This document shows positions 1 through 64,000 of a DNA stretch of 64,000 bases, piece by piece. Position numbers and translations under genes: made by a program. Numbering within the stretch: the stretch's first letter is position 1; the number at the start of each line of letters is the position of its first letter. The DNA is from Sphingosinicella sp. CPCC 101087 (GTDB taxonomy: Bacteria > Pseudomonadota > Alphaproteobacteria > Sphingomonadales > Sphingomonadaceae): the NCBI RefSeq assembly GCF_004151485.1, contig NZ_SBFF01000001.1, positions 372,001 to 436,000 of the forward strand, given 5' to 3'. The notes under the pieces are model-generated. The model saw only the letters and a list, made by a program, of their open reading frames with translations. It was not told where the DNA came from and searched no databases.

Positions 1-692
1 CAGTGAAGAATTTCGCGGCTTATTCGCTGAAGCGCCTGGGGGTCGATCATATCGACATCTACCGCCCGGCCCGGCTCGACCCGAACGTGCCGATCGAGGA
101 GACGGTCGGCGCAATTGCCGACCTGATCCAGGCCGGCCATGTCCGCCAGGTCGGACTGTCGGAAGTCGGCGCCGAAATGATCCGGCGGGCCCATGCCGTG
201 CATCCGATCGCCGACCTGCAGATCGAATATTCGCTCATCTCGCGCAGCATCGAGGACGAGATACTGCCCACGTGCCGAGAACTTGGCATCGGAATCACCG
301 CTTATGCCGTGCTGTCGCGCGGCCTGATAAGCGGACACTGGTCGAAGGAACGTTCGGGCGGACAGGATTACAGGTCGGTGAGCCCGCGATTTCGGCCGGA
401 GAATATCGAGCGCAACCTCGATCTGGTCGAGGCGCTGCGCGGGATAGCTGCGGCGCTGGGCGTCAGCGTCGCCCAGATCGCGATCGCTTGGGTCCTGAGC
501 CGCGGCGAGGATGTCGTGCCCCTGGTCGGCGCGCGCCGGCGCGATCGCCTGGAGGAAGCGCTGGGTGCGCTGGACCTGCAGCTTTCCCGGGGGCATCTCG
601 CCGCGATCGAGGCGGCGGTGCCCAGGGACGCCGCTGCCGGGGCGCGCTATCCCGAGGCGCAGCTCGTCCACATGGACAGCGAGCGAGGTTGA
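1..692 (+). CDS. Aldo/keto reductase, 5' end outside the window
   Basis: C-terminal two thirds or so of an NADP-dependent aldo/keto reductase TIM barrel; the frame is open to the left edge, so the GTG at base 3 is internal rather than a start. Visible family signatures are [13 protein letters not shown], the GLSEVG strand and the late cofactor segment around [16 protein letters not shown]. The position where many family members carry the catalytic His (LHRVDP) reads PARLDP here; I recall this as usual in a subfamily, so it need not mean inactivity. The Asp/Tyr/Lys part of the active site is not in view. The gene ends just before a strong hairpin. Substrate cannot be told from sequence. Confidence 0.88.
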
Positions 693-716
693 AGGCCGCC
701 ACGCCTCTGGCGGCCT
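693..716. terminator. Hairpin between converging genes
   Basis: Perfect nine-base-pair stem (693-701 with 708-716, GC-rich) closed by a six-base loop, starting at the last base of the aldo/keto reductase stop codon and lying before the converging entericidin gene. The T-tract after it is poor on both strands, so it is either a weak bidirectional terminator or an mRNA 3' end stabiliser. Confidence 0.6.
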
Positions 717-744
717 CCACTTTCGGTCTTGGCGATGCCTCGGT

Positions 745-870
745 CTAGATGACCTCGTCGCCGGCATTGGCCACGGATTCGACGTCCTCGCCGACTCCGC
801 GGACCGTGTTGCAACCCGCCAGTACGAGAGCCGCCGAAATACCGGCCAGCGCGAACAGCTTGCGAATCAT
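745..870 (-). CDS. Entericidin A/B-type small lipoprotein
   Basis: A 41-residue protein: basic start (MIRKLF), hydrophobic signal segment, lipobox LAGC with Cys20 as the lipidation site, then a short tail NTVRGVGEDVESVANAGD. This is the layout of entericidin/EcnA-EcnB family peptides, small membrane lipoproteins that are very common in alphaproteobacteria and often induced by stress. ATG at 870 is chosen because AGGAG sits at good distance upstream and the signal peptide starts there; a longer in-frame extension has no family resemblance. It is transcribed away from the SLC13 permease gene. Whether it acts as a toxin is unknown. Confidence 0.85.
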   Translation of the reverse strand: MIRKLFALAGISAALVLAGCNTVRGVGEDVESVANAGDEVI

Positions 871-1015
871 TGGAACTTCTCCTGATACCCTACAGGCCGC
901 CAAATGGGCGGAGACGAGCGGAAAAGCCCTCGCCGCAGCCTTTGTTCCGCACCCGTATCCCACAGGTGCGAAACTCGGGCCGGCATGAGGCCCGGGCCGC
1001 CCGCGTTCGCGCCAT

Positions 1016-2863
1016 ATGGACAAGATCGAGCCGCCGGGGATAAGCGCGAGCGTGGTTACGGCGCTTTCGAACTTCATCGAGCTTCATAGCGCCTCGATCG
1101 GGCTCCTCCTGTTGCTGTTCCTGCTGGCCGGCTTCGTGCTCGAACGGTTCGCCCCCGTGGTGATCGCGATCATCGGCGTTGCGGCCGTGCTTGTCCTGGG
1201 ATTTGCCGGGCCGGCCGAGATGCTCGACGTGTTCGGCAATCCGGCTCCGATCGCGATCGGAGCCTTGTTCATTCTCTCCGGCGCGCTCGTTCGGACCGGC
1301 GCGATCGACGCGATCATCGCGGCGGTCACGAAGCGCGCGGAGGCCCGGCCGCGCCGGACCATCGCCGAGCTCCTCTTCGGCACCATCGGCGCGGCCGCGT
1401 TCGTCAACAATACGCCGGTCGTCATCATCCTGGTGCCCGTCGTGCGGCGCCTGGCGCAGAGCGTCGGCCGCGCGGCAACCCGATTGCTCATTCCCCTCTC
1501 CTACGTTGCCATCCTGGGCGGGACGCTGACCCTGATCGGCACCAGCACCAACCTGATCGTCGACGGCGTCGCGCAGGAGCTGGGAGAGCCCGCGTTCGGC
1601 ATCTTCGAGATCAGCGGCGTCGGGCTGATCACCGCCCTGGGCGGCGTCCTGGCGCTCGCGCTGCTCGGTCCTTTGCTGCTGCCGGACCGGCCCAGTCCCG
1701 AGCCGGACGAGAACCCCAATCAGAACTGCCTCTCGGAGTTGACCGTCGCGCAGGACGCGAGCGTCGTCGGACGCGCGATCGGCGAGATCGGGGCGCTGAA
1801 GCCGTCGCGCGTGCGGATCATCGCCCTCAGGCGCGACAATGTTCTGCGTCGCGGCGATCTCGAAACGGTCGAGCTCCAGCCCGGCGACCGGTTGATCGTT
1901 TCCGGTTCGCCCCACGAGCTGATCGGCATCGCCGGCGGCGAGGATTTCATCGTCGGCATCGGCGGGCTGCGCGGTGGCGCCGATCTGTCGGAAGACGCAC
2001 GCCCGGCCGACGCCGAGCTGTTCGACGCGACCATCGCGCCGAGCCATCCCAGCATCGGCCGCCAACTGGCCGAAATACCCTTATTGTCCCGCCTGCCGGT
2101 TCGGATCCTGGCAATCTCGCGCGGGCGCCATCTGCCCGGACCCGATTTGCGCGGTGCCCGGATCCGCGCTGCCGACACGCTGCTGATCGCCGCGCGGCGC
2201 GAAGAGCTGCAGGCGCTGCGCGACAATGTCCACTTGCTCGGCGTGTCCCAAAGCGAGGCGCGGCCGTTCCGCCGCGACAAGGCGCCGATCGTGATCGCCG
2301 CGCTGGGCGGCGCGATCGTGCTCGCCGCTCTGGGCGTGCTCCCCATCGCCTTGCTGGCGATCATTGCCGTAGCGGTGGTGCTCGCCACCCGCTGCATCGA
2401 TCCGGAAGAAGCCTGGGCCGCGATCGACGGCAACGTACTGGTCCTGATATTCGCGATGCTGGCGATCGGCGCAGGGCTCCAGAATGCCGGAAGCGTCGAC
2501 CTGATCGTCGACAATGCGATCCCCTGGATCCGGGACGCGCCGTTCTTCGTGTTGCTGCTTTCCGTCTACCTGCTGACTTCGCTGCTCACCGAGCTGGTCA
2601 CCAACAATGCTGTGGCGGTCGTCATGACGCCGGTCGTGATCGGAATCGCCGAGCAGCTCGGCATCGATGCGCGGCCGCTCCTGGTGGCGCTGATGTTCGC
2701 CGCTTCCGCGAGCTTCGCCACCCCGGTCGGCTATCAGACCAACACGATCGTCTATGCCGCCGCCGACTACAAGTTCGTCGATTTCCTCAAGATCGGCATG
2801 CCGATGAACCTGGTCGTGGGCCTGTTCGCCTGCGCCGGAATATACTGGCTGTTCCCGGGCTGA
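1016..2863 (+). CDS. SLC13-family permease with two TrkA-C domains
   Basis: A 615-residue inner-membrane anion permease of the DASS/SLC13 superfamily. Hydrophobic helices fill about residues 20-225 and 425-615; the central hydrophilic part holds two TrkA-C (RCK-C) units, roughly residues 240-300 (ends with GDRLIVSG) and 330-400 (ends with DTLLIAA). Family landmarks are NNTPVVIILVP in the first half and the matching TELVTNNAVAVVMTP plus ATPVGYQTNTIVY in the second half. Relatives carry sulfate, dicarboxylates or similar anions in a sodium-coupled way; TrkA-C domains may sense a ligand. Nothing nearby fixes the substrate. ATG at 1016 has only a weak ribosome site, so the exact start is less sure. 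Confidence 0.88.
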   Translation: MDKIEPPGISASVVTALSNFIELHSASIGLLLLLFLLAGFVLERFAPVVIAIIGVAAVLVLGFAGPAEMLDVFGNPAPIAIGALFILSGALVRTGAIDAIIAAVTKRAEARPRRTIAELLFGTIGAAAFVNNTPVVIILVPVVRRLAQSVGRAATRLLIPLSYVAILGGTLTLIGTSTNLIVDGVAQELGEPAFGIFEISGVGLITALGGVLALALLGPLLLPDRPSPEPDENPNQNCLSELTVAQDASVVGRAIGEIGALKPSRVRIIALRRDNVLRRGDLETVELQPGDRLIVSGSPHELIGIAGGEDFIVGIGGLRGGADLSEDARPADAELFDATIAPSHPSIGRQLAEIPLLSRLPVRILAISRGRHLPGPDLRGARIRAADTLLIAARREELQALRDNVHLLGVSQSEARPFRRDKAPIVIAALGGAIVLAALGVLPIALLAIIAVAVVLATRCIDPEEAWAAIDGNVLVLIFAMLAIGAGLQNAGSVDLIVDNAIPWIRDAPFFVLLLSVYLLTSLLTELVTNNAVAVVMTPVVIGIAEQLGIDARPLLVALMFAASASFATPVGYQTNTIVYAAADYKFVDFLKIGMPMNLVVGLFACAGIYWLFPG

Positions 2864-2890
2864 GGCCATTCCGGCCGCGGGCCATGCGCC

Positions 2891-4006
2891 TCACGCCCCG
2901 CGGATGAACGCCTCGAGCGCCTCGAACGCCTGGTCGTCGGTCATCTGCCGCGGCGGGTGCTTGCAGAAGGCGGCCGCCGCCGGATGGATCGGGCCACCGA
3001 TGCCGCGGTCGCGGGCGAGCCGGGCGCAGCGTATCAGGTCGATCGCGACGCCGGCAGAATTGGGACTGTCCTCGACCGACAGGCGAAGCTCGAGGTTCAT
3101 CGGCACGCCGCCGAACAGCTGCCCTTCCATCCTGAGGAAGCAGACCTTGTTGTCGTTCTGCCAGGCGACATAGTCGGATGGGCCGATATGGATGTTCTCG
3201 TCCTCCAGCCGATGCTCCGCGACCGACTGGACCGCCTCGGTCTTCGAGATTTTCTTGGACACGAGCCGTGCGCGATTCAGCATGTTGAGGAAGTCGGTAT
3301 TGCCGCCGGTATTGAGCTGATAGGTGCGGTCGAGCTTCACGCCGCGCTTGCGGAACAGGTCGGTCAGCACGCGGTGGACGATCGTAGCGCCTAGCTGCGC
3401 CTTGATATCGTCGCCGATCAGCGGGACGCCGGCCTGCTCGAATCGCTTCGCCCAGTCGGGATTGCTGGCGATGAAGACCGGGATGTTGTTGACGAAGGCG
3501 ACCCCGGCGTCGAGCGCGCACTCCGCGTAAAATTCGGTGGCGCGCTGCGATCCGACGGGGAGATAGTTCACCATCACGTCGGCGCCCGTTTCGCGGAGCA
3601 GGCCGACTACCTCGTCCTTGTCGGGCTCCGCCGCATCGCCGAGCAGGAAGGTGCGGTCGGGCGGCATGTCCGCCATATGCTCGGACCAGCCATCGAGAAT
3701 CCGGCCCATCTGCACCTTTGCGCCGGAAAGGGGGACGTGGTCGCAGAAAGTGGCGGTGCAGTTGGGGCGTTCGAAAATCGCTTCTGCAACGTCGCGCCCG
3801 ACCTTGCGGCGATCGACGTCCCAAGCGGCGACGACCTTGATGTCCTTCGGCCGATAGCCGCCCAAATCCCAGTGCAATAGGCCGATCTGCTCGTTGGCGC
3901 CGCCATTCTGGTAATGGGCGATCCCCTGAACCAGCGAGCTGGCGCAATTTCCGACGCCGACGATCGCCAGCCTGATCTCGCGCGCTGCGGGGTCGTGCAG
4001 GCTCAT
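2891..4006 (-). CDS. ino1: Inositol-3-phosphate (myo-inositol-1-phosphate) synthase
   Basis: A 371-residue NAD-dependent enzyme that turns glucose 6-phosphate into 1D-myo-inositol 3-phosphate. The Rossmann start IVGVGNCASSLVQGI, the segment VNNIPVFIA, the active-site stretch GDDIKAQLGAT and YQLNTGGNTDFLNM are all intact and the length matches the bacterial/archaeal form such as mycobacterial Ino1. ATG at 4006 overlaps the preceding stop by four bases, so it is the last gene of a leftward operon with a glycosidase-like protein, a methyltransferase and a phosphatase. Inositol in this context points to an inositol-containing glycan, glycolipid or solute rather than to eukaryote-style phospholipid, but that is inference. 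Confidence 0.93.
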   Translation of the reverse strand: MSLHDPAAREIRLAIVGVGNCASSLVQGIAHYQNGGANEQIGLLHWDLGGYRPKDIKVVAAWDVDRRKVGRDVAEAIFERPNCTATFCDHVPLSGAKVQMGRILDGWSEHMADMPPDRTFLLGDAAEPDKDEVVGLLRETGADVMVNYLPVGSQRATEFYAECALDAGVAFVNNIPVFIASNPDWAKRFEQAGVPLIGDDIKAQLGATIVHRVLTDLFRKRGVKLDRTYQLNTGGNTDFLNMLNRARLVSKKISKTEAVQSVAEHRLEDENIHIGPSDYVAWQNDNKVCFLRMEGQLFGGVPMNLELRLSVEDSPNSAGVAIDLIRCARLARDRGIGGPIHPAAAAFCKHPPRQMTDDQAFEALEAFIRGA

Positions 4007-4917
4007 GCCACCTTCGCCTTAAGCTCGGCAGGCGCGTAGCGCTCGATCATCCGAGCGCAGAAATCAGCGAACACCATCGGATCGCGCGGCGGGCTGGTAT
4101 GATGCGGCGCGATACCCTCGTGATCGGGGGTGAAGCAGAAGGTGACGGTCACGTCGAAATCGGCGAGCGCGTCCATCTGACGGTCGAACCAATCCTCCCA
4201 TCCCGGCCGGTAGCTGTCCCACCAGCTCAGGCCGGTGCGAAGCCGGGTGACACCGAGCCGTTTCATCCAGGCGACGGCGTCGTCCAGCCGGTGATCCTCG
4301 AAATGGAACCATTGCATGATGCCCATCTCGGGTGCGTAACGGGCGAAGCGCTCCAGCGCCGGCTTGGGCGTGCCGTCCTCGCGGATCAGGCCCATGTAGA
4401 AATGGCGATAATAGCTCGACCCTTCCGCTTCCTTGTGCCGGGTCGTGGCCTCCCATTCGCGGGGCAGGTCGAACAAGCTGTACCAGTAGACGCGGGGCAC
4501 GCGCCCCAGCAGCAGCTCGGCGGTTCGCTCGATACCAAAGAGCTGTACCTCCTCCGCGCCGAAGCTGCCGACCCCGACCTCGGTTGCCCAGATCTCGTGG
4601 TCAGGGGCGACCGCCTCGATCTCGGCGATACGGTCGGGCCACTCGTTGATCGGCCAGAGGTTCCAGTCGAGCGGAAAGCCGTGCACCGCGACGACATCGA
4701 CATGGTCGAGCGCCCCATAGTCGTCGAGCCGGCGGATGAAGTGCGGATCGATCGGGGAGATGCCGCCGAGCACGCGCTTGACCGAAGGATTGGCCGCGGC
4801 GATCGCCTTGCCCGCCTCGACGACGGTGCGGGCGTAGATCGACCAGTCCGGATCGAGCTCCGGGTCCCAATGCGACTTGTTGTTGGGCTCGTTCCAGATC
4901 ATCGCGGCTTCGATCAT
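4003..4917 (-). CDS. Glycoside-hydrolase-like protein with permuted TIM-barrel order
   Basis: A 304-residue protein resembling GH39/GH5-like (beta-xylosidase-type) barrels, but in the wrong order. Residues 5-11 give the IWNEP motif, with Glu10 in the usual acid/base place; residues 108-114 (EIWATEV) give a second Glu (113) in the usual nucleophile place, and YWYSLFD follows at 144-150: these are normally strands 4, 7 and 8. Residues 197-304 then hold what is normally the barrel start: GIMQWFHFED, GVTRLRTGLSWWD and VTVTFCFTP. ATG at 4917 overlaps the methyltransferase stop by four bases, so the short N terminus is real and not a missed start. It may cut, transfer or only bind a glycan; no signal peptide, so cytoplasmic. 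Confidence 0.75.
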   Translation of the reverse strand: MIEAAMIWNEPNNKSHWDPELDPDWSIYARTVVEAGKAIAAANPSVKRVLGGISPIDPHFIRRLDDYGALDHVDVVAVHGFPLDWNLWPINEWPDRIAEIEAVAPDHEIWATEVGVGSFGAEEVQLFGIERTAELLLGRVPRVYWYSLFDLPREWEATTRHKEAEGSSYYRHFYMGLIREDGTPKPALERFARYAPEMGIMQWFHFEDHRLDDAVAWMKRLGVTRLRTGLSWWDSYRPGWEDWFDRQMDALADFDVTVTFCFTPDHEGIAPHHTSPPRDPMVFADFCARMIERYAPAELKAKVA

Positions 4918-5735
4918 TCGGCCTCCCTCCGATGGCGTTCCGGATAGACTGCGCCGCTACCGGCACGGCCCTCGTAGGGCCGGTCGGCACGGCGGCAGAT
5001 ATAGACTTCGTCCTCGGCCCTCTTTTCGATCGAAAAGCCGGCAGCGCGCAGCATTGCCTCAGCGCAGGCGCGGTTCGGAACCCACCAGTTGGTCCAGTCG
5101 CCCGCATATTCGTGCTCTACGAAGTGGAGCTTCGGATAGCCGCTCTCGAAGAAGTGGTCGGTCTCGTTGAAGTCGTAATCCTCCGCCACGTCGAGGAGCT
5201 GCTTCGATCCTCGCTGCATGGATTGGAAGATCAGCATGTCGCCGGCGACATGCTCGCGGATGAGGTCGAGGGCGAGCAGCGGGTGGCGAAGATGGTAGAG
5301 GACGCCCATGAAGATGACGACGTCGAACTGCTCGCCGAGCGCCCCCACGTCATAGACGTCAAGCCTGCGAAACTCGATGCCGTCCTGGCCGAGCGTCTCG
5401 GCGGCGAAGCGGGCTTGGGCTAGGTATCGCTCGTCGGAATCGATCCCGAGTACGCGCGCGGCGCCGCGCCGCTTCATTTCCAGTGAATAGAAGCCGGCAT
5501 TGCAGCCGATGTCGAGCACCGTCCTCCCGGTCAGGTCGTCGGGCAGATGGTCGGCGAAGCGGCGAAACTTCTCGCCCGGATAGTCGCCGAGGAAATGGTT
5601 GGGCGCGGTCCAAACGCCGCCGATATTCAGGTTGTGGAACCAGGGTCCCAGACCGTCGATCCGCTGCCGAAGTGCCTCCACGTCGGCCGGAAGTTCGTCG
5701 CGGTCTCCATGCAAATGGGCCCGGGCCAGGTTCAT
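4914..5735 (-). CDS. SAM-dependent methyltransferase (TIGR04290-like)
   Basis: A 273-residue class I methyltransferase. The SAM-binding motif VLDIGCNAGFYSLE is at about residues 73-86, the acidic ribose-binding residue in GIDSDERY follows, and VIFMGVLYHLRHP is the motif IV/post-motif region. The N-terminal part with GPWFHNLNIGGVWTAP and DYPGEKF recalls CmoB-type enzymes and the family I remember as TIGR04290, which occurs in glycan-like clusters; I could not run the model. Start ATG 5735 overlaps the phosphatase stop by four bases. A sugar or glycan hydroxyl is the likely acceptor. Confidence 0.82.
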   Translation of the reverse strand: MNLARAHLHGDRDELPADVEALRQRIDGLGPWFHNLNIGGVWTAPNHFLGDYPGEKFRRFADHLPDDLTGRTVLDIGCNAGFYSLEMKRRGAARVLGIDSDERYLAQARFAAETLGQDGIEFRRLDVYDVGALGEQFDVVIFMGVLYHLRHPLLALDLIREHVAGDMLIFQSMQRGSKQLLDVAEDYDFNETDHFFESGYPKLHFVEHEYAGDWTNWWVPNRACAEAMLRAAGFSIEKRAEDEVYICRRADRPYEGRAGSGAVYPERHRREAE

Positions 5736-6331
5736 TGATAGAGCCTTTCGTTGAGGCTCACGATGCGGCCGCCCTGGTTCCCCAGTTCGAGGCGCGACAC
5801 CGAGGCCGGGTCGATGTCGAACCGCAGCAGATGGTCGAGTGGAAGTCCCAGATAGTGCGCCACCGCACCCCGGATGATGTCGCAGTGGCTGACCGCGGCG
5901 ACTGTCTCGCCCTCATGCTCCGCAGCGATCGTTTCCAGGGCGGCGGCGGCGCGCCCGACGGCCTCGCCCATCGACTCGCCGCCGGGGCATCGCGCGCTGC
6001 CGCGCGATTCATTCCATTCGTGCCACCGCGGATCGTCCTCCAGCTCGACGAAGGTCTTTCCGGCCCAATCGCCGAAATCGATTTCTTCCAGCCCGTCGTC
6101 GATGCGGACCTCCAGCCCGTGCGGTTCGGCAATGTCCCGCGCCGTGTACCAGGCTCGCTCCCGCGGCGAGGCGTAGACGGCGGCGATCGGCTGCGTGCCG
6201 AGGAGATCGGCAACGATCGCCGCCTGTTCCAGCCCTTCACGGCTCAAGGCCACATCTCGTCTCCGTCCGCTCAACTTTTGTCCAAGCTCCACATGCGCCG
6301 CGTGTCGGATCAGCAATATCCTGGCGCTCAT
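5732..6331 (-). CDS. Histidine phosphatase (phosphoglycerate-mutase-like)
   Basis: A 199-residue phosphatase of the histidine-acid branch 1. The N-terminal LLIRHAAH places the phospho-accepting His at residue 10 (the usual RHG reads RHA); SPRERAWYTA, the EEIDFGDWAG acidic segment, GGESM and AVSHCDIIRGAV supply the remaining pocket including the second His. A longer frame reaches 6442, but those extra 37 residues look like noise and overlap an inverted repeat, so ATG 6331 is preferred. First gene of the leftward operon toward ino1. It could dephosphorylate a sugar or inositol phosphate intermediate; the actual substrate is not visible. Confidence 0.83.
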   Translation of the reverse strand: MSARILLIRHAAHVELGQKLSGRRRDVALSREGLEQAAIVADLLGTQPIAAVYASPRERAWYTARDIAEPHGLEVRIDDGLEEIDFGDWAGKTFVELEDDPRWHEWNESRGSARCPGGESMGEAVGRAAAALETIAAEHEGETVAAVSHCDIIRGAVAHYLGLPLDHLLRFDIDPASVSRLELGNQGGRIVSLNERLYQ

Positions 6332-6487
6332 GGTCCGCTCGGAACCGACCTGAAACGATCCCGCATGGCCGCCCAATGCTTGGAACAAAGCTTCGGTTCC
6401 AGGCGGGGCCTGGAGGGTCGCAACAGACGCGCGGGAAAGCACTTCATTCTCAAGGCGCTGCTCAGGATCGGTTCGTCTCTCGCGTCA

Positions 6488-6512
6488 GGAACAAGGCTGC
6501 CGATGCACGGTT
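6488..6512 (+). promoter_or_regulatory. Possible EcfG-type stress promoter
   Basis: GGAAC at 6488-6492 and GTT at 6510-6512 are exactly 17 bases apart, the spacing of general-stress (EcfG sigma) promoters in alphaproteobacteria. It would start a transcript only a few bases before the phosphatase ATG at 6525, which is tight. The same divergent gap holds an inverted repeat TGGAAC-N9-GTTCCA (6381-6401) and CCAGGC-N3-GCCTGG (6399-6413). Confidence 0.3.
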
Positions 6513-6524
6513 CAGCACGGTCTG

Positions 6525-7073
6525 ATGAGTTCGGCACAGCAGAAAGATTCGGCCATCCCGCCCTGGTCCTGGCGGGCCAACCTCGATTGGCTGACCGACA
6601 AGCTGGCCTTGGGCGGCAGCTTCCCGGCCGAACGCACCGCCTGGCTGGTGGAAGGACTTGCGATAAGGGCCGTCATCGACCTGCGCGCAGAGGCGTGCGA
6701 CGACGCCGATGCGGTCTGCCGGCACGGTCTGGGTTTCCTCCATCTGCCGACGCCTGACCATCACGCCGTCGCGGATTCGATGCTCGACCGAGGCGTCGCC
6801 TTCGCCGCCCGTTACCTCGATCGCGGCGAGCGTGTGCTGATCCACTGCGAGCACGGGATAGGACGGGCGCCGCTCCTGGCCTTGTGCGTGCTGGTCGACC
6901 GCGGCCGGGCACCGCTCGAGGCGCTCCATCTGGCCAAGGAGCGCCGACCAGCCGTTTCGCCCAGCCCGGCCCAGTATGAGGCCTGGGCTGGCTGGCTCAG
7001 ACGGCACGGGCACACACCTCCCGCCTTCGACGCGTTCGCCGCCATCGCCTATCGTCATCTCCCCCGCGGCTGA
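6525..7073 (+). CDS. Dual-specificity-type protein phosphatase
   Basis: A 182-residue cysteine phosphatase. The signature HCEHGIGRAP (His107, Cys108, Arg114) fits HCxxGxxR, with Ala rather than Ser/Thr after Arg. The general acid is probably Asp78 in the TPDHH loop. The upstream ALGGSFP and VIDLRAE segments are typical of the small DSP fold. It sits directly before the PRTase/kinase-like gene (13-base gap), probably in one transcript, and diverges from the histidine phosphatase. It might act on a phosphorylated glycan precursor, a nucleotide or a protein; a bacterial tyrosine phosphatase role in polysaccharide control is also possible. Confidence 0.82.
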   Translation: MSSAQQKDSAIPPWSWRANLDWLTDKLALGGSFPAERTAWLVEGLAIRAVIDLRAEACDDADAVCRHGLGFLHLPTPDHHAVADSMLDRGVAFAARYLDRGERVLIHCEHGIGRAPLLALCVLVDRGRAPLEALHLAKERRPAVSPSPAQYEAWAGWLRRHGHTPPAFDAFAAIAYRHLPRG

Positions 7074-7086
7074 CGGGGTCGCATCG

Positions 7087-8811
7087 ATGCTCGTCTATGG
7101 CGACCGAAGCGAGCTGGCGGACCCCAGATCCTGCCTCGATCGGCTCGGCCGCGATCTCGCCGCTCTGTCGACGCAGCCGCCGGGGCTGAACCGCCATTCC
7201 GAACTCGTGTTCGCCCTGATCGAGGCGGGCCGTCTTCTCCAGGGCGTGGCGGATGCCGATTTCCGCCTGGTCGGCGCCGACCGCCGGACACCCGGCACGC
7301 GCGAGATAAGCGCTCTGCTCCAGGCCTTGGCGGCGGCCGTCTGCCGCTCCTGGGACAGCGAATTCGGCGGGCCGCTCATGCTTCCGGACGTCCCCTCCCC
7401 GCTCGGGCTACCGGAGACGGTCGAGCTGCGCACGCCGGAGGGCTTTGCTTATTACGGCCTCTATCCCGAGGCCTATATCGACGCGGCGCGGCGCCTGCGC
7501 CTCAGCGGACCACCGCGGGTGATCGGCATCAGGAGCATCGGGACCAGCCTCGGGGCGCTCGCCGCCGCCGCCCTCGGAGCACCGCCGCCGACGACCGTCC
7601 GCCCGATCGGCGATCCGGCAGACCGCCGGCTCGCGATTTCGGCCGATCTGGCCGCCGACCTGCTTTCCCCGCGCAACGCGCACTTCGTCATCGTCGACGA
7701 AGGCCCCGGCCGCTCCGGAAGCTCCTTCGCGTCGGTGGCCATCTGGCTGCGGGCGCGCCGCGTGCCGCTGGACCGTATCGCCTTCCTGCCGAGCCACGCC
7801 GGCGACCCGGGGCCCCAAGCCACGCCCCGGCACCGCCAGGTCTGGACTGGCGCGCAGCGCGTCGCTGCCGACCTCGGGCCTGCCCTGCCGCGGCTGCTCG
7901 CTGCATGGGCGGAGGATCGGATAGGTCCAATCGAAGGGCCGCTGATCGATATCTCGGCCGGCGCTTGGCGCAAGCGGGTCTATCCCGACGAATCGGCTTG
8001 GCCGGCGGTGATACCGGGGCAGGAGCGGCGCAAATTCCTCGCATCGGTCGGCGGCTCGACCTGGCTGCTCAAGTTCGCCGGCCTGGGCGTCGAAGGTCGC
8101 AGGCGGCTAGCCTGCGCGCGCACCCTCCACGCTGCCGGCCTGGTGCCTGAACCGCGGGACCTCATCCACGGTTTCCTCATCGAACGGTGGCAAAGCGACC
8201 GCAGCCCGCTCGCCGTCGGGGCGAAGCCGATGGCCGCGATCGCCCGCTATCTCGGCGTGCGGGCCCGTCTGCTGCCCGCCGCCGAAGGGAGCGGCGCCGA
8301 TCTCGCCCAGCTTTTCGCACTGGCCTCGCGCAATTGCCGCCTGGCGCTCGGTGCCGAAGCCGCCTCCGCGCTGGACCGGTGGAAGGCGCGCCTGAGTGCG
8401 CTGGAAGCTCGGGTGCGTCGGGTCGCCACCGACAATCGTCTCGATCGGCACGAATGGCTCGATCTCCCCGGCAAGCCCTTGCTCAAGGCGGACGCCGTCG
8501 ACCACCATGCGGGGCACGATCTGATCGGTTGCCAGGATATAGCCTGGGACGTGGCCGGCGCCGCGGTCGAGTTCGACCTCGACCCGCCCGCCGCCGCCCG
8601 CCTCGCCGCCGCAGTCGGCCGCGCCGCCGGCCGGAAAGTCGATCCGGAGCTGTGCGAATTCCTTACCTTGGCCTATCTCGCCTTCCGCATGGGCCAAGTG
8701 AAGCTCGCGGCGGAATCCGCCGGAGCGTGGCCGGGGGAAATGGTCCGGCTCGACGCCCGCGCTGCCGGCTATGCGCATCGACTTGAGCGCCGGCTCGCCC
8801 GGGCCGCCTGA
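7087..8811 (+). CDS. Unrecognised PRTase-like plus kinase-like two-domain protein
   Basis: About 574 residues, no family name recognised. The first half looks like a phosphoribosyltransferase: VIGIRSIGTSLGA resembles the pyrophosphate loop and VIVDEGPGRSGSS (about residues 201-213) the PRPP-binding motif. The last third (about residues 345-570) has traits of an aminoglycoside-phosphotransferase-like kinase: a Lys in WLLKF after a glycine turn, then HAGHDLIGCQDIAWDVAG near 470-490, comparable to the APH metal-binding DxxWDxA segment. ATG 7087 is used; a longer frame from 6976 lies inside the phosphatase gene. Together with the neighbouring phosphatase this suggests chemistry on a phosphoribosyl or phospho-sugar, but no reaction can be claimed. 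Confidence 0.72.
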   Translation: MLVYGDRSELADPRSCLDRLGRDLAALSTQPPGLNRHSELVFALIEAGRLLQGVADADFRLVGADRRTPGTREISALLQALAAAVCRSWDSEFGGPLMLPDVPSPLGLPETVELRTPEGFAYYGLYPEAYIDAARRLRLSGPPRVIGIRSIGTSLGALAAAALGAPPPTTVRPIGDPADRRLAISADLAADLLSPRNAHFVIVDEGPGRSGSSFASVAIWLRARRVPLDRIAFLPSHAGDPGPQATPRHRQVWTGAQRVAADLGPALPRLLAAWAEDRIGPIEGPLIDISAGAWRKRVYPDESAWPAVIPGQERRKFLASVGGSTWLLKFAGLGVEGRRRLACARTLHAAGLVPEPRDLIHGFLIERWQSDRSPLAVGAKPMAAIARYLGVRARLLPAAEGSGADLAQLFALASRNCRLALGAEAASALDRWKARLSALEARVRRVATDNRLDRHEWLDLPGKPLLKADAVDHHAGHDLIGCQDIAWDVAGAAVEFDLDPPAAARLAAAVGRAAGRKVDPELCEFLTLAYLAFRMGQVKLAAESAGAWPGEMVRLDARAAGYAHRLERRLARAA

Positions 8812-8860
8812 TCGCGTGATCGGGAAGTTCCCCGGGCGGGATCCACCCTCCTTTCATGTC

Positions 8861-8894
8861 ACTTCCGTAATGAAAAGATACACTTGCGTAATGA
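8861..8894. promoter_or_regulatory. Tandem 13-base repeats with 21-base period
   Basis: ACTT(C/G)CGTAATGA occurs at 8861-8873 and 8882-8894, one mismatch, 21 bases apart, so both copies face the same side of the helix. A short dyad TCCG-N4-CGGA follows at 8895-8906. The pair lies in the 206-base gap before the rightward glycan operon and is a good candidate activator or repressor site. Confidence 0.4.
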
Positions 8895-9017
8895 TCCGCA
8901 TACGGAACCAAGCCGGAAATCCGCCGTTTGTGAAGGGTTGATGAAGAAGCTGCTGTGAATATTCGAAACCTGAGCTTTCTCAAAGACTAACCTGGATTAA
9001 TTACGGGGGACTCGAAG

Positions 9018-10130
9018 TTGCCTGAAAGAATAATCGTAACCGGAGGTGCCGGTTTCATCGGTAGGGCCGTGACGGGCGAACTGCTGCGGCGCGGGCACGA
9101 GGTCCGGGTGCTCGACAGTCTGATCGACCAGGTCCATGGTGGCGGCGTCCCCGCGGATTTTCCGGCCGAAGCCGAGCTTATCCGCGGCGATGTCCGCGAC
9201 CGCGACGTGGTCGCTCGGGCGCTGGACGGCGTGGATGCAGTCATCCACCTCGCGGCCGAGGTCGGGGTCGGCCAGTCCATGTATGCGGTCGAGCGCTACA
9301 CCTCGGTAAACGAACTCGGCACCGCGGTCCTTTTCGAGAGGTTGATCGAGCGCCCCGTACGCCGGGTCGTCACCGCGTCGTCGATGAGCATCTACGGTGA
9401 GGGCCTCTATCTCGATGCCGACGGCCGCCCGGTGGAGGATGCCGAGCGCCGCCCGCGCGTCTCCGCCGCCGAGGGCTGGGATCCGCTGGACCGTCAGGGC
9501 CGCCCGCTTCGTCCGGTGCCGACCCCTGAATGGAAACGCCCCAGCCTCGCCTCGATCTACGCGCTCGGCAAATATGCGCAGGAGCGCCAGACCCTCATCA
9601 TGACCGGCGCCTACGGCATGGAAGGCGTTTGTCTCAGGCTGTTCAACGTCTACGGGCCGGGTCAGGCGCTCTCGAATCCCTATACCGGCGTACTCGCGAT
9701 CTTCGCATCGCGCCTGCTCAATGGCCAGCGTCCGATGATCTTCGAAGATGGCGAGCAGCGCCGCGACTTCGTCTATGTCGGCGACGTCGCAAGGGCTTTC
9801 GCCGATGCGCTGGAGAAGCCCGAGACGAATGGCGAGGTGTTCAACATCGGCTCTGGCCGCGACCGCAGCGTCTCCGAAGTGGCGCGCGAGCTGGCCTTGG
9901 CGATGGGCCGGAACGATGTAGAGCCCGAGATCGTCGGCAAGTCCCGGGTCGGCGACATCCGCCACTGCTTCTGTGACGGGGGCAAGGCGGCCGATAGGCT
10001 CGGCTTTACCGCCCGAAAGGATTTCCGCGAGGGCCTGGCCGAGCTGGCCGAATGGGTCGCCGCCCAGACTGCGCATGACCGCGTCGACGAGGCGCGCGCC
10101 GAGCTGGAAGCGCGGGGGCTGGTGGCATGA
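9018..10130 (+). CDS. NAD-dependent nucleotide-sugar epimerase (dTDP-L-rhamnose 4-epimerase-like)
   Basis: A 370-residue extended short-chain dehydrogenase. TGGAGFIG at the N terminus binds NAD, ASSMSIYGEG and YALGKYAQE supply the catalytic Ser/Tyr/Lys set, and RRDFVYVGDVARAF with VFNIGSGRD is the substrate half. Overall it looks closest to dTDP-L-rhamnose 4-epimerases, though other 4-epimerases are possible. TTG at 9018 is taken as start because GGGGGA lies eight bases upstream and the Rossmann strand begins at once. First gene of the long rightward operon; the next gene overlaps its stop by four bases. Confidence 0.85.
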   Translation: MPERIIVTGGAGFIGRAVTGELLRRGHEVRVLDSLIDQVHGGGVPADFPAEAELIRGDVRDRDVVARALDGVDAVIHLAAEVGVGQSMYAVERYTSVNELGTAVLFERLIERPVRRVVTASSMSIYGEGLYLDADGRPVEDAERRPRVSAAEGWDPLDRQGRPLRPVPTPEWKRPSLASIYALGKYAQERQTLIMTGAYGMEGVCLRLFNVYGPGQALSNPYTGVLAIFASRLLNGQRPMIFEDGEQRRDFVYVGDVARAFADALEKPETNGEVFNIGSGRDRSVSEVARELALAMGRNDVEPEIVGKSRVGDIRHCFCDGGKAADRLGFTARKDFREGLAELAEWVAAQTAHDRVDEARAELEARGLVA

Positions 10131-11218
10131 GATCGCCCGCCACGTCCGCCCCGATCCTGATCACCGGCGGCGCAGGCTTCATCGGCAGCAACATCGCCGA
10201 CGCCCTTGCGGCGGACGGGCACGAGGTAATCGTTTACGATTCCCTCGCCCGGCCCGGGGTCGAGCGCAATCTCGGCTGGCTTCGAGAGCGGCACGGCGCG
10301 CGGATCGTGCCCATCGTCGCCGACATCCGCGACGAGGACGAGCTGCGCCGCGCCGCCGCCGGGGTCCAGGCCGTCTTCCACATGGCCGCCCAGGTGGCGG
10401 TCACCACCAGCCTTGCCGACCCGCGCGAGGATTTCGAGATCAATCTGCGCGGCACGCTGAACCTCCTGGATGCGTTGCGCATGCGGGGCGAGCCGGTCCC
10501 CCTGATCTTCGCGTCGACCAACAAGGTTTATGGGGACCTCGCCGACATCCCCTTCATTCTCGAAGACGAACGCTATGTCCCGGGCGACGCGGGGGTCCGC
10601 ACGCACGGCATAGACGAGACCCGGCCGCTCGATTTCCACACGCCCTATGGCTGCTCCAAAGGCGCCGCCGATCAATATGTGCTCGATTATTGCCGCAGCT
10701 ACGCTCTGCCGACCGCCGTGGTGCGAATGAGCTGCATCTACGGCAGGCGGCAGATGGGAACGGAAGATCAGGGCTGGGTCGCTCATTTCCTGATCCGGGC
10801 TCTCGAGGGCGCGCCGATCACGCTCTATGGCGACGGCTGCCAGGTGCGCGACATCCTCGACGTCTCCAATGCGGTCGAGGCCTATCTCGCCGCCTGGCGG
10901 CGAATCGAACGGGTCGCCGGGCGCGCCTTCAACCTGGGCGGCGGCCCCGCCAATGCCGTGTCGCTGCGCGAACTCATCGCCCATATCGGAGCTCTGACCG
11001 GCCGCGAGGTCTCGGTGCGGCACGAGGATTGGCGGGCCGGCGACCAGCGCTATTTCGTCGCCGACACCAGGGCCGTGCGCGACACGCTCGGCCTTTCGTC
11101 GCCGGTGCCCTGGCGCGAGGGAGTCGCCCGGCTCGCCGAATGGCTCGAAAGCGACCGGCAACCCGCCAATACTGCGCCGCACAAGACGTCGCTCGCGGCT
11201 GCGGAGGCCCGGGCATGA
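10127..11218 (+). CDS. NAD-dependent epimerase (CDP-paratose 2-epimerase-like)
   Basis: A 363-residue extended SDR enzyme. [10 protein letters not shown] at the start, FASTNKVYGD and YGCSKGAADQYVLDY in the middle, and FNLGGGPAN in the C-terminal half resemble RfbE-type CDP-paratose (tyvelose) 2-epimerases, whose STNKVYGD and YGCSKG motifs are distinctive. UDP- or GDP-sugar epimerisation is an alternative. ATG 10127 overlaps the previous stop by four bases, and its own stop overlaps the glycosyltransferase start in the same way, so it is translationally coupled on both sides. Confidence 0.83.
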   Translation: MRSPATSAPILITGGAGFIGSNIADALAADGHEVIVYDSLARPGVERNLGWLRERHGARIVPIVADIRDEDELRRAAAGVQAVFHMAAQVAVTTSLADPREDFEINLRGTLNLLDALRMRGEPVPLIFASTNKVYGDLADIPFILEDERYVPGDAGVRTHGIDETRPLDFHTPYGCSKGAADQYVLDYCRSYALPTAVVRMSCIYGRRQMGTEDQGWVAHFLIRALEGAPITLYGDGCQVRDILDVSNAVEAYLAAWRRIERVAGRAFNLGGGPANAVSLRELIAHIGALTGREVSVRHEDWRAGDQRYFVADTRAVRDTLGLSSPVPWREGVARLAEWLESDRQPANTAPHKTSLAAAEARA

Positions 11219-12339
11219 CCAAGCGCCTCAGCGTCCTGGTCACGACCGATGCGGTCGGCGGCGTCTGGACCTACGGCCTTGATCTCGCCCGCGGCCTGAG
11301 CCGGCTCGACATCGATATCACGCTGGCTGTGCTCGGCCCCTCCCCCACCCCGGTCCAGCAGGCAGCCGCGCGGGGGACTGGGGCGAGGCTGGTCGACACC
11401 CGCCTTCCGCTCGACTGGGTGACCGAGGACCCGTCCGCGCTCACGCGGGCCGGGCAGCGGATCGCCGAGTTGGCCGGCGAGGTCGGCGCCGATCTCGTCC
11501 AGCTTAACTCGCCCGCTTTGGCCGCCGGGATAAGCTTCCCGGTGCCGCTGGCCGCCGTCATGCATAGCTGCGTCGCCACCTGGTGGGAGGCCGTGCACGG
11601 CACCGACCTTCCGCAGGATTTCGTCTGGCGGACCGGCCGCGTCGCCGCCGGCCTGGCGAACGCCGACAAGGTCGTGACGCCCAGCGCTGCCTTCGGCGAG
11701 GCAGTGCGCCGCTGCTACCGCCTCGCGGAGGCGCCTGCGACGGTGCTCAACGGCCGTTCCCCGCTCCGGCTGCCCGAGGCCGCGGGGCATGATTTCTGCT
11801 TCACCGCTGGCCGTCTGTGGGACGCGGGCAAGAATCTGGCGACCCTCGACGCGGCCGCCGCTCGGATCGGCATTCCCTTCCATGCTGCCGGGCCGACCAC
11901 CGGGCCCAACGGCGCGACTGCCACGTTCGAACATCTCCATTGCCTCGGCTCGATCGAGGAAGCGGAGATAGGCCGCTGGCTGTCGGCTCGCCCGGTCTTC
12001 GCCTCTGCCGCCCTGTACGAACCGTTTGGCCTCGCCGTCCTGGAGGCGGCGATGGCCGGCTGCCCCCTGGTACTGTCCGACATCCCCACCTTCCGCGAGC
12101 TGTGGGAGGATGCGGCCGTGTTCGTGCCCCCCACCGACGCGGATGGCTTTGCCGAGGCGATTGCGGATCTGGCGGGAGACGATTTCGCGCGCGCCGCCCG
12201 CGGCCGCGCCGCCAAGGCCCGTGCGGCGCGCTACACGCCGGAGGCGATGGCCGCCCGAATGGCGGAGATCTACCGGGGATTGGTGAAGGCCGAGCGGGCT
12301 CCGAAGGGGAAGTCCGGGACGATGGTGGCCGCGGCATGA
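11215..12339 (+). CDS. Glycosyltransferase family 4
   Basis: A 374-residue GT-B glycosyltransferase. The N-terminal half starts with LVTTDAVGGVWTYGLDLA, the glycine-rich acceptor loop; the C-terminal half has FTAGRLWDAGKN and the E-x7-E donor motif in YEPFGLAVLEAAMAGCPLV, as in GT4 retaining enzymes. Start ATG 11215 overlaps the epimerase stop by four bases; a longer open frame to the left is out-of-frame shadow of the epimerase gene. Cytoplasmic. It probably adds one of the sugars made by the neighbouring epimerases or the UDP-xylose-forming enzyme. Confidence 0.87.
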   Translation: MTKRLSVLVTTDAVGGVWTYGLDLARGLSRLDIDITLAVLGPSPTPVQQAAARGTGARLVDTRLPLDWVTEDPSALTRAGQRIAELAGEVGADLVQLNSPALAAGISFPVPLAAVMHSCVATWWEAVHGTDLPQDFVWRTGRVAAGLANADKVVTPSAAFGEAVRRCYRLAEAPATVLNGRSPLRLPEAAGHDFCFTAGRLWDAGKNLATLDAAAARIGIPFHAAGPTTGPNGATATFEHLHCLGSIEEAEIGRWLSARPVFASAALYEPFGLAVLEAAMAGCPLVLSDIPTFRELWEDAAVFVPPTDADGFAEAIADLAGDDFARAARGRAAKARAARYTPEAMAARMAEIYRGLVKAERAPKGKSGTMVAAA

Positions 12340-13445
12340 GGATCGTCTATTTCACCCATTCGCTGCGCTCCTGCTGGAATCACGGCAACGCCCACTTCCT
12401 GCGCGGCGTCCTTCGCGAGCTGATCCACGCGGGCCATGACGTCGCCGTCTGGGAGCCCGAGGGCGCGTGGAGCCTCGCCAATCTTCTCGCGGACCACGGC
12501 GAAGCGGGCCTCGCCGCCTGGCGCGATGCCTATCCGGAGCTTTCCTCGCGCAGTTACGGGCCCGATGCGGATCTCGAGGAAATGGTCGATGGCGCGGGCC
12601 TCGTCCTTGTCCACGAGTGGAACGACCCGGATCTGGTCGCGCGGCTCGGACGCCTGCGCGCCCGCGGCGGCGACTTCCTGCTGCTGTTCCACGACACCCA
12701 TCACCGCGCCGTCTCGGCGCCCGACGAGCTCAGGGGCTGCAATCTTCCGGCCTATGACGGCATCCTCGCTTTTGGAGAATCGCTCGCGCGCGTCTACCGC
12801 GAGATGGGCTGGGGCGACGACGTCTTCGTCTGGCACGAGGCGGCCGACACGCGCCTGTTTCACCCTCCGACGCAGCCCACGACCCGCGAAGGGTTGGTGT
12901 GGATCGGCAATTGGGGCGACGGCGAGCGCACACGCGAGCTCGAGGAATATCTGCTCCAACCGGCGCGCGAGGCCGGCCTGCCGCTCGACATTTATGGCGT
13001 TCGCTATCCGGAGGCCGCGAAACGAACGCTGAAGCGCGAAGGCGCCGCTTACCATGGATGGCTCGCCAATGCCCGCGCGCCGGAGATATTCGCGCGCCAT
13101 CTCGCCACCGTCCACGTTCCGCGCCGCTTCTATGCCGCCTTGCTTCCCGGAATCCCGACGATCCGGATGTTCGAGGCGCTGGCCTGTGGCATTCCTTTGG
13201 TCACCGCCCCGTGGAGCGACAGCGAGCATCTGTTCCGGCCCGGAACCGACTATCTCGTCGCCCCCGACGGCGCCGCCATGACCCGGCACCTGCGGGCCCT
13301 CGCAGCCGACGCGGACCTGCGCCGAAGTCTTGCGGCGCACGGGCTGGAGACGATCCGCGCCCGCCACAGCTGCGCCCACCGCGCCGCCGAGCTCGTCTCG
13401 ATCGCCGGGCGGCTGCGCGGAAATCGATTGGAGAAAGTTGCATGA
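12336..13445 (+). CDS. CgeB-family glycosyltransferase, first copy
   Basis: A 369-residue protein of the CgeB type (GT-B-like, named after a Bacillus spore-coat gene). It begins with VYFTHSLRSCWNHGNAHFLR, has the central break LVWIGNWGDGERTRE, and ends with the donor-site segment RMFEALACGIPLVTAPW followed by HLFRPGTDYLVA. ATG overlaps the GT4 stop by four bases. Three CgeB homologues follow each other here (12336, 13442 and 14527), pointing to a short oligosaccharide assembled by successive transfers. Donor and acceptor are not readable from sequence. Confidence 0.84.
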   Translation: MRIVYFTHSLRSCWNHGNAHFLRGVLRELIHAGHDVAVWEPEGAWSLANLLADHGEAGLAAWRDAYPELSSRSYGPDADLEEMVDGAGLVLVHEWNDPDLVARLGRLRARGGDFLLLFHDTHHRAVSAPDELRGCNLPAYDGILAFGESLARVYREMGWGDDVFVWHEAADTRLFHPPTQPTTREGLVWIGNWGDGERTRELEEYLLQPAREAGLPLDIYGVRYPEAAKRTLKREGAAYHGWLANARAPEIFARHLATVHVPRRFYAALLPGIPTIRMFEALACGIPLVTAPWSDSEHLFRPGTDYLVAPDGAAMTRHLRALAADADLRRSLAAHGLETIRARHSCAHRAAELVSIAGRLRGNRLEKVA

Positions 13446-14530
13446 AGATTGCCTTTTACGGCTCCAGCCTCCTTTCCTCCTACTGGAACGGGGCGGCGAC
13501 CTACTATCGCGGCCTGCTGCGCGACCTCGCCGCGCGCGGCTATGAAATCACCTTCTACGAACCCGACGCCTTCGATCGGCAGAAGCATCGCGACATCGAC
13601 CCCCCCGAATGGGCGAAGGTGGTCGTGTGGGACGCGACCCCGGACGGCCTCCGGCGCGTTTTGGCCGAGGCGAAGCAGGCCGACATCGTCGTCAAGGCCA
13701 GTGGCGTCGGCGTGTTCGACGCCGAGTTGCTCCAGGGCGTGATCGACCATAGCCGCGAAGGGGCGCTCCGTCTGTTCTGGGACGTCGATGCCGCCGCGAC
13801 CCTCGAAGAGATGCGAGGCGACGCAGGCCATCCGGTGCGCCGCGCCCTTTCCGCCCTCGACATGGTGCTGACCTATGGTGGCGGGCCGCCGGTGGTTGCG
13901 GCCTATCAGGGATTCGGCGCCGCCCGTTGCGTCCCGATCTACAACGCGCTCGACCCTTCCACCCATCATCCGGTGGAGCCCGACCCGCGCTTCGCTTCCG
14001 ATTTGGCCTTTCTAGGCAACAGGCTTCCCGATCGCGAGGCGCGGGTGGAGGAATTCTTCCTCAAGGCCGCCGCCTCGCTCCCGGATCGGGCCTTCCTGAT
14101 CGGCGGCAATGGGTGGGAGACCAAGACGATGCCGTCCAATGTCCGCCATCTCGGCCACGTCTACACACGCGAGCACAACGCGTTCAACGCGACTCCCCGG
14201 GCGGTGCTCAACGTCGCGCGCGACAGCATGGCCGATATCGGCTTCTCGCCGGCCACCCGCGTGTTCGAAGCGGCCGGCGCCGGAGCCTGCCTGATCACGG
14301 ATGCGTGGGAGGGGATCGAGATGTTCCTCAAGCCCGGCGAGGAAGTGCTGGTCGCCCGCGACGGCGCCGACGTCGCGGATCATTTGCGCGGCCTCACGCC
14401 GGAGGTGGCCCGACGAATAGGCAAGGCGGCGCTGGAACGAGTCCGTGCGGAGCATAGCTACGCCCGTCGCGGGGCTCAGGTCGACGCGATCCTCCGCAAG
14501 GCGGCGCGCCCGGAAAGGAATGCGGCATGA
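13442..14530 (+). CDS. CgeB-family glycosyltransferase, second copy
   Basis: A 362-residue homologue of its neighbours. The start [20 protein letters not shown] shows the CgeB acceptor loop; [18 protein letters not shown] opens the second Rossmann domain; [20 protein letters not shown] and [14 protein letters not shown] form the donor pocket. ATG 13442 overlaps the previous stop by four bases and its own stop overlaps the next ATG. Divergence from the two other copies is large, so they probably act on different sugars rather than being recent duplicates. Confidence 0.85.
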
Positions 14531-16683
14531 AGCTGGTCGTCCTCGGTCTCAGCCTGTCCTCCTCCTGGGGCAACGGCCATGCCACCACCTACCGCTCGCT
14601 GCTCAAGGCGTTCGCGGCCCGCGGCCACGACATATTGTTCCTCGAACGGGACGTGCCCTGGTACCGCGCCCATCGCGACCTCGCCCGGCCGGATTTCTGC
14701 AGTCTGGCCTTCTACCGGACTCCCGAGGAGCTCGCCCGCTGGTCGGACGAGATCGCCTCGGCGGACGCGGTGATGGTCGGCTCCTACGTCCCCGACGGGG
14801 TCGAGGTCGGCCGTTTCGTCCAGCGCACCGCGCGCGGCGTCACCGCCTTCTACGATATCGACACGCCTGTGACGCTGGCGAAGCTGGAGCGGGACGATCA
14901 CGAATATCTCGCGCCCGACCTCATCCCGGGCTTCGACCTCTATCTCTCCTTCACCGGCGGGCCCACGCTAAAGCGGATCGAGCGGGACTATGGATCGCCC
15001 GCCGCCCGCGCCCTCTATTGCTGCGTCGACCCGGCCGCCTACCCGCCGCTCCAGGTCCCGAAGAAGTGGGACCTCTCTTATCTCGGAACCTATAGCGACG
15101 ACCGCCAGCCGACGCTGGAGCGACTGCTTATCGAACCGGCTCGCCGGCTGCCGCATCTGCGCTTCGCCGTCGCCGGTCCGCAATATCCTGAAGGGATCGA
15201 CTGGCCCGCCAATGTCGAGCGGATCGACCATGTCGCGCCGGCGGACCATGCGGCCTTCTACGCCGCTTCGCGCTTCACCCTGAACGTCACCCGTGCCGAC
15301 ATGATTGCTGCCGGCTGGTCTCCTTCGGTGCGTCTGTTCGAAGCCGCGGCCTGCGCCGTCCCGGTCATCTCGGATCGGTGGGACGGGCTAGACAGCCTGC
15401 TCCTGCCGGATCGCGAAATCCTGCTCGCCGACACGACCGAGGACGTCACCGCCCGACTCGCGCGGACCCCCGACGGCGAGGCCGGATCGATCGGCCGCGC
15501 GGCCCGCGCCCGCATTCTCGCCTCGCACACCTCGGCCCATCGGGCCCGATCGCTCGAGACGCTGATCGACGAAGCCGGGGTGGCCCGCGCAAGCGATGAC
15601 AAGACCATAATCAACAGGACTCCGGAGAGGGAGCCGATCATGAAGAATGACAGGTCCAGGACCATATTGGTGACCGGCGGCGCCGGCTTCATCGGGTCGC
15701 ACATCTGCGATGCGCTGATCGCCGAGGGCGCAACCGTCGTCTGCCTCGACAATTTCATGACCGGGAGGCGCGAGAACATCGCCCATCTCGAGCGCGAGGA
15801 ACGGTTCGAACTGTTCGAATGCGACGTGATCGACCGCCTGCCCTACCGGCTCGAAAACGGGCGCGCCCGCTTCGACCAGATCTACCATCTCGCCTGCGCA
15901 GCCTCACCGCCGCATTACCAGGCGGACCCCGAGCATACGATGCTGACCAACGTGCTCGGTACCCGAAACATGCTCCAGCTCGCCGAGCGCACCGGTGCGC
16001 GCCTGCTGCTGACCTCCACGAGCGAAGTCTATGGCGATCCCGAAGTGCATCCGCAGCCGGAAACCTATCGCGGCTGGGTGAGCTGCACGGGGCCGCGCGC
16101 CTGCTATGACGAGGGCAAGCGGGCGGCAGAGACGCTGGCCTTCGATTATCTGCGCAGCGGCCGGGGCGACGTGCGCGTCGCGCGCATCTTCAACACCTAC
16201 GGCCCCCGCATGCGTCCGGACGACGGCCGCGTCGTGTCGAACGTCATCTGCCAGGCGCTCGCCGGTGACGACATCACCGTCTATGGCGATGGCACACAGA
16301 CTCGCAGCTTCTGCTTCGTCAGCGATATGGTCGACGGGCTGATGCGGCTGATGGTCAGCGATCGCGCCGTCGGGGTTCCGGTCAATCTCGGTAACCCGAA
16401 CGAACTCACCGTGATCGACCTCGTACGGCGCGTCCTCGCGCTGACCGGATCGGACTCGCGCATCGTCCACCGCCCTCTGCCCGAGGACGATCCGCGGCGG
16501 CGGCAGCCCGATATAGCCCGCGCGGCCCGGCTGCTCGGCTGGCGGCCCCGGGTCAGCCTGCAGGAAGGGCTCGGAGTGACCACGGCCTGGTTTGCCAAGG
16601 AGGAAGCGTTGCGGCTCGGGCGGCACCAGCCCGAGGACAGGAGCGAAGGCGGCCGGGCGCCCCTGGTCGAAGCGGCGGAATGA
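14527..16683 (+). CDS. Fusion: CgeB glycosyltransferase (third copy) with UDP-glucuronate decarboxylase
   Basis: One uninterrupted 718-codon frame. Residues 1-371 are a CgeB-type transferase ([54 protein letters not shown]). Residues 372-718 are a UDP-xylose synthase-like [42 protein letters not shown], catalytic YDEGK, and [20 protein letters not shown], converting UDP-glucuronate to UDP-xylose. No stop separates them, whereas all other junctions in the operon are ATGA overlaps, and a strong ribosome site precedes an internal ATG at 15640. The cell may make the fusion, the free 347-residue decarboxylase, or both. UDP-xylose would feed the transferases around it. Confidence 0.82.
15624..15642 (+). 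promoter_or_regulatory. Internal ribosome site and ATG for a free decarboxylase
   Basis: GGAGAGGGAG at 15624-15633 is followed after six bases by ATG 15640, in frame with the large fusion and exactly at the start of the UDP-glucuronate decarboxylase domain. It is one of the best Shine-Dalgarno sequences in the operon and suggests independent initiation (347 residues, ending 16683). Confidence 0.6.
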
Positions 16684-17654
16684 GCGGTCCCGGCACGATG
16701 CGGGCCGCCGTGCTGACCGGCCCGGGCTCTCTCAGGATCGAAACGGCGCCGGTGCCGGAGCCCCGGGCCGGCCAAGTCCGGATCCGCCTGGAAGGCTGCG
16801 GCGTATGCGCTTCGAACCTTACCCCCTGGGCCGGGCCGGAATGGATGCGCTTCCCCACCGATCCAGGTGCGCTCGGCCACGAAGGCTGGGGAATCGTCGA
16901 TGCGCTCGGCGACGGCGTGACCGGGCTGGTCCCTGGCGACAGGGTCGCCGCCTTGAGCTTCGCCAGCTATGCCGAATATGACGTCGCCGCGGCCGATGCG
17001 GTGGTGCCGCTGCCGTCCAGTCTCGACGGGCTGGCTTTCCCCGGCGAGCCGTTCGGCTGCGCGATGAACATCTTCCGCCGAAGCGCGATCGAGGCCGGCC
17101 AGACGGTGGCCATCGTCGGCATCGGTTTCCTGGGGGCCGTGCTGACCCGCCTCGCCACGCAAGCGGGCGCACGGGTGATCGCCATCTCCCGCCGGCCTTT
17201 CTCGCTCGACCTCGCGCGTCGGATGGGCGCCGCCGAGACGATCCCGCTCGAGGACCATCATGGTATCGTCAGACGGGTCGCCGAGCTGACCGACGGCCGG
17301 ATGTGCGAACGCGTCATCGAGGCGGTCGGAATGCAATGGCCGCTCGATCTCGCCGCCGAGCTCACCGCCGAGGGCGGGCGCTTGGTCGTCGCGGGCTATC
17401 ACCAGGACGGTCCGCGACAGGTCAACATGCAGCTGTGGAACTGGCGCGGCTTCGACGTGATCAACGCGCATGAGCGCGACCCGGCCGTGGCGCGCCGCGG
17501 CATGGCCGAGGCGGTCGCCCAGATCGCCAGCGGCCGCCTCGACCCGTCGCAACTGCTGACCCACGAATATCCGCTGGAGGGCCTGGGCGACGCGCTGAAC
17601 GCCACTCGCGACCGTCCGGAGGGTTTCCTTAAGGCGGTGGTGAGGCTTTCATGA
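16680..17654 (+). CDS. Zinc-type medium-chain alcohol dehydrogenase
   Basis: A 324-residue MDR enzyme. GCGVCASNL contributes Cys43 and ALGHEGWG contributes His67-Glu68 as catalytic zinc ligands; the Rossmann motif [17 protein letters not shown] binds NAD(P). The four-cysteine structural zinc loop of classical alcohol dehydrogenases is missing, as in threonine/sugar dehydrogenase-like branches. ATG 16680 overlaps the fusion gene stop by four bases; the following oxidoreductase overlaps its stop. With the Gfo/Idh neighbour it probably oxidises and re-reduces a polyol or sugar, perhaps inositol-derived. Confidence 0.83.
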
Positions 17655-18706
17655 ACGCCGCAGGCCCGCGTCCGAAGATCGGCTTCCTCGGTGTCGGCTG
17701 GATCGGCCGCCACCGGATGGAAGCGATGCTCGCCGGCGGCGCCGTCGAGGCTGTCGCCGTCGCGGACCCGAGCGACGAAGCGGCCGCAGAGGCCCTGCGG
17801 CTCGCGCCCGCCGCAAGGCGGGTGCCCGACCTCGACGCCATGCTCGATCTGGGGCCGGACGGAATCGTCATCGCGACGCCGAGTGCGCTCCATGCCGGTC
17901 AGTCCGTCCGCGCGCTCGAAGCGGGCGCTGCGGTTTTCTGCCAGAAGCCGTTGGGCCGGACCGCGGCGGAAGTGGAAGGCGTGGTCGAGGCGGCTCGCCG
18001 CGCCGATCTGCTGCTCGGGGTCGACCTGTCCTACCGCCACACCGAAGGCATGAAGAAGATCCGCGCTCTGGCCGACGGCGATGCACTTGGCCGCCTCTAT
18101 GCGGCGGACCTCGTCTTTCACAACGGCTACGGCCCCGACAAGGGCTGGTTCTACGATCCGGCCCAATCGGGCGGCGGCTGCGTCATGGATCTCGGCGTCC
18201 ACCTCGTCGACCTGGCTTTGTGGATGCTCCACTTTCCCGAGGTGCGCGAGGTCTCGGCCCGCCTCTACGCTCAGGGCCGGCCCGTTGCAGCGGGAGAGGT
18301 CGAGGACCATGCGGTCGTGACGCTCGATCTCGCAAACGGCGCGACGGTGCGGGTCGCCTGCTCCTGGCGCCTCCAGGTCGGCTGCGACGCGGTCATCTCG
18401 GCCGAATTTTACGGCACCGAGGGCGGCGCGGCGCTGCGCAACGTGGACGGGTCCTTCTACGACTTCACCGCCGACCATTATCGCGGCACCGCCCGCGAGC
18501 GCCTCGCCTCGCCTCCCGATCCATGGGGCGGCCGCGCCGCCGCCGATTGGGCTGCCCGCCTGGCCGCCGGCGCGAGGTTCGACCAGTCGACCGAAGGTCT
18601 CGTCGAGACGGCGCGGGTGCTGGATCGTATCTACGGTCGCGATCCGGCCGCCCCGGTGGCCGCCGCGGACGCGACCGAAGGCGCGAGGCGGCTGAACGCG
18701 GCCTGA
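17651..18706 (+). CDS. Gfo/Idh/MocA-family oxidoreductase
   Basis: A 351-residue NAD(P)-dependent sugar or cyclitol dehydrogenase. GFLGVGWIGRHRM is the dinucleotide-binding start, FCQKPLGRT is the EKP-equivalent with the catalytic Lys, and MDLGVHLVDLALWML carries the catalytic His region. The family includes inositol 2-dehydrogenase, which fits the linked ino1 gene, but also many nucleotide-sugar oxidases. ATG overlaps the alcohol dehydrogenase stop by four bases. It is the last tightly coupled gene of the rightward operon; a 90-base gap follows. Confidence 0.84.
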   Translation: MNAAGPRPKIGFLGVGWIGRHRMEAMLAGGAVEAVAVADPSDEAAAEALRLAPAARRVPDLDAMLDLGPDGIVIATPSALHAGQSVRALEAGAAVFCQKPLGRTAAEVEGVVEAARRADLLLGVDLSYRHTEGMKKIRALADGDALGRLYAADLVFHNGYGPDKGWFYDPAQSGGGCVMDLGVHLVDLALWMLHFPEVREVSARLYAQGRPVAAGEVEDHAVVTLDLANGATVRVACSWRLQVGCDAVISAEFYGTEGGAALRNVDGSFYDFTADHYRGTARERLASPPDPWGGRAAADWAARLAAGARFDQSTEGLVETARVLDRIYGRDPAAPVAAADATEGARRLNAA

Positions 18707-18796
18707 TCCGCCGACGGCGTCCGGGACAAAGGGGCAACCGATGCCGCCCCATCTCGTTACCGCGCTGACGAAAGCCGTCGCGAGCCCGGAGGCTCC

Positions 18797-20776
18797 ATGA
18801 GCGAACCAGTGCCGGAGGAATCCCCCGATCCGGGCGTCGGCCGCAGGATGCAGGTCAATCCGCCGGTCTTCTTCGTCTCGGCCGCGCTGATCCTTGCCTT
18901 CGCCTTGTTCGGCGCCTTGCTGCCGGACCAGGCGGGACGAATGTTCGGCGCGGTCCAGGCCGTCATCGTCGAGGATTTCGGCTGGTTCTACATCCTCGCG
19001 GTTGCCGGCTTCCTGCTGTTCGTCATCTTCCTGATGCTCAGCCGCTACGGCGACGTGAAACTGGGCCCGGACGACAGCGAGCCCGATTACGGCTATCTGT
19101 CCTGGTTCGCGATGCTGTTCAGCGCCGGGATGGGCATCGGCCTCATCTTCTTCGGCGTCGCCGAGCCGATCCAGCATTATGCGCTGCCCCCGGTCGGCGA
19201 GGGGCGGACGATCGAAGCGGCCCGCCAGGCGATGGTGCTGACCTTCTTCCACTGGGGCCTGCACGCTTGGGCCATCTACATCATTGTCGGCCTGGCGCTC
19301 GCTTATTTCGCCTTCCGCCGCGGCCTCCCGCTCGCGGTACGTTCGGCACTCTATCCGCTGATCGGAGAGCGCATTAACGGCCCGATCGGCCATGCCATCG
19401 ACATATTCGCGGTGCTCGGCACGATGTTCGGAGTGGCGACGTCGCTCGGCCTCGGCGTGCTGCAGGTGAATGCAGGCTTCGGCTATCTCTTTGGGCTCCC
19501 GACCTCGACCCTGGCTCAGCTGGTGCTGATCGCGGTGATCACGGGCATGGCGACCGTCTCGGTGGTGCTTGGCCTGGATCGCGGGGTGAAACGCCTCTCG
19601 GAGCTCAACATCATCCTCGCGGTGATCCTGCTGGCGTTCATCCTCTTTACCGGCTCGACCGTGTTCCTGCTCCAGGCCTTCGTCCAGAATATCGGGACCT
19701 ATTTGAGCGAGGTCGTGCCGCGGACCTTCCGCATGTACGCTTACGAGCCCAATCCGTGGCTCGGCGATTGGACGCTCTTCTACTGGGGATGGTGGATCGC
19801 CTGGTCGCCCTTCGTCGGAATGTTCATCGCCCGCATCTCGCGCGGGCGTACGATCCGCGAGTTCGTGACGGGGGTGCTGCTCGTGCCGGTACTCTTCACC
19901 TTCCTTTGGATGACGGTGTTCGGCAACAGCGCGATCGCGCTCGACCTCGCCGGCGCCGCGCCGATCGCCGACACGGTCGCAGACAATCTGCCGATCGCCT
20001 TGTTCGAAATGCTGGACGCGCTTCCGCTGACGGCGATCACCTCCGGCCTCGCTACCTTGCTGGTCATCACTTTCTTCGTCACCTCGGCGGATTCGGGTTC
20101 CCTGGTGATCGACATCATCACCTCGGGCGACGCCGAAAACCCGCCGGTGTGGCAGCGCGTCTTCTGGGCCCTGTGCGCGGGGACGGTCGCGGCGGTCCTG
20201 CTGGTCGCTGGCGGCCTCCAGGCGCTGCAGACCGCCGCCATCGCCAGCGCCCTACCCTTCGCGGTCGTCATGATCTTCATCTGCTACGGACTTCTTCGCG
20301 CGCTTCAGATGGAGGCGACGGGGTTTCCGGTGGGGCTAGCCACCGCCTCGGGCACAGGCACGGGCATGGGGTGGCAGCAGAGGCTGTCCAGCATCCTTCG
20401 TTTTCACGGCCGCGGCGAGGTCCGGGGCTTCCTGGCCGGGACGGCCCGGCCGGCGCTCGAAGCGGTGGCGGCGCAGATGCGCGAGCAGGGCCTGTCCCCC
20501 GAGCTCGCCGAGGACGAAGACCATCTCGACCTCACCGTGCCGCACGGCGAACGAGGCATGTTTCGATACGCCATCCGCGTTCGCGCCTTCCGCGCGCCGA
20601 CCTTCGCCTGGGCAGAGACGCGCCGGACCCAGGATTCCGACCCGCAGCACTTTCGCGCATTGGTCTACACGGAGGGCGACCAGCCGCACGACGTCACCGG
20701 CTTCACCAACGATCAGCTGATCAACGACCTGCTCCAGCGATATGCGCGGTTCCGACAGGCGCGAAGAATGGCGTGA
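18797..20776 (+). CDS. BCCT-family betaine/choline/carnitine-type transporter
   Basis: A 659-residue inner-membrane carrier with about twelve helices. GMGIGLIFFGVAEP, the tryptophan-rich FFHWGLHAWAIYIIVGLALAYF and ITFFVTSADSGSLV are the family landmarks. The hydrophilic C-terminal part from about residue 530 is long, as in BetT-like members where it takes part in osmotic sensing. ATG 18797 has GGAGG close upstream. It follows the glycan operon in the same direction; whether it shares transcription is unclear. A compatible-solute importer is the safest reading. Confidence 0.9.
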   Translation: MSEPVPEESPDPGVGRRMQVNPPVFFVSAALILAFALFGALLPDQAGRMFGAVQAVIVEDFGWFYILAVAGFLLFVIFLMLSRYGDVKLGPDDSEPDYGYLSWFAMLFSAGMGIGLIFFGVAEPIQHYALPPVGEGRTIEAARQAMVLTFFHWGLHAWAIYIIVGLALAYFAFRRGLPLAVRSALYPLIGERINGPIGHAIDIFAVLGTMFGVATSLGLGVLQVNAGFGYLFGLPTSTLAQLVLIAVITGMATVSVVLGLDRGVKRLSELNIILAVILLAFILFTGSTVFLLQAFVQNIGTYLSEVVPRTFRMYAYEPNPWLGDWTLFYWGWWIAWSPFVGMFIARISRGRTIREFVTGVLLVPVLFTFLWMTVFGNSAIALDLAGAAPIADTVADNLPIALFEMLDALPLTAITSGLATLLVITFFVTSADSGSLVIDIITSGDAENPPVWQRVFWALCAGTVAAVLLVAGGLQALQTAAIASALPFAVVMIFICYGLLRALQMEATGFPVGLATASGTGTGMGWQQRLSSILRFHGRGEVRGFLAGTARPALEAVAAQMREQGLSPELAEDEDHLDLTVPHGERGMFRYAIRVRAFRAPTFAWAETRRTQDSDPQHFRALVYTEGDQPHDVTGFTNDQLINDLLQRYARFRQARRMA

Positions 20777-20849
20777 CGCCGAGGCGGCGGGAGGATCGAG
20801 GCAATCGCGCTCCACGACGGCCGTAGCTACGATCCGTGCGCCATGTCCG

Positions 20850-20884
20850 GCCGCGCCGATCATTCCTCGGTCGGCGGGCTTTCT
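20850..20884 (+). terminator. Possible terminator after the BCCT gene
   Basis: An imperfect GC stem (20850-20859 with 20867-20875) is followed by GGGCTTTCT. It sits 75 bases after the transporter stop, overlapping the 3' end of a doubtful leftward ORF. Weak T-run, so only a candidate. Confidence 0.3.
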
Positions 20885-21021
20885 CGTGAGCAAGCGCCGT
20901 CCGAACTGGCCTGGTTGCGCAGCCTTTCGGGAAGCCGGCGCAGGATGTGGGCGAGGTAGACAGCGCGCTGGTCGTGAACGAAATCCTTGCCCGGCTCGAG
21001 CTCGGCAGCAGCGTTTGACAT
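20860..21021 (-). CDS. Short hypothetical protein, possibly a gene remnant
   Basis: A 53-codon leftward frame starting at ATG 21021 just inside an AT-rich promoter region that differs from its surroundings. The first 37 residues (for example FVHDQRAVYLAHILRRLPERL) look like plausible helices; the tail looks random. No ribosome site is visible and no family is recognised. It could be the truncated start of a regulator that once used the palindrome next to it, or chance. Confidence 0.3.
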   Translation of the reverse strand: MSNAAAELEPGKDFVHDQRAVYLAHILRRLPERLRNQASSDGACSRESPPTEE

Positions 21022-21042
21022 AAATATGTAAATCTTTACATA
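21015..21042 (+). promoter_or_regulatory. Promoter with an 18-bp palindromic operator
   Basis: TTGACA at 21015-21020 is followed by the perfect dyad TATGTAAA-TC-TTTACATA (21025-21042), whose right arm overlaps the expected -10 position (TACATA after 16 bases). In such a GC-rich region this AT-rich dyad stands out and looks like a repressor site controlling the hydrolase gene at 21080, and perhaps the leftward short ORF. Confidence 0.55.
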
Positions 21043-21079
21043 AACCGCGCTCCTTGAATAGGCATGGCGGGGTCGCGGC

Positions 21080-22399
21080 ATGAATCTGGTGATGTTGCCT
21101 TTGGCGATGGCCCTCGCGGCGGCCGCTCCGCCGCAGGATCCGCCGCCCGAACATTGCGCCATCGGGGCCTATTCCCTCCCGGACGGGAGCTTCGTCGATG
21201 TCGCGCCCGCGGACGGCGCCGCTCTTCGTTGGCGCCGGCCCGACGGGACCACCGGTGCCCTTGCCGCCACGCCCGGCGGCGGCTGGGCCAGCACTCTGGG
21301 ATGGACCGGTCGCCCGGATGGCGTGCAAGTTTCGTTCGATTGCGCGCGCGATACGATCGTCTTCGACGGTCGACGGGGTGAGCGGATGAAGTTCGACGTC
21401 GCCGAGACCCGTTTCGAGGTAGACGGTGCCGTTCTGGCGGGGCGCCTGATAATGCCTCCAGGTGACCAGCCGGTTCCGGTCGTGGTCCTCGTCCACGGCG
21501 CCGAACGCATGTCGGCGCGCGAAGCCTATGCGCTGCAACGAATGTTCCCGGCTGCCGGGATCGGCGCCTTCGTGTACGACAAGCGTGGAACGGGGGCTTC
21601 GACCGGACAATATACTCATGATTACGCCACGCTGGCGACCGACGCGATCTCGGCAGCCGATGAAGCGCGGCGGTTGGGCGGCAGCCGGATATCCCGCATC
21701 GGCTATCAGGCGGGCAGCCAGGGAGGATGGGTGGCGCCGCTCGCCGCTCAAATCGATCCCGTCGATTTCATCATCGTGAGCTTCGGCCTCGCCGTCTCGC
21801 CCGCGGCGGCGGAACGCGAGCTGATCGTCGCGGCGCTGAGGCGGCATGGCTTCGGGCCCGAAGCGATCGCCGGCGCCATGGAAATCTCACAGGCCGTCGA
21901 GGCGGTGATCGATAGCAATTTCCAGTCCGGCTACGATCGGCTCGCGGACGTTCGCGATCGTTATGCCGACGAACCCTGGTTCGCCCATGCCGGCGGCAGC
22001 TTCGTCGGCATGATCCTCGGAATGCCGCCCGAGCAGCTCCGCCGCGAAGGCCCGAAGCTCGCGCCGAACATATCGCTTTACTATGATCCCTTGCCGGTGC
22101 TCCGAAATCTCGACACGCCGCAATTGTGGATCCTGGCCGAAGAGGACCTCGTCGCTCCGGTGGCCGGCACGTCGCGCCGCCTCGCCGAGCTGGAGAAAGC
22201 GGGACGGCCGATCACGACGGCCATCTTCGCCGACGCCGAGCACGGCATGTACGGATACGAGATCGCGGCCGATGGCTCTCGCGTGTCGACCCGCGCTCCG
22301 GAGGGCTATTTCCCGATGATGCGCGATTACGTCCTGACCGGCCGTACCGGCCCTCGCTACGGAGCACGGATCCTGAACAGCGCCGCCGGCCGCGAATAG
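21080..22399 (+). CDS. Secreted alpha/beta hydrolase (serine aminopeptidase-like)
   Basis: A 439-residue protein with a short hydrophobic start (MNLVMLPLAMALAAAAP) that probably exports it. The hydrolase core begins near residue 110: VVVLVHGAERMSAREAY is the oxyanion strand, FVYDKRGTGAST follows, AGSQGGW carries the nucleophile (first Gly of GxSxG is Ala), WILAEEDLVAP has the acidic residue and AEHGMYGYE the His. Resembles esterase/peptidase-like proteins of the YfhR group with an extra N-terminal beta-rich domain. It stands alone behind a palindrome-controlled promoter; substrate unknown. Confidence 0.8.
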   Translation: MNLVMLPLAMALAAAAPPQDPPPEHCAIGAYSLPDGSFVDVAPADGAALRWRRPDGTTGALAATPGGGWASTLGWTGRPDGVQVSFDCARDTIVFDGRRGERMKFDVAETRFEVDGAVLAGRLIMPPGDQPVPVVVLVHGAERMSAREAYALQRMFPAAGIGAFVYDKRGTGASTGQYTHDYATLATDAISAADEARRLGGSRISRIGYQAGSQGGWVAPLAAQIDPVDFIIVSFGLAVSPAAAERELIVAALRRHGFGPEAIAGAMEISQAVEAVIDSNFQSGYDRLADVRDRYADEPWFAHAGGSFVGMILGMPPEQLRREGPKLAPNISLYYDPLPVLRNLDTPQLWILAEEDLVAPVAGTSRRLAELEKAGRPITTAIFADAEHGMYGYEIAADGSRVSTRAPEGYFPMMRDYVLTGRTGPRYGARILNSAAGRE

Positions 22400-22456
22400 G
22401 CCCGATCGCGCCTTCGGAGACCTCCGTCCGGGACGATGGCGAGCGGCGGATGAGCC

Positions 22457-22862
22457 CTAGCTCCGCTCGATCGTGTAGAGCAGGTGCATCGCGGAGGCGG
22501 TCGCGACAGCGGAGCTCAGGGTCAGGTTCCGAGGCTGCTCCTCCAGATTCTCGAACAGGCGCAGACCGCTCCCGAAGATCACCGGCGCGACGTGCAGTTG
22601 GAGAGAGTCGACGAGGTTACCCGATAGCACCTGCTGGATCAGCGACGCCCCGCCCATCACGGCGACGTCGCGACCGGCCGCGGCCTGCGTGGCGGTCTCG
22701 ATCGCGACTTCGAGGTTCGGCGCGTATAGGTAGACGCTGGCCTCGCGGAGGCTGGCTGGAGGCCTGTGCGTCACCACTATGGTAGGAACGCGCAACGGGC
22801 CGGACGGTCCGTCACCGCCCCACCCCCGGAGCGAATGATCGATCGACGTTCAACTTGCTCAC
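22457..22862 (-). pseudogene. DHFR-family (RibD C-terminal-like) gene, decayed
   Basis: The last 100 or so codons encode the C-terminal half of a dihydrofolate-reductase-family protein: GWGGDGPSG, VPTIVVTHRPP, VAVMGGASLIQQ and LQLHVAPVIFGSGLRLF. Family members are about 190 residues and begin with a strand not seen here. Upstream, homology continues to about 22830 and then the frame meets a TGA; a GTG start at 22862 (VSKLNVDRSF) is in another frame and stops after 16 codons. So the N-terminal half is deleted and the rest frameshifted. A 112-codon ORF from 22795 could still be translated but would lack the cofactor-binding start. Confidence 0.6.
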
Positions 22863-22964
22863 ATATGGCTCCTCTGCGACGGCATGGGGCGATCCATCGG
22901 CTCCGATCATGATCGCCTCGTCCCACGGCTAGTCCGCCCTTCGGTCGCGTGCCCGGAAGATCGA

Positions 22965-24131
22965 TCATTGGCTGCCTCGGGGCCCGGAGCCGGATCGAGG
23001 ATATTCCAGTTGCATCGCGACCATGGCAGCCGTCCGGGGCCCGAAACGGTGCGACAGCGCCTGGAGCGCCTGCTCGAGCGCTTCGGCCGGCCGCTGGCGC
23101 GAAGGATCCGGAAGAGTCCGCGCCTTCGCCCAGCCCGATTCGACCCGGTCGGGGAGGATGAGGAGGCCGTTGCGGCTCCGCCGTGGATCGGCGGACGCAG
23201 CATAGGTCACCGCCGTGGATCGATAGGTCCGCGACCACGCATCCGCCACCAGCGCGAGCGACACTTCGTCGATCCCGGGGGTCAGCCGGATCCCGAACTG
23301 CTCGCGATTCCAGAAGGGAATCGCATTTGCCATGACCGTCGTCACGAAGGGCCGGGAGAGAAGGAATCCGCTGCTGTCATGACGGGCATCCCAAGTGGAG
23401 AGCCCAAGGTCCCGGGCGACCGCCCCGGCCCGCTCGGGGCCTGCAACGGCCTCGATGAGCGTCAGCATCATCGGCATGGAGGCGGTGATCCCGGTCGTCG
23501 TGGCGACACCCCGGTCGACGACGAAGCGGCGGTTTCGGACATATTGGATCGTCGGGTGCCGCTCGAGCATCTCGCGCAGGTAATACCAGTGGGTCGTCGC
23601 TCGCCTGCCGTCGAGCAGCCCGGCGGCGGCGACCACCTTTGCGCCTGCGCATATTCCGATCGTGATCGCGCCCTTGCCGGCCTGGCTCCTGATCCATTGC
23701 AAGGCAGCGGGATCGTCGTCCCGGCTCATCGCCGGAACGATCACATAATCCGCGCCGCGCGGATGGTCCCGGTCGAACTCGGCCACGGTCGCCTGCGGGA
23801 CCACTTTAAGGGCAGGGTAAAGGTCGACGGGGCCGGGTTCGGTCGACAGCGCCACCACATCGGCGACGTCGGCTCGCCGCAATATGCCGTAGGGCATGAG
23901 ATAGTCGGTCGTTTCGGTGGCGTCGTTGATGCCGATGATCGCGATCAGCGGCCGCCGGCGCTTGGGCGGCCGCAGCGCCGACAGGGTGGCGGCCGTCTCC
24001 TGCGCCGGCACCGGCGCCGCGGCGGCGCTCGCCGCCGGAACTGGAGGAAGGGTGACGATCCATGCCGCGCCTGCGGCGGCGAGCAGGCCTGCGACGCCTG
24101 CAAGAACGCGAATCGCCAGACGCCTGTTCAT
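22965..24131 (-). CDS. Membrane-anchored DJ-1/PfpI-family protein
   Basis: A 388-residue protein with an N-terminal membrane anchor (about residues 5-29) and a periplasmic-looking linker, then a DJ-1/PfpI (class I glutamine amidotransferase-like) domain from residue 60. GICAGAKVVAAAGLLDGRRATTHW supplies the nucleophile-elbow Cys161 and His181, as in the N-terminal domain of GlxA/FtrA AraC-type regulators. The C-terminal 150 residues show no helix-turn-helix, so it is not a standard regulator of that type. It diverges from the LytTR gene across a 300-base gap. Function unknown: sensor, chaperone or hydrolase are all possible. Confidence 0.75.
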   Translation of the reverse strand: MNRRLAIRVLAGVAGLLAAAGAAWIVTLPPVPAASAAAAPVPAQETAATLSALRPPKRRRPLIAIIGINDATETTDYLMPYGILRRADVADVVALSTEPGPVDLYPALKVVPQATVAEFDRDHPRGADYVIVPAMSRDDDPAALQWIRSQAGKGAITIGICAGAKVVAAAGLLDGRRATTHWYYLREMLERHPTIQYVRNRRFVVDRGVATTTGITASMPMMLTLIEAVAGPERAGAVARDLGLSTWDARHDSSGFLLSRPFVTTVMANAIPFWNREQFGIRLTPGIDEVSLALVADAWSRTYRSTAVTYAASADPRRSRNGLLILPDRVESGWAKARTLPDPSRQRPAEALEQALQALSHRFGPRTAAMVAMQLEYPRSGSGPRGSQ

Positions 24132-24433
24132 GATGTCCGTCCTCCTGGCCGCCGCCGGGACGTGACGTGTCGGAGGAAGGTCGGCCAGCCTGGCGTTCGT
24201 CAGTGGTGCAGTTCATGCGCGAACGGTGCGGCTCCAGGCGGCCCGCACCGGCGGAGGCTTGAAGCGCACTTGCGCCGCACTCGCGCTCATGCGAGCCGCT
24301 TGTGCTTCGACGGCAGCGCGCCGGCCCTCCTCGCCGGGCGGGCCGGCGGTCCGCCGACCATCTGCCGGGTGGCCGCAGCGGTCGCCATGGTCGGCTTCGC
24401 GAGCAGTGCAGGCGGCGCGTGGACGGTGCAGGA
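24132..24433. other. Intergenic gap between divergent genes
   Basis: 302 bases separating the DJ-1/PfpI gene (leftward) from the LytTR gene (rightward). Several open frames cross it but all have random, Arg/Ala/Pro-rich content. I see no RNA gene and no convincing dyad; both promoters should lie here. Confidence 0.4.
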
Positions 24434-25213
24434 TTGAATAGGATATCGGCCGCTTGGGCACGCCGGCCTCGCCCCGGGATCGTCGCCGATCTCGGCCTGT
24501 TGCTCGTGATCGCCCTCTTTCTCGGCGTTACGGGGCCTTACGGAACGGCTCGCGAGCCGGTGGCGGCGAGACATCTCTTCTGGCTCTTCACGATCGTGGC
24601 GGGCGGTCTGATCGGCCTGGGGATAGCGGCTGCGCTTCGCTCCCGGATAAGGGACCGCTGGGTCCGGGCCCTCGTCGCGGCCGGTGCCATGACTCCGCCG
24701 GTCGCATTCCTCGTGCTGGCGGCCATGGTTCTCGTCTTGCGCCATGACCACGGCTTTTCCGGGATGATCTACCTCGACCTGCTCTGGCAGGTCTTCGTCA
24801 TCGCCCTTGCCATGATGAGCCTGCTGACGTTGCTTCGGCGGCCGCCCCGGCGAATCGTCGAGACCCGAACCGTGATCGCCCCTCCGCTGCCCCACGCCGA
24901 GGCCCGTTTTCGCCGGCGCCTGTCGGCGGGGCGCCGCACGGCGGCACTGCTCGCGCTGGAGGCGCATGATCATTATGTGCGGGTCCACACCGACGCCGGA
25001 ATCGAGCTGATCAGCCTGCGTTTCTCCGATGCCCTCGCCGAGCTCAGCGGCGCCCATGGATTCAGGGTGCACCGGTCCTGGTGGGTATCGGCCGAAGCGA
25101 TCAAGGCGGCCCGCTGGCGGCGCGCGAGCGGCGAGCTGGAGCTTACCGACGGGTCGATCGTCCCGATCAGCCGTAGCGGGGCTCCGGCCCTGCGATCGGC
25201 GGGATGGCTTTGA
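24434..25213 (+). CDS. Membrane-bound LytTR-type transcriptional regulator
   Basis: About 259 residues: three or four hydrophobic helices (roughly residues 18-125) followed by a LytTR DNA-binding domain (about 160-255) with ALLALEAHDHYVRVHT, LRFSDALAEL and FRVHRSWWVSAEAI. Regulators with this membrane-LytTR layout usually control their neighbours, often being held or released by a partner membrane protein. TTG 24434 (LNRISAAW) is used as start because the sequence before it looks like noise; a downstream start is possible. Divergent from the DJ-1/PfpI gene, which is a likely partner or target. Confidence 0.75.
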   Translation: MNRISAAWARRPRPGIVADLGLLLVIALFLGVTGPYGTAREPVAARHLFWLFTIVAGGLIGLGIAAALRSRIRDRWVRALVAAGAMTPPVAFLVLAAMVLVLRHDHGFSGMIYLDLLWQVFVIALAMMSLLTLLRRPPRRIVETRTVIAPPLPHAEARFRRRLSAGRRTAALLALEAHDHYVRVHTDAGIELISLRFSDALAELSGAHGFRVHRSWWVSAEAIKAARWRRASGELELTDGSIVPISRSGAPALRSAGWL

Positions 25214-25364
25214 GGCGCGTCGCGACGCCCGCTGCGAAGGGGATGAGCCTCTTTCCCCTTCGGTGCGGCCATAGCTTGTCCCTATGGCCGCCCGACCGCT
25301 TGTGATGTGACGCGCGCCGCAAGTGATCGCTAAGCTGGGCCGTCACGCACGGGGGAATATTGCG

Positions 25365-27746
25365 ATGCTCGACCGCCGCTCGTTCCTGCTCGGCTCGGCC
25401 GCGACGATGGCGCTCCTGCCTGCCGCCGCCACGGGCGCGGTGCCGGTATCGCGCACGCATCGCGTGGGCGCCGCCGGCCTGACGGCACCTCTCGAAATCG
25501 TCGACGATCCTTACGGAGTCCCCCACATACGGGCCCAGTCGATCCCCGACGCCTTCTTCGGCCAGGGCTATGTGGTCGCGCGCGACCGGCTGTTCCAGAT
25601 CGACCTCGCGCACCGGCGCGAGCTGGGGCGGCTGGCCGAAGCCTTCGGTGCCGAATTTGCCGCCCATGACGCGGCGGCCCGATTGTTCCATTTTCGCGGC
25701 GATCTGGACGCGGAGCTGGCGCGCGTGCCGGCGGAAATCCTTGCCTGCGCCCGCGCTTATGCGGCCGGAATCAACGCGCGCATCGACGAGGTTCTGGGCG
25801 ATCCCGCCTTGTTGCCGCTGGAATATGCCATCCTCGGCGTCAGGCCGCTGAAGTGGGACGTGCGGGAAATGGTGCTGGCACGCGGAACGTCGTTCGGTGG
25901 CGTCGAGGACGAGGTTCGCCGCGCCCGCCTGGCCGGAATGGGGCTGCTCGAGCTGGACGCGGTGATGGCCCCGCTGCGGCCCGAATGGCCGCTCAGCGTG
26001 CCCGAAGGCCTGAATGCGGCGGCCGTGTCGGAAGCGGATCTGGGCGTGCTGCGGCTTGGCGGGCTGCCGTTCGGCTCGCTCGTGCCCGAGCCCGAACCCG
26101 GCCCCCAACCCTCTCCACTGGCCGGCACGGACGAGCGCTCCAATGCCGGCAGCAATGCCTGGACGGTCGGTCCTTCGCGCACCGCGACGGGCAGGCCGAT
26201 CCTCGCCAACGATCCGCATCTGGGCATTGGCGGCTTCGGCCCGCGCCACGTCGCCCATTTGAGCGCTCCCGGGCTGGACGTGATCGGCGGCGGCGCCCCG
26301 GGCCTTCCGGGGATCATGCAGGGCCACACCGACCGCTTCGCCTTCGGCCGCACCAACTTCCATATCGACCAGGAGGATCTGTTCGTCCTGGAGCTGCACC
26401 CCGATGATCCCGAGCGCTATCGCCACGGCGACGGCTGGCGCCGGTTCGAACGGGTCGAGATCTCGGTCCCGGTCAAGGGCGGGGCGCCGCATTCCGCGAC
26501 GCTGCGCTATGCCGTGCAGGGACCGGTGGTTTCGCATGATCCCGCCAGACGACGCGCCACCGCCCTCGCCGCGGTGGAGCTGCAGCCGGGCGCCAGCGGT
26601 GCGTTCGCGATGATCGCGATCAACCTGGCGCGGGACTGGGCGAGCCTGCGCGGCGCCTTCCGATTCCACCCCTCGCCGACCAACTTCCACTATGCCGACG
26701 TGGACGGGAACCATGGCTGGCAGGTGATCGGGTTCGTGCCGGTGCGGCGCAAGGGAGAGGGCCTGATGCCGGTGCCCGGCGACGGGCGCTACGACTGGAC
26801 GGGCTTGCGCGACTTCCGGTCGCTGCCGAGCGAATATAATCCGGCCAAGGGCTGGTTCGCTTCGGCCAATCAGAACAACCTTCCGGAAGGCTGGCCGCGC
26901 GATCGCATTCCGGCCTTTTCGTTCCGCGATCCCTATCGGTACGAGCGGGTCGCGTCTGTGCTTTCCGCTCAGCCCAGGCACAGCCTCGCCGACAGCATCG
27001 CGCTGCTGCACGATACCCTGTCCACCCCGGCCCGGCAGCTGATCGCGCTCCTGCCCGCCCGGGGCTCGGCCGGGGCGCAGCCGGCGATCGCGATGCTGCG
27101 CGGCTGGGACGGACGGCTCGACGCCGACAGCGGACCGGCGGCCTTGTTCCAGATCCTGTGGCGCGAGCTTGGCGAGCGCATGCTCGCGGCGCTCGTGCCC
27201 GAGCGGGCCCGCGCCCTGGTCGACGAGATTTCGCCTTCGGTGCTGCTCGGCCTGCTGGCCGATCCCGACCGGCGGCTCGGCCCCGACCCCGCCGCGGCAC
27301 GCGACGCCTTGTTCGACGCCGCGCTCGCCGCCGCCTGGGGCTCGGCGCGCGAGCAGCTCGGGCCGGATCCCGCCGCCTGGCGCTGGGGGACGCTCCACCA
27401 GGTAAGGATCCAGCATCCGTTGTCGCGCATTCCCGCCATCGCCGCGGCCTTCCCGCCGATCGAAGGCGGGGGATCGGGCGGCGATTCCTACACCGTCATG
27501 GCGCGCTGGGTGCGCCGCGGCCGGGGATGGAATGTCAGCGGAGGCGCCAGCTACTTCCAGGTGATCGATGTCGGCGCCTGGGACAATTCGCTGATGCTCA
27601 ACCTGCCGGGCCAGTCGAACGACCCCCGCTCTTCCCATTATCGCGACCATTACGCGTCCTGGATCCAGGGCGAGATGCAGCCGATGCTGTTCAGCCGCGC
27701 CGCCGTCGATGCCCGCGCCAGGGGCCGCACCATTCTTCGTCCGTGA
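25365..27746 (+). CDS. Penicillin acylase family protein (Tat-exported)
   Basis: A 793-residue Ntn-hydrolase precursor. The N terminus MLDRRSFLLGSA is a twin-arginine signal, so the folded enzyme goes to the periplasm. VDDPYGVPHIRA and FGQGYVVARDRLFQIDL are typical of the alpha chain; the autocatalytic cleavage site is before Ser263 in AGSNAW, which becomes the N-terminal nucleophile of the beta chain; NDPHLG follows. ATG 25365 has GGGGGA upstream and starts exactly at the signal. Natural substrates of this family include acyl-homoserine lactones, cephalosporin-like amides and acylated peptides; which one applies here is unknown. Confidence 0.9.
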   Translation: MLDRRSFLLGSAATMALLPAAATGAVPVSRTHRVGAAGLTAPLEIVDDPYGVPHIRAQSIPDAFFGQGYVVARDRLFQIDLAHRRELGRLAEAFGAEFAAHDAAARLFHFRGDLDAELARVPAEILACARAYAAGINARIDEVLGDPALLPLEYAILGVRPLKWDVREMVLARGTSFGGVEDEVRRARLAGMGLLELDAVMAPLRPEWPLSVPEGLNAAAVSEADLGVLRLGGLPFGSLVPEPEPGPQPSPLAGTDERSNAGSNAWTVGPSRTATGRPILANDPHLGIGGFGPRHVAHLSAPGLDVIGGGAPGLPGIMQGHTDRFAFGRTNFHIDQEDLFVLELHPDDPERYRHGDGWRRFERVEISVPVKGGAPHSATLRYAVQGPVVSHDPARRRATALAAVELQPGASGAFAMIAINLARDWASLRGAFRFHPSPTNFHYADVDGNHGWQVIGFVPVRRKGEGLMPVPGDGRYDWTGLRDFRSLPSEYNPAKGWFASANQNNLPEGWPRDRIPAFSFRDPYRYERVASVLSAQPRHSLADSIALLHDTLSTPARQLIALLPARGSAGAQPAIAMLRGWDGRLDADSGPAALFQILWRELGERMLAALVPERARALVDEISPSVLLGLLADPDRRLGPDPAAARDALFDAALAAAWGSAREQLGPDPAAWRWGTLHQVRIQHPLSRIPAIAAAFPPIEGGGSGGDSYTVMARWVRRGRGWNVSGGASYFQVIDVGAWDNSLMLNLPGQSNDPRSSHYRDHYASWIQGEMQPMLFSRAAVDARARGRTILRP

Positions 27747-27754
27747 CGTAAGGT

Positions 27755-28954
27755 CTAGCGGGCGAGCGCTTCGCACAGCCGGTCGGCCGCCAGCGCGATT
27801 CGGGACTCGGCGGTGTCCCGGTTGGAGGGGGCGTTGCGCACGCCGCGCGTTTCCGTGTTGAAGGCGATCAGGCTGCCGGCGCGCTGATCGGGACACAGAC
27901 TCAAATAGGCGCGAAACCCGTTCTGGTCGCCATTGTGGCCGACGAACCGGACCGGTCCGGCCTCATCGACGAAGAAGGACAGGCCGCTTTGCGTCGTCGG
28001 TGCCATCCGGCCCTGGGTGAAGTCGTCGCCGGCGGCGATCTGCGGCCGCCACATCTCCTCGATCGACGCGCGCTTCAAGACGAGGTCGTAGTCCGCCTGT
28101 CGCGCGGGATCGCCGATCAGGAAAGCCACATATTTCGCCATGTCGGTGAGCGGCGCGTTGAGGCCGCCGTTCGAAACCGTCACGCCGGTATCGACGTCGA
28201 AGGGCGCCGCGACCCGCCGTCCGTCGCGTAGGTAGTAGCTGTGGGATCGATGCCGAAGCAGATGCGGCGGCGTGCGGTCGAAATAGCTGGCGTGCATGCC
28301 CAGCGGCCGAAGGATGTTCTTGTCGACATAGACTTCGAAATCCTCGCCGGAGAGCCGCTCGATCACCTGTCCGAGATAGACGATGCCCGGGTTGGAGTAG
28401 CTGAAGCGCGAACCCGGGCGGAACAGGACCTGCGTATAAGGCAGCATCGCCTCCAACTGTGCCCAGCTCGGCGGCTCGAACGGCTGCCACTCTTCGTCGC
28501 GCCAGGGCCAGGTTCCTCCCCGGAAGCCGGCGCTGTGGCTCATCAATTGCCTCAGCGTGATCGCGCCCGTGTCGCCGAACGGGTTGTGGACCGCGGCGAG
28601 CTCGGGCACGTGGCGGACGATCGGATCGTCCAGCGACAGCAGCCCGCGGTCGCGAAGCTGCATGATCGCGATGCCGGTCATCGTCTTGGTGATCGAGGCC
28701 CAGTGATAGATCGTCCGCGCGTCGACCGGCACGTGGGCGTCGGCGTCCTGCTCGCCCAGATGATCGGCGGCGACGATCTGCCCGTCCCGGACGAAATAGA
28801 AGCTGCTCCCGACGATTCCCGCTCGCTGCATCTCGGCCCGGTGAAGCTGACGGAAATCGCCCATGGCGGCCTCGAAGGCACGCTCGTCGGCGACGGCCGG
28901 GCTTCCGGTCAGCGAGGCGGCTATGAGGAACGTGGCGGCCGTCCGGCGGATCAT
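27755..28954 (-). CDS. Secreted serine hydrolase, class C beta-lactamase-like
   Basis: A 399-residue protein with an N-terminal signal peptide (MIRRTAATFLIAASLTGSPAVA). Motifs of the penicillin-binding-protein-like serine hydrolases are present: SITK (Ser87, Lys90) as SxxK, YSNPG as the YxN motif, and GHNGDQNGF in the KTG/HxG position. Relatives include esterases, D-aminopeptidases and EstB-type enzymes, so true beta-lactamase action is not implied. ATG 28954 has AGGGGAA upstream. It faces the penicillin-acylase gene tail to tail with only eight bases between the stops. Confidence 0.87.
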   Translation of the reverse strand: MIRRTAATFLIAASLTGSPAVADERAFEAAMGDFRQLHRAEMQRAGIVGSSFYFVRDGQIVAADHLGEQDADAHVPVDARTIYHWASITKTMTGIAIMQLRDRGLLSLDDPIVRHVPELAAVHNPFGDTGAITLRQLMSHSAGFRGGTWPWRDEEWQPFEPPSWAQLEAMLPYTQVLFRPGSRFSYSNPGIVYLGQVIERLSGEDFEVYVDKNILRPLGMHASYFDRTPPHLLRHRSHSYYLRDGRRVAAPFDVDTGVTVSNGGLNAPLTDMAKYVAFLIGDPARQADYDLVLKRASIEEMWRPQIAAGDDFTQGRMAPTTQSGLSFFVDEAGPVRFVGHNGDQNGFRAYLSLCPDQRAGSLIAFNTETRGVRNAPSNRDTAESRIALAADRLCEALAR

Positions 28955-29054
28955 GGCGAAAATTCCCCTTCCTTGATCGGGGAGACGCGACCCCTTCGGA
29001 CGATCCCGGAATAAGCGATCCCCTGCGCCCGCACCATGGCCGTCGCGGCCTCGC

Positions 29055-29678
29055 TCAATCGAACAGGGTGACGGGCAGCGCCGCGCCCCGATAGGCGAAG
29101 GCGGCCGCGATGTCCGCTTCGGTCACGCGGCCGAGCGAGAGTTCGGGCAAGGCGTCGGGCGCAAAGAAGTCGGCTCCGCTCGTCTCGTGCCCGGCGACGG
29201 CGACGGCATCGCTTTCCCGCTCGCACAGGAAGAAGAGCTTGTAGAAATCGCGCGCGTCGGGCTCGTAGGGGCGCTTGGCCTTGTGCCGCACGGCGTAGAG
29301 GCCCGCGACGGCCACCTCGATCCCCGCCTCCTCGCGCATCTCCTTGGCGATGTTCTGGGCGGCCGAAAGGCCCACGTCGGCGAAGCCGCCGGGCAATGTC
29401 CAGCGGCCGTCGCTGCGCTCGCGCACCAGAAGCACGCGCCCGTCCTCGATGACGGCGCCGCGGACGTCGACCTTCGGTGTCGCATAGCCCTGCGCGAAAT
29501 CGGAGACGAGGCCTTCGATCCGCGCGATCGGAACGCTGCCGAGCTCGGCCAGCATCGCGTTGGCGATCTGCGCCACCTCGGCATAGCGTTCGCGGTCGAA
29601 CGGGTCGCGCGCGAAGTGCAGGCCCGTGGACGCGATCGCCTGCAGCCGCTTGGCATGCGCCAACCAAAGGCTCTCCAT
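29055..29678 (-). CDS. Nudix hydrolase with N-terminal Nudix-associated domain
   Basis: A 207-residue protein. Residues 1-65 form the helical N-terminal domain seen in ADP-ribose-pyrophosphatase-like Nudix enzymes; the Nudix box runs through WTLPGGFADVGLS and KEMREEAGIEV. The three metal-binding Glu residues of REUxEE are present (KE at the front), but the first conserved Glu of GX5E is Leu, which is unusual. ATG 29678 has AGGAG eight bases upstream; a TTG two codons earlier is less likely. It likely hydrolyses a nucleoside diphosphate linked to another group. A 200-base gap without features precedes it. Confidence 0.84.
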   Translation of the reverse strand: MESLWLAHAKRLQAIASTGLHFARDPFDRERYAEVAQIANAMLAELGSVPIARIEGLVSDFAQGYATPKVDVRGAVIEDGRVLLVRERSDGRWTLPGGFADVGLSAAQNIAKEMREEAGIEVAVAGLYAVRHKAKRPYEPDARDFYKLFFLCERESDAVAVAGHETSGADFFAPDALPELSLGRVTEADIAAAFAYRGAALPVTLFD

Positions 29679-29890
29679 CGGCAAGCTCCTGCGAAAGGCG
29701 TGAGATTGCCCTCAACCGAGGACGGTGGCCAGACCAAAAGCGCTGATCGGGTTCCCGGCACGAGGGGTGCGCCCTCACGGTGACAGGGCTGTTCGTGCAG
29801 CCGGCGAACGTCCTCATTTCGCCCGAGCCACGCCTCGATGCGAGGGTCGCCTTCGCACCGGCGCTGGAAAGGCCTGAACACCGGCAGCCG

Positions 29891-30733
29891 TTACGCGGCG
29901 TGCAGCAATGCCAGGCCGGCGAGCAGCCCGAACACACCGGCAATTCCGAGCCGCGAAAGCGGTTCGCGGAGCAGCAGGCTGCCGATCACGACACTTACGC
30001 CGCTTGCCAGTCCGCTCATCACGGTTGCGATTGCCACATGCCCGGCCGCCTGTCCCAGTGCCAGCATGAGCGTACCGGCAACCGCCGCAGCGGTCGTGCC
30101 GAAGACCAGGGGCAGATGGCGGGCCGGCAGTCGAAGCGGTACCCGGGCCTTCCAGACCACGATCAGTGACGCGAGCGCTCCCGACACATAGTAGGCCCAG
30201 GTCGGAACGATGACGCCGAGCGACGGGATCACCAGCTCTCCCTGTACCCAGAAGCCGAGCCCGTACAGCAAGGCGGCTGCCGTGGCGTGCCACAGTCCAC
30301 CCGAACCGGCTTGAGGTCCTGCGTGGCCGGCTCGCGTAAGGGCCAGTCCGCCGCACAAGGTCAGGAACAGGCCCGCCCACCCGAGCGGCGCGAGATATTC
30401 TCCCGCCATGGCGGCGAGCACTGCCGAGACGCCGCCATAGGAGGCGGCGATCGGTGCCACCACGCTCAGCGATCCGGCACGCAGCGCAGTGTAGAGCAGG
30501 GCTGTCGCGGCAAGATTGCTCGCGATGGAAAGGATCGTCCAAAGGCAGGTTTCGGTCGGGGCGGCGGGGATGCCGTTTCGGATGACGAGCAGGGAAAAGC
30601 CGATGGCCGCCGCGGTGTGGCCATAAAGGATCGTTCGCAGAGGGCCCGCTGCGGATCCCGACTGCTTGGCCAGGAAGTCGGTCACGCCGTAGAATAGCGC
30701 GGAGAGCAAGCCGAAGAGGATCGACGCCGTCAT
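29891..30733 (-). CDS. DMT-superfamily (EamA) transporter
   Basis: A 280-residue inner-membrane protein made of two EamA repeats, about ten helices, beginning SILFGLLSALFYGVTDFLAKQSG and ending in VIGSLLLREPLSRLGIAGVFGLLAGLALL, the typical last repeat segment. Such proteins mostly export metabolites or drugs. Its start ATG 30733 overlaps the stop of the MarR regulator by four bases, so the two are one operon and the regulator probably controls this exporter. Substrate unknown. Confidence 0.87.
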   Translation of the reverse strand: MTASILFGLLSALFYGVTDFLAKQSGSAAGPLRTILYGHTAAAIGFSLLVIRNGIPAAPTETCLWTILSIASNLAATALLYTALRAGSLSVVAPIAASYGGVSAVLAAMAGEYLAPLGWAGLFLTLCGGLALTRAGHAGPQAGSGGLWHATAAALLYGLGFWVQGELVIPSLGVIVPTWAYYVSGALASLIVVWKARVPLRLPARHLPLVFGTTAAAVAGTLMLALGQAAGHVAIATVMSGLASGVSVVIGSLLLREPLSRLGIAGVFGLLAGLALLHAA

Positions 30734-31230
30734 TCGGGCGATACGGCTGCCGCCACCGGGCAGTCGTCACAGACCTCGAAGTTGCACAGGCGGCAGATCC
30801 GATAGAGGTCGTCGCGACTGCCGGTCAAAGACAGCAGCATCTTCTCCGCCAATCGCGAAAAGACCCGTTGCTCGGCGGGGCTGAGAGCGTCGCTCATCAC
30901 GCTGGCAAGCGAGGCGCTCCGCTTGCGGAGCCGCTCGTTTGCCAGCCGCTCGCCCTGCGGCGTGAGCCTCAGCCAGATCGCGCGCCGATCGATGCTGTCC
31001 CGGCTTCTCATGGCGAGGCCGGCATTTTCCAGGCGATCGGCCAGGCGCACGGTCGCTGAATGGCTCAGGTTCAGCACCCGGCGCAGCGATTCGATGGTCG
31101 GGGAGCGGCAATGCGAGAGATGTATGAGCGCGGCGTCGGGCAATGCGGCGTCGCGATCGGCTGCCATGCGATCGCAGAGCGCGAGCGCCAGCGCACCCAT
31201 GATGTTCGCGGAGCGATTTATATGCGTCAT
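30730..31230 (-). CDS. MarR-family regulator with a C-terminal cysteine cluster
   Basis: A 166-residue winged-helix regulator. SPTIESLRRVLNLSHSATVR is the recognition region, DRRAIWLRLTPQGERLA the wing. The last 25 residues carry CRLCNFEVCDDC (C-x2-C-x4-C-x2-C), a possible zinc or redox site that could sense metal or oxidant. Start ATG 31230 lies inside a 23-bp dyad; an alternative ATG at 31200 would place the dyad fully upstream and keeps the whole fold. Operon with the DMT exporter. Confidence 0.83.
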   Translation of the reverse strand: MTHINRSANIMGALALALCDRMAADRDAALPDAALIHLSHCRSPTIESLRRVLNLSHSATVRLADRLENAGLAMRSRDSIDRRAIWLRLTPQGERLANERLRKRSASLASVMSDALSPAEQRVFSRLAEKMLLSLTGSRDDLYRICRLCNFEVCDDCPVAAAVSPE

Positions 31231-31239
31231 GCATATAAA
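31217..31239. promoter_or_regulatory. MarR-type operator dyad
   Basis: Perfect nine-base arms TTTATATGC (31217-31225) and GCATATAAA (31231-31239) around five bases, overlapping the annotated start codon of the MarR gene. On the minus strand the arm gives TATAAA, a good -10. The site is strongly AT-rich against its surroundings and is probably the autoregulatory operator. Confidence 0.6.
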
Positions 31240-31302
31240 ATTGCCGGATCCGGTGAATGTTCTCGCCGGAGGCTGAAGGCGGCCTGCGAATCTGCCCCGG
31301 CG

Positions 31303-32271
31303 CTACCCTTTCTCTGCAGTCGCTCGGGCGCCCCGATCCTTGCCTTCCTCTCCATCGGGGAACGACGGGCGAGACCCGGGAAGGTCGGCATCCGCCGCGG
31401 CCTGCCGAAGGAGCCATTGGCTGACCGCCTCCACGGCAGCGCCGGCCTGGCGCGTCGGTCGGCGCAGCAGATAATAGGTCTGCCCGGGGATCGTGGTGGC
31501 GAACGGCCGGACCAGGAGCCCGCGGCGTAGCGGCTCGCTGGCGATGGTGAGGCTGAACAGCGCCACCCCCTGCCCGGCGATGGCGGCCTGAAGGGCGTGG
31601 CTTTCCTCGTTGAATCGAAACGCGGCCATGGCCTCGCGATGTTCGTGACCGGCGGCCGCGAGCCACTTCGGCCAGTCTGGCGCGTCCGGCCGCGGCCGGT
31701 GCCAGTCGAAATGGATGAGCGGCACCTTTTCGAGGTCGGCCAGCCGGGAAATGTTCAGCGTCGGGCTCGCCACCGGCGTGAAATGATCGTCGAACAGCGC
31801 GATCGCGCCATGCTCGGCCGGAGGTCGGCCGGCGAGACGAACGGCCAGGTCGGCCTTGCCCCCTTCGAGGCTGACCACTTCGTCGGTCGCCAGCACCGCG
31901 ATCGCGATCGAGGGGTGGCGCTCGCTGAAGACCGAGAGTCGCGGCACCAGCCAATGGGCCGCGAATGCGGCGGTCGTGGTGATCACCGCCGTCGGGCTCT
32001 CGCCTTGGCGCCTGACGCGATCGACCCCGTCGTGCATGGCATCAAGTCCATCGCGCAGTGCGGGATAGAGCTGCCGGCCGGCCTCCGTCAGGATCACCTG
32101 CCGCGTCCGGCGCTCGAACAGGCGCCGACCCAGATTGTCCTCGAGCAGCCGGACCTGATGGCTGATCGCCGTCGGCGTCACGCCGAGCTCCTCGGCCGCC
32201 TGCTTGAAGCTGGAATGCCGTGCGGCCGCCTCGAAGGCGCGCAGGCTGCCAAGGGGAGGAAGGCGTCGCAT
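31303..32271 (-). CDS. LysR-family transcriptional regulator (GcvA-like)
   Basis: A 322-residue regulator. The N-terminal LGSLRAFEAAARHSSFKQAA, then LGVTPTAISHQVRLLED, is the DNA-binding helix-turn-helix of the GcvA/AmpR branch; residues 90-300 form the effector-binding domain. The C-terminal 20 residues are polar and probably unstructured. It diverges from the azoreductase gene over 118 bases, the classic arrangement in which a LysR protein controls the facing gene. Confidence 0.88.
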   Translation of the reverse strand: MRRLPPLGSLRAFEAAARHSSFKQAAEELGVTPTAISHQVRLLEDNLGRRLFERRTRQVILTEAGRQLYPALRDGLDAMHDGVDRVRRQGESPTAVITTTAAFAAHWLVPRLSVFSERHPSIAIAVLATDEVVSLEGGKADLAVRLAGRPPAEHGAIALFDDHFTPVASPTLNISRLADLEKVPLIHFDWHRPRPDAPDWPKWLAAAGHEHREAMAAFRFNEESHALQAAIAGQGVALFSLTIASEPLRRGLLVRPFATTIPGQTYYLLRRPTRQAGAAVEAVSQWLLRQAAADADLPGSRPSFPDGEEGKDRGARATAEKG

Positions 32272-32389
32272 GGGACAGATGATCTCCGCTCATCCGATAG
32301 GTGCGCATTTCGCGTTTGTCGAGAGCTCTTGGCCACTCGATACACACGCTCAGTTCCCGGCAGCTTCAAGGATGAGGATATCTCAGGCG

Positions 32390-33100
32390 ATGACGACCAT
32401 TCTCCATCTCGATTCCAGCGCCCGGCCCGCGTCGTCGGACCAGGCGACCTTCGGATCGCACTCCAGGCGTTTGAGCGCCCGCTTCGTCCGGCGATGGCGG
32501 GAGCTCAGGCCTCGCGACACGCTGCTCTACCGCGATGTGGGCCTCAGCCCGCCGAAACCCGTGACGGCGCAGTGGATTCACGCCGCCTTCACCAAGGCCG
32601 ACCAGCGCACCCCCTGGATGAAGGCTGTGCTTCAGGAAAGCGACATGCTTGTCGACGAGCTGATCTCCGCTGATGTGATCGTCGCCGGCGTGCCGATGTA
32701 CAACTTCAACGTGCCCGCCCAGTTCAAGGCTTATATCGACAACGTCGTGCGGGTCGGCCGCACCTTCGGTTTCGACCGCTCGCGCACCGGTGACCCCTAT
32801 TGGCCACTCCTGAGCGAGATGAACAAGATTCTCGTCATCCTGTCATCCCGGGGCGACTTCGGCTACGATCCATCCGGGCGGATCGCGCATTTGAACCATG
32901 TCGAGCCGAGCATAAGAACGGCCTTCGGCTATATCGGCATCACCGATGTTTACAGCGTCGCCGCTGAATATGACGAGTTCGGCGAAGAGCGCCTGGCCCG
33001 CTCGCTTCTCGAGGCAGAGACTGCGGTCGATCGCTTGGCGTCGCGACTGTCGGAAAGGGTGGATGGCCTGACGTTCAGCCGAGACACGGAATTCGCCTGA
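32390..33100 (+). CDS. FMN-dependent NADH-azoreductase
   Basis: A 236-residue flavodoxin-fold quinone/azo reductase. ILHLDSSARP binds the FMN phosphate, GVPMYNFNVPAQFKAYIDNVVRVGRTF is the diagnostic flavin and dimer segment, and SSRGDFGYD the second flavin loop. It reduces quinones and azo or nitro compounds with NADH. ATG 32390 is preferred: the flavin strand begins directly after it and GAGGA lies upstream; the longer frame covers the LysR promoter. Probably regulated by the divergent LysR gene. A possible promoter TTGTCG-N17-GATACA is in the gap. Confidence 0.87.
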   Translation: MTTILHLDSSARPASSDQATFGSHSRRLSARFVRRWRELRPRDTLLYRDVGLSPPKPVTAQWIHAAFTKADQRTPWMKAVLQESDMLVDELISADVIVAGVPMYNFNVPAQFKAYIDNVVRVGRTFGFDRSRTGDPYWPLLSEMNKILVILSSRGDFGYDPSGRIAHLNHVEPSIRTAFGYIGITDVYSVAAEYDEFGEERLARSLLEAETAVDRLASRLSERVDGLTFSRDTEFA

Positions 33101-33228
33101 GGAAAGCGGAGATTGGTCGGCCATGCCTGAGCACCAGGCGGGGTCCGGGGCTCGCGCGGGGGATCGAGAAACGTCCTCGTGCTTGGACCTGACCGGCCCG
33201 CAGGTCGTCGGCGCCCCGCGCAGCCGGA

Positions 33229-34257
33229 TCAATCCGACAGCACCTCCAGGAGGCGGCGCTCGAAAGTGTCCGGCGCTTCGACCTGCGGAGAGTGGCCGAG
33301 GTGCGGGAAGGTGATGAGCTCGGCGTTCGGCATCCGCGCGGCTGCCGCGGGCGCCAGACTTGGAATGGGCTGCAGTCGCCTCCGCACGTCGTCGGGCGCC
33401 TGGCCTTTGCCGAAGGTCGTGGTGTCGAGCAGACCGATCATCAACGCGACCGGCATGGTCAGCCGCTCGAGATGCTGCGAGACGGGCTGGGTGAGGATCA
33501 TCTCGCTGGTTCTCGCCTGCGCGACGGCAACGGCGTCGCCGCTGGCATATTGTCCTGCCAGCATCCGCACCCAGCGATCATATCGTGGCTCCCATTCTCC
33601 ATGATAATAAGTGTCGAGCTGGTACTGGCGGATGGAATCGTAGCTTGTTTGCCGCTCCTGCTCGATCAGCCGGGAGAGCGGCACATAAGGAACGCCTTCC
33701 GCCATCCGGTCGGTCAAACCGAGCGGGTTGATGAGAACGAGGCGGTCGACGGCGTCCGGGTACATCAACGCGAAATGCATCGCCAGCATGCCGCCGGTGG
33801 AATGGCCGACGATCACGGCTTCATCCATTTCGCGCTGGTCCATCAGGGCGCGCGTGAAGTGCGCCATCATGGCGAAGCTATATTGCGCATCCTCGGGCTT
33901 GGAGGATTTGCAGAAGCCGACCTGATCGGGGATCAAGACCCGATAGCCGACGCCGAGCAGCGCCTTGGCCGTGCTTTCCCACGTGGCGCCGCAGAAATTC
34001 TTCCCGTGCAGCAGCACGACGGAACGCCCGTTGGGGCTTTCCGGCCGGACGTCCATGAACGCCATGTGCCCATCGCTCCTGCCGATCCGAACCGCCATGG
34101 TTTCGACGGGCCACGGATATTCGAAGCGCTCCAGGTCCACGCCGAGGGGTTGCACCGTCTCTGCGACGGAAGGACTCGAATAGGCTGCAAGAAGCGCCGC
34201 GGCCGCAACCACGGCGCAGCAGCGGACGAACGGGACCGAGCGGGCTTTTCCGATCAT
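33229..34257 (-). CDS. Secreted alpha/beta hydrolase
   Basis: A 342-residue protein with an N-terminal signal segment (about residues 1-32). VVLLHGKNFCGATWE is the oxyanion region, VGHSTGGMLAM carries nucleophile Ser153, MIGLLDTTTF the acid region and LGHSPQVE the catalytic His. Best matches by eye are epoxide-hydrolase or haloalkane-dehalogenase-like hydrolases and proline iminopeptidase relatives. ATG 34257 has GGAGAA upstream. It stands alone, facing the azoreductase gene across 128 bases that show no clear element. Confidence 0.83.
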   Translation of the reverse strand: MIGKARSVPFVRCCAVVAAAALLAAYSSPSVAETVQPLGVDLERFEYPWPVETMAVRIGRSDGHMAFMDVRPESPNGRSVVLLHGKNFCGATWESTAKALLGVGYRVLIPDQVGFCKSSKPEDAQYSFAMMAHFTRALMDQREMDEAVIVGHSTGGMLAMHFALMYPDAVDRLVLINPLGLTDRMAEGVPYVPLSRLIEQERQTSYDSIRQYQLDTYYHGEWEPRYDRWVRMLAGQYASGDAVAVAQARTSEMILTQPVSQHLERLTMPVALMIGLLDTTTFGKGQAPDDVRRRLQPIPSLAPAAAARMPNAELITFPHLGHSPQVEAPDTFERRLLEVLSD

Positions 34258-34311
34258 GAATTCTCCAGCACGCGATTATGCGTCACAACCAAAAGCCTGA
34301 AAGCCAGGCAC

Positions 34312-35100
34312 CTATCGTCGCTCGATGCCGTAATCTATTCTGATCCTGACCCAGGCGCCCACCAGGTTCTGCCCACCGCGCCGCGGAGGCCGCACCCTGA
34401 ATTCCCAGGCCGCGGCGAGCACCGCGCGGTTGATTTGCGATCCCTCCGGATATTCGGTGAGCCCCACGCAATCCTCGACCCGATAGTTCGGCGCCGTGCG
34501 ACAGGCGATCAGCCCCCAACCGGGTCCTCGGGCGGTGGAAAGATAGGCGCGCAGCTCCTCATCGCCCGGCTCGCGATACCAGGCCGCCGCATAAAGCGGC
34601 TCGCCATTGGGCGCTGTTCCCACCCGCTCCGTGTCGCGGAAGAAGGAGGAGCGGCCCGTATCAGCTGGCCCGTAAACCGGCTCGGCAGGCGGCGCCGGCC
34701 GAACGGCCTTCTCTGGACGGTTGGTCGACAGGGGCGGTTCGCCCGGGACCGGGATGATGACGCGCGGCGTCGGCGCGGCCTGCGGTTCGGCGGGTTGCGG
34801 GGGCAGCGGCGCCTCGGTTTCCGGCTGCTGCGGCGCCGGTCGCTCTTCGGGCGGCTGCTCGGGCTCCGGGCTGGCCGGTTCGGGCGCTTCCTCCGACACC
34901 TGGTCGGCCTGGAGGTGCACCACGGTGATGCCCCCCTCCTCCTCATCGCCATGCGCCTTTTGCGAGCCGGACCAGAGCAGCAGGAGCAGCATGAGCCCTT
35001 CGATCAGCAGGGCTAGGCTGATCGCCAGCGTGCGGCGTCCAGCCCCGGTGCGGAGCCGTTCGACGAAGGAGGTGGCGGGAACGGGGCTCGGCTGAAGCAA
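34312..35100 (-). CDS. TonB-like energy transducer
   Basis: A 262-residue protein with one N-terminal membrane helix (about residues 24-44), a long proline/glutamate-rich periplasmic stretch (about 65-150) and a small C-terminal domain ending in AAWEFRVRPPRRGGQNLVGAWVRI, comparable to the TonB C-terminal strand pattern. Two cysteines (IACRTAP, VEDCVGL) could form a disulfide. TTG 35100 is the apparent start. Close to the phosphorus-uptake locus with its TonB-dependent receptor, but without the receptor's operator, so the link is only positional. Confidence 0.65.
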   Translation of the reverse strand: MLQPSPVPATSFVERLRTGAGRRTLAISLALLIEGLMLLLLLWSGSQKAHGDEEEGGITVVHLQADQVSEEAPEPASPEPEQPPEERPAPQQPETEAPLPPQPAEPQAAPTPRVIIPVPGEPPLSTNRPEKAVRPAPPAEPVYGPADTGRSSFFRDTERVGTAPNGEPLYAAAWYREPGDEELRAYLSTARGPGWGLIACRTAPNYRVEDCVGLTEYPEGSQINRAVLAAAWEFRVRPPRRGGQNLVGAWVRIRIDYGIERR

Positions 35101-35337
35101 TGGGTCTTCGCTGGCGGTTGCCGCGGACCAGGTGCCCGAAGCGACTGTGCGAGGGTAGTCGCGCGCCGGACCTTTGACAAGCGGGAGGGGCGGCCGAGCG
35201 CGGGTTCCGTCGCATATGCACGAAGGCCGGTTTCGCCGCTTGGCGCCCCCGGACCGCCGTCTCGCTTGCGGCCACGAGCTGAACGGATTCCTCCCTCGTG
35301 ACGGCGCTGGTCGCCCCCCGGTCAGGGATGAAGTCGG

Positions 35338-36360
35338 TTATATCCAGCGGCGCCGGAACCAACTCGACAGCTGGTCAAGTGCCAATACGAGAAGGTAAAT
35401 GGCGATCAGTATCGTACCCACGTGCGCATACTGGTAGAGATCATAGCGCCCCTTCAGTTCCAGGCCGATCCCGCCAGCGCCGACCAGGCCGATGACGGTC
35501 GCCATGCGTACGTTACGGTCAAGGATGTACAGCGTGTAGGCGACATATTGCGGCAGGACTTGCGGTAGAATGGCGTAGCGCAGCAGCTTCAATCGGTTGG
35601 CACCGATGGCTCTCAATGCTTCTTGTGGGCCGCGATCTGCATTCTCGATATCCTCGGCATAGAATTTTCCCAGGAAGCCGGCAGCGTGTAGCGCGAGCGC
35701 CAGCACGCCGGCTGCAGGCCCGAACCCGTAAGCGAGCACGAAGAAGAGCGCGCTGATCAGCTCGGGAACCGCACGAAGCAGGCTGACGACAGCCCTGCTG
35801 AGGGTGACCAGCAACCAGTGGGGCGAGAGGTTCCGCGCGCCAAAGAAAGCAAGCGGCGCACCCATCAGCACCGCGAGCAGCGTACCCCAAAGGGCAATCT
35901 CGAGCGTCTCGATGAGCTTCGCCGCGACCTGGACTACATAACCGAGGGGTTCGACGAGCACCTCGCGCTGGGTGGTGCGCGCGACCATGCGCATGGTTTC
36001 GGGATCGAGCGACTGAACGGTAACGACCTGCGTTTCGACGTGCGCGAACAGGGGGAGCCGATCAGGATCGAAATCTGCGATCCGGGCGGTTTCGGTGACC
36101 TCGGCGAGCTGTGGCGGGAACATCTGCCCAAGGATCGCGCCGAAGCCGCGCGCGACCTGCGAATCCTCGACAAGACCGGCTCCGGCCGCCACGCCCTCTC
36201 CAGACTGTACGATGGCGCGGCCGATATCCACATCCGCGCCGGTACGAAGCAGGATGGCCATCGCGACGATGGCCACCAGCACGGTGCGCCATCCGAAAGG
36301 CGTCGGGAAGCGCCATTTGTCCGGCGTCCCGCGACGAACGATATTTGTCGCGCCGTTCAT
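35338..36360 (-). CDS. phnE: Phosphonate-type ABC transporter permease
   Basis: A 340-residue inner-membrane permease. After the first helix (about residues 24-40) comes an unusually long extracytoplasmic stretch to about residue 145; then five or six helices with the EAA-type loop EALRAIGANRLKLLRYAILPQVLPQYVAY and GLVGAGGIGLELKG, the PhnE signature. Family members are usually 260-290 residues. ATG 36360 overlaps the ATPase stop by four bases; the longer frame runs into the ATPase gene. It forms the channel of the PhnCDE-type importer. Confidence 0.87.
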   Translation of the reverse strand: MNGATNIVRRGTPDKWRFPTPFGWRTVLVAIVAMAILLRTGADVDIGRAIVQSGEGVAAGAGLVEDSQVARGFGAILGQMFPPQLAEVTETARIADFDPDRLPLFAHVETQVVTVQSLDPETMRMVARTTQREVLVEPLGYVVQVAAKLIETLEIALWGTLLAVLMGAPLAFFGARNLSPHWLLVTLSRAVVSLLRAVPELISALFFVLAYGFGPAAGVLALALHAAGFLGKFYAEDIENADRGPQEALRAIGANRLKLLRYAILPQVLPQYVAYTLYILDRNVRMATVIGLVGAGGIGLELKGRYDLYQYAHVGTILIAIYLLVLALDQLSSWFRRRWI

Positions 36361-37130
36361 GCGCCGACAGCCTGGCGAGAGATGCTCGTCTCGAGCCGGG
36401 GTGAACCATAGATGTGCCTGATCCGGCCGTCGGCGAGCGCGTCCGGCGGACCGTCGAAGACCAGCCTTCCGTCCCGCAATGCGACGATGCGATCCGCAAA
36501 GCGCATCGCCAGATCTATCTGATGGAGGCTGCACAGCACGGCCGCACCCCGCTCCTTCGCTTCACGCTCGAGCAGAGCGAGAATGTCGATGCTCGTCTGT
36601 GGGTCGAGGCTGGCAACGGGTTCGTCCGCCAGCACATAGGGAGGATCGAGCATGAACGCCCGGGCGACTCCGACACGCTGCTGCTGCCCGCCCGACAGGG
36701 CTGCGGCCCGGCGGGTTAAATGCTCCTCGTCCAGCCCGACTTCGGCGATCAGCGCGCACGCCTTTTCGCGCAGGGCCTTCGGAAACAGGCCCAGGATCGC
36801 GCGCGGGGTGGAGACAGCCGGGAGTGCGCCCGCGATCACATTCGTGGCGACACTGGCGCGCGGTACGAGATTGAAGGACTGATGGATCATCCCGACTTGC
36901 GGGCGCAACTTCGCGAGAGTTCTTGGCGTGACGCTCACGCCATCCACGGATACGCGGCCCTCGCTTGGGACGGCGAGACCGTTCACGCATTTCAGCAGGG
37001 TTGATTTGCCTGCGCCCGATCGCCCCAGGACGACGCAGAATTGGCCGCGCGGCACCTCGAAGCTGATATCGGTGAGAGCGATCGTCCCGTCCGGATAGCG
37101 TTTGCCGACCTTCTCGAAGATCAGGCTCAC
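36357..37130 (-). CDS. phnC: Phosphonate-type ABC transporter ATP-binding protein
   Basis: A 257-residue ABC ATPase. Walker A is GRSGAGKST, signature LSGGQQQRVGVARA, Walker B YVLADEPVASLDP, and the H-loop CSLHQIDLA. The start VGKRYPDGTIALTDISFEV and the PhnC-like segment GMIHQSFNLVPRASVATNV fit the phosphonate group. It powers uptake through PhnE with the PhnD lipoprotein. Overlaps by four bases with genes on both sides. Confidence 0.93.
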   Translation of the reverse strand: MSLIFEKVGKRYPDGTIALTDISFEVPRGQFCVVLGRSGAGKSTLLKCVNGLAVPSEGRVSVDGVSVTPRTLAKLRPQVGMIHQSFNLVPRASVATNVIAGALPAVSTPRAILGLFPKALREKACALIAEVGLDEEHLTRRAAALSGGQQQRVGVARAFMLDPPYVLADEPVASLDPQTSIDILALLEREAKERGAAVLCSLHQIDLAMRFADRIVALRDGRLVFDGPPDALADGRIRHIYGSPRLETSISRQAVGA

Positions 37131-38038
37131 TGATCCGACGCCTTTCTGAGGATCGCCGCCTTGAGGCTGTCGTCCAGCCTCGCCATGACGGCGCCGGCGA
37201 CGTCGAACTGATCGGGCGTGATGGCGGTGTCGTAGCGATCCACCTGCTTGCCGCCATAGCCCCGGATCATTTCAGGCGTGACGCCTGGAGCGGTGTTCAC
37301 CCTTGCGAAGGCGTCGCGCAGCTTCGACTTGAGGTCGGCGCTCAGCCGGCTGTTCATGATGAGCGGCGGATACGGGATCGGCGGACTCTTCGCGATCACC
37401 CGAATGGTGCTTGGGTCGACTGCGTTCTCGCCCACTGCCTTTTCGAAGCTGTCGAACGAGAGGGCCGCGACATCTGCTTGGCCATGGACGAGGGCGGCAA
37501 GGCTGTCGGCGTGGCTGCCGGTCATGCGGATTGTTCCCAGATCGCGCACCGGGTCGAGACCTGCATCGATGATCATCGCCATCGGGTAGATGAAGGATGA
37601 GGTCGAGTTGACGTCGCCGAACGACACTTGTTTGCCTCGGAGGTCGGCAATGCTGCGGATCGGTGATGTTGCCTTGGTGAAGAGGCCTGCGAAATAGATT
37701 GATTGATTATCCTCGACGCCGACGGCGAGCAGATCGGCGCAACCACGCTCGCGAGCCTGGATGTAGGTAACGGGTCCGACGAAGGCGATGTCTGCACCGT
37801 TGTTGCAAAGCGCTTCGACGACCGTGGCGTAGGATTGACCGACCCTGATGTCGAAATCGAGGCCGGTCATGCGCGACACGGCTTCGAAGATCGGTTCGTA
37901 GTCGGCCTTCGTTCCGTCCTCGGTACCTCCGTCCGCGGGGATCAGGATGACGCGAAGCGTTTCGCGCGTCGGCTCGTCCGCCGGCGAGCAACCAGGCAGC
38001 GCGAAGAGGATCGTCAGCAGCGCCCAAAGGACTCGCAT
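37127..38038 (-). CDS. phnD: Phosphonate/phosphate-type substrate-binding lipoprotein
   Basis: A 303-residue binding protein of the PhnD/SsuA-like group. The lipobox LPGC gives lipidation at Cys17. ADYEPIFEAVSRMTGLDFDI, IAFVGPVTYIQA, GKQVSFGDVNSTSSFIYPM and TGSHADSLAALVHGQADVAA are characteristic PhnD segments that line the phosphoryl pocket. Relatives bind 2-aminoethylphosphonate, methylphosphonate, phosphite or phosphate esters. First gene of the leftward phnDCE operon, whose promoter region carries the RpiR-type dyad at 38118-38150. Confidence 0.9.
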   Translation of the reverse strand: MRVLWALLTILFALPGCSPADEPTRETLRVILIPADGGTEDGTKADYEPIFEAVSRMTGLDFDIRVGQSYATVVEALCNNGADIAFVGPVTYIQARERGCADLLAVGVEDNQSIYFAGLFTKATSPIRSIADLRGKQVSFGDVNSTSSFIYPMAMIIDAGLDPVRDLGTIRMTGSHADSLAALVHGQADVAALSFDSFEKAVGENAVDPSTIRVIAKSPPIPYPPLIMNSRLSADLKSKLRDAFARVNTAPGVTPEMIRGYGGKQVDRYDTAITPDQFDVAGAVMARLDDSLKAAILRKASDQ

Positions 38039-38117
38039 GTTTCGTCTCCACCGAAACGGCCGAAACGCCGCCGTTCAAGGGAGCCATAGAATGGGAATGT
38101 GACATACGTGCGAACGA

Positions 38118-38150
38118 AGTCTCAGTTTGCAAAGGTCATAAACTGAGACT
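38118..38150. promoter_or_regulatory. Probable RpiR operator, copy 1
   Basis: Perfect 11-base arms AGTCTCAGTTT (38118-38128) and AAACTGAGACT (38140-38150) around 11 bases, in the 126-base gap between the phnD gene and the HAD phosphatase gene. The core GTCTCA-N19-TGAGAC is repeated with exactly the same spacing at 39983-40013, next to the RpiR gene. Confidence 0.75.
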
Positions 38151-38164
38151 ACCACACCCCTTAT

Positions 38165-38995
38165 ATGGATTCCGAACCGAACAGTGCAGACCGCGGCATC
38201 CGCCGGACCGCCCACGTTGGAAGTCCGCCGGTTGCACCGCCAGAAGGTGAGAACGGATTCTCAGCGGGCGATCACTTCATTCTCGACTTGGACGGAACGC
38301 TGGTTCGTGGCGGATTTGCAACGGACGGTGCCGAAGCTTTCCTGCGCGCCGTCGCAGGCCGGTTTGTGCTGGTGTCGAACAACTCGCGCGACACGAGCCG
38401 ATCGCTGAGTTCCAGGCTGCGTCGCGTGGGCTTCGATATTCCGGCGGAGAGCATCCTTGTCGCGGGCGAAGAGACGATCGGCTTTGTCGCACGCCAATAT
38501 CCGCGATCGCGTTGCCTTGTCGTCGCCTCGCCCGCACTGCGTCGCTGCGCGAGCAGCCACGGCCTGGTGCCGGTTTCTGAAAACGCGGAAGTTGTCGTCC
38601 TGGGCCGCGACACGCATTGGAGCTACGCCAAGCTCGCACTGATCGCCAACGAAGTACGGCGCGGAGCGGCGCTGGTGGCCGCGAATCCGGATCTGACCCA
38701 TCCGGGCAATGACGGGCTGGTCGTGCCCGAGACGGGGTCGCTGCTCGCCGCCGTCGAGGCTGCGGCCGGCGTCACGGCAACGCATGTCGTCGGCAAACCG
38801 GGCGCGCTTCTTTTCGTCGCCGCTCTTCGACGCCTTGGCTCGTCGCGCGACAACACGATCGTCATCGGTGACAATCCGCTGACTGACCGCGCAGGCGCCG
38901 AGGCGCTCGGCCTGCGTTCGCTGACCGTCCACCCCGACCGCCAGGGCGGCCATCCCAACCTGTCCGACCTCTGCTACCGGCTCTCGAGTGCCTAA
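38165..38995 (+). CDS. HAD-IIA family phosphatase
   Basis: A 276-residue phosphatase of the NagD/phosphoglycolate-phosphatase group. DLDGTLVRGG (nucleophile Asp41), LVSNNSRD, a class IIA cap (about residues 115-205), the Lys in VVGKPGALLF and GDNPLTDRAGA complete the active site. Family substrates include glycerol 3-phosphate, phosphoglycolate, nucleoside and hexosamine phosphates. The start ATG is only 15 bases from the operator and lacks a ribosome site, so a leaderless or later start is possible. It probably releases phosphate from the imported compound. Its stop overlaps the converging RpiR gene by four bases. Confidence 0.87.
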   Translation: MDSEPNSADRGIRRTAHVGSPPVAPPEGENGFSAGDHFILDLDGTLVRGGFATDGAEAFLRAVAGRFVLVSNNSRDTSRSLSSRLRRVGFDIPAESILVAGEETIGFVARQYPRSRCLVVASPALRRCASSHGLVPVSENAEVVVLGRDTHWSYAKLALIANEVRRGAALVAANPDLTHPGNDGLVVPETGSLLAAVEAAAGVTATHVVGKPGALLFVAALRRLGSSRDNTIVIGDNPLTDRAGAEALGLRSLTVHPDRQGGHPNLSDLCYRLSSA

Positions 38996-39867
38996 TAGCG
39001 CTTGAGCGAAAGTATCTCGAAGGACCGTCGCAGAATGTCGCTGGAGTGTTCATAATCCTCCAGCGCGAGGCACGCGATCAGGGCATCTATGACGGCGAGT
39101 TGGCCGATCCGGCTTGTCATCGCCTCGGTCCGGAAGTCGGTCTCCCGCGCCACGGTAAACAGCACGACGTCGGCATAGGCCTGGATCGGCGACTTGCCGA
39201 AGTTGGTCAAGACGATCGTCTTCGCTCCTGCCTCGCGCGCGAGGCGCGTCGCCGTGACCGTCTCCTGAGTCGAGCCCGAATGCGAGATGGTCAATGTCGC
39301 GACATCGGGACCGGTGAGGCTGGCGCCAATCGCCTGCGTATGGCTGTCGATCAGCACTTTGGCCTCGATCCCGATCCGCATGAGCCGGTAACCGGCGTCC
39401 TCGGCGATCGGCGCCGCCGAGCCGATGCCATATATCTCTACGCGACGGGCGGCCCGAATCGCATTCGTGGCACGGATAAGGGCGTGCACGTCGAGGCTGG
39501 CGCGGGTGTCCTGCAGTGCCTGGATATGGCTCGCAAAGATCTTGCGGACGACCGTGTCGGGGTGATCGCTTGGCTCCAGATCCTCGTGAATGAACTGGAC
39601 AGGGGCCACCAGATCCTGCGCGAGCGCGATCTTGAGCTGCTGGAAACCGGTGTAGCCGAGGGTCTTTGCGAGGCCGACGACGCTGCCTTCCGAGGACTCC
39701 GTTCTCTCCGCGAGCTCCGTCACGGACATGTGAACGACCTCGCCGACATTCTCGAGCACGAAGTGAGCGATTCGCCGACTGGTCGCCGGCAGGCTGGCCG
39801 CCATGCTCTGGAGCCTGGCGGCTGCCGGCTGAAAATCCTGCCCTGTGGTCCGCAGCTGCCTCGTCAT
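38992..39867 (-). CDS. MurR/RpiR-family regulator with SIS domain
   Basis: About 291 residues. The N-terminal HTH_6 domain (SLPATSRRIAHFVLENVGEV, then SVTELAERTESSEGSVVGLAKTLGY) binds DNA; the SIS domain (about residues 115-250: VEIYGIGSAAPIAEDAGYRL, LTISHSGSTQETV, AKTIVLTN) binds phosphorylated sugars in this family. ATG 39867 is preferred over an upstream TTG 39957 that has no ribosome site. It is flanked by two copies of the same dyad, so it is the likely regulator of phnDCE, the HAD phosphatase, itself and the receptor genes, responding to a phosphoester ligand. Confidence 0.88.
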   Translation of the reverse strand: MTRQLRTTGQDFQPAAARLQSMAASLPATSRRIAHFVLENVGEVVHMSVTELAERTESSEGSVVGLAKTLGYTGFQQLKIALAQDLVAPVQFIHEDLEPSDHPDTVVRKIFASHIQALQDTRASLDVHALIRATNAIRAARRVEIYGIGSAAPIAEDAGYRLMRIGIEAKVLIDSHTQAIGASLTGPDVATLTISHSGSTQETVTATRLAREAGAKTIVLTNFGKSPIQAYADVVLFTVARETDFRTEAMTSRIGQLAVIDALIACLALEDYEHSSDILRRSFEILSLKRY

Positions 39868-39979
39868 GACCAGGGGATAACTCGGCTCGCGGCCATCGGG
39901 AAGCGAATGTGCGTGGCCAAGTTGAAATTCCTCGTCGCATCGACCAGCGGCCTTCAAGAACTTCGCAAGGAGATATAGC

Positions 39980-40016
39980 GATGTCTCATACGGCGAATGC
40001 AGAAAACTGAGACATC
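39980..40016. promoter_or_regulatory. Probable RpiR operator, copy 2
   Basis: Arms GATGTCTCA (39980-39988) and TGAGACATC (40008-40016) pair perfectly; the core GTCTCA-N19-TGAGAC matches copy 1 in sequence and spacing, and the right half-site AAACTGAGAC is identical in both. It lies between the RpiR gene (leftward) and the TonB-dependent receptor gene (rightward), so it can control both. Confidence 0.72.
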
Positions 40017-40116
40017 TTCATCCTGCTGTCACAATCACCTCCTATCGCCCCTGGCATCCGACCATCTGGATAGGACGCCGCCTCGGCCCGGCGTCCGCTG
40101 AAAAGGGGCAAGGGAA

Positions 40117-42996
40117 ATGACCACCGTCAAGGCGCTGCTAATGACCGGATTGGCCTGCTCGGCTTTCGTTGCTTCGGCTGCGACGGCGCAGGGCCCGACG
40201 CCGACGAATACCGAAGGTCCGCAAGACCGCGCAGCCGATACCGGCGATATCGTCGTCACAGGGACTCGCATCATCCAGTCCGGCTACAGCGCGCCTGTGC
40301 CACTGACGGTGGTGGGCCAGGAAGCGATCACCACGACCGGCTCGACCAACATCATGGACACCCTGCTAAGGACGCCCTCGATCACCCGGGGGCTGGACTC
40401 CACCAATGGGAACAACAATCTCAATGCCGGCGCGGCATTCGTCAATCTGCGCGGGCTCGGCACGAATCGGAGCCTGACGCTCGTCAATGGCCGCCGGCGT
40501 GTCTCGGGTTCGGCAACGTCTTCCGCTGTGGATCTGAACACCATTCCCGCCGCCATGATCGAGAGAGTGGAGATTACGACCGGAGGCGGGTCGGCATTAT
40601 ACGGCGCAGACGCGGTGAGCGGGGTCCTCAACGTCATCACCAAGACAGGCGTCGAAGGGCTGGAAGTATCCGCTCGAGGGGGAATCAGCCAAAAGGGAGA
40701 TGCCGCGAATTTCTCGCTGAACGTCTTCGGCGGCACCAGATTCGGTGACGATCGGGGGTCCATCAATTTTGGCGTCAGCTATAACAAGGAGGACGATCTC
40801 GAGATCAACGACAGAACTTACCTGCGACATCCTCTTACCGACCAGGCCAATCCGGCCAACACCGGGCCTAATGACGGAATACCTGACACGATAATATACA
40901 GGGACGTCGTGTCTTATACGGCGTCTCCGAACGCGAACTTCTACCTCAATGGCCGACCATGGGATTACGGACCGAATGGTCTTATCGATGCGCGGCGACA
41001 GACAACGATAACTGGCGGCTCTCTTGGAAGCGGCGTGTTTGAGCCCCGCTTGGGTGATCTGCGAGATTTCAACTTTGGAGAGCGTAGAGTACGTTTGGAA
41101 AGCGAAGCGCTGTCCATGCGCAGCGATATGAAATATGAGCTGACGCCCGGTATAACGTTCTTCGCGGAAGGCGAATACACGCAGACTGAAGTGCCCGGCA
41201 CCATCGAATATTACCGCTTCGATGATCGCGCGCTCTGGTTCAATGCTACCGGCGGGCCGAGGATCCGGATCGACAATTACTTCCTACCTCCAGAAGTCGC
41301 AGCGCTGATGAATGAGGAAGGTGTAACGAATATCGGTATCCGGAAGAGGATGGTGGACGAACTCGGCGTCATAACCGACTACCACAATCGCAAAACCTAC
41401 TCGATTATCGCGGGCTTCGAAGGAAGGATCGCCGACAACTGGAGCTGGAATGTATCCTATCAGCATGGGCAGGCCGACGACGAGATCGAAACCCCCAATT
41501 TGCTGCGCGGGCAGAATTTCAAGAACGCTCTTGACGTAGTTGCCGATCCGGAAACGGGACAGCCTGTTTGCCGCGATCCCGAAGCCCGCGCCGATGGCTG
41601 CGTTCCCTACAACATCTGGGATCGTGGCCCGCTCACGCAGGCGCAACGCGATTACTTCGTGGCGACACGCCTGCAGAGAACGCGCAACTCGCAGGAGATC
41701 TTCGCCGCGCACGTGAATGGTGATCTTTTCCAATTGCCCGCTGGCGCGGTGGCGCTCGCGGCAGGTGCGGAACGCCGGGAAGAAGGTCTGCACACGCGGG
41801 ACGACGCGGCCATGCTGAGCGGCGACATCCGCTGGGGCGTTGGAGCCAACGCCAACGCCAGGCCACCACTCGACGAGCAATTCAAGGTAACCGAAGGATA
41901 TGCCGAAGTCCTGGTCCCGGTCATCCACAACACTAGGTTCATCGATGAGCTGAGCCTCAACGGCGCCGTCCGCGTATCGGACTACAATACCATCGGGTCC
42001 ACCATCGCCTGGCAGGCGGGGGCCAACTGGACCGTGAGCGATGATCTGAGGCTACGATTCTCCCGGTCGCGAAGCGTTCGCGCACCCAATCTTCAGGAGC
42101 TGTTCGGACCAGTCACGGTAACCCTTACCAGCATCGGGAATCCCTGCGGTTCCAACAATATCAACACGACAGCGAACCGACGGGCCAACTGTATCGCCTT
42201 GGGCGCGCCAGCAAACGGAGGCCCGGTTACCGTCCCTCAGATTGAGGCTATTTCCGGCGGAAATGCCGATCTTACCGAGGAAACTTCAAATAGCTTGACG
42301 ATTGGTGCGGTGTTTACACCCACATTCGTTCAGGACTTGCGTCTGTCCGTAGATTATTACGACATCAGCATTACTGGTGTCGTCACGTCTCCCGACCTCA
42401 ACAGGGGATGCCTCGATGCCACTTCCATGGCGGGGAACTCCTTTTGCGAGCGTCTGGAGTTTGGACCCGACGGCCTGTTGGTGCGCCAGAATACCTCGCT
42501 CATCAACGCCAGCGAATTCTCGACTTCCGGCGTCGATTTCTCTGCCGACTATCGTTTGCCGGTTGGGGGAACGGGCCGCGTGGGTATCAACCTCATCGGA
42601 ACATATGTCATCGAGAAGGAAACGCTCGGCGTACGCGGCGACCCGACGACACTGTCCATCCAGGACGGAGAATATACCGACCCCCGGCTTCGCCTCAATC
42701 TGAGGGTGAGTTACGATGAAACGCGTTGGGGCGTCAGCGTCGCCAACCGATTCATCAGCAGATCCCATATCGACCGCCAGGCTCTACCGGAAGCTCGCGA
42801 ATTCCCCATGGTCGAGGAACGCATCTATACGGATGTAATTGTCCGCTACAATATCAACAGGAATATGTCTGGATATCTCGGCATCAACAACATAGCCGAT
42901 ACCAGGCCCCCACAGACAGCTCAGACCTACAATTACGGGTCATTCTACGACACCGTCGGCCGCTTCTTTCACATGGGAATCAAGGCGAATTTCTAA
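40117..42996 (+). CDS. TonB-dependent outer-membrane receptor
   Basis: A 959-residue receptor. Signal peptide to about residue 26 (ASAATAQ), a TonB-box-like DTGDIVVTG near 39-47, a plug domain with LVNGRRRVSGSA and ALYGADAVSGVLNVITK (about 50-190), then a 22-strand barrel ending in an aromatic residue (MGIKANF). It belongs to the large group with a NIP-E-like plug typical of sphingomonad carbohydrate and organic-compound receptors. Third-codon positions look less GC-rich than in neighbours, a possible sign of transfer. The RpiR dyad lies in its promoter; a PHP hydrolase follows after 44 bases. It likely imports the phosphorylated substrate. Confidence 0.92.
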   Translation: MTTVKALLMTGLACSAFVASAATAQGPTPTNTEGPQDRAADTGDIVVTGTRIIQSGYSAPVPLTVVGQEAITTTGSTNIMDTLLRTPSITRGLDSTNGNNNLNAGAAFVNLRGLGTNRSLTLVNGRRRVSGSATSSAVDLNTIPAAMIERVEITTGGGSALYGADAVSGVLNVITKTGVEGLEVSARGGISQKGDAANFSLNVFGGTRFGDDRGSINFGVSYNKEDDLEINDRTYLRHPLTDQANPANTGPNDGIPDTIIYRDVVSYTASPNANFYLNGRPWDYGPNGLIDARRQTTITGGSLGSGVFEPRLGDLRDFNFGERRVRLESEALSMRSDMKYELTPGITFFAEGEYTQTEVPGTIEYYRFDDRALWFNATGGPRIRIDNYFLPPEVAALMNEEGVTNIGIRKRMVDELGVITDYHNRKTYSIIAGFEGRIADNWSWNVSYQHGQADDEIETPNLLRGQNFKNALDVVADPETGQPVCRDPEARADGCVPYNIWDRGPLTQAQRDYFVATRLQRTRNSQEIFAAHVNGDLFQLPAGAVALAAGAERREEGLHTRDDAAMLSGDIRWGVGANANARPPLDEQFKVTEGYAEVLVPVIHNTRFIDELSLNGAVRVSDYNTIGSTIAWQAGANWTVSDDLRLRFSRSRSVRAPNLQELFGPVTVTLTSIGNPCGSNNINTTANRRANCIALGAPANGGPVTVPQIEAISGGNADLTEETSNSLTIGAVFTPTFVQDLRLSVDYYDISITGVVTSPDLNRGCLDATSMAGNSFCERLEFGPDGLLVRQNTSLINASEFSTSGVDFSADYRLPVGGTGRVGINLIGTYVIEKETLGVRGDPTTLSIQDGEYTDPRLRLNLRVSYDETRWGVSVANRFISRSHIDRQALPEAREFPMVEERIYTDVIVRYNINRNMSGYLGINNIADTRPPQTAQTYNYGSFYDTVGRFFHMGIKANF

Positions 42997-43040
42997 ATAG
43001 CGCCGACACTTCCGGCTCAGACAATTTGAGGAAGATTGTG

Positions 43041-44066
43041 ATGAAGACGAGATTGTTCTTGACCGCTTTTGCCTGCACATTGGGTTTGGGAGCCAGCCTG
43101 ATTTCGGCGGCGCACGCGCAGGGCACGGAGCTCAAATGGTACAAGGGGAATACCCACACCCATACGAGTAATTCGAGCGGTGGTGACAGTGCGCCCGACG
43201 CCGTCGCCCGCTGGTACCGCGAACATGGCTATCAGTTCGTCTTCATCACCGATCACGACGAATATCTGACCGATGTCGAACCATTGAACGCGCTGCTCGG
43301 CAGGCGCGACTGGTTCCTCGTCCTTCCCGGCCAGGAGATCGGCGAGAGGATCAGGCGCGCGAACGGCGAGCATGTCGGCCTCCATATGAATGCGCTGTTC
43401 ACGACCGAGACGCTTTATCCCGAGACATCGATCGAGAGCGCCGTCGCTCCGGCCTTGGCGCAGGGGGCACTGGTCCAGTTCAATCATCCCAACTACGTCT
43501 GGTCCGTGAAGCCCGCTGATCTCGATACCGTGCCGGATGGCGCGTTGATCGAGGTGTGGAACGGCCTCGACGGGATCAACAATCTAGGCGGTGATGACGG
43601 ACAGGGTGACGTAAGACCCTCGGCCGAAGGTTATTGGGATTATCTGCTCAGCCGAGGGAAGATAATCTGGGGTGTGGGGGCCGACGATGCCCACGTATTC
43701 AAGGGTGAATCCGCGACTCCAGGCAGGGCGTGGATCGTTGTGCGAGCGCCTGAGCTCACGCCTGACGCGATCAAGACGGCGATGACCAAGGGGGAGTTCT
43801 ATGCGTCCACCGGTCTGGTTCTGGACGATATCGTCTCGGACGCGAACAGCCTGACCGTGAAGATCGCGGAATCCGAGAGCAATCCGCCACGTTATCTCAC
43901 CCGCTTCGTCGGGCAGGGCGGCGAGATATTGGCCGAAGTCGCTGGCTTGAACCCGAGCTATCGCTTCAGGGGCAACGAAACCTATGTCCGCGCCTCGATC
44001 ATCGACTCGAACGGGAGGCGTGCCTGGACCCAGCCCGTGTTCCGCGATGGCCGGGCGATCCGGTAG
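43041..44066 (+). CDS. Periplasmic PHP-domain metallohydrolase (CehA/McbA-like)
   Basis: A 341-residue protein with a signal peptide (cleavage near SAAHAQG). The PHP metal site is readable: NTHTHTSNSSGGDSAP (motif I), ITDHDEY (II), LPGQEIG with the following Glu, HVGLHMN, NHPNYVW and GADDAHVF. PHP enzymes cleave phosphoesters; related periplasmic members act on phosphodiesters, while CehA-type enzymes hydrolyse carbamates, so phosphate release is probable but not certain. ATG 43041 has GAGGA upstream. Cotranscription with the TonB receptor suggests it trims the substrate after outer-membrane passage, before uptake by PhnCDE. Confidence 0.83.
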   Translation: MKTRLFLTAFACTLGLGASLISAAHAQGTELKWYKGNTHTHTSNSSGGDSAPDAVARWYREHGYQFVFITDHDEYLTDVEPLNALLGRRDWFLVLPGQEIGERIRRANGEHVGLHMNALFTTETLYPETSIESAVAPALAQGALVQFNHPNYVWSVKPADLDTVPDGALIEVWNGLDGINNLGGDDGQGDVRPSAEGYWDYLLSRGKIIWGVGADDAHVFKGESATPGRAWIVVRAPELTPDAIKTAMTKGEFYASTGLVLDDIVSDANSLTVKIAESESNPPRYLTRFVGQGGEILAEVAGLNPSYRFRGNETYVRASIIDSNGRRAWTQPVFRDGRAIR

Positions 44067-44125
44067 CTGAGATTGCGGAGTCTTGCCGGCGGGTAGGAGG
44101 AACCGCTGGTGGATGTCTCGACGAA

Positions 44126-44143
44126 CGCCGGCTTCGGCAGGCG
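44126..44143. terminator. Hairpin with UUCG-type loop between converging genes
   Basis: Seven-base-pair stem with one mismatch and a C(TTCG)G tetraloop, between the PHP gene end and the end of the UDP-GlcNAc 2-epimerase gene; GCCATTTC follows. Likely a terminator for the rightward transcript. Confidence 0.4.
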
Positions 44144-44151
44144 CCATTTCG

Positions 44152-45327
44152 TCACGCGCCGTTCCGCTCTCGGCCAGCGATCGATCTGGCCGTGAGCGAT
44201 TCGCGGCCGTTCGCATCTGACCGGCCTCGCCCACCCCGGCGCCGCAGGTCCTCCACGCACCGCGCCGCCGTGCGCCCGTCCCAAAATTCCGGCTTCGGCG
44301 CCCGGTGCACGTTGCTCCCGCCATTCAGCGCGGCACGCAGCGATTCGAGCACGTTCTGCGGTGTCGCCAGCCGGTTTGTGCCTTGCTCCACCGTGATCGG
44401 CCGCTCGGTGGATTCCCTCAAGGTGAAGCAGGGTATGCCGAGATAGGTGGTCTCCTCTTGGATCCCGCCGGAATCGGTGACGACCGCGCGCGCACCGGAG
44501 ACGAGGCTCATGAAGCGCACATAAGGCATCGGCTCGAGCAGCTTCACCCCGACGCCGGCCAGACGGGCGTCGAGGCCGCTCTCCTTCAGCCGCGCCGACG
44601 TGCGCGGATGGACCGGAAACACGACCGGCAGCTCCGCCTGGACCGCGGCGAGGCAGTCGACCAGGGTGGCGAGCTGCGCCGGATCGTCGACATTGGCCGG
44701 CCGGTGTAGCGTCACGACGCAATAGCCGCTTCCATTGTACCCCAGGCTCGCCGGCACGCCGGCCGCCTCGATCGCCGGCCGCTTCATCTCGAAGCTGTCG
44801 AGCATGATATTGCCGACCCGGGTCACCCGTTCGGCCGGCACCCCTTCCGCGGCGAGGTTCGCATCCGCGTCGGGCGAGGGCGTCCACAGCACGTCCGCCA
44901 CCGCGTCGGTGGCGATCCGGTTGATCTCCTCCGGCATCGTCCGGTCGCGGGAGCGAAGCCCCGCCTCGAGGTGGACCGTCGGGATTCCGAGCTTCACCCC
45001 GGTGAGCGCGCAGGCGAGCGTCGAATTGACGTCGCCGACGACGACCAGCCAGTCGGGCCGGTGCGCGGCGGCGACCTCGCCATAGGCCAGCATCACCCGG
45101 CCGGTCTGCTCGGCATGGCTGCCCGATCCGATGCCGAGGTGGAAATCGGGATCGAACAGGCCGAGGTCGGCGAGGATGTCGGCCGACATGTTGGCGTCGT
45201 AATGCTGGCCGGTATGAATAAGGACCGGCGCGAAATCCTCGGCGGCGGCCAAAGCGTGCCAAAGCGGCGCCACCTTCATGAAGTTGGGGCGAGCGGCGGC
45301 GATCAGATGGACGGTGCGGACAGGCAA
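44152..45327 (-). CDS. wecB: UDP-N-acetylglucosamine 2-epimerase (non-hydrolysing)
   Basis: A 391-residue GT-B-fold enzyme that converts UDP-GlcNAc to UDP-ManNAc. Diagnostic segments are AARPNFMKVAPL, IHTGQHYDANMS, VVVGDVNSTLA, HLEAGLRSRDRTMPEEINR, VTLHRPANVD and VTDSGGIQEETTYLGIP. TTG at 45327 is the apparent start. The last 30 residues are Arg-rich and probably extra. It is alone here, leftward, but opens a stretch of surface-polysaccharide genes on the right; ManNAc-containing capsule or enterobacterial-common-antigen-like polymers are possible uses. Confidence 0.93.
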   Translation of the reverse strand: MPVRTVHLIAAARPNFMKVAPLWHALAAAEDFAPVLIHTGQHYDANMSADILADLGLFDPDFHLGIGSGSHAEQTGRVMLAYGEVAAAHRPDWLVVVGDVNSTLACALTGVKLGIPTVHLEAGLRSRDRTMPEEINRIATDAVADVLWTPSPDADANLAAEGVPAERVTRVGNIMLDSFEMKRPAIEAAGVPASLGYNGSGYCVVTLHRPANVDDPAQLATLVDCLAAVQAELPVVFPVHPRTSARLKESGLDARLAGVGVKLLEPMPYVRFMSLVSGARAVVTDSGGIQEETTYLGIPCFTLRESTERPITVEQGTNRLATPQNVLESLRAALNGGSNVHRAPKPEFWDGRTAARCVEDLRRRGGRGRSDANGRESLTARSIAGRERNGA

Positions 45328-45512
45328 GCAACGGGCTCCGGTGAAGTCGGATTTCCGTTACGCACGCAACGGTTAAGGTCGCCTCAACGCGCATCCGGCA
45401 CAACGCCCGGTACGCCGTGGCGCGAATACGTTCGTCGGTGTCGCATACGATTTGCGAACGCGCGCACGGAACGCTACCCGAACGGCTGTCCGATGCCGGA
45501 TGCACGAACGTC

Positions 45513-45683
45513 ATGTCCGAACTCAAGCAGCGCGACGCCAGCAACGCCGATCAGGCCGACGAGATCGAGGCCAGCCAGGAAGCGCTCCGGCGGAGCATCG
45601 CCGAAAGCCGGCGGCTGATCGAGCAGGCCGCCGAGATCACGCGGCGCCATCGCCGCAGCCAGGAAGAGCGCGGGCGTCGCTGA
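45513..45683 (+). CDS. Small coiled-coil hypothetical protein
   Basis: A 56-residue, highly charged protein (MSELKQRDASNADQADEIEA at the start) whose middle (ALRRSIAESRRLIEQAAEI) has a clear heptad pattern. Small proteins like this with SIAESRRLI are familiar from sphingomonad genomes. ATG 45513 is taken because the coil starts just after it; the 32 residues upstream look random. No partner or function known. Confidence 0.5.
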   Translation: MSELKQRDASNADQADEIEASQEALRRSIAESRRLIEQAAEITRRHRRSQEERGRR

Positions 45684-46103
45684 CGGCCCTCCTCGCCTGC
45701 GGTGAGCATCAAGTTCGGTGAAGCCGGACTCCTCCCGCAAGGACCAAGGCATGGCAGGTGGCCCGGATCATCTGGGCGTCGTACCGGCGAAGCCTGCCCC
45801 GATCCGCACCGAAGGGGCGCCCCTCCGCCGCCGATGACGAAGGGCTGCCTTCTCACTCCAGCGAGGCGTGCACCCGTCTCATGCGCGCAGCCCTCTCCTC
45901 TTCGCGTCTTTCGGGTCTTCCGGCCTTGCCGTACTGGATCGCTTCCGATCCTTTCCGGATAGCGCTTGCGCGACGAGACCATTCCACCCTGTCGCACCCC
46001 TTCGCTCCCTTCGCGTGCCGTTCTCCGGAACCGCCGCACCATCCCGAGGTTGCCATGCCGGGCCGGGCGTGACAGGTCCGCCGCGACAGGGAGACGAGCA
46101 GGC
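45684..46103. other. 420-base intergenic stretch
   Basis: No convincing gene. Several short C/T-rich segments of the type CTTCGCGT occur (about 45895-45920 and 46005-46030), resembling noncoding repeats common between sphingomonad genes; a related segment is at 50212-50240. The last 20 bases hold AGGGAGACGAG, the ribosome site of the MFS gene. Confidence 0.35.
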
Positions 46104-47822
46104 TTGAATCGGGAGGCCCAGCCACCTTCCGCCGGAGCGGCGGACGCGGAGACGCAAGGGGAAGAGGCTCCGAGCCCTCCCGCGCGCACGGGTTCGCTGG
46201 CGCCGCTGCGCCACAAGACCTTCCGCTCGATCTGGATCGCGAGCCTCGCCTCGAATTTCGGCGGCATGATCCAGTCGGTCGGCGCGGCCTGGATGATGAC
46301 CTCCATCTCCGGTTCGGCCGACATGGTCGCCCTCGTCACCGCATCGGTGACCCTGCCGATCATGCTGCTCGCTCTGCTCGCCGGCGCGGCCGCCGACAAT
46401 TTCGACCGGCGGCGGATCATGCTCGCCGCTCAGACCTTCATGCTCCTGGTCTCCGCCGCGCTCGCCGTCTGCGCCTGGCTGGGCTGGATCACTCCCTGGT
46501 TCCTTCTCCTCTTCACCTTCCTGATCGGCTGCGGCTCGGCCTTCAACGGTCCCGCCTGGCAGGCCTCGGTGGGCGAGATGGTACCGCGCTCGGACCTGCC
46601 GTCGGCCGTCGCTCTCAACAGCATGGCCTTCAACATCGCGCGCAGCCTCGGGCCCGCGATCGGCGGCGCGATTGTCGCAGCTGTCGGCGCGGCGGCCGCC
46701 TTCGCGGTCAACGCCGTCAGCTATTTCGGGCTCGTCGCCGTGCTTGCGCGCTGGCACCCGAATCGGCCGGAGCGCCGGCTGCCGCGCGAGCGCATGGGCG
46801 GCGCGATGGCCGCCGGCATACGCTATGCCGCCATGTCGCCGGCGATCGGAACCGTGCTCGGCCGCGCTCTCCTGTTCGGCTTCGGCGCCAGCGCGGTCTC
46901 GGCGCTGATGCCGCTCATCGCCCGCGACCTGATCGGCGGCGGCGCGCTCACCTACGGTCTGCTGCTCGGCGCGTTCGGCGCCGGCGCCGTCGGCGGGGCG
47001 CTCGCCACCGCGCGCCTGCGCGCCATGGCGACGTCGGAAGGAATCGTCCGCGCCGCCTGCCTGGCCTTCGCTGCCGCGGCCGCCGCCGCGGCGTTCAGCT
47101 CATGGCTCGTCGTGACCATGGCGGCCCTGCTCGCCGGCGGCGCCGCCTGGGTGCTGGCGCTGTCGACTTTCAACGTCACCGTGCAGCTCAGCGTCCCCCG
47201 CTGGGTCGTGGCGCGCGCATTGTCCCTCTACCAGATGGCCGCGTTCGGCGGGATGGCGATCGGGAGCTGGACCTGGGGCATGGCCGCCGAGGCGGAAGGC
47301 CTGCCTGCCGCCCTCGTCGAGGCGGCGGCCGTGATGGCGGTCTGCGCCGCCTTGGGGCTCAAGCTGCCTTTGCCGCGCGTCGGCGCCGCCAATCTCGATC
47401 CGCGAAGCGGCTGGGTCCCGCCCGATACCGCGCTCGACATCGAGCCGCGCAGCGGCCCGGTGGTGATCACCATCGAGTTCCGGATCCGCGAGGCCGACAT
47501 TCCCGAATTCATGAAGGCGATGGCCGAGCGGCGCCGGATCCGCCGCCGCGCCGGCGCTCGGCGCTGGACGCTGCTTCGCGACCTCTCCGACCCGGAAATC
47601 TGGATCGAGCGGTTCCACCTCCCCAACTGGATCGAATATATCCGCCACAACAGCCGCATCACCCAGGCCGATGCCCTCGCCACCGGCAGGGCCTGGGAGC
47701 TCCACGCCGGCCCCGACAGCCCCCACATCCGCCGCCTGATCGAACGGCACACCGATGCCCCGCCGGATACCGTCCGCCCGGAACTCTCCGAGCCGCTGAC
47801 CGACGCCCGGCGCTTCGGATAG
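46104..47822 (+). CDS. MFS exporter with C-terminal ABM-like domain
   Basis: About 572 residues. Residues 35-430 are a twelve-helix MFS_3 (EntS-like) exporter: FRSIWIASLASNFGGMIQS, LLAGAAADNFDRRRIM, GSAFNGPAWQASVGEMVPR. The last 130 residues are soluble, starting PVVITIEFRIREADIPEFMK, and resemble an antibiotic-biosynthesis-monooxygenase (ABM) ferredoxin-like domain, a known architecture in this family. TTG 46104 with AGGGAG upstream is preferred to an earlier start in noncoding-looking sequence. Possible cargo: siderophore or other small molecule. Confidence 0.84.
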   Translation: MNREAQPPSAGAADAETQGEEAPSPPARTGSLAPLRHKTFRSIWIASLASNFGGMIQSVGAAWMMTSISGSADMVALVTASVTLPIMLLALLAGAAADNFDRRRIMLAAQTFMLLVSAALAVCAWLGWITPWFLLLFTFLIGCGSAFNGPAWQASVGEMVPRSDLPSAVALNSMAFNIARSLGPAIGGAIVAAVGAAAAFAVNAVSYFGLVAVLARWHPNRPERRLPRERMGGAMAAGIRYAAMSPAIGTVLGRALLFGFGASAVSALMPLIARDLIGGGALTYGLLLGAFGAGAVGGALATARLRAMATSEGIVRAACLAFAAAAAAAAFSSWLVVTMAALLAGGAAWVLALSTFNVTVQLSVPRWVVARALSLYQMAAFGGMAIGSWTWGMAAEAEGLPAALVEAAAVMAVCAALGLKLPLPRVGAANLDPRSGWVPPDTALDIEPRSGPVVITIEFRIREADIPEFMKAMAERRRIRRRAGARRWTLLRDLSDPEIWIERFHLPNWIEYIRHNSRITQADALATGRAWELHAGPDSPHIRRLIERHTDAPPDTVRPELSEPLTDARRFG

Positions 47823-47829
47823 GAAGCCC

Positions 47830-47886
47830 GCTTCGCGAGCGCCCCCCGCGAGGGAGGGGATCCAGCTTGCCCGCTTGGCTGCCTTG
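47830..47886. repeat. REP-like intergenic repeat, partial copy
   Basis: Directly after the MFS gene, CGCTTCGCGAGCG and CCGCGAGGG are followed by ATCCAGCTTGCC and TTGGCTGCC. The string ATCCAGCTTGCC with GGCTG after it recurs at 62763-62783 in a clear inverted repeat, so this is probably a diverged copy of the same element. Confidence 0.4.
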
Positions 47887-47984
47887 CGCGCGACTACGGG
47901 CGGCTGCGCGTGACCCGGGTCCGTCGCAACGACGCTCCAACGGCTTAGGTTTATCTTCACCCCCTCGCTCTACGCCCGAATCCC

Positions 47985-49001
47985 ATGGCTACTCGGGTGC
48001 TGCTCACTGTCGATACCGAGCTGACCTGGCGGCATTTCGCGCGCGGCGCGGACTGGCGCCAGAATCTCGCGCTCAGCTTCGATCCGGCCGGTGTCGGGAT
48101 ACCCTACCAGCTGGACCGCCTCGCGCGGCACGGGCTCAACGCCTGCTTCTTCGTCGATCCGATGCCGGCCCTGGTCTACGGGATCGAGCCGGTTCGCCGG
48201 ATGATTGCGCCGATCCTCGACGCCGGTCAGGAAGTGCAGCTTCACCTCCACAGCTTCTGGGCCGATCTCGCCGAAGGGCGGCGCGACGACGCCCGGTTCG
48301 AGCTGACCGCCTTCGACGCGGCCGGGCAGGCGAAGCTGATCGCCACTGCCCGCGACCTCCTCGTCGCCGCCGGCGCCCCGGCGCCGATCGCCTTCCGCTC
48401 CGGAAGCTATGCCGCGGACTCCGCCACCCTGGCCGCGCTCGCCGGGCTCGGCCTTCGCTATGACAGCAGTCACAACGGCGCCGAGCACCCCTGGCCCAGC
48501 GCGCTTCCGCTTGATCCAACCCTGATCGACCCGTGCGAGTCGGAGGGGATCGTCGAACTGCCGATAAGCCAGATCCTCCGCTCCGACGGCGGCTTGCGGC
48601 CGGTCCAGCTCTGCGCCCTGTCGGACGGCGAGATGGCGGCGGCGATTCGCCACGCCGACGCTCACGATCATCCGCTGGTGACGATCGTCAGCCACAGCTT
48701 CGAGCTGGCCAGCCGCGACGGGCTCAGGGTCAACGCCTTGGTCCGGCGCCGTTTCGATCGGCTGTGCGCCTTCCTCGAACGGGAAGCGGAGACCGTTCCG
48801 ACCACGCGTTTCGACGCGTTGCCCGCATTTCCGCCGCCACCGGGATCCGCACCGCTGCCGGCGCAGCCGCTGCGCACGCTTCGCCGCGTTGCCGAGCAAG
48901 GCTGGGGCAATGCCCGCTACGAGCAGCCGGCGCTGACCGCCGCGCTGCTGGCACCGGCCCCGGCCGCGGCGCTCGGATATCTCTCCTATGTCGGCCTCTG
49001 A
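47985..49001 (+). CDS. Polysaccharide deacetylase-family protein
   Basis: A 338-residue NodB-homology-like protein. LLTVDTELTW gives the first Asp motif, NACFFVDPM the next strand, VQLHLHSFW the metal-binding His-x-His pair, AFRSGSYAAD the catalytic loop and TIVSHSFEL the last His motif. No signal peptide, so cytoplasmic. Relatives act on GlcNAc-containing polymers or lipid-linked sugars. ATG 47985; its 3' end overlaps the acetyltransferase gene by 14 bases, so the two form one transcript concerned with surface glycan building. Confidence 0.83.
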   Translation: MATRVLLTVDTELTWRHFARGADWRQNLALSFDPAGVGIPYQLDRLARHGLNACFFVDPMPALVYGIEPVRRMIAPILDAGQEVQLHLHSFWADLAEGRRDDARFELTAFDAAGQAKLIATARDLLVAAGAPAPIAFRSGSYAADSATLAALAGLGLRYDSSHNGAEHPWPSALPLDPTLIDPCESEGIVELPISQILRSDGGLRPVQLCALSDGEMAAAIRHADAHDHPLVTIVSHSFELASRDGLRVNALVRRRFDRLCAFLEREAETVPTTRFDALPAFPPPPGSAPLPAQPLRTLRRVAEQGWGNARYEQPALTAALLAPAPAAALGYLSYVGL

Positions 49002-49899
49002 AACGGCGCTGCCGCTCCGTGTCGGCGCCCGCACCCTGGTCACGCTGCGGCGGCGGCTGGTCAGGCGGCGGCTGAGCCTTGAGGAGGCGCTGACCGGCCA
49101 AGCGCCCCGGCTGCCGACCCTCGGCCGCAACGAGCATGGTTATCTGGTGAATGCGTTGCCCGCCGGACTCGCGCAACCGCTCGCTTGCGCCCAGGGCGAC
49201 CTGAAGCCGTTCGTGCGCCAGGCCTATGTCCGGAGCTACGCGCGGCTCGACCTCGGTTTCGATTCCTATTTCTCGGCTTTTTCAGCGAAAAGCCGGTCGA
49301 CCCTAAGGCGCAAGGTGAAGAAACTCGCCGACCGGTCGGGTGGGTCGCTGGACCTGCGCGCCTATCGAAACGAGGCCGAGATCGAAACCTTCCATCGCGC
49401 CGCCCGGAGCGTCTCGGCGCTCACTTATCAGGAAAGGCGGCTCGGCGCCGGCCTTCCGGACGGGCCCGAGGCGCTTGCGTCGATGCAGGCGCTGGCCCGG
49501 CAGGGCCTCGCCCGCGGCTGGCTCCTATTCGTCGACGGCCGGCCGATCAGCTATCTTTACGCGCCGGCCGAGGGCTCCACCCTCATCTATGCCTATCTCG
49601 GCTACGATCCCGAATTCGCCGCCTTCTCGCCGGGAACGGTCCTTCAGCTCGAGGCGATGCGCACCTTGATGGACGAAGGCGATTTCCGCCTGTTCGACTT
49701 CACCGAAGGCGAAGGGCAGCACAAGCGTCAGTTCGCCACCGGCGGCCTCGACTGCGTCGACCTCCTGCTGGTCCGCCCTACTCCCGCCAATCTCGCCATC
49801 GGCCACACCCTCAATGCCTTCGACGCCGCAGTGGCGATGGGGAAGAAGGCCGCCACCACGCTCGGTGCCCAGGACCTGCTGAGGCGTCTACGGCGCTAA
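48988..49899 (+). CDS. FemAB/BioF2-like acyltransferase
   Basis: A 303-residue GNAT-fold enzyme of the Acetyltransf_6 (FemAB-like) type. SAKSRSTLRRKVKKL is the basic helix seen in this group, LLFVDGRPISYLYAP the central strands, YAYLGYDPEFAAFSPGTVLQLEAMR the acyl-CoA or acyl-tRNA-binding loop, and LFDFTEGEGQHKRQFATG the C-terminal signature. Such proteins acylate sugars or peptides during exopolysaccharide or PEP-CTERM/exosortase-linked work. Overlaps the deacetylase gene, suggesting deacetylation followed by a new acyl group. Confidence 0.82.
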   Translation: MSASETALPLRVGARTLVTLRRRLVRRRLSLEEALTGQAPRLPTLGRNEHGYLVNALPAGLAQPLACAQGDLKPFVRQAYVRSYARLDLGFDSYFSAFSAKSRSTLRRKVKKLADRSGGSLDLRAYRNEAEIETFHRAARSVSALTYQERRLGAGLPDGPEALASMQALARQGLARGWLLFVDGRPISYLYAPAEGSTLIYAYLGYDPEFAAFSPGTVLQLEAMRTLMDEGDFRLFDFTEGEGQHKRQFATGGLDCVDLLLVRPTPANLAIGHTLNAFDAAVAMGKKAATTLGAQDLLRRLRR

Positions 49900-49958
49900 G
49901 CCGTTCCGGCATGCCAATCCGAAAGAGCCGAATGTCGGCACGGCCCAACTTCGTATTT

Positions 49959-49973
49959 GTTCTTGCTTTGTTC
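49959..49973. promoter_or_regulatory. SOS-box-like sequence GTTC-N7-GTTC
   Basis: GTTC at 49959-49962 and 49970-49973 with seven bases between is the consensus alphaproteobacterial LexA site. It is the only part of a 455-base gap (49900-50354) with a recognisable signal. No SOS-type gene follows on either strand; the rightward open frames are Arg/Ser/Pro-rich and look random. The rest of the gap shows C/T-rich repeat-like pieces and nothing else I can name. Confidence 0.45.
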
Positions 49974-50354
49974 GGTAGACTCGGGTAACGGCAGTGCGGC
50001 TGACGGCTCTTTCGCATCGTGGATCGACGAACGCTTCCCGGCCTCGCCCGACCTGGAGGAATGCACCCGCGCGTCACCCTCGCCCTTTCGCGGGACCGGC
50101 GGACCGGCCGGCTTACCCTTGGCCCCTCTCGACTCCTTTGTCCGGGTCGAATCCGTCTCGCCTCCACCGTGCTGACCTGGAGGGATGCCGCCGGCGCTGG
50201 CTTTCCCGCCGCGCCTTCGCGTGCTCCGCGTTTCTCAGCGTGGCGCGGCCGCTGTGGAGAAGGCCGGCACGATAGAGGCCCGGCCGCATATTTCGGCCGG
50301 AGGGACTCGCGCGCGCGTGGCAAGTGTCAATTTCGTCAACTTCGTCGTCGCGAG

Positions 50355-51431
50355 CTACCGCCCTGCGCGCACCGTCGCCGCATAAGCGAAGAATCCGAGA
50401 GCGATGAACCCTTCCTTATATTCGGTCGGATCCGGGAGGTCGATTGCCGCCCCTCCCCAAGCCAGGAACAGCAGCTTCCCGCCGACCAGGGCCGCCGCGG
50501 CAAGACCGAAAGTCGTCGCCTCGCCCCGATCGCCCCGTCGCCAGGCTGCACCGGTCCAGGCGAGCATCGCGAACAGGCCGACCATGGCGCCGAGCTGGAT
50601 AGCGTAGAGGTCCCAGTGCCCGTAATCGAACCAGAGGAGCGGCGCGCTCACCAGAGCGACGGTCCGGTGCGGCACGAACGCCGTCAGCGGATGCGCCGCC
50701 GCCGCGGCCGGCAGGAGGTCGCGCACTAGCGGGAACAGGATCAGGAACAGGGCGGCGCCGCAATAATAGAGCGTCTCGAACAGGTCTGTCTGGAGGTTGT
50801 GAAAGTTGAACTCCTGCTGCCAGTTCACCTCCGCCAGCGGCTCCGGTGTGGCGAAGCCGAGCAACCGCTGGCCCCAGCTGATCTCTTCCATTCCGATCAC
50901 GGCAAGTACGGCGCACAGGCCGGCAGCGACGATCAGTGCGGCGGGGCCGTCGCGCCGGCGCAGCGCGCGCCCGGCGAGCAAGCCGGCGCCGACGAGAAGC
51001 AGCAGCGCCGAGCCCCATTCGAGCGGACGATCCTCCTGCGCCCCCGCATGGAAGGCGGCGGGATCGGCGAGGAACAAGGCCGTTACCGCCGCGCCGGCCG
51101 TGGTGGCGGCGATCCCGGCGGCGAGGCGGGCGGCCGTCATCGACTCCGTACCGAGCGGGCAGGGCTTCGCCTGCGCCCTCACCAGGGACGAGACCAGCAG
51201 CGCCGTGGCCGAAAGCAGGAAGATCGACTGGACGATCTGGTGGAAGGCGAAGCCGGCCGGCGCCTCGCGCACGAGCGGAAGGCCGAGCAGCACGACGTCG
51301 TTGAACGCGAAGACGATCTGCCCGGCGAGCAGGGCCAGCAGCGCGGCGCGGATCGGCCGCGCCATGGGCTGCGCCAGCCAGGCACCGGCATCGCGCAGCG
51401 GCGTCAGGGACGGGCTGGAGGACCGGATCAC
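50355..51431 (-). CDS. Polytopic membrane protein of unknown function
   Basis: A 358-residue protein with about nine membrane helices. A loop reads GMEEISWGQRLLGFATPEPL followed closely by FNFHNLQTDLFETLYY; I remember EEISWGQR...NLHNLQ-type loops from a widespread uncharacterised membrane family often near polysaccharide or exosortase genes, but no activity is known. GTG 51431 overlaps the stop of the upstream acyltransferase by four bases, so it is coupled to it. The conserved Glu/His/Asn in the loop could be an active site. Confidence 0.72.
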   Translation of the reverse strand: MIRSSSPSLTPLRDAGAWLAQPMARPIRAALLALLAGQIVFAFNDVVLLGLPLVREAPAGFAFHQIVQSIFLLSATALLVSSLVRAQAKPCPLGTESMTAARLAAGIAATTAGAAVTALFLADPAAFHAGAQEDRPLEWGSALLLLVGAGLLAGRALRRRDGPAALIVAAGLCAVLAVIGMEEISWGQRLLGFATPEPLAEVNWQQEFNFHNLQTDLFETLYYCGAALFLILFPLVRDLLPAAAAAHPLTAFVPHRTVALVSAPLLWFDYGHWDLYAIQLGAMVGLFAMLAWTGAAWRRGDRGEATTFGLAAAALVGGKLLFLAWGGAAIDLPDPTEYKEGFIALGFFAYAATVRAGR

Positions 51432-52501
51432 GCCCGCACCCTCGTCCAGAGCGGCCGCAGCAGGGCCGCGAGCGCGGCTCCGCGGACGATCAGCAGGTCC
51501 AACATGTCGGGCCCCGGCCGCGCGCCCATTTCGCTCTTGTATCCCGGATCGCCGGCGCCCCAGTCGACGGCCGCGATCCCGGCCTCTGCGGCGCGCTGGA
51601 GATCGCGGTAGAGCAGGATCCGCCCGGGACTGCCCTCGCGGAACCGCTCGTTATAGCTGTTGGCGATGATGTGCAGCGTCGATCCGGCACGAAGGCTGAA
51701 GGTGAAGGCCGCGGGTTCGCCGCCGACGGAAAGGATCGAGCAGCCGAGCATCGCGGCGATCTCCGGATCCTCGGTCAGGCGGACCCACATCGCGCGATTG
51801 TCCGGGTTCAGGAACTTGGTGTCGCGCTTGGCGGCCCTGCGGCCGACCCAGCTTTCGCCCTCGATATGAGCGAGCCGATCGAACGTCCCGGCATTCCATT
51901 GCGGACCCGTGATCGACTCGAAGGCAAGCTCGCCCGATTCGCCGAGGCGGCGCTCGAGCCAACGGTTCTTGCGCAACGTCTTGACCGAGGGCCACGGACC
52001 GGACTCGCGCAGGGCGGCGAGGTCGACGACGAAGCAGGCGCCCAGGCGCCGGCTGAGGATCGTCCAGCCGCTGCGCGACGCCGCCGCCGTGAGCCGCGCG
52101 AGGGCCGGATCGTCGGCCAGGACCGGCCCGATCCGCCAGGCCAGGCCCAGCGCCCGGCGGCCATCGGACGAAGAAAGCAAAGCGGCAAGGGCGGCTTCGC
52201 CGCCTTCGCCCGCGGCCGGAAAGCCCCGCCAGGGCCAATAGCTGCCGCCGACTTCCGGTATCGAAAGAGGGCCGATCCTGCGCCTGGTCAGCGGAATGGC
52301 GGCGAGGATTTCCTCCGTTCCGCGGCAGCGCGCAACGAGTGTGGCGAGCGGAGCATCGCCCGCGGCCGCCGCAAACCAGGCGGCGCGAAGGAAGGCGCGC
52401 GCGGGCACGTCCGCCGCGGCGGCGTGGTCGAGAGCGATCGATGCGCCTGGCTCGAGCGCCGCGGCGATTCCGTCGGCGACCAGCGGGCCTGGATGAAGCA
52501 A
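51428..52501 (-). CDS. CelD/BcsL-like GNAT acyltransferase
   Basis: A 357-residue Acetyltransf_6 protein. The N-terminal half (residues 15-150) is a degenerate GNAT copy, the second half has SVKTLRKNRWLERRLGE, FTFSLRAGSTLHIIANSYNE, then SPGRILLYRDLQRA and VDWGAGDPGYKSEMGA, the typical end of cellulose-biosynthesis CelD-like proteins. TTG 52501 has a purine-rich ribosome site (GAAGGGAAGAG). With the membrane protein behind it, it probably modifies an exported polysaccharide. Confidence 0.82.
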   Translation of the reverse strand: MLHPGPLVADGIAAALEPGASIALDHAAAADVPARAFLRAAWFAAAAGDAPLATLVARCRGTEEILAAIPLTRRRIGPLSIPEVGGSYWPWRGFPAAGEGGEAALAALLSSSDGRRALGLAWRIGPVLADDPALARLTAAASRSGWTILSRRLGACFVVDLAALRESGPWPSVKTLRKNRWLERRLGESGELAFESITGPQWNAGTFDRLAHIEGESWVGRRAAKRDTKFLNPDNRAMWVRLTEDPEIAAMLGCSILSVGGEPAAFTFSLRAGSTLHIIANSYNERFREGSPGRILLYRDLQRAAEAGIAAVDWGAGDPGYKSEMGARPGPDMLDLLIVRGAALAALLRPLWTRVRA

Positions 52502-52746
52502 GCGGCTCTTCCCTTCACTCTCACAGCGTGCGTCGGCATGTCGTAACCCGGACGGGTTAAAGCCGCCTCAACGCCGCACCGCGTCCTAACGTGCCGGAAT
52601 TCGGCGATGTTTTCGGATCCGGCGGCGACCTCGCATTCGCTATTCGGGCCGCGCCGTGCTAGGGTCGCGCATCACCCGGTCCGCTCCGCAGGCATTCCAG
52701 TGACTGAGAGACGTTTGCGCTCCCGCTTGCAGGACAGGTGAATGCC

Positions 52747-53016
52747 ATGAATGATCGCCCTGCCATCCGCGTCGGCGGCGACGCCGGCCTTGCCGCCGCT
52801 CGGCCCGCGCCGCAACCGCGCCGCCGGAAGCCCGAGGACACTCCGGCAGGCTGCCGCGCCTTCGCCGCTGCCGACCTGGGCCGCGCAGCCACGCAGAATG
52901 TCGATCGCGGCCGCTGGCTGTTCGAGTCCAGCGCCGCAGCATGGTCGGCGCGGGCCGACCTGCTCGAGCGCCTCGCCCGGCAGTCCGATGCCCGTATGCG
53001 GTCGGCTTCGCAATGA
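52747..53016 (+). CDS. Small conserved-looking hypothetical protein
   Basis: About 89 residues. The C-terminal part (CRAFAAADLGRAATQNVDRG, then WLFESSAAAWSARADLLERL) matches my memory of a frequent sphingomonad protein with an AAAD...ENRRLFERSAATWAARADMLQR pattern. ATG 52747 has AGGTGA upstream; a GTG three codons earlier is also possible. It overlaps the following lipoprotein ATG by four bases. No known role. Confidence 0.6.
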   Translation: MNDRPAIRVGGDAGLAAARPAPQPRRRKPEDTPAGCRAFAAADLGRAATQNVDRGRWLFESSAAAWSARADLLERLARQSDARMRSASQ

Positions 53017-53237
53017 CAGCCAACCGGAACGCCCGGGGCTTCGGGCTCGTCCTCGCGCTGGCTCTGGCGCTTTTGGCCTGCGCCCGGTCGGAAAGCACCC
53101 AGGACGCCTCGGTGTCCGTGGCGGAAGGCATCGACCAGCAGAGCCGCGAATGGGATGCGGCCGAGCAGAAAGCCGGCCGGCCGGCAGCGCCTGAGCGCGG
53201 CCCCGAAGCGGAGCCCGCCGAGGCTCCCGCGCAATAG
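53013..53237 (+). CDS. Small lipoprotein
   Basis: A 74-residue protein: basic start TANRNARGF, hydrophobic helix LVLALALALLAC with a lipobox ending at Cys23, then a short acidic, Ala/Pro-rich tail (EPAEAPAQ). ATG 53013 overlaps the upstream stop by four bases. Probably an inner- or outer-membrane anchored lipoprotein; no family recognised. Confidence 0.55.
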   Translation: MTANRNARGFGLVLALALALLACARSESTQDASVSVAEGIDQQSREWDAAEQKAGRPAAPERGPEAEPAEAPAQ

Positions 53238-53413
53238 CGCCAGCGCCGCTGCGGCCTCGGGAACCGCATCCGCTCGCGGCGGCGGCCGGCCGAAGTCCAC
53301 GCCTCCCACGACTTTCGGAAAGGAAACCGGAGACGCCGCTTCAAAATCGGCGTGACCGGCCCTAGGAGCGCTCCGGTCATGCGGTGGCCGGATCAGATCG
53401 GGATTCGAGAGGG

Positions 53414-53875
53414 GTGAGCGGCGAGATCCGGATCTTCGTCGATGCCGATGCCTGCCCGGTGAAGGAGGAGATCTACAAGGTCGCCTTTCGCCTCGACGTA
53501 CCGGTCTCGATCGTCGCCAACGACTATATGCGCGTGCCGCGCCATCCCCTGGTCGAGCGCGTGGTCGTCGGATCCGGCTTCGACGCGGCCGACGACTGGA
53601 TCGCGGAGCGGGCCGGCCCCGCCAGCCTGGTGGTCACCGGCGATATCCTGCTCGCCGACCGCTGCCTCAAGGCCGGCGCCACCGTGATCGGGCCGAACGG
53701 CAAGCCGTTCACCACCAGCTCGATCGGCGCGGCGATCGCCACGCGCGCCATCTTGGCGGATCTTCGCGCCGGCGGCGATGCCGTCGGCGGCCCCCCGCCC
53801 TTCGCCAAATCCGATCGCTCACGCTTCCTCTCCGCGCTCGACGAGGCGCTGATCCGGCTGAAAAGAGCCGGCTGA
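53414..53875 (+). CDS. YaiI/YqxD family protein (DUF188)
   Basis: About 153 residues. The start IRIFVDADACPVKEEIYKVA, the middle IVANDYMRVP and VVTGDILLADRCLKAGATVI, and the end NGKPFTTSSIG define the DUF188 family, a PIN-like fold with clustered Asp residues; its biochemical role is still unclear. GTG 53414 (VSGEIRIF) is used because family members start there; a GTG at 53384 would add ten residues. Followed by a strong hairpin serving the converging gene. Confidence 0.88.
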   Translation: MSGEIRIFVDADACPVKEEIYKVAFRLDVPVSIVANDYMRVPRHPLVERVVVGSGFDAADDWIAERAGPASLVVTGDILLADRCLKAGATVIGPNGKPFTTSSIGAAIATRAILADLRAGGDAVGGPPPFAKSDRSRFLSALDEALIRLKRAG

Positions 53876-53882
53876 GCAAAAT

Positions 53883-53923
53883 CGGGAGCCGTGAACGACC
53901 GGGCGCAGCGCCCACGGCTCCCG
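53883..53923 (-). terminator. Intrinsic terminator for the GNAT operon
   Basis: Perfect 11-base-pair stem CGGGAGCCGTG/CACGGCTCCCG (53883-53893 with 53913-53923) with a smaller hairpin inside the loop. Read on the minus strand it is followed at once by ATTTTG, so it fits as terminator of the leftward GNAT gene; it could also act for the rightward YaiI gene. Confidence 0.7.
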
Positions 53924-53981
53924 TCCTGCCACTTCCCCCGCCATTCACGACTCGGCCAGTCCGGTGCCGGCGGCACAAGGG

Positions 53982-54599
53982 TCAGGAACTCTTCTCCGGC
54001 GGCCGCTCGAGGAGCAGCGCGCGGTACCCGTGATATTCCGTCTCCGAGAAGGCGCGGTAGCCGAGCTTGTAGGCGACCCGCAGCGACACCCTGTTGCCGA
54101 CATGGATCATGCAGACGGTGCGCCGCGGCCCCAGCCTGAGGTCGAGCCAGTCGAGCGCCGCCTGGACCGCCTCGGTGGCATAGCCTTGGCCCTGCGCCCC
54201 GGCGGCGATCGTCCAGCCGCCCTCTGGGGCGCTGTCGAACTTCGGGCCGAGGTCGCGCCGGAAATCGCCAAAGCCGACCTCGCCGACGATACAGCCGGTC
54301 GCCTTCTCCTCGACTGCGAAGATGCCGTAGCCCATCAACGCCCAATGGCCGGCCTGACGGAGCAGCCGCGACCACACCTCCTCCCCGTTCATCGGCCCGC
54401 GATCGGTCCAGCGGAACGCCTCTGGATCGGCGAGAAGGGCGCAATATTCGCGATAGTCGCCGACCTCCGGAACGCGCAGGATCAGCCGCTCGCTCTCGAC
54501 TCGGCGGAAGTCGAAGCCGCTCTGCGCCGCTCGGGCGGGGCGCTGGCGATCGACGAACAGTGCGGACAATTCGGTCTGGATGTTCTGCATGGCGATCAT
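53982..54599 (-). CDS. RimJ/RimL-type GNAT N-acetyltransferase
   Basis: A 205-residue acetyltransferase. SERLILRVPEVGDYREYCAL is the usual start of the acetyltransf_3 group, EGGWTIAAGAQGQGYATEAVQAALDW the acetyl-CoA-binding loop, and HVGNRVSLRVAYKLGYRAFSE the Asn-Ser/Tyr region. Such enzymes acetylate ribosomal-protein or other N-terminal amines, or small molecules. ATG 54599 overlaps the stop of a 37-residue membrane ORF by four bases; the longer frame is not supported. Ends before a good terminator. Confidence 0.86.
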   Translation of the reverse strand: MIAMQNIQTELSALFVDRQRPARAAQSGFDFRRVESERLILRVPEVGDYREYCALLADPEAFRWTDRGPMNGEEVWSRLLRQAGHWALMGYGIFAVEEKATGCIVGEVGFGDFRRDLGPKFDSAPEGGWTIAAGAQGQGYATEAVQAALDWLDLRLGPRRTVCMIHVGNRVSLRVAYKLGYRAFSETEYHGYRALLLERPPEKSS

Positions 54600-54709
54600 G
54601 CCGCCTGCACCAAGACGCCGGTGACGGGGGACAGCGAAGCGGCGATGGTGATCAGCGCTCCGATCGTGATCAGGAGCGTGGATAGGGCCAGCAATCGGTC
54701 GATGAACAT
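54596..54709 (-). CDS. Tiny membrane protein coupled to the GNAT gene
   Basis: 37 residues with a single hydrophobic helix (FIDRLLALSTLLITIGALIT). GGAG eight bases before ATG 54709 and the four-base overlap with the GNAT start argue for real translation. No family recognised; it may act as a leader ORF that sets GNAT translation or as a small membrane protein in its own right. Confidence 0.5.
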   Translation of the reverse strand: MFIDRLLALSTLLITIGALITIAASLSPVTGVLVQAA

Positions 54710-54923
54710 CCCGGCTACTCCGTTCGGGCAATGGCTTGCCACGTCTCGACCGGCTCTAGCCGAGCCTTTCCCGGACATCCTGAGCGACCGCTGAAAGCTC
54801 GCGATTCAGAATCTTTTCAGAATCGGGCACGGAAATCCGCGAAAAGTGCGGGAAAGGTTCGAAAGGCGTGGCGCGCTGTGCTAGATTGTGCGTCAGATCC
54901 CGGCGACGAAAGTCCGCGAAAAC

Positions 54924-56561
54924 ATGGCGAAGGGTGCGCGTCTCGACTTTGTGGCCTTCGATCGCTTCGTCGTCGACCGCGGCGACGAGCGCGTGATCGG
55001 CCCTGACGGGCCGGTCAAGCTGGGCAACAAGGCCTACCGCCTGCTGATGGCGCTGATCGACAATGACGGGCGGCTCCTCACCAAGGACGAGCTGCTCTCC
55101 TCGGTCTGGGACGGCACGATCGTCACCGAGGCGTCGCTCACCTCGGCGATCCGCGAGCTGCGCCGCGCGCTCGGCGACGAATCGCGCCAGCCGCGGCTGA
55201 TCGAGAGCGTCTATGGCCGTGGCTATCGCTTCATTGCGCCGCTCGGGCCTGCCGCGCCCCCGCCTCCGGCCGCGCCGACAGCGGGAGCGTCGCGGCTGCC
55301 GCAGCAGCCGGCCCCGGAGGGGCGACCGCCGCTCATTCTCGTCTCGGCCTTTCGGGACGATGCGGTGCGAGCCCTCCATCCCTTTCTCGCCTCCGAGCTT
55401 CGCGAGGAGGTGCTGTCCGGGCTGTCGCGATTCCGCGAGATCCGGCTGATCGCCGACAACCGCCCCGAGGAAGAAGCGGCACAGGCGCACCGGACGGACC
55501 GCGGCTACCAGCTTACCGCGACCCTCCTGCCGGAGGGGGACGGGATCAAGGTGATCGCCCGCGCCCGCCGCCTCGACGACGGCCGCGTGCTGTGGGCGGA
55601 GACGATGTCACTCGCGGATACCGGCACCGCCAGCGGGGTCGGCAAGATCGTGCGGCGCATTGCCGGTGCGGCCATCCCGGCGGTCGACGAGGACCTCTAT
55701 CTCGATCTGCCGCGCGAGAGCGACGATCTCTACAACCGCTACCTCGTCGCCAAGCGGCGCTCCTTCACCGCGCAGACGTTCGTCGAGGCGAAAGCGGCGG
55801 CCGAGGCGCTCGAAGCGATCGTCGCCGAGCGGCCGGGCTTCGCCCTTGCATACCCACCGCTCGCCCGCCTCTACAATACCGACTTCGGCTATACCGCGCT
55901 CGGCTCGAGCGGGTCGGCGGAACGGGCCCGCGCACTCCAGCTCGCCAAGGACGGCCTCGCCGCCGACCGCGGCAACGTCCACGCCTACACCGTGCTGGGC
56001 TTCTGCCATTTGAGGCATGAGCAGCGCGATCTCGCTCGCGAATGCTTCGAAACGGCGCTCATCCTGAACCCGTACAATCCCGGCCGGCTCAACGAGGTGG
56101 CCACCGGTTTGATGTGGCTCGGCGAATTCGAGCGGACGCGCAGCCTCTACGAGTTCAGCCAGTCGCTCCATCCGTTCATCGACGACCTGCTTCTGGAGGA
56201 TCTGGCGCAGCTGGCGCTGTTCGAAGGCCGGCCCGAGGAGACGCTGGGCCATGTCCGCAAGATGAGTGCGCAGCGGCTTTGGGCCAGTCTGTACGAGGCA
56301 GTCGCGGAGCATATGGTCGGAGTCCCGGCCTCCCGCTCCAGGCTGCCCGCCTGGCGCGACTGGGTGGGGAGCCGCTGGCACGACGGCAGCCCGCCAGGCC
56401 AGCAGGCGCTCGAGGAATGGATCGCGCTCCACCACCCGCTCGCCTCCGAGCCGAAGGCGGAATTTGTCGGACTCGTGCAGTCCACCTTTGCCTTGGTCGA
56501 CCGGATGGACCGGCACGACACCCGTCCGGAGCCGGCCACCGGGGTTCCCCACCGCTTCTGA
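54924..56561 (+). CDS. Winged-helix (OmpR-type) regulator with TPR-like C-terminal part
   Basis: About 545 residues. Residues 5-105 are an OmpR/PhoB-type DNA-binding domain (VKLGNKAYRLLMALIDNDGR, TEASLTSAIRELRRALGD, IESVYGRGYRFIAPL). A Pro/Ala-rich linker follows, then a domain with LILVSAFRDDAVRALHPFLA and a helical, TPR-like half containing HAYTVLGFCHLRHEQRDLARECFETALILNPYNPG. This is a CadC-like layout but without a membrane helix, so it is soluble. ATG 54924 is chosen over GTG 54888 without strong evidence. It converges on the tfuA-ycaO operon; a regulatory link is possible only by position. Confidence 0.8.
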   Translation: MAKGARLDFVAFDRFVVDRGDERVIGPDGPVKLGNKAYRLLMALIDNDGRLLTKDELLSSVWDGTIVTEASLTSAIRELRRALGDESRQPRLIESVYGRGYRFIAPLGPAAPPPPAAPTAGASRLPQQPAPEGRPPLILVSAFRDDAVRALHPFLASELREEVLSGLSRFREIRLIADNRPEEEAAQAHRTDRGYQLTATLLPEGDGIKVIARARRLDDGRVLWAETMSLADTGTASGVGKIVRRIAGAAIPAVDEDLYLDLPRESDDLYNRYLVAKRRSFTAQTFVEAKAAAEALEAIVAERPGFALAYPPLARLYNTDFGYTALGSSGSAERARALQLAKDGLAADRGNVHAYTVLGFCHLRHEQRDLARECFETALILNPYNPGRLNEVATGLMWLGEFERTRSLYEFSQSLHPFIDDLLLEDLAQLALFEGRPEETLGHVRKMSAQRLWASLYEAVAEHMVGVPASRSRLPAWRDWVGSRWHDGSPPGQQALEEWIALHHPLASEPKAEFVGLVQSTFALVDRMDRHDTRPEPATGVPHRF

Positions 56562-56597
56562 CGTACAGCTGAAGCGGGTCGCGGGAGCCGGCATGGC

Positions 56598-57371
56598 TCA
56601 GGCGCCGGATGCAGCCTCCGCCGCCGTCGGCGAGCCCCCCCGACGCGGTGCCGACACACCGCAATCGGCCGCGAGCCTTTCGATGAAGCAGGTCCGCGGG
56701 ACATGAAGCGGCCGCAGCCGGACGGGCGATCCGAGCGCCGCCGCGGCGGCGGCCAGGCAGCGGAGGGCATCGCGCTCCTTCAGGCGGACCTTGCCGCACG
56801 GGAGCCACTCGGCGAAAGCCTGCCGCTCCGGCAAGGGACGGCATGACAGGATGGCGGCCCAGCTGCGCTCGCCATAGTGCAAGGACGATGCATCGGCCAA
56901 CAGCGCGCCAGCGCCGGCGCGGGAAAGCGCTCCCTGCCTGATGGCCGCAGAGAGCGTCGCACGAACGTCCACCAGGGGTTCGCTCAACGGCCTCCAGTCC
57001 AACTCCTCCGGGGCATGGACCAGCGCGACCTCGTCGTCGCCCTCGATCCTTCCGGAGCGATAGAGCCGATAGATCGCGCCGATGCCGATCATCCCGAACC
57101 GGTCGAGCTCGGCGGCGCGAAGCGCGCCCATGCTGGCGCCGCCGAAGACGGCGACTCCGGCTTCCATGAGCAGCAATATCTCCTTGTGCCAGACGGACGG
57201 CGTCGAATCGAAATAGCCGTCGATCAGGCAGACGGCGTGCGGAGGATCTTCGACCAGGCGGATCAGGTCTCCCGAACTGGCCGGAGGGCGCCAGCCGAAC
57301 CGCGGCTCGGCCGGGCGCCGCGCCGTCGGAAGCGAGGGTCCGGCGAATATCAGGAGGGAAAGCCGGCTCAT
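56598..57371 (-). CDS. TfuA-like protein
   Basis: A 257-residue TfuA-domain protein. LSLLIFAGPSLP is the typical start, AVCLIDGYFDSTPSVWHKEILLLMEAGVAVFGGASMGALRAAEL the core with the GxSMGALRAAEL signature (kept here in pieces), followed by GIGAIYRLYRSGRIEGDDEVALVH. TfuA proteins work with YcaO enzymes, where they help form backbone thioamides, probably by delivering sulfur. ATG 57371 overlaps the YcaO stop by four bases, the strongest possible functional hint. Last gene of the candidate RiPP operon. Confidence 0.88.
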   Translation of the reverse strand: MSRLSLLIFAGPSLPTARRPAEPRFGWRPPASSGDLIRLVEDPPHAVCLIDGYFDSTPSVWHKEILLLMEAGVAVFGGASMGALRAAELDRFGMIGIGAIYRLYRSGRIEGDDEVALVHAPEELDWRPLSEPLVDVRATLSAAIRQGALSRAGAGALLADASSLHYGERSWAAILSCRPLPERQAFAEWLPCGKVRLKERDALRCLAAAAAALGSPVRLRPLHVPRTCFIERLAADCGVSAPRRGGSPTAAEAASGA

Positions 57372-58513
57372 TGCACGGGGTCGCGGCGGCGGCGGGCGCC
57401 GGAGCCGAGGCCGCACACCCACACTTTGACCAAATGGAAACCCTCGACGGTTCCCAGCTCATGGACCGCAACCTGCGGGTAGCCGGCCAAGGCGAGCGCG
57501 GTCACGAGGCCCTCGACATCCGCCGGACCGGGCTCGATCTCCTCCCATTGCCGACCCGGCCAGCCGGCGGGCAGAGGCAGGCCGAACGCGACCGTCGCGC
57601 CGGGCGCTGCGGCGGCATATTGGGAACCGAGCCGGTCCTCGCGTGCCCCCGCTATCCAGGTCGACCGCGACTGAATGGCTTCGGCCATCGCCCTGAACAA
57701 GGCGATTCCGGGGATCGAATGGGTTCCGCTGCCATGGGTGGCCCGATACGGCGCCCGGTCTTTGCGGGAATCGTTCAGCTCGCACACGAAGGTCGGACTG
57801 CGAGTGACCGAAGGCACATGATAGGCTCGAAGGCCGATGCCGGCACCTGCCAGCCGCCCGCGCCACGCCTGAAACCAGTCGAACGGCACCGTCGCGAGGT
57901 CCAGCCCGTCGGCGGTGCAGGAGATCAGCCCCCTCGCGCTCCACTCGGTGACCGCGTCGCGTTCGATCGCCTCGTGCAATGCGACCACGATGGCCTCGTC
58001 GCGCGATGCCCCGGCCGCCAGGCCGTTGCTGGAGCGCTCGAAGAAACTGGGCAGGCCTCGCGTGAAATCGAGCGAAACGAGGTGGAAGGGCAGATGGAGT
58101 CGACCGCCGCCGACTAGGTCGAACGCCTCGAGCCATTCATGGGTCTCGTCGGCGGGTGGCGGGGCGCCGCGACGGCGCGCGAAGTCCGAAAGGCACATGG
58201 CGCGTTCGGTGGACGGCAGGTCGGCAAAGCGGCAGATGGGACCCGTCGGAACCACTGACTCCGCCCGATGGCTTTCGACCGCCTCGAGCAACGCGCCGAC
58301 CTTGGCATCGCTCGGAGTCGCGCCCTTGCCCTGATGGACGCTGAGCGCCCGCCCCATCGGCCGCACCGCCTGCCAGACGGGCAGCCCGATCCGGTCGAGC
58401 CGCGTCAGATCGGCGAGACGGGTGACGCCGCAAGCCTCGGCGGCGCGTCGCGCGCGGTCCAGAACCGTCTCGGCGCCTGCCTGGCGACTCGGGTCGGCAG
58501 GACCGAGCGACAT
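57368..58513 (-). CDS. YcaO-family cyclodehydratase/thioamide synthase
   Basis: A 381-residue YcaO protein that uses ATP to activate a peptide backbone amide. The family's ATP/Mg-binding parts are visible: SVHQGKGATPSDAKVGALLE, with EAVESHRAE after it, ALHEAIERDAVTEW, and THGSGTHSIPGIALFRAMAE followed by AIQSR. ATG 58513 overlaps the stop of the small upstream ORF by one base (TGATG); a start at 58552 would overlap it more and is less likely. Paired with TfuA it is more likely a thioamide-forming than an azoline-forming enzyme. No E1-like/ocin-ThiF partner is seen nearby. Confidence 0.9.
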   Translation of the reverse strand: MSLGPADPSRQAGAETVLDRARRAAEACGVTRLADLTRLDRIGLPVWQAVRPMGRALSVHQGKGATPSDAKVGALLEAVESHRAESVVPTGPICRFADLPSTERAMCLSDFARRRGAPPPADETHEWLEAFDLVGGGRLHLPFHLVSLDFTRGLPSFFERSSNGLAAGASRDEAIVVALHEAIERDAVTEWSARGLISCTADGLDLATVPFDWFQAWRGRLAGAGIGLRAYHVPSVTRSPTFVCELNDSRKDRAPYRATHGSGTHSIPGIALFRAMAEAIQSRSTWIAGAREDRLGSQYAAAAPGATVAFGLPLPAGWPGRQWEEIEPGPADVEGLVTALALAGYPQVAVHELGTVEGFHLVKVWVCGLGSGARRRRDPVQ

Positions 58514-58788
58514 CACGGGGGCGGTGGCGGGCCCGTGCTCTGTCCGGCCCATTCCATATCCGAATGGAGCGGAACGGCTTTGACGGCCGAGGCCTGGCCA
58601 GCTTCGAACATCTCGCGGATCTGGCGGGCGGCAATCTTCTGATCTTCGGTGAGCCCCGCTGCCGCCTCGTCATATTCGATGACGGCAACCGTCACGTAGA
58701 AGCGGCCCTGATATTCGACGATGAAGCTCGGCTCGGACTGCCCACCCTTGCGCGGGTCGCCGGCCACGGATCCCGATCTCGATGCCAT
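58513..58788 (-). CDS. Candidate RiPP precursor or YcaO/TfuA substrate protein
   Basis: A 91-residue protein encoded directly before YcaO and coupled to it through TGATG. It starts MASRSGSVAGDPRKGG, has a strand-rich middle (SFIVEYQGRFYVTVAVIEYD), a helix (TEDQKIAARQIREMFEAG) and a short tail with SDMEWAGQSTG and five prolines. No Cys, so thiazoles are excluded; a backbone thioamide in the tail or middle is possible. AGGGGGG at good spacing precedes ATG 58788, and TATTAT lies before that. It could instead be a peptide-binding partner; no family recognised. Confidence 0.6.
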   Translation of the reverse strand: MASRSGSVAGDPRKGGQSEPSFIVEYQGRFYVTVAVIEYDEAAAGLTEDQKIAARQIREMFEAGQASAVKAVPLHSDMEWAGQSTGPPPPP

Positions 58789-58812
58789 GATACATCCCCC
58801 CTTCTTCGAAGG

Positions 58813-58850
58813 ATAATAGTCCAATAAGCGCCCGGGCGCTACCGGGCGCT
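58813..58850 (-). promoter_or_regulatory. Promoter and palindrome of the candidate RiPP operon
   Basis: On the minus strand TATTAT (58818-58813) is a strong -10 some 25 bases before the precursor start. Directly upstream lie AGCGCCCGGGCGCT (58827-58840, a perfect 14-base palindrome) and a further CCGGGCGCT (58842-58850), covering the -35 region. This arrangement suggests a repressor or activator site. Confidence 0.5.
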
Positions 58851-58975
58851 GGAGGGCGGGATCCGGCCCGGCGCGGCACCTGAAGCTTGCGGACGATCGA
58901 TGTCGGCCCGCACTCGCGGGCGAGCAGGTCGACAAAGGCAGTGCGGACGAGAGGCGGCGCCGCGCGTCCCGACCG

Positions 58976-59404
58976 TCAGGTGGCGGCCGCCAAGCCGTAG
59001 CAGATCGTCGCGCCGGCCCCGAGCACTCCGCGCACGGCATGAAGGCGGCCCCAGCGCCGCATCAGCGGAACGGCATTCTCATGAGCGCCGTCCGCCCGCG
59101 CCGATTGCAGCGCATCGTTGACCGGCTTGATCGCCAGCAGGGTGAACGGCCAGTTCGACAGGATCAGCACCGCCCCGGCCAGCCAGAGAGAGCCGCCGCC
59201 CGCCCACCATGCCGCCAACCCCAACAGGCCGGATGCCACGGCGAGCGTCGCCTGCATGACATAGCCGCGGGCATAAGAGGGCTGCCATTGGGCAAGCATT
59301 GCCGGCACGTCGATACCGAGCCTCGCCGGATGCTCCGCGAAGCTGATATAAAGTGCGGCGCCGGTGAAGGCGGACGCGGTGATGAGCGCGAGGATACCGA
59401 GCAT
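58976..59404 (-). CDS. DUF1772-family membrane protein
   Basis: A 142-residue protein with four membrane helices. [40 protein letters not shown] and the end [19 protein letters not shown] are the pattern of the DUF1772 (anthrone-oxygenase-like) family; the His in EHPARL and Trp/Arg in the loops are conserved. No firm function; some members oxidise polyketide anthrones. It lies 190 bases upstream of the candidate RiPP precursor in the same direction, so read-through into that operon is possible. Confidence 0.8.
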
Positions 59405-59470
59405 TGCCGCTCAGGAAGCATGTGGGAACGGGGCACACAAGGGCCGCAGGACAATCACCGTATTCTTACG

Positions 59471-59486
59471 GGGTGAGCGTTCACCC
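59471..59486. promoter_or_regulatory. Short dyad GGGTGA-GCGT-TCACCC
   Basis: Perfect six-base arms around four bases in the gap between the DUF1772 gene (leftward) and a small rightward ORF. Possible operator or short hairpin; no regulator is identified. Confidence 0.25.
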
Positions 59487-59553
59487 GGATGTCACAGGTC
59501 GTGGCCTATCAAGAGACGACTCTCGCGACGGTCTTCGTCCCTGGAGATTAACC

Positions 59554-59796
59554 ATGATCGAGCCGATCCGGCCCCTGCTACGCTCCAACCGCGCGTCCGC
59601 GCCGTCTTCACGGTCACGGCTGGCGGTCACGACAAGCGGGGCGTGCGAGCCGTGGCCGGAACGCCGACCCGATCTGCTGACCCGCGTCGCTCGCGCCGCT
59701 CAGAGTGCGGTGAGGGATGTGCGCGAGGCCGGCGACGTGCCGCTACCCCATCTTTATCGCGGCCGGAATTTCGGCCGGTCGCGAGGCAATGCCTGA
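59554..59796 (+). CDS. Doubtful small basic protein
   Basis: 80 codons starting MIEPIRPLLRSNRASAPSSR. The only support is a good ribosome site (GGAG nine bases before ATG) in an otherwise empty 430-base gap. The composition is Arg/Ala/Pro-rich, which chance frames in this genome also show. No motif recognised. Confidence 0.3.
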   Translation: MIEPIRPLLRSNRASAPSSRSRLAVTTSGACEPWPERRPDLLTRVARAAQSAVRDVREAGDVPLPHLYRGRNFGRSRGNA

Positions 59797-59841
59797 CAGC
59801 TGAAGTACGTTCGTCCGGAGGGTTCTCCGCGACAAGCCGCT

Positions 59842-60855
59842 TCAATGGACCGACAATGGCCGCCCCAGCGCGGCCGAGAGGCCGTTGGTGACGGCGCGGC
59901 GCGCATGTTCGGCGATCCGGGTCGGAACGCCGGTCCGCTCCGCGATCCGCGAGGCCAGCCAGGCGGTATGGGCTCCGCCCCCGGTGAGGACGATTCCATC
60001 TTCGAGCACGTCCTGGGAGAGCTCGGGCGGAGTCGCCCGCAGCACCTGCCGCACCATCGCGACGAGCGGAACAAGGTCCCGTTCCCACACCGGCGCGAGC
60101 TCGGTGACCGGCACCTCGAGCCGCTGCGGCAGGCCATCGGTGGACGAAAGGCCCGACACCGAAATCTCGGCGTCCAACGCCCCACCTTCGAGCAGGCGCG
60201 AGATTTCGAGCTTCAGCTGCTCCGCGGTTGAGAAGCCGATCCGGAACCGGCGCCGCATCCTGAAATGATCGATGATCGAGCGCGTCAGCTCGTCGCCTCC
60301 GCCCCGGACGGAAGCCGCGGCGCAGATCCCGCCCATCGAGATGACCACCGCTTCGGTGACCCCGGCCCCGCAATCGACGACCATCGTGCCGCGCGGCGCG
60401 TCCACATCGAGGTTCGCGCCCGCGGCCGCCAGGATCGGTTCGGCGATGACGTGCGGCTCGCTGATTCCGGCATCCGTCGCCGCCACCTCCAATGCGCGCC
60501 GCTCGGCCTGCGTCGCGTCGGCCGGCGCGCCGAAGATCGCCCGTACGCGTCCGAACCGCCGCTTCGGGCGCACCTCACGCGTGGCGAACCGGATCAGCTC
60601 GCGCGCCGCCGCCATGTCGCTGACCACCCCGTTATGCAGGGGGTTCACCATCTTGAGCGGCTTGGAGACCCGGCCGACGAGCCGTTCCGCCTCGGCTCCG
60701 GCGGCGACGAAGGCGGGAACGGCGTCATAGGCCCTGAAGCAACAGAGGGAGGGCTCGTCGAAGACGACGCCCGATCCCGGCTCGACCACCGTGGTTCGAG
60801 CGGTCCCGAGGTCGACGGCTATGTCGGCCTTTTGGCGGCGGTGGCTGTAGAGCAT
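59842..60855 (-). CDS. MreB/actin-like rod-shape protein, divergent paralogue
   Basis: A 337-residue member of the MreB/actin ATPase family. ADIAVDLGTARTTVV is the phosphate-1 loop, PLKMVNPLHNGVVSDMAAAR, then IFGAPADATQAERRALEVAA, VVDCGAGVTEAVVISMGGI (phosphate-2), GGGDELTRSIIDHF, EQLKLEISRLLEGG and VLTGGGAHTAWLASRIAER (adenosine motif) are in the MreB order. Sequence is more diverged than normal MreB and no mreC/mreD follows, so it is probably a second copy. ATG 60855 lies eight bases after the glmS stop, implying one transcript. Possible link between amino-sugar supply and cell-wall or surface-polymer placement. Confidence 0.83.
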   Translation of the reverse strand: MLYSHRRQKADIAVDLGTARTTVVEPGSGVVFDEPSLCCFRAYDAVPAFVAAGAEAERLVGRVSKPLKMVNPLHNGVVSDMAAARELIRFATREVRPKRRFGRVRAIFGAPADATQAERRALEVAATDAGISEPHVIAEPILAAAGANLDVDAPRGTMVVDCGAGVTEAVVISMGGICAAASVRGGGDELTRSIIDHFRMRRRFRIGFSTAEQLKLEISRLLEGGALDAEISVSGLSSTDGLPQRLEVPVTELAPVWERDLVPLVAMVRQVLRATPPELSQDVLEDGIVLTGGGAHTAWLASRIAERTGVPTRIAEHARRAVTNGLSAALGRPLSVH

Positions 60856-60863
60856 GGCCGGCA

Positions 60864-62687
60864 CTACTCCACGGTGACGCTCTTCGCCAGGTTTCTCGGC
60901 TGATCGACGTCGGTCCCCTTGAGCACGGCGACATGGTAAGCGAGCAGCTGCACCGGTACCGCATAGACCAAAGGCGCGATCAGCGGGTGGACTTTCGGCA
61001 TCTCGATCGTCGCGATCGCGCCCTCCCCGGCCTGGGCGATCCCTTCGGCGTCGGAGATCAGGACGACCTTGCCGCCACGCGCCTGGACCTCCTGCATGTT
61101 GCTCACCGTCTTCTCGAACAGGGGGCCGGACGGGGCGAGGACGATGATCGGGACATTGTCGTCGATGAGGGCGATCGGGCCGTGCTTCATCTCGCCGGCG
61201 GCATAGCCTTCGGCGTGGATGTAGCTGATCTCCTTCAGTTTTAGCGCACCTTCCAGCGCCAGCGGATAGTCCTGGCCGCGGCCGAGATAGAGGACGTCGC
61301 GCGCCTCGGCGATGACATGGGCCATGGCGGCGATATCGGCGTCGTGGGCCAGCGCCGCATTCATCGCGGCGGGCGCCTCGTTGAGGTGGAGCACGATCTC
61401 GCGCTCCTCCTCTTCGCTCATCCGGCCCCTCTCGCGGGCGAGGCGCGCGGCGAAGGCGGCCATCACCGCCAGCTGGCACGTGAAGGCCTTGGTCGAGGCG
61501 ACTCCGACCTCGGGGCCGGCATGGGTCGGCAGCAGCAGGTCGACCTCGCGGGCCATCGAGCTGGTCGGCACGTTGATGATTCCCGCGGTGGTAACACCGT
61601 TCGCCTTCATGTGCCGCAAGGCCGCCAGCGTGTCGGCGGTCTCGCCCGACTGGGATATGACCAGTCCGAGCGTCCCCGGGAGCAGGATCGGCTCGCGGTA
61701 GCGGAACTCGGAGGCGACATCGACCTCGACCGGAACGCCGGCGAAGCGCTCGAGCCAATATTTGCCGACCATGCCGACATAGGAAGCGGTACCGCAGCCG
61801 ATGATCGCGACCCGCTCGGCCTTGCCGAGATCGAAGTCCATCTGCGGAAGTGCGACCTTCTGCTCGAGCGGCCGGATATAGGATTGCAGCGTCTGGGCGA
61901 CGACGAGCGGCTGCTCGAAAATCTCCTTCTGCATGTAATGGGCGTGATTGCCCTTGTCATAGACGGCGGCGCTGACGCCGGAGCTGACGATCGCCCGTTC
62001 TACGGGCCGGTTGTCGCGGTCGAAGATGCGCACGCCGTCATGGGTGACGACCGCCCAGTCGCCTTCGTCCAGATAGGTGATGCGCTGGGTCAAGGCAGCC
62101 AGGGCCAGCGCGTCGGAGCCCAGATAGGATTCGCCTTCGCCCCAGCCGACGGTGAGCGGTGCCCCCAGGCGGGCGCCGACGATCATGCCGGGATGGTCGC
62201 GGAACAAGATGGCGATCGCGAAGGCGCCGTGGAGGCGCGGCAGGACGGCCGCCACCGCCGCTTCGGGATCACGGCCCTGGGCGAGCTGGTCGGCGACGAG
62301 ATGGGCGACGACCTCGGAATCGGTCTGGCTTTCGAACTGCCGGCCCTTGGCCTGCATCTCGTCGCGAAGCGCCTTGAAATTCTCGATGATTCCATTGTGG
62401 ACCACGGCGACCCCGTCGACCACATGCGGGTGGGCGTTGCCGACCGTCGGCGCGCCGTGCGTCGCCCAGCGCGTATGCGCGATGCCGACATGACCGTCGA
62501 GCGGCGACGCCTCGAGCTCGCGGGCGAGGTTGTCGAGCTTGCCCTCGGCGCGCCGGCGTTCGAGCGCGCCATCCCGGATCGTGCAGATGCCCGCACTGTC
62601 ATAGCCGCGATATTCGAGCCGGCGCAGGCCATCCATGAGCCGCACCGACACCTGCTCCCGGCCGACAATGCCGATGATTCCGCACAT
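60864..62687 (-). CDS. glmS: Glutamine-fructose-6-phosphate aminotransferase
   Basis: A complete 607-residue GlmS, making glucosamine 6-phosphate from fructose 6-phosphate and glutamine. MCGIIGIVG gives the N-terminal nucleophile Cys (after Met removal); GIAHTRWATHGAPT, NGIIENF and SDSEV-like SQTDSEVVAHL belong to the glutaminase domain; two SIS domains carry CGTASYVGM, ISQSGETADTLAA and, at the end, PRNLAKSVTVE. First committed step to UDP-GlcNAc, used by GlmU next door and by the WecB epimerase. ATG 62687 has a purine-rich site upstream. Confidence 0.97.
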   Translation of the reverse strand: MCGIIGIVGREQVSVRLMDGLRRLEYRGYDSAGICTIRDGALERRRAEGKLDNLARELEASPLDGHVGIAHTRWATHGAPTVGNAHPHVVDGVAVVHNGIIENFKALRDEMQAKGRQFESQTDSEVVAHLVADQLAQGRDPEAAVAAVLPRLHGAFAIAILFRDHPGMIVGARLGAPLTVGWGEGESYLGSDALALAALTQRITYLDEGDWAVVTHDGVRIFDRDNRPVERAIVSSGVSAAVYDKGNHAHYMQKEIFEQPLVVAQTLQSYIRPLEQKVALPQMDFDLGKAERVAIIGCGTASYVGMVGKYWLERFAGVPVEVDVASEFRYREPILLPGTLGLVISQSGETADTLAALRHMKANGVTTAGIINVPTSSMAREVDLLLPTHAGPEVGVASTKAFTCQLAVMAAFAARLARERGRMSEEEEREIVLHLNEAPAAMNAALAHDADIAAMAHVIAEARDVLYLGRGQDYPLALEGALKLKEISYIHAEGYAAGEMKHGPIALIDDNVPIIVLAPSGPLFEKTVSNMQEVQARGGKVVLISDAEGIAQAGEGAIATIEMPKVHPLIAPLVYAVPVQLLAYHVAVLKGTDVDQPRNLAKSVTVE

Positions 62688-62741
62688 AAGCTTACTCGTT
62701 CCCCAATCCCCGCTGATATCGCAGAGACTTAATAACGATTG

Positions 62742-62820
62742 GTCACCCTCGCGAAAGCGAGAATCCAGCTTGCCCCCTGGCTGTAGAAAGGCAGCTGGCG
62801 CCCGCTTTCGCGGGGGTGAC
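62742..62820. repeat. REP-type inverted repeat
   Basis: GTCACCCTCGCGAAAGCGAG (62742-62761) and CGCTTTCGCGGGGGTGAC (62803-62820) pair with minor mismatch around a 41-base centre containing ATCCAGCTTGCC. Elements of this TCACCC-CGCGAAAGCG type are common between sphingomonad genes. It fills most of the gap between glmU and glmS and may form a long hairpin in RNA. Confidence 0.7.
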
Positions 62821-62828
62821 GCATCCGG

Positions 62829-64000
62829 TCAAGCGCCCCGGTTCTTCTTCGCCGCCATGGCCTCGCGGAAGCGCTTCGCCCGCCCCGGCTTCTCCACCTG
62901 CTGGCCGCGCGCCAGCGCAACCGCATCGGCGGCGACGTCCCGGGTCACGACCGACCCTGCGCCGACCAGGGCGCCCGGACCGATGGTGACCGGCGCGACC
63001 AGCGCGCTGTTGGAGCCGATGAACGCCCCCTCCCCGATCACCGTCCGATATTTGAAATAGCCGTCATAATTGCAGGTGATCGTGCCCGCGCCGATGTTGG
63101 CGCCGGCGCCGACGTCGGCGTCGCCCAGATAGGTGAGGTGATTGGCCTTGGCGCCCTTGCCGAGCCTTGCCTTCTTCACCTCGACGAAATTGCCCACCCT
63201 GGCTTTCTCGCCGATCTCTGCGCCGGGACGCAGCCGCGCATAAGGGCCGATCTGCGCATCGTCGGCGATCACCGCACCTTCGATATGGCTGAACGCCTTG
63301 ATCCGGACACGCTCGCCGATCGTGACGCCTGGGCCGAAGACGACATTCGGCTCGATCACGCAATCGCGGCCGATCACCGTGTCGTGCGCGAACCAGACAG
63401 TGTCCGGCGCCACCAAGGTGACCCCATCGGCCATCGCCTTGAGGCGCCGGCGGCGCTGCCATTCCGCTTCGACCAGAGCGAGCTCGGCGCGGCTGTTGAC
63501 GCCGGCCATCTCCCACGGCTCCGCCTCGATCACGGCCGAATGGCGGCCGTCGGCGGCGGCGAGCATGACCACGTCGGGCAGATAATATTCGCCGGCGGCA
63601 TTGTCCGAGCCGACGCGGTGAAGCAAAGTGAACAGCTCGCCGGCGCGGGCGGCGAGCATCCCCGAGTTGCACAGGTCGACCGCGCGTTCTTCCGGAGTCG
63701 CGTCCTTATATTCGACCATCTTCTCGATCGTCCCGTCGCCGCGCGCGAGGATTCGGCCATATTGAAGCGGGTCCTTGGGCCTGAAGCCGACCACCACCGC
63801 GGCCGGGCGATCGCCGGCGTGAAGCCGTTCGAGCATCCTCCCCATCGTCTCGGCCTCGATGAGCGGCGTGTCGCCGTAGAGGATGAGGACGTCGCCGTCG
63901 AAATCGGCAAGGCAAGGCTCGGCCTGGAGCACCGCATGGGCAGTGCCGAGCTGCCTGTCCTGAACGACGGTCTCTCCGCCCCGCGCCTCGACCAGCCCCT
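62829..64000 (-). CDS. glmU: Bifunctional GlmU, 5' end outside the window
   Basis: About 390 C-terminal residues of the enzyme that acetylates glucosamine 1-phosphate and then makes UDP-GlcNAc; roughly the first 65 are missing. The uridyltransferase part shows LGTAHAVLQAEPCL, LILYGDTPLI and NSGMLAARAGELF; the acetyltransferase part is a left-handed beta-helix of hexapeptide repeats (VVFGPGVTIGERVRIKAFSH, VGAGANIGAGTITCNYDGY, FIGSNSALVAPVTIG) with the conserved NYDG. It is read in the same direction as glmS, separated by the REP-type repeat. Confidence 0.96.
   Translation of the reverse strand, partial: GLVEARGGETVVQDRQLGTAHAVLQAEPCLADFDGDVLILYGDTPLIEAETMGRMLERLHAGDRPAAVVVGFRPKDPLQYGRILARGDGTIEKMVEYKDATPEERAVDLCNSGMLAARAGELFTLLHRVGSDNAAGEYYLPDVVMLAAADGRHSAVIEAEPWEMAGVNSRAELALVEAEWQRRRRLKAMADGVTLVAPDTVWFAHDTVIGRDCVIEPNVVFGPGVTIGERVRIKAFSHIEGAVIADDAQIGPYARLRPGAEIGEKARVGNFVEVKKARLGKGAKANHLTYLGDADVGAGANIGAGTITCNYDGYFKYRTVIGEGAFIGSNSALVAPVTIGPGALVGAGSVVTRDVAADAVALARGQQVEKPGRAKRFREAMAAKKNRGA

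Follow-up and report, generated by a model that had tools for sequence, protein, structure and literature searches.

Among the described systems with which a small YcaO-TfuA operon can be compared is the thiovarsolin cluster of Streptomyces varsoviensis (varA, varY, varT and varO), in which varA, varY and varT alone suffice to make thiovarsolin B and for which the available text records no specific protease (PMC6511847). TfuA is described, in the accessible portion of PMC13063428, as a hydrolase whose substrate is a thiocarboxylated carrier, and the same source portrays YcaO enzymes that act on whole proteins, including acidic uL16-type enzymes encoded away from tfuA. The survey of Malit et al. 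(2021), as far as its accessible text goes, predicted 797 precursor families and noted both fused tfuA-ycaO genes and regulators, the TfuA-YcaO products known by then being all actinobacterial (PMC8120280); the stem 'sphingo' is absent from its main text in the form available, and its supplements may list the sphingomonad precursor family discussed below. A literature search pairing TfuA with Sphingomonas matched only work on pitcher plants. Two further systems bear on the comparison: NHLP precursors, for which part of PMC12455567 describes a folded leader docking on YcaO in an azoline-forming case with a recognition-element domain, and the RRNPP systems, whose signature, in the available part of PMC10075063, includes a receptor of 250-500 aa with TPRs.

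The locus compared with these systems lies in the window, by which is meant the whole 64,000-nucleotide stretch of Sphingosinicella sp. CPCC 101087 DNA that was analysed. Three genes on its minus strand, encoding a 91-residue small protein, a YcaO enzyme and a TfuA-like protein in that order, overlap end to start; a sequence-only reading of this DNA had described them in this way, and the ORF calls, the TGATG and ATGA junctions and the Pfam matches to YcaO and TfuA agree with it (Table 1). The YcaO start is most likely 58513, at the TGATG that joins the stop codon of the small ORF to the YcaO ATG, and tfuA starts inside an ATGA overlap with the end of ycaO (57371 versus 57368). What that reading had left out of the gene set is a convergent regulator gene, the most constant neighbour of the module. 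The upstream region of one related locus, L059, carries a direct repeat similar to that listed upstream of the small ORF (TCTGGCGC, 11 bp period).

Table 1. Features of the operon and its convergent regulator, in window positions.
Feature	Position	Strand	Basis
Small ORF, putative precursor/substrate (P0001)	58513..58788	-	ORF and translation; same-place homologues in relatives; dN/dS
Folded leader-like domain (predicted), residues 18-75	58564..58737	-	AF2 from 25 sequences; conserved residues
Variable C-terminal tail, residues 76-91 (SDMEWAGQSTGPPPPP), putative core	58516..58563	-	25-sequence alignment; motif counts; repeated cores
YcaO enzyme (P0002)	57368..58513	-	Pfam YcaO 3e-45; nearest solved structure MJ1094, 6pe3, 3.6e-17
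TfuA-like protein (P0003)	56598..57371	-	Pfam TfuA 8.4e-46; TfuA structure 6xp8, 5e-33
Direct repeat AGCGCCCGG, 10 bp period	58832..58850	-	Upstream of small ORF; candidate operator, weak
Winged-helix/TPR regulator, 557 aa, convergent with tfuA	54888..56561	+	Pfam Trans_reg_C 8.8e-18, TPR_2 1.1e-4
OmpR/ToxR-type winged-helix DNA-binding domain, residues ~21-121	54948..55250	+	
Regulator C-terminal alpha/beta + TPR part, residues 148-543	55329..56516	+	HMM ranges; AF2; Foldseek TPR, CadC
RLYNTD motif in TPR part, residues 327-332	55866..55883	+	Asn kept in linked regulators

The operon's YcaO is the single YcaO match in its genome, which also holds three ThiS-family genes. The best NCBIfam relatives of both enzymes are the pair that thioamidates a glycine of McrA (YcaO 2.8e-39, TfuA 3.3e-54), although the scores fall below the curated cut-offs of these equivalogs (135.2 versus 365 for YcaO, 183.5 versus 235.2 for TfuA). 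Thioamide formation is the chemistry that this homology would suggest for the window's pair.

That the small ORF is a genuine gene is borne out by dN/dS values of 0.08-0.32 in 15 pairwise comparisons among six relatives of one genus. To place it among its relatives, 397 genomes of the family were searched for TfuA, of which 34 were positive; with four weak matches (E 3.9e-5 to 7.9e-4) left out, the surroundings of 29 TfuA-positive genomes, four loci picked by a small-ORF match and the window made up 34 stretches, 31 of them with YcaO. One of the TfuA loci (G085) is cut by a contig end. With an iterated profile of the small ORF, 20 of these 31 YcaO loci gave a homologue at E<1e-3; the unbiased count is 18 of 29, because two loci (L080 and L081) had been picked by the small-ORF match itself. 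The small ORF persists beside the enzyme pair in relatives, so that the earlier proposal of a TfuA-YcaO RiPP-type operon with a new kind of precursor is well supported and survives the refuting condition set for it, absence of the ORF beside the same pair. At some loci the ORF is missing or not recognised: at L077, among the ORFs listed, neither a small ORF of that kind nor a linked regulator accompanies YcaO-TfuA, and L052 has only a leaderless 47-aa ORF positioned after tfuA. The other nine of the 11 remaining TfuA-chosen loci comprise a borderline match (L075, 0.005) and eight with a similarly placed small ORF (L069-L074, L076 and L078), picked by eye among the ORFs listed and of unproven homology. 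A single precursor family for all loci is at most possible, a profile comparison (hhalign) of the main group with these divergent eight giving a probability of 2.7% and an E of 0.017, in register; the eight were included in alignment A1, which was used for the AF2 model and the order-level search. Some variant loci deserve mention in their own right. YcaO and TfuA are fused in one frame of ~650 aa at L069, L071, L073, L074 and L076, with the small ORF still upstream; at L077 (G038:C1:354500-368500) the genes before YcaO-TfuA appear by eye to be of JAMM type and ThiS/MoaD-MoeB-rhodanese type, a sulfur-carrier variant; and L079 (G030) seems to be either a broken locus or one with sequencing errors, since its YcaO match is split over two frames and its TfuA match is weak; a leader-like small ORF is present there too.

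Beyond the family, the small ORF was not recovered. The order-level search found it in 10 of 296 genomes, every one in the same family, including one (G380) with a weak match in which neither YcaO nor TfuA was found. Among other alphaproteobacteria, TfuA occurs in 19 of 366 genomes besides the window's, and the precursor family is local, since none of 23 non-sphingomonad TfuA loci holds a homologue of the small ORF. Different small ORFs accompany such loci, several of them with internal repeats; those upstream of YcaO at L120 (oriented 7891-8395), L131/L133 and L124/L127 contain many VSGAR units, GGKQRFA-like units and SADLY units. YcaO relatives of less than 60% identity also occur in 13 plasmid records from Azospirillum, Paracoccus, Sinorhizobium and Shinella.

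The translation bears out the earlier description of a 91-residue protein lacking Cys and ending in a tail with five prolines; the tail reads HSDMEWAGQSTGPPPPP, and the five prolines fall within the last ten residues. It matches no Pfam or NCBIfam family, NHLP/Nif11 included (the best chance hit, DUF6087 at 0.047, is below the cut-off), has no fold match in a PDB structure search and has no hydrophobic N-terminal stretch (maximum hydropathy 0.66), a point that bears on the secretion tag carried by RRNPP propeptides. The structured middle that had been proposed is moderately supported: the AF2 model has a block of residues 21-80 with pLDDT 72-90, predicted to contain strands at 22-26, 29-32 and 70-73 and a helix at 48-63, and the model as a whole has a mean pLDDT of 70.9 and a pTM of 0.49. 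F22, Y31, T33 and Y39 are conserved in this body. The tail has no predicted structure, and in an alignment of 25 sequences it varies around a short motif, roughly F-A-N/Q-T-D/E/G-P. Of 29 tails, 22 have the pair [QN][TS] and seven lack it, where shuffled tails have it in 12.3 on average; of seven tails found later, six have it against 1.8 (the exception being L183). Tail boundaries were set by eye, the motif was picked after the tails had been viewed, and the later seven come from genera already sampled. The window's own tail, a single unit with no tandem repeat, fits the motif loosely, having QSTG instead of QTG or NTG.

The tail is best supported as a core by relatives that share the window's genus, where the sequence of one locus, L054, suggests a precursor with multiple cores. 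An 84-aa ORF just before ycaO contains six FANTE(P/S)P units, and the same operon holds a leader-bearing ORF ending LQFAQTDPPPNTL. Codon differences among the six units, taken over 15 non-independent pairs, number 76 silent and 10 replacing; they are thus mostly silent, as in multi-core RiPP precursors. A second leader-type ORF in L054 (oriented 4749-5121) loses similarity after an EYDP stretch, is without the core motif and looks degenerate. Shorter repeats occur elsewhere: three ANI[GE]D units at L081 and two ANI[RD]P units at L052, each in an ORF between tfuA and the regulator, and two A-Q-T-x-P units each at L051 and L053. These repeated units in relatives lead us to lean towards release of a peptide.

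The regulator, whose stop codon is 36 bp from that of tfuA in the window, was recognised by neighbour clustering at 28 of the 31 YcaO loci, 26 of them among the 29 TfuA-chosen ones. It converges on tfuA, at distances of -188 to +488 bp, everywhere but at L055, whose copy lies upstream and is read in the same direction, and it is absent from the stretches of L077, L078 and L079, the genome of L078 having a copy ~15 kb off. With the window copy as query, matches at E<=1e-30 were found in 23 of 34 TfuA-positive and 4 of 363 TfuA-negative genomes (Fisher p 3.7e-25, ignoring relatedness). In all eight genomes compared, the linked copy is the top match of the regulator profile (1.9e-139 to 8e-264, the best other being 8.6e-44); this profile, A3, held the linked copies of six of the eight, and in the remaining two (G077 and G229) the linked copy still came first. 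The distance matrices of YcaO, TfuA and regulator correlate across 28 loci (r 0.65-0.77, 0 of 2000 permutations, with shared ancestry not controlled), which shows that the three are co-inherited. Linked regulators are ~530-700 aa long, and in them a DNA-binding domain at the N terminus precedes a TPR part at the C terminus. The DNA-binding part swaps between a short OmpR-type and a longer form judged SARP-like by eye, and the last 400 residues are kept. The AF2 model of the window copy (mean pLDDT 87.5, pTM 0.72) comprises a winged helix, an alpha/beta domain and a TPR solenoid, with ToxR, CadC and TPR proteins among its structure matches; no RRNPP relatives were among the structure matches listed, which excludes nothing. 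Of 32 cluster-linked regulators, 30 retain the Asn of a LYNTD-like motif that lies in the TPR part, and the motif was found by pattern in none of 14 unlinked matches, some of which stop short of that region. TPR regulators near TfuA are not unique to sphingomonads, only the linked subfamily is: 8 of the 23 non-sphingomonad TfuA loci have a regulator-profile match (E 2.8e-87 to 4e-7) at 1-4.5 kb, and the motif is absent in the six of these that were aligned.

Seven nearby window proteins were assigned as acetyltransferases, DUF188, anthrone-oxygenase-like, MreB, GlmS-type and GlmU-type proteins, and L052, L053, L055 and L066 have only the module genes in common with the window. Among the 40 top neighbour clusters listed, no exporter or protease occupies a fixed place near the module, so that the lack of a coupled exporter or protease, noted from the window itself, holds for the conserved module; the remaining clusters consist of antisense frames or of families at scattered positions, one of which, ABC ATPase-like, occurs in five loci. 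A distant or general exporter or protease may exist. It had also been suggested, from this lack, that the product may stay in the cell or the small protein may be a lasting modified protein. As thiovarsolin B needs only varA, varY and varT, in a cluster that likewise has no specific protease (PMC6511847, in its available text), the absence alone is no argument for such a protein. Within the family the module was present in six of six genomes of one genus, in three of six and two of seven of two others, and, leaving aside a weak YcaO match that would make ten, in nine of 71 genomes of a fourth.

The best explanation, to which we assign a probability of roughly 0.68, is that sphingomonads have a family of operons for thioamidated RiPPs, to which these loci belong and which is served by a dedicated regulator. 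The loci have what TfuA-YcaO RiPP clusters have: adjacent ycaO and tfuA, a conserved small ORF, and a conserved leader followed by a variable or repeated core. Judged from these sequences, the tail of the small protein is probably marked with sulfur by the two neighbouring enzymes. The folded N-terminal part would act as a leader that docks on YcaO, which with ATP would activate a backbone amide in the flexible tail; TfuA would free sulfide from a thiocarboxylated ThiS-type carrier, and one amide near the F-A-N/Q-T-D/E/G-P motif (QSTGP in the window) would become a thioamide. Host proteases would then probably release a short tail peptide, and the convergent winged-helix/TPR protein would control the operon and perhaps other genes. 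That protein may do no more than switch the operon, as regulators commonly do; sensing of the product, the modified peptide, is possible and would be a novelty.

As the module is nearly always beside one regulator, the tail may become either a peptide product or an internal signal, and the leading alternative is that the small protein, or just its tail, remains intracellular once thioamidated and binds to the regulator through the TPR part of the latter, an RRNPP-like logic with a thioamide step added. We consider this unlikely on our analysis. In its favour are the linkage of the regulator and the first rank of the linked copy in every genome compared, the retention of the C-terminal part while the DNA-binding part swaps, the conserved Asn, the constant presence of the module in one genus, the lack of a fixed exporter or protease and a window regulator in which no membrane span is suggested (maximum 19-residue hydropathy 0.98). 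A value of 1.6 is customary as the cut-off for a membrane span, however, and two of five regulator relatives tested reach 1.71 on the same scale; regulators, SARPs included, commonly sit in biosynthetic clusters; the LYNTD-like motif could be structural; and the repeated cores suggest a released product. The broader proposition of thioamide-based intracellular signalling in Gram-negatives, in which the tail of a never-exported small protein is marked and a cytosolic TPR factor reads the mark through its LYNTD region, must be put a little lower still, as a speculative extension. The RiPP and signalling interpretations overlap, because a thioamidated peptide could be both product and signal.

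Two further alternatives retain the genes and change their roles. The small protein might be an adaptor while YcaO-TfuA acts on another protein, as E. coli YcaO does on uL16 and the archaeal pair on McrA. The small protein is indeed small, partly folded and conserved, no separate recognition-element protein is found among the Pfam hits of the module, and YcaO enzymes acting on whole proteins have precedent in the accessible part of PMC13063428. Against this, a variable tail with a recurring motif, repeated cores and a leaderless multi-core ORF resemble a substrate, and uL16-type YcaO enzymes, acidic and not beside tfuA in that same partial source, differ from the window enzyme, which has a pI of 6.6, scores 12.9 against a cut-off of 700 bits with the uL16/S12-type model NF040716 and is adjoined by tfuA and the small ORF; we regard the adaptor role as very improbable. 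Least probable of all is that YcaO forms an azoline, an amidine or something else on Thr, Ser, Asn or Gln of the tail in place of a thioamide. The tails are rich in these residues and YcaO enzymes give several products. Against this, each locus has a TfuA partner (a consequence of the selection), neither a dehydrogenase nor a recognition-element partner was seen, and the NCBIfam SagD cyclodehydratase model scores 56 against a cut-off of 219.

Proteobacterial TfuA-YcaO clusters are numerous on paper, while the known products were actinobacterial as of the available text of PMC8120280. The sphingomonad module is a compact test case: its three genes overlap, repeated cores back its tail motif, and its linked regulator makes the purpose of the product directly testable by expression profiling and binding studies. 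If the regulator does read the tail in its modified form, this would establish backbone thioamides as an internal signal.

Set against known systems, the thioamidated-RiPP reading draws on several partial likenesses. The archaeal McrA-glycine pair comprises the closest NCBIfam relatives, but the window enzymes fall below its cut-offs and have a small ORF attached. NHLP structured leaders share the idea of a folded leader with the small ORF, which has no family match to them or to any other Pfam or NCBIfam model. CadC/ToxR-like and SARP-TPR regulators share the layout of winged helix, alpha/beta domain and TPR-like part with the regulator, which differs from them in having no suggested transmembrane span in the window copy and belongs to a distinct linked subfamily. 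RRNPP pairs likewise place a TPR receptor with a DNA-binding domain near a small-protein gene; the regulator, however, with 557 aa in the window and up to ~695 in relatives, is longer than the receptors of that signature as given in the accessible text, and ycaO and tfuA lie between the two genes, direct adjacency being seen only in L052 and L081. The proteobacterial clusters of Malit et al. (2021) similarly combine a TfuA-YcaO pair with predicted precursors, in the portion of PMC8120280 available. Thiovarsolins offer a known parallel: judged from the available text of PMC6511847, the minimal set there is also precursor, YcaO and TfuA, and cores are also repeated in some relatives and single in others, whereas precursor sequence and core differ (APR there), and the sphingomonad module has a linked TPR regulator and no constant heme-oxygenase-like or transporter gene. 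It is because a precursor, YcaO and TfuA suffice for thiovarsolins, and because repeated cores are common to both, that a thioamidated RiPP is the best reading of this operon.
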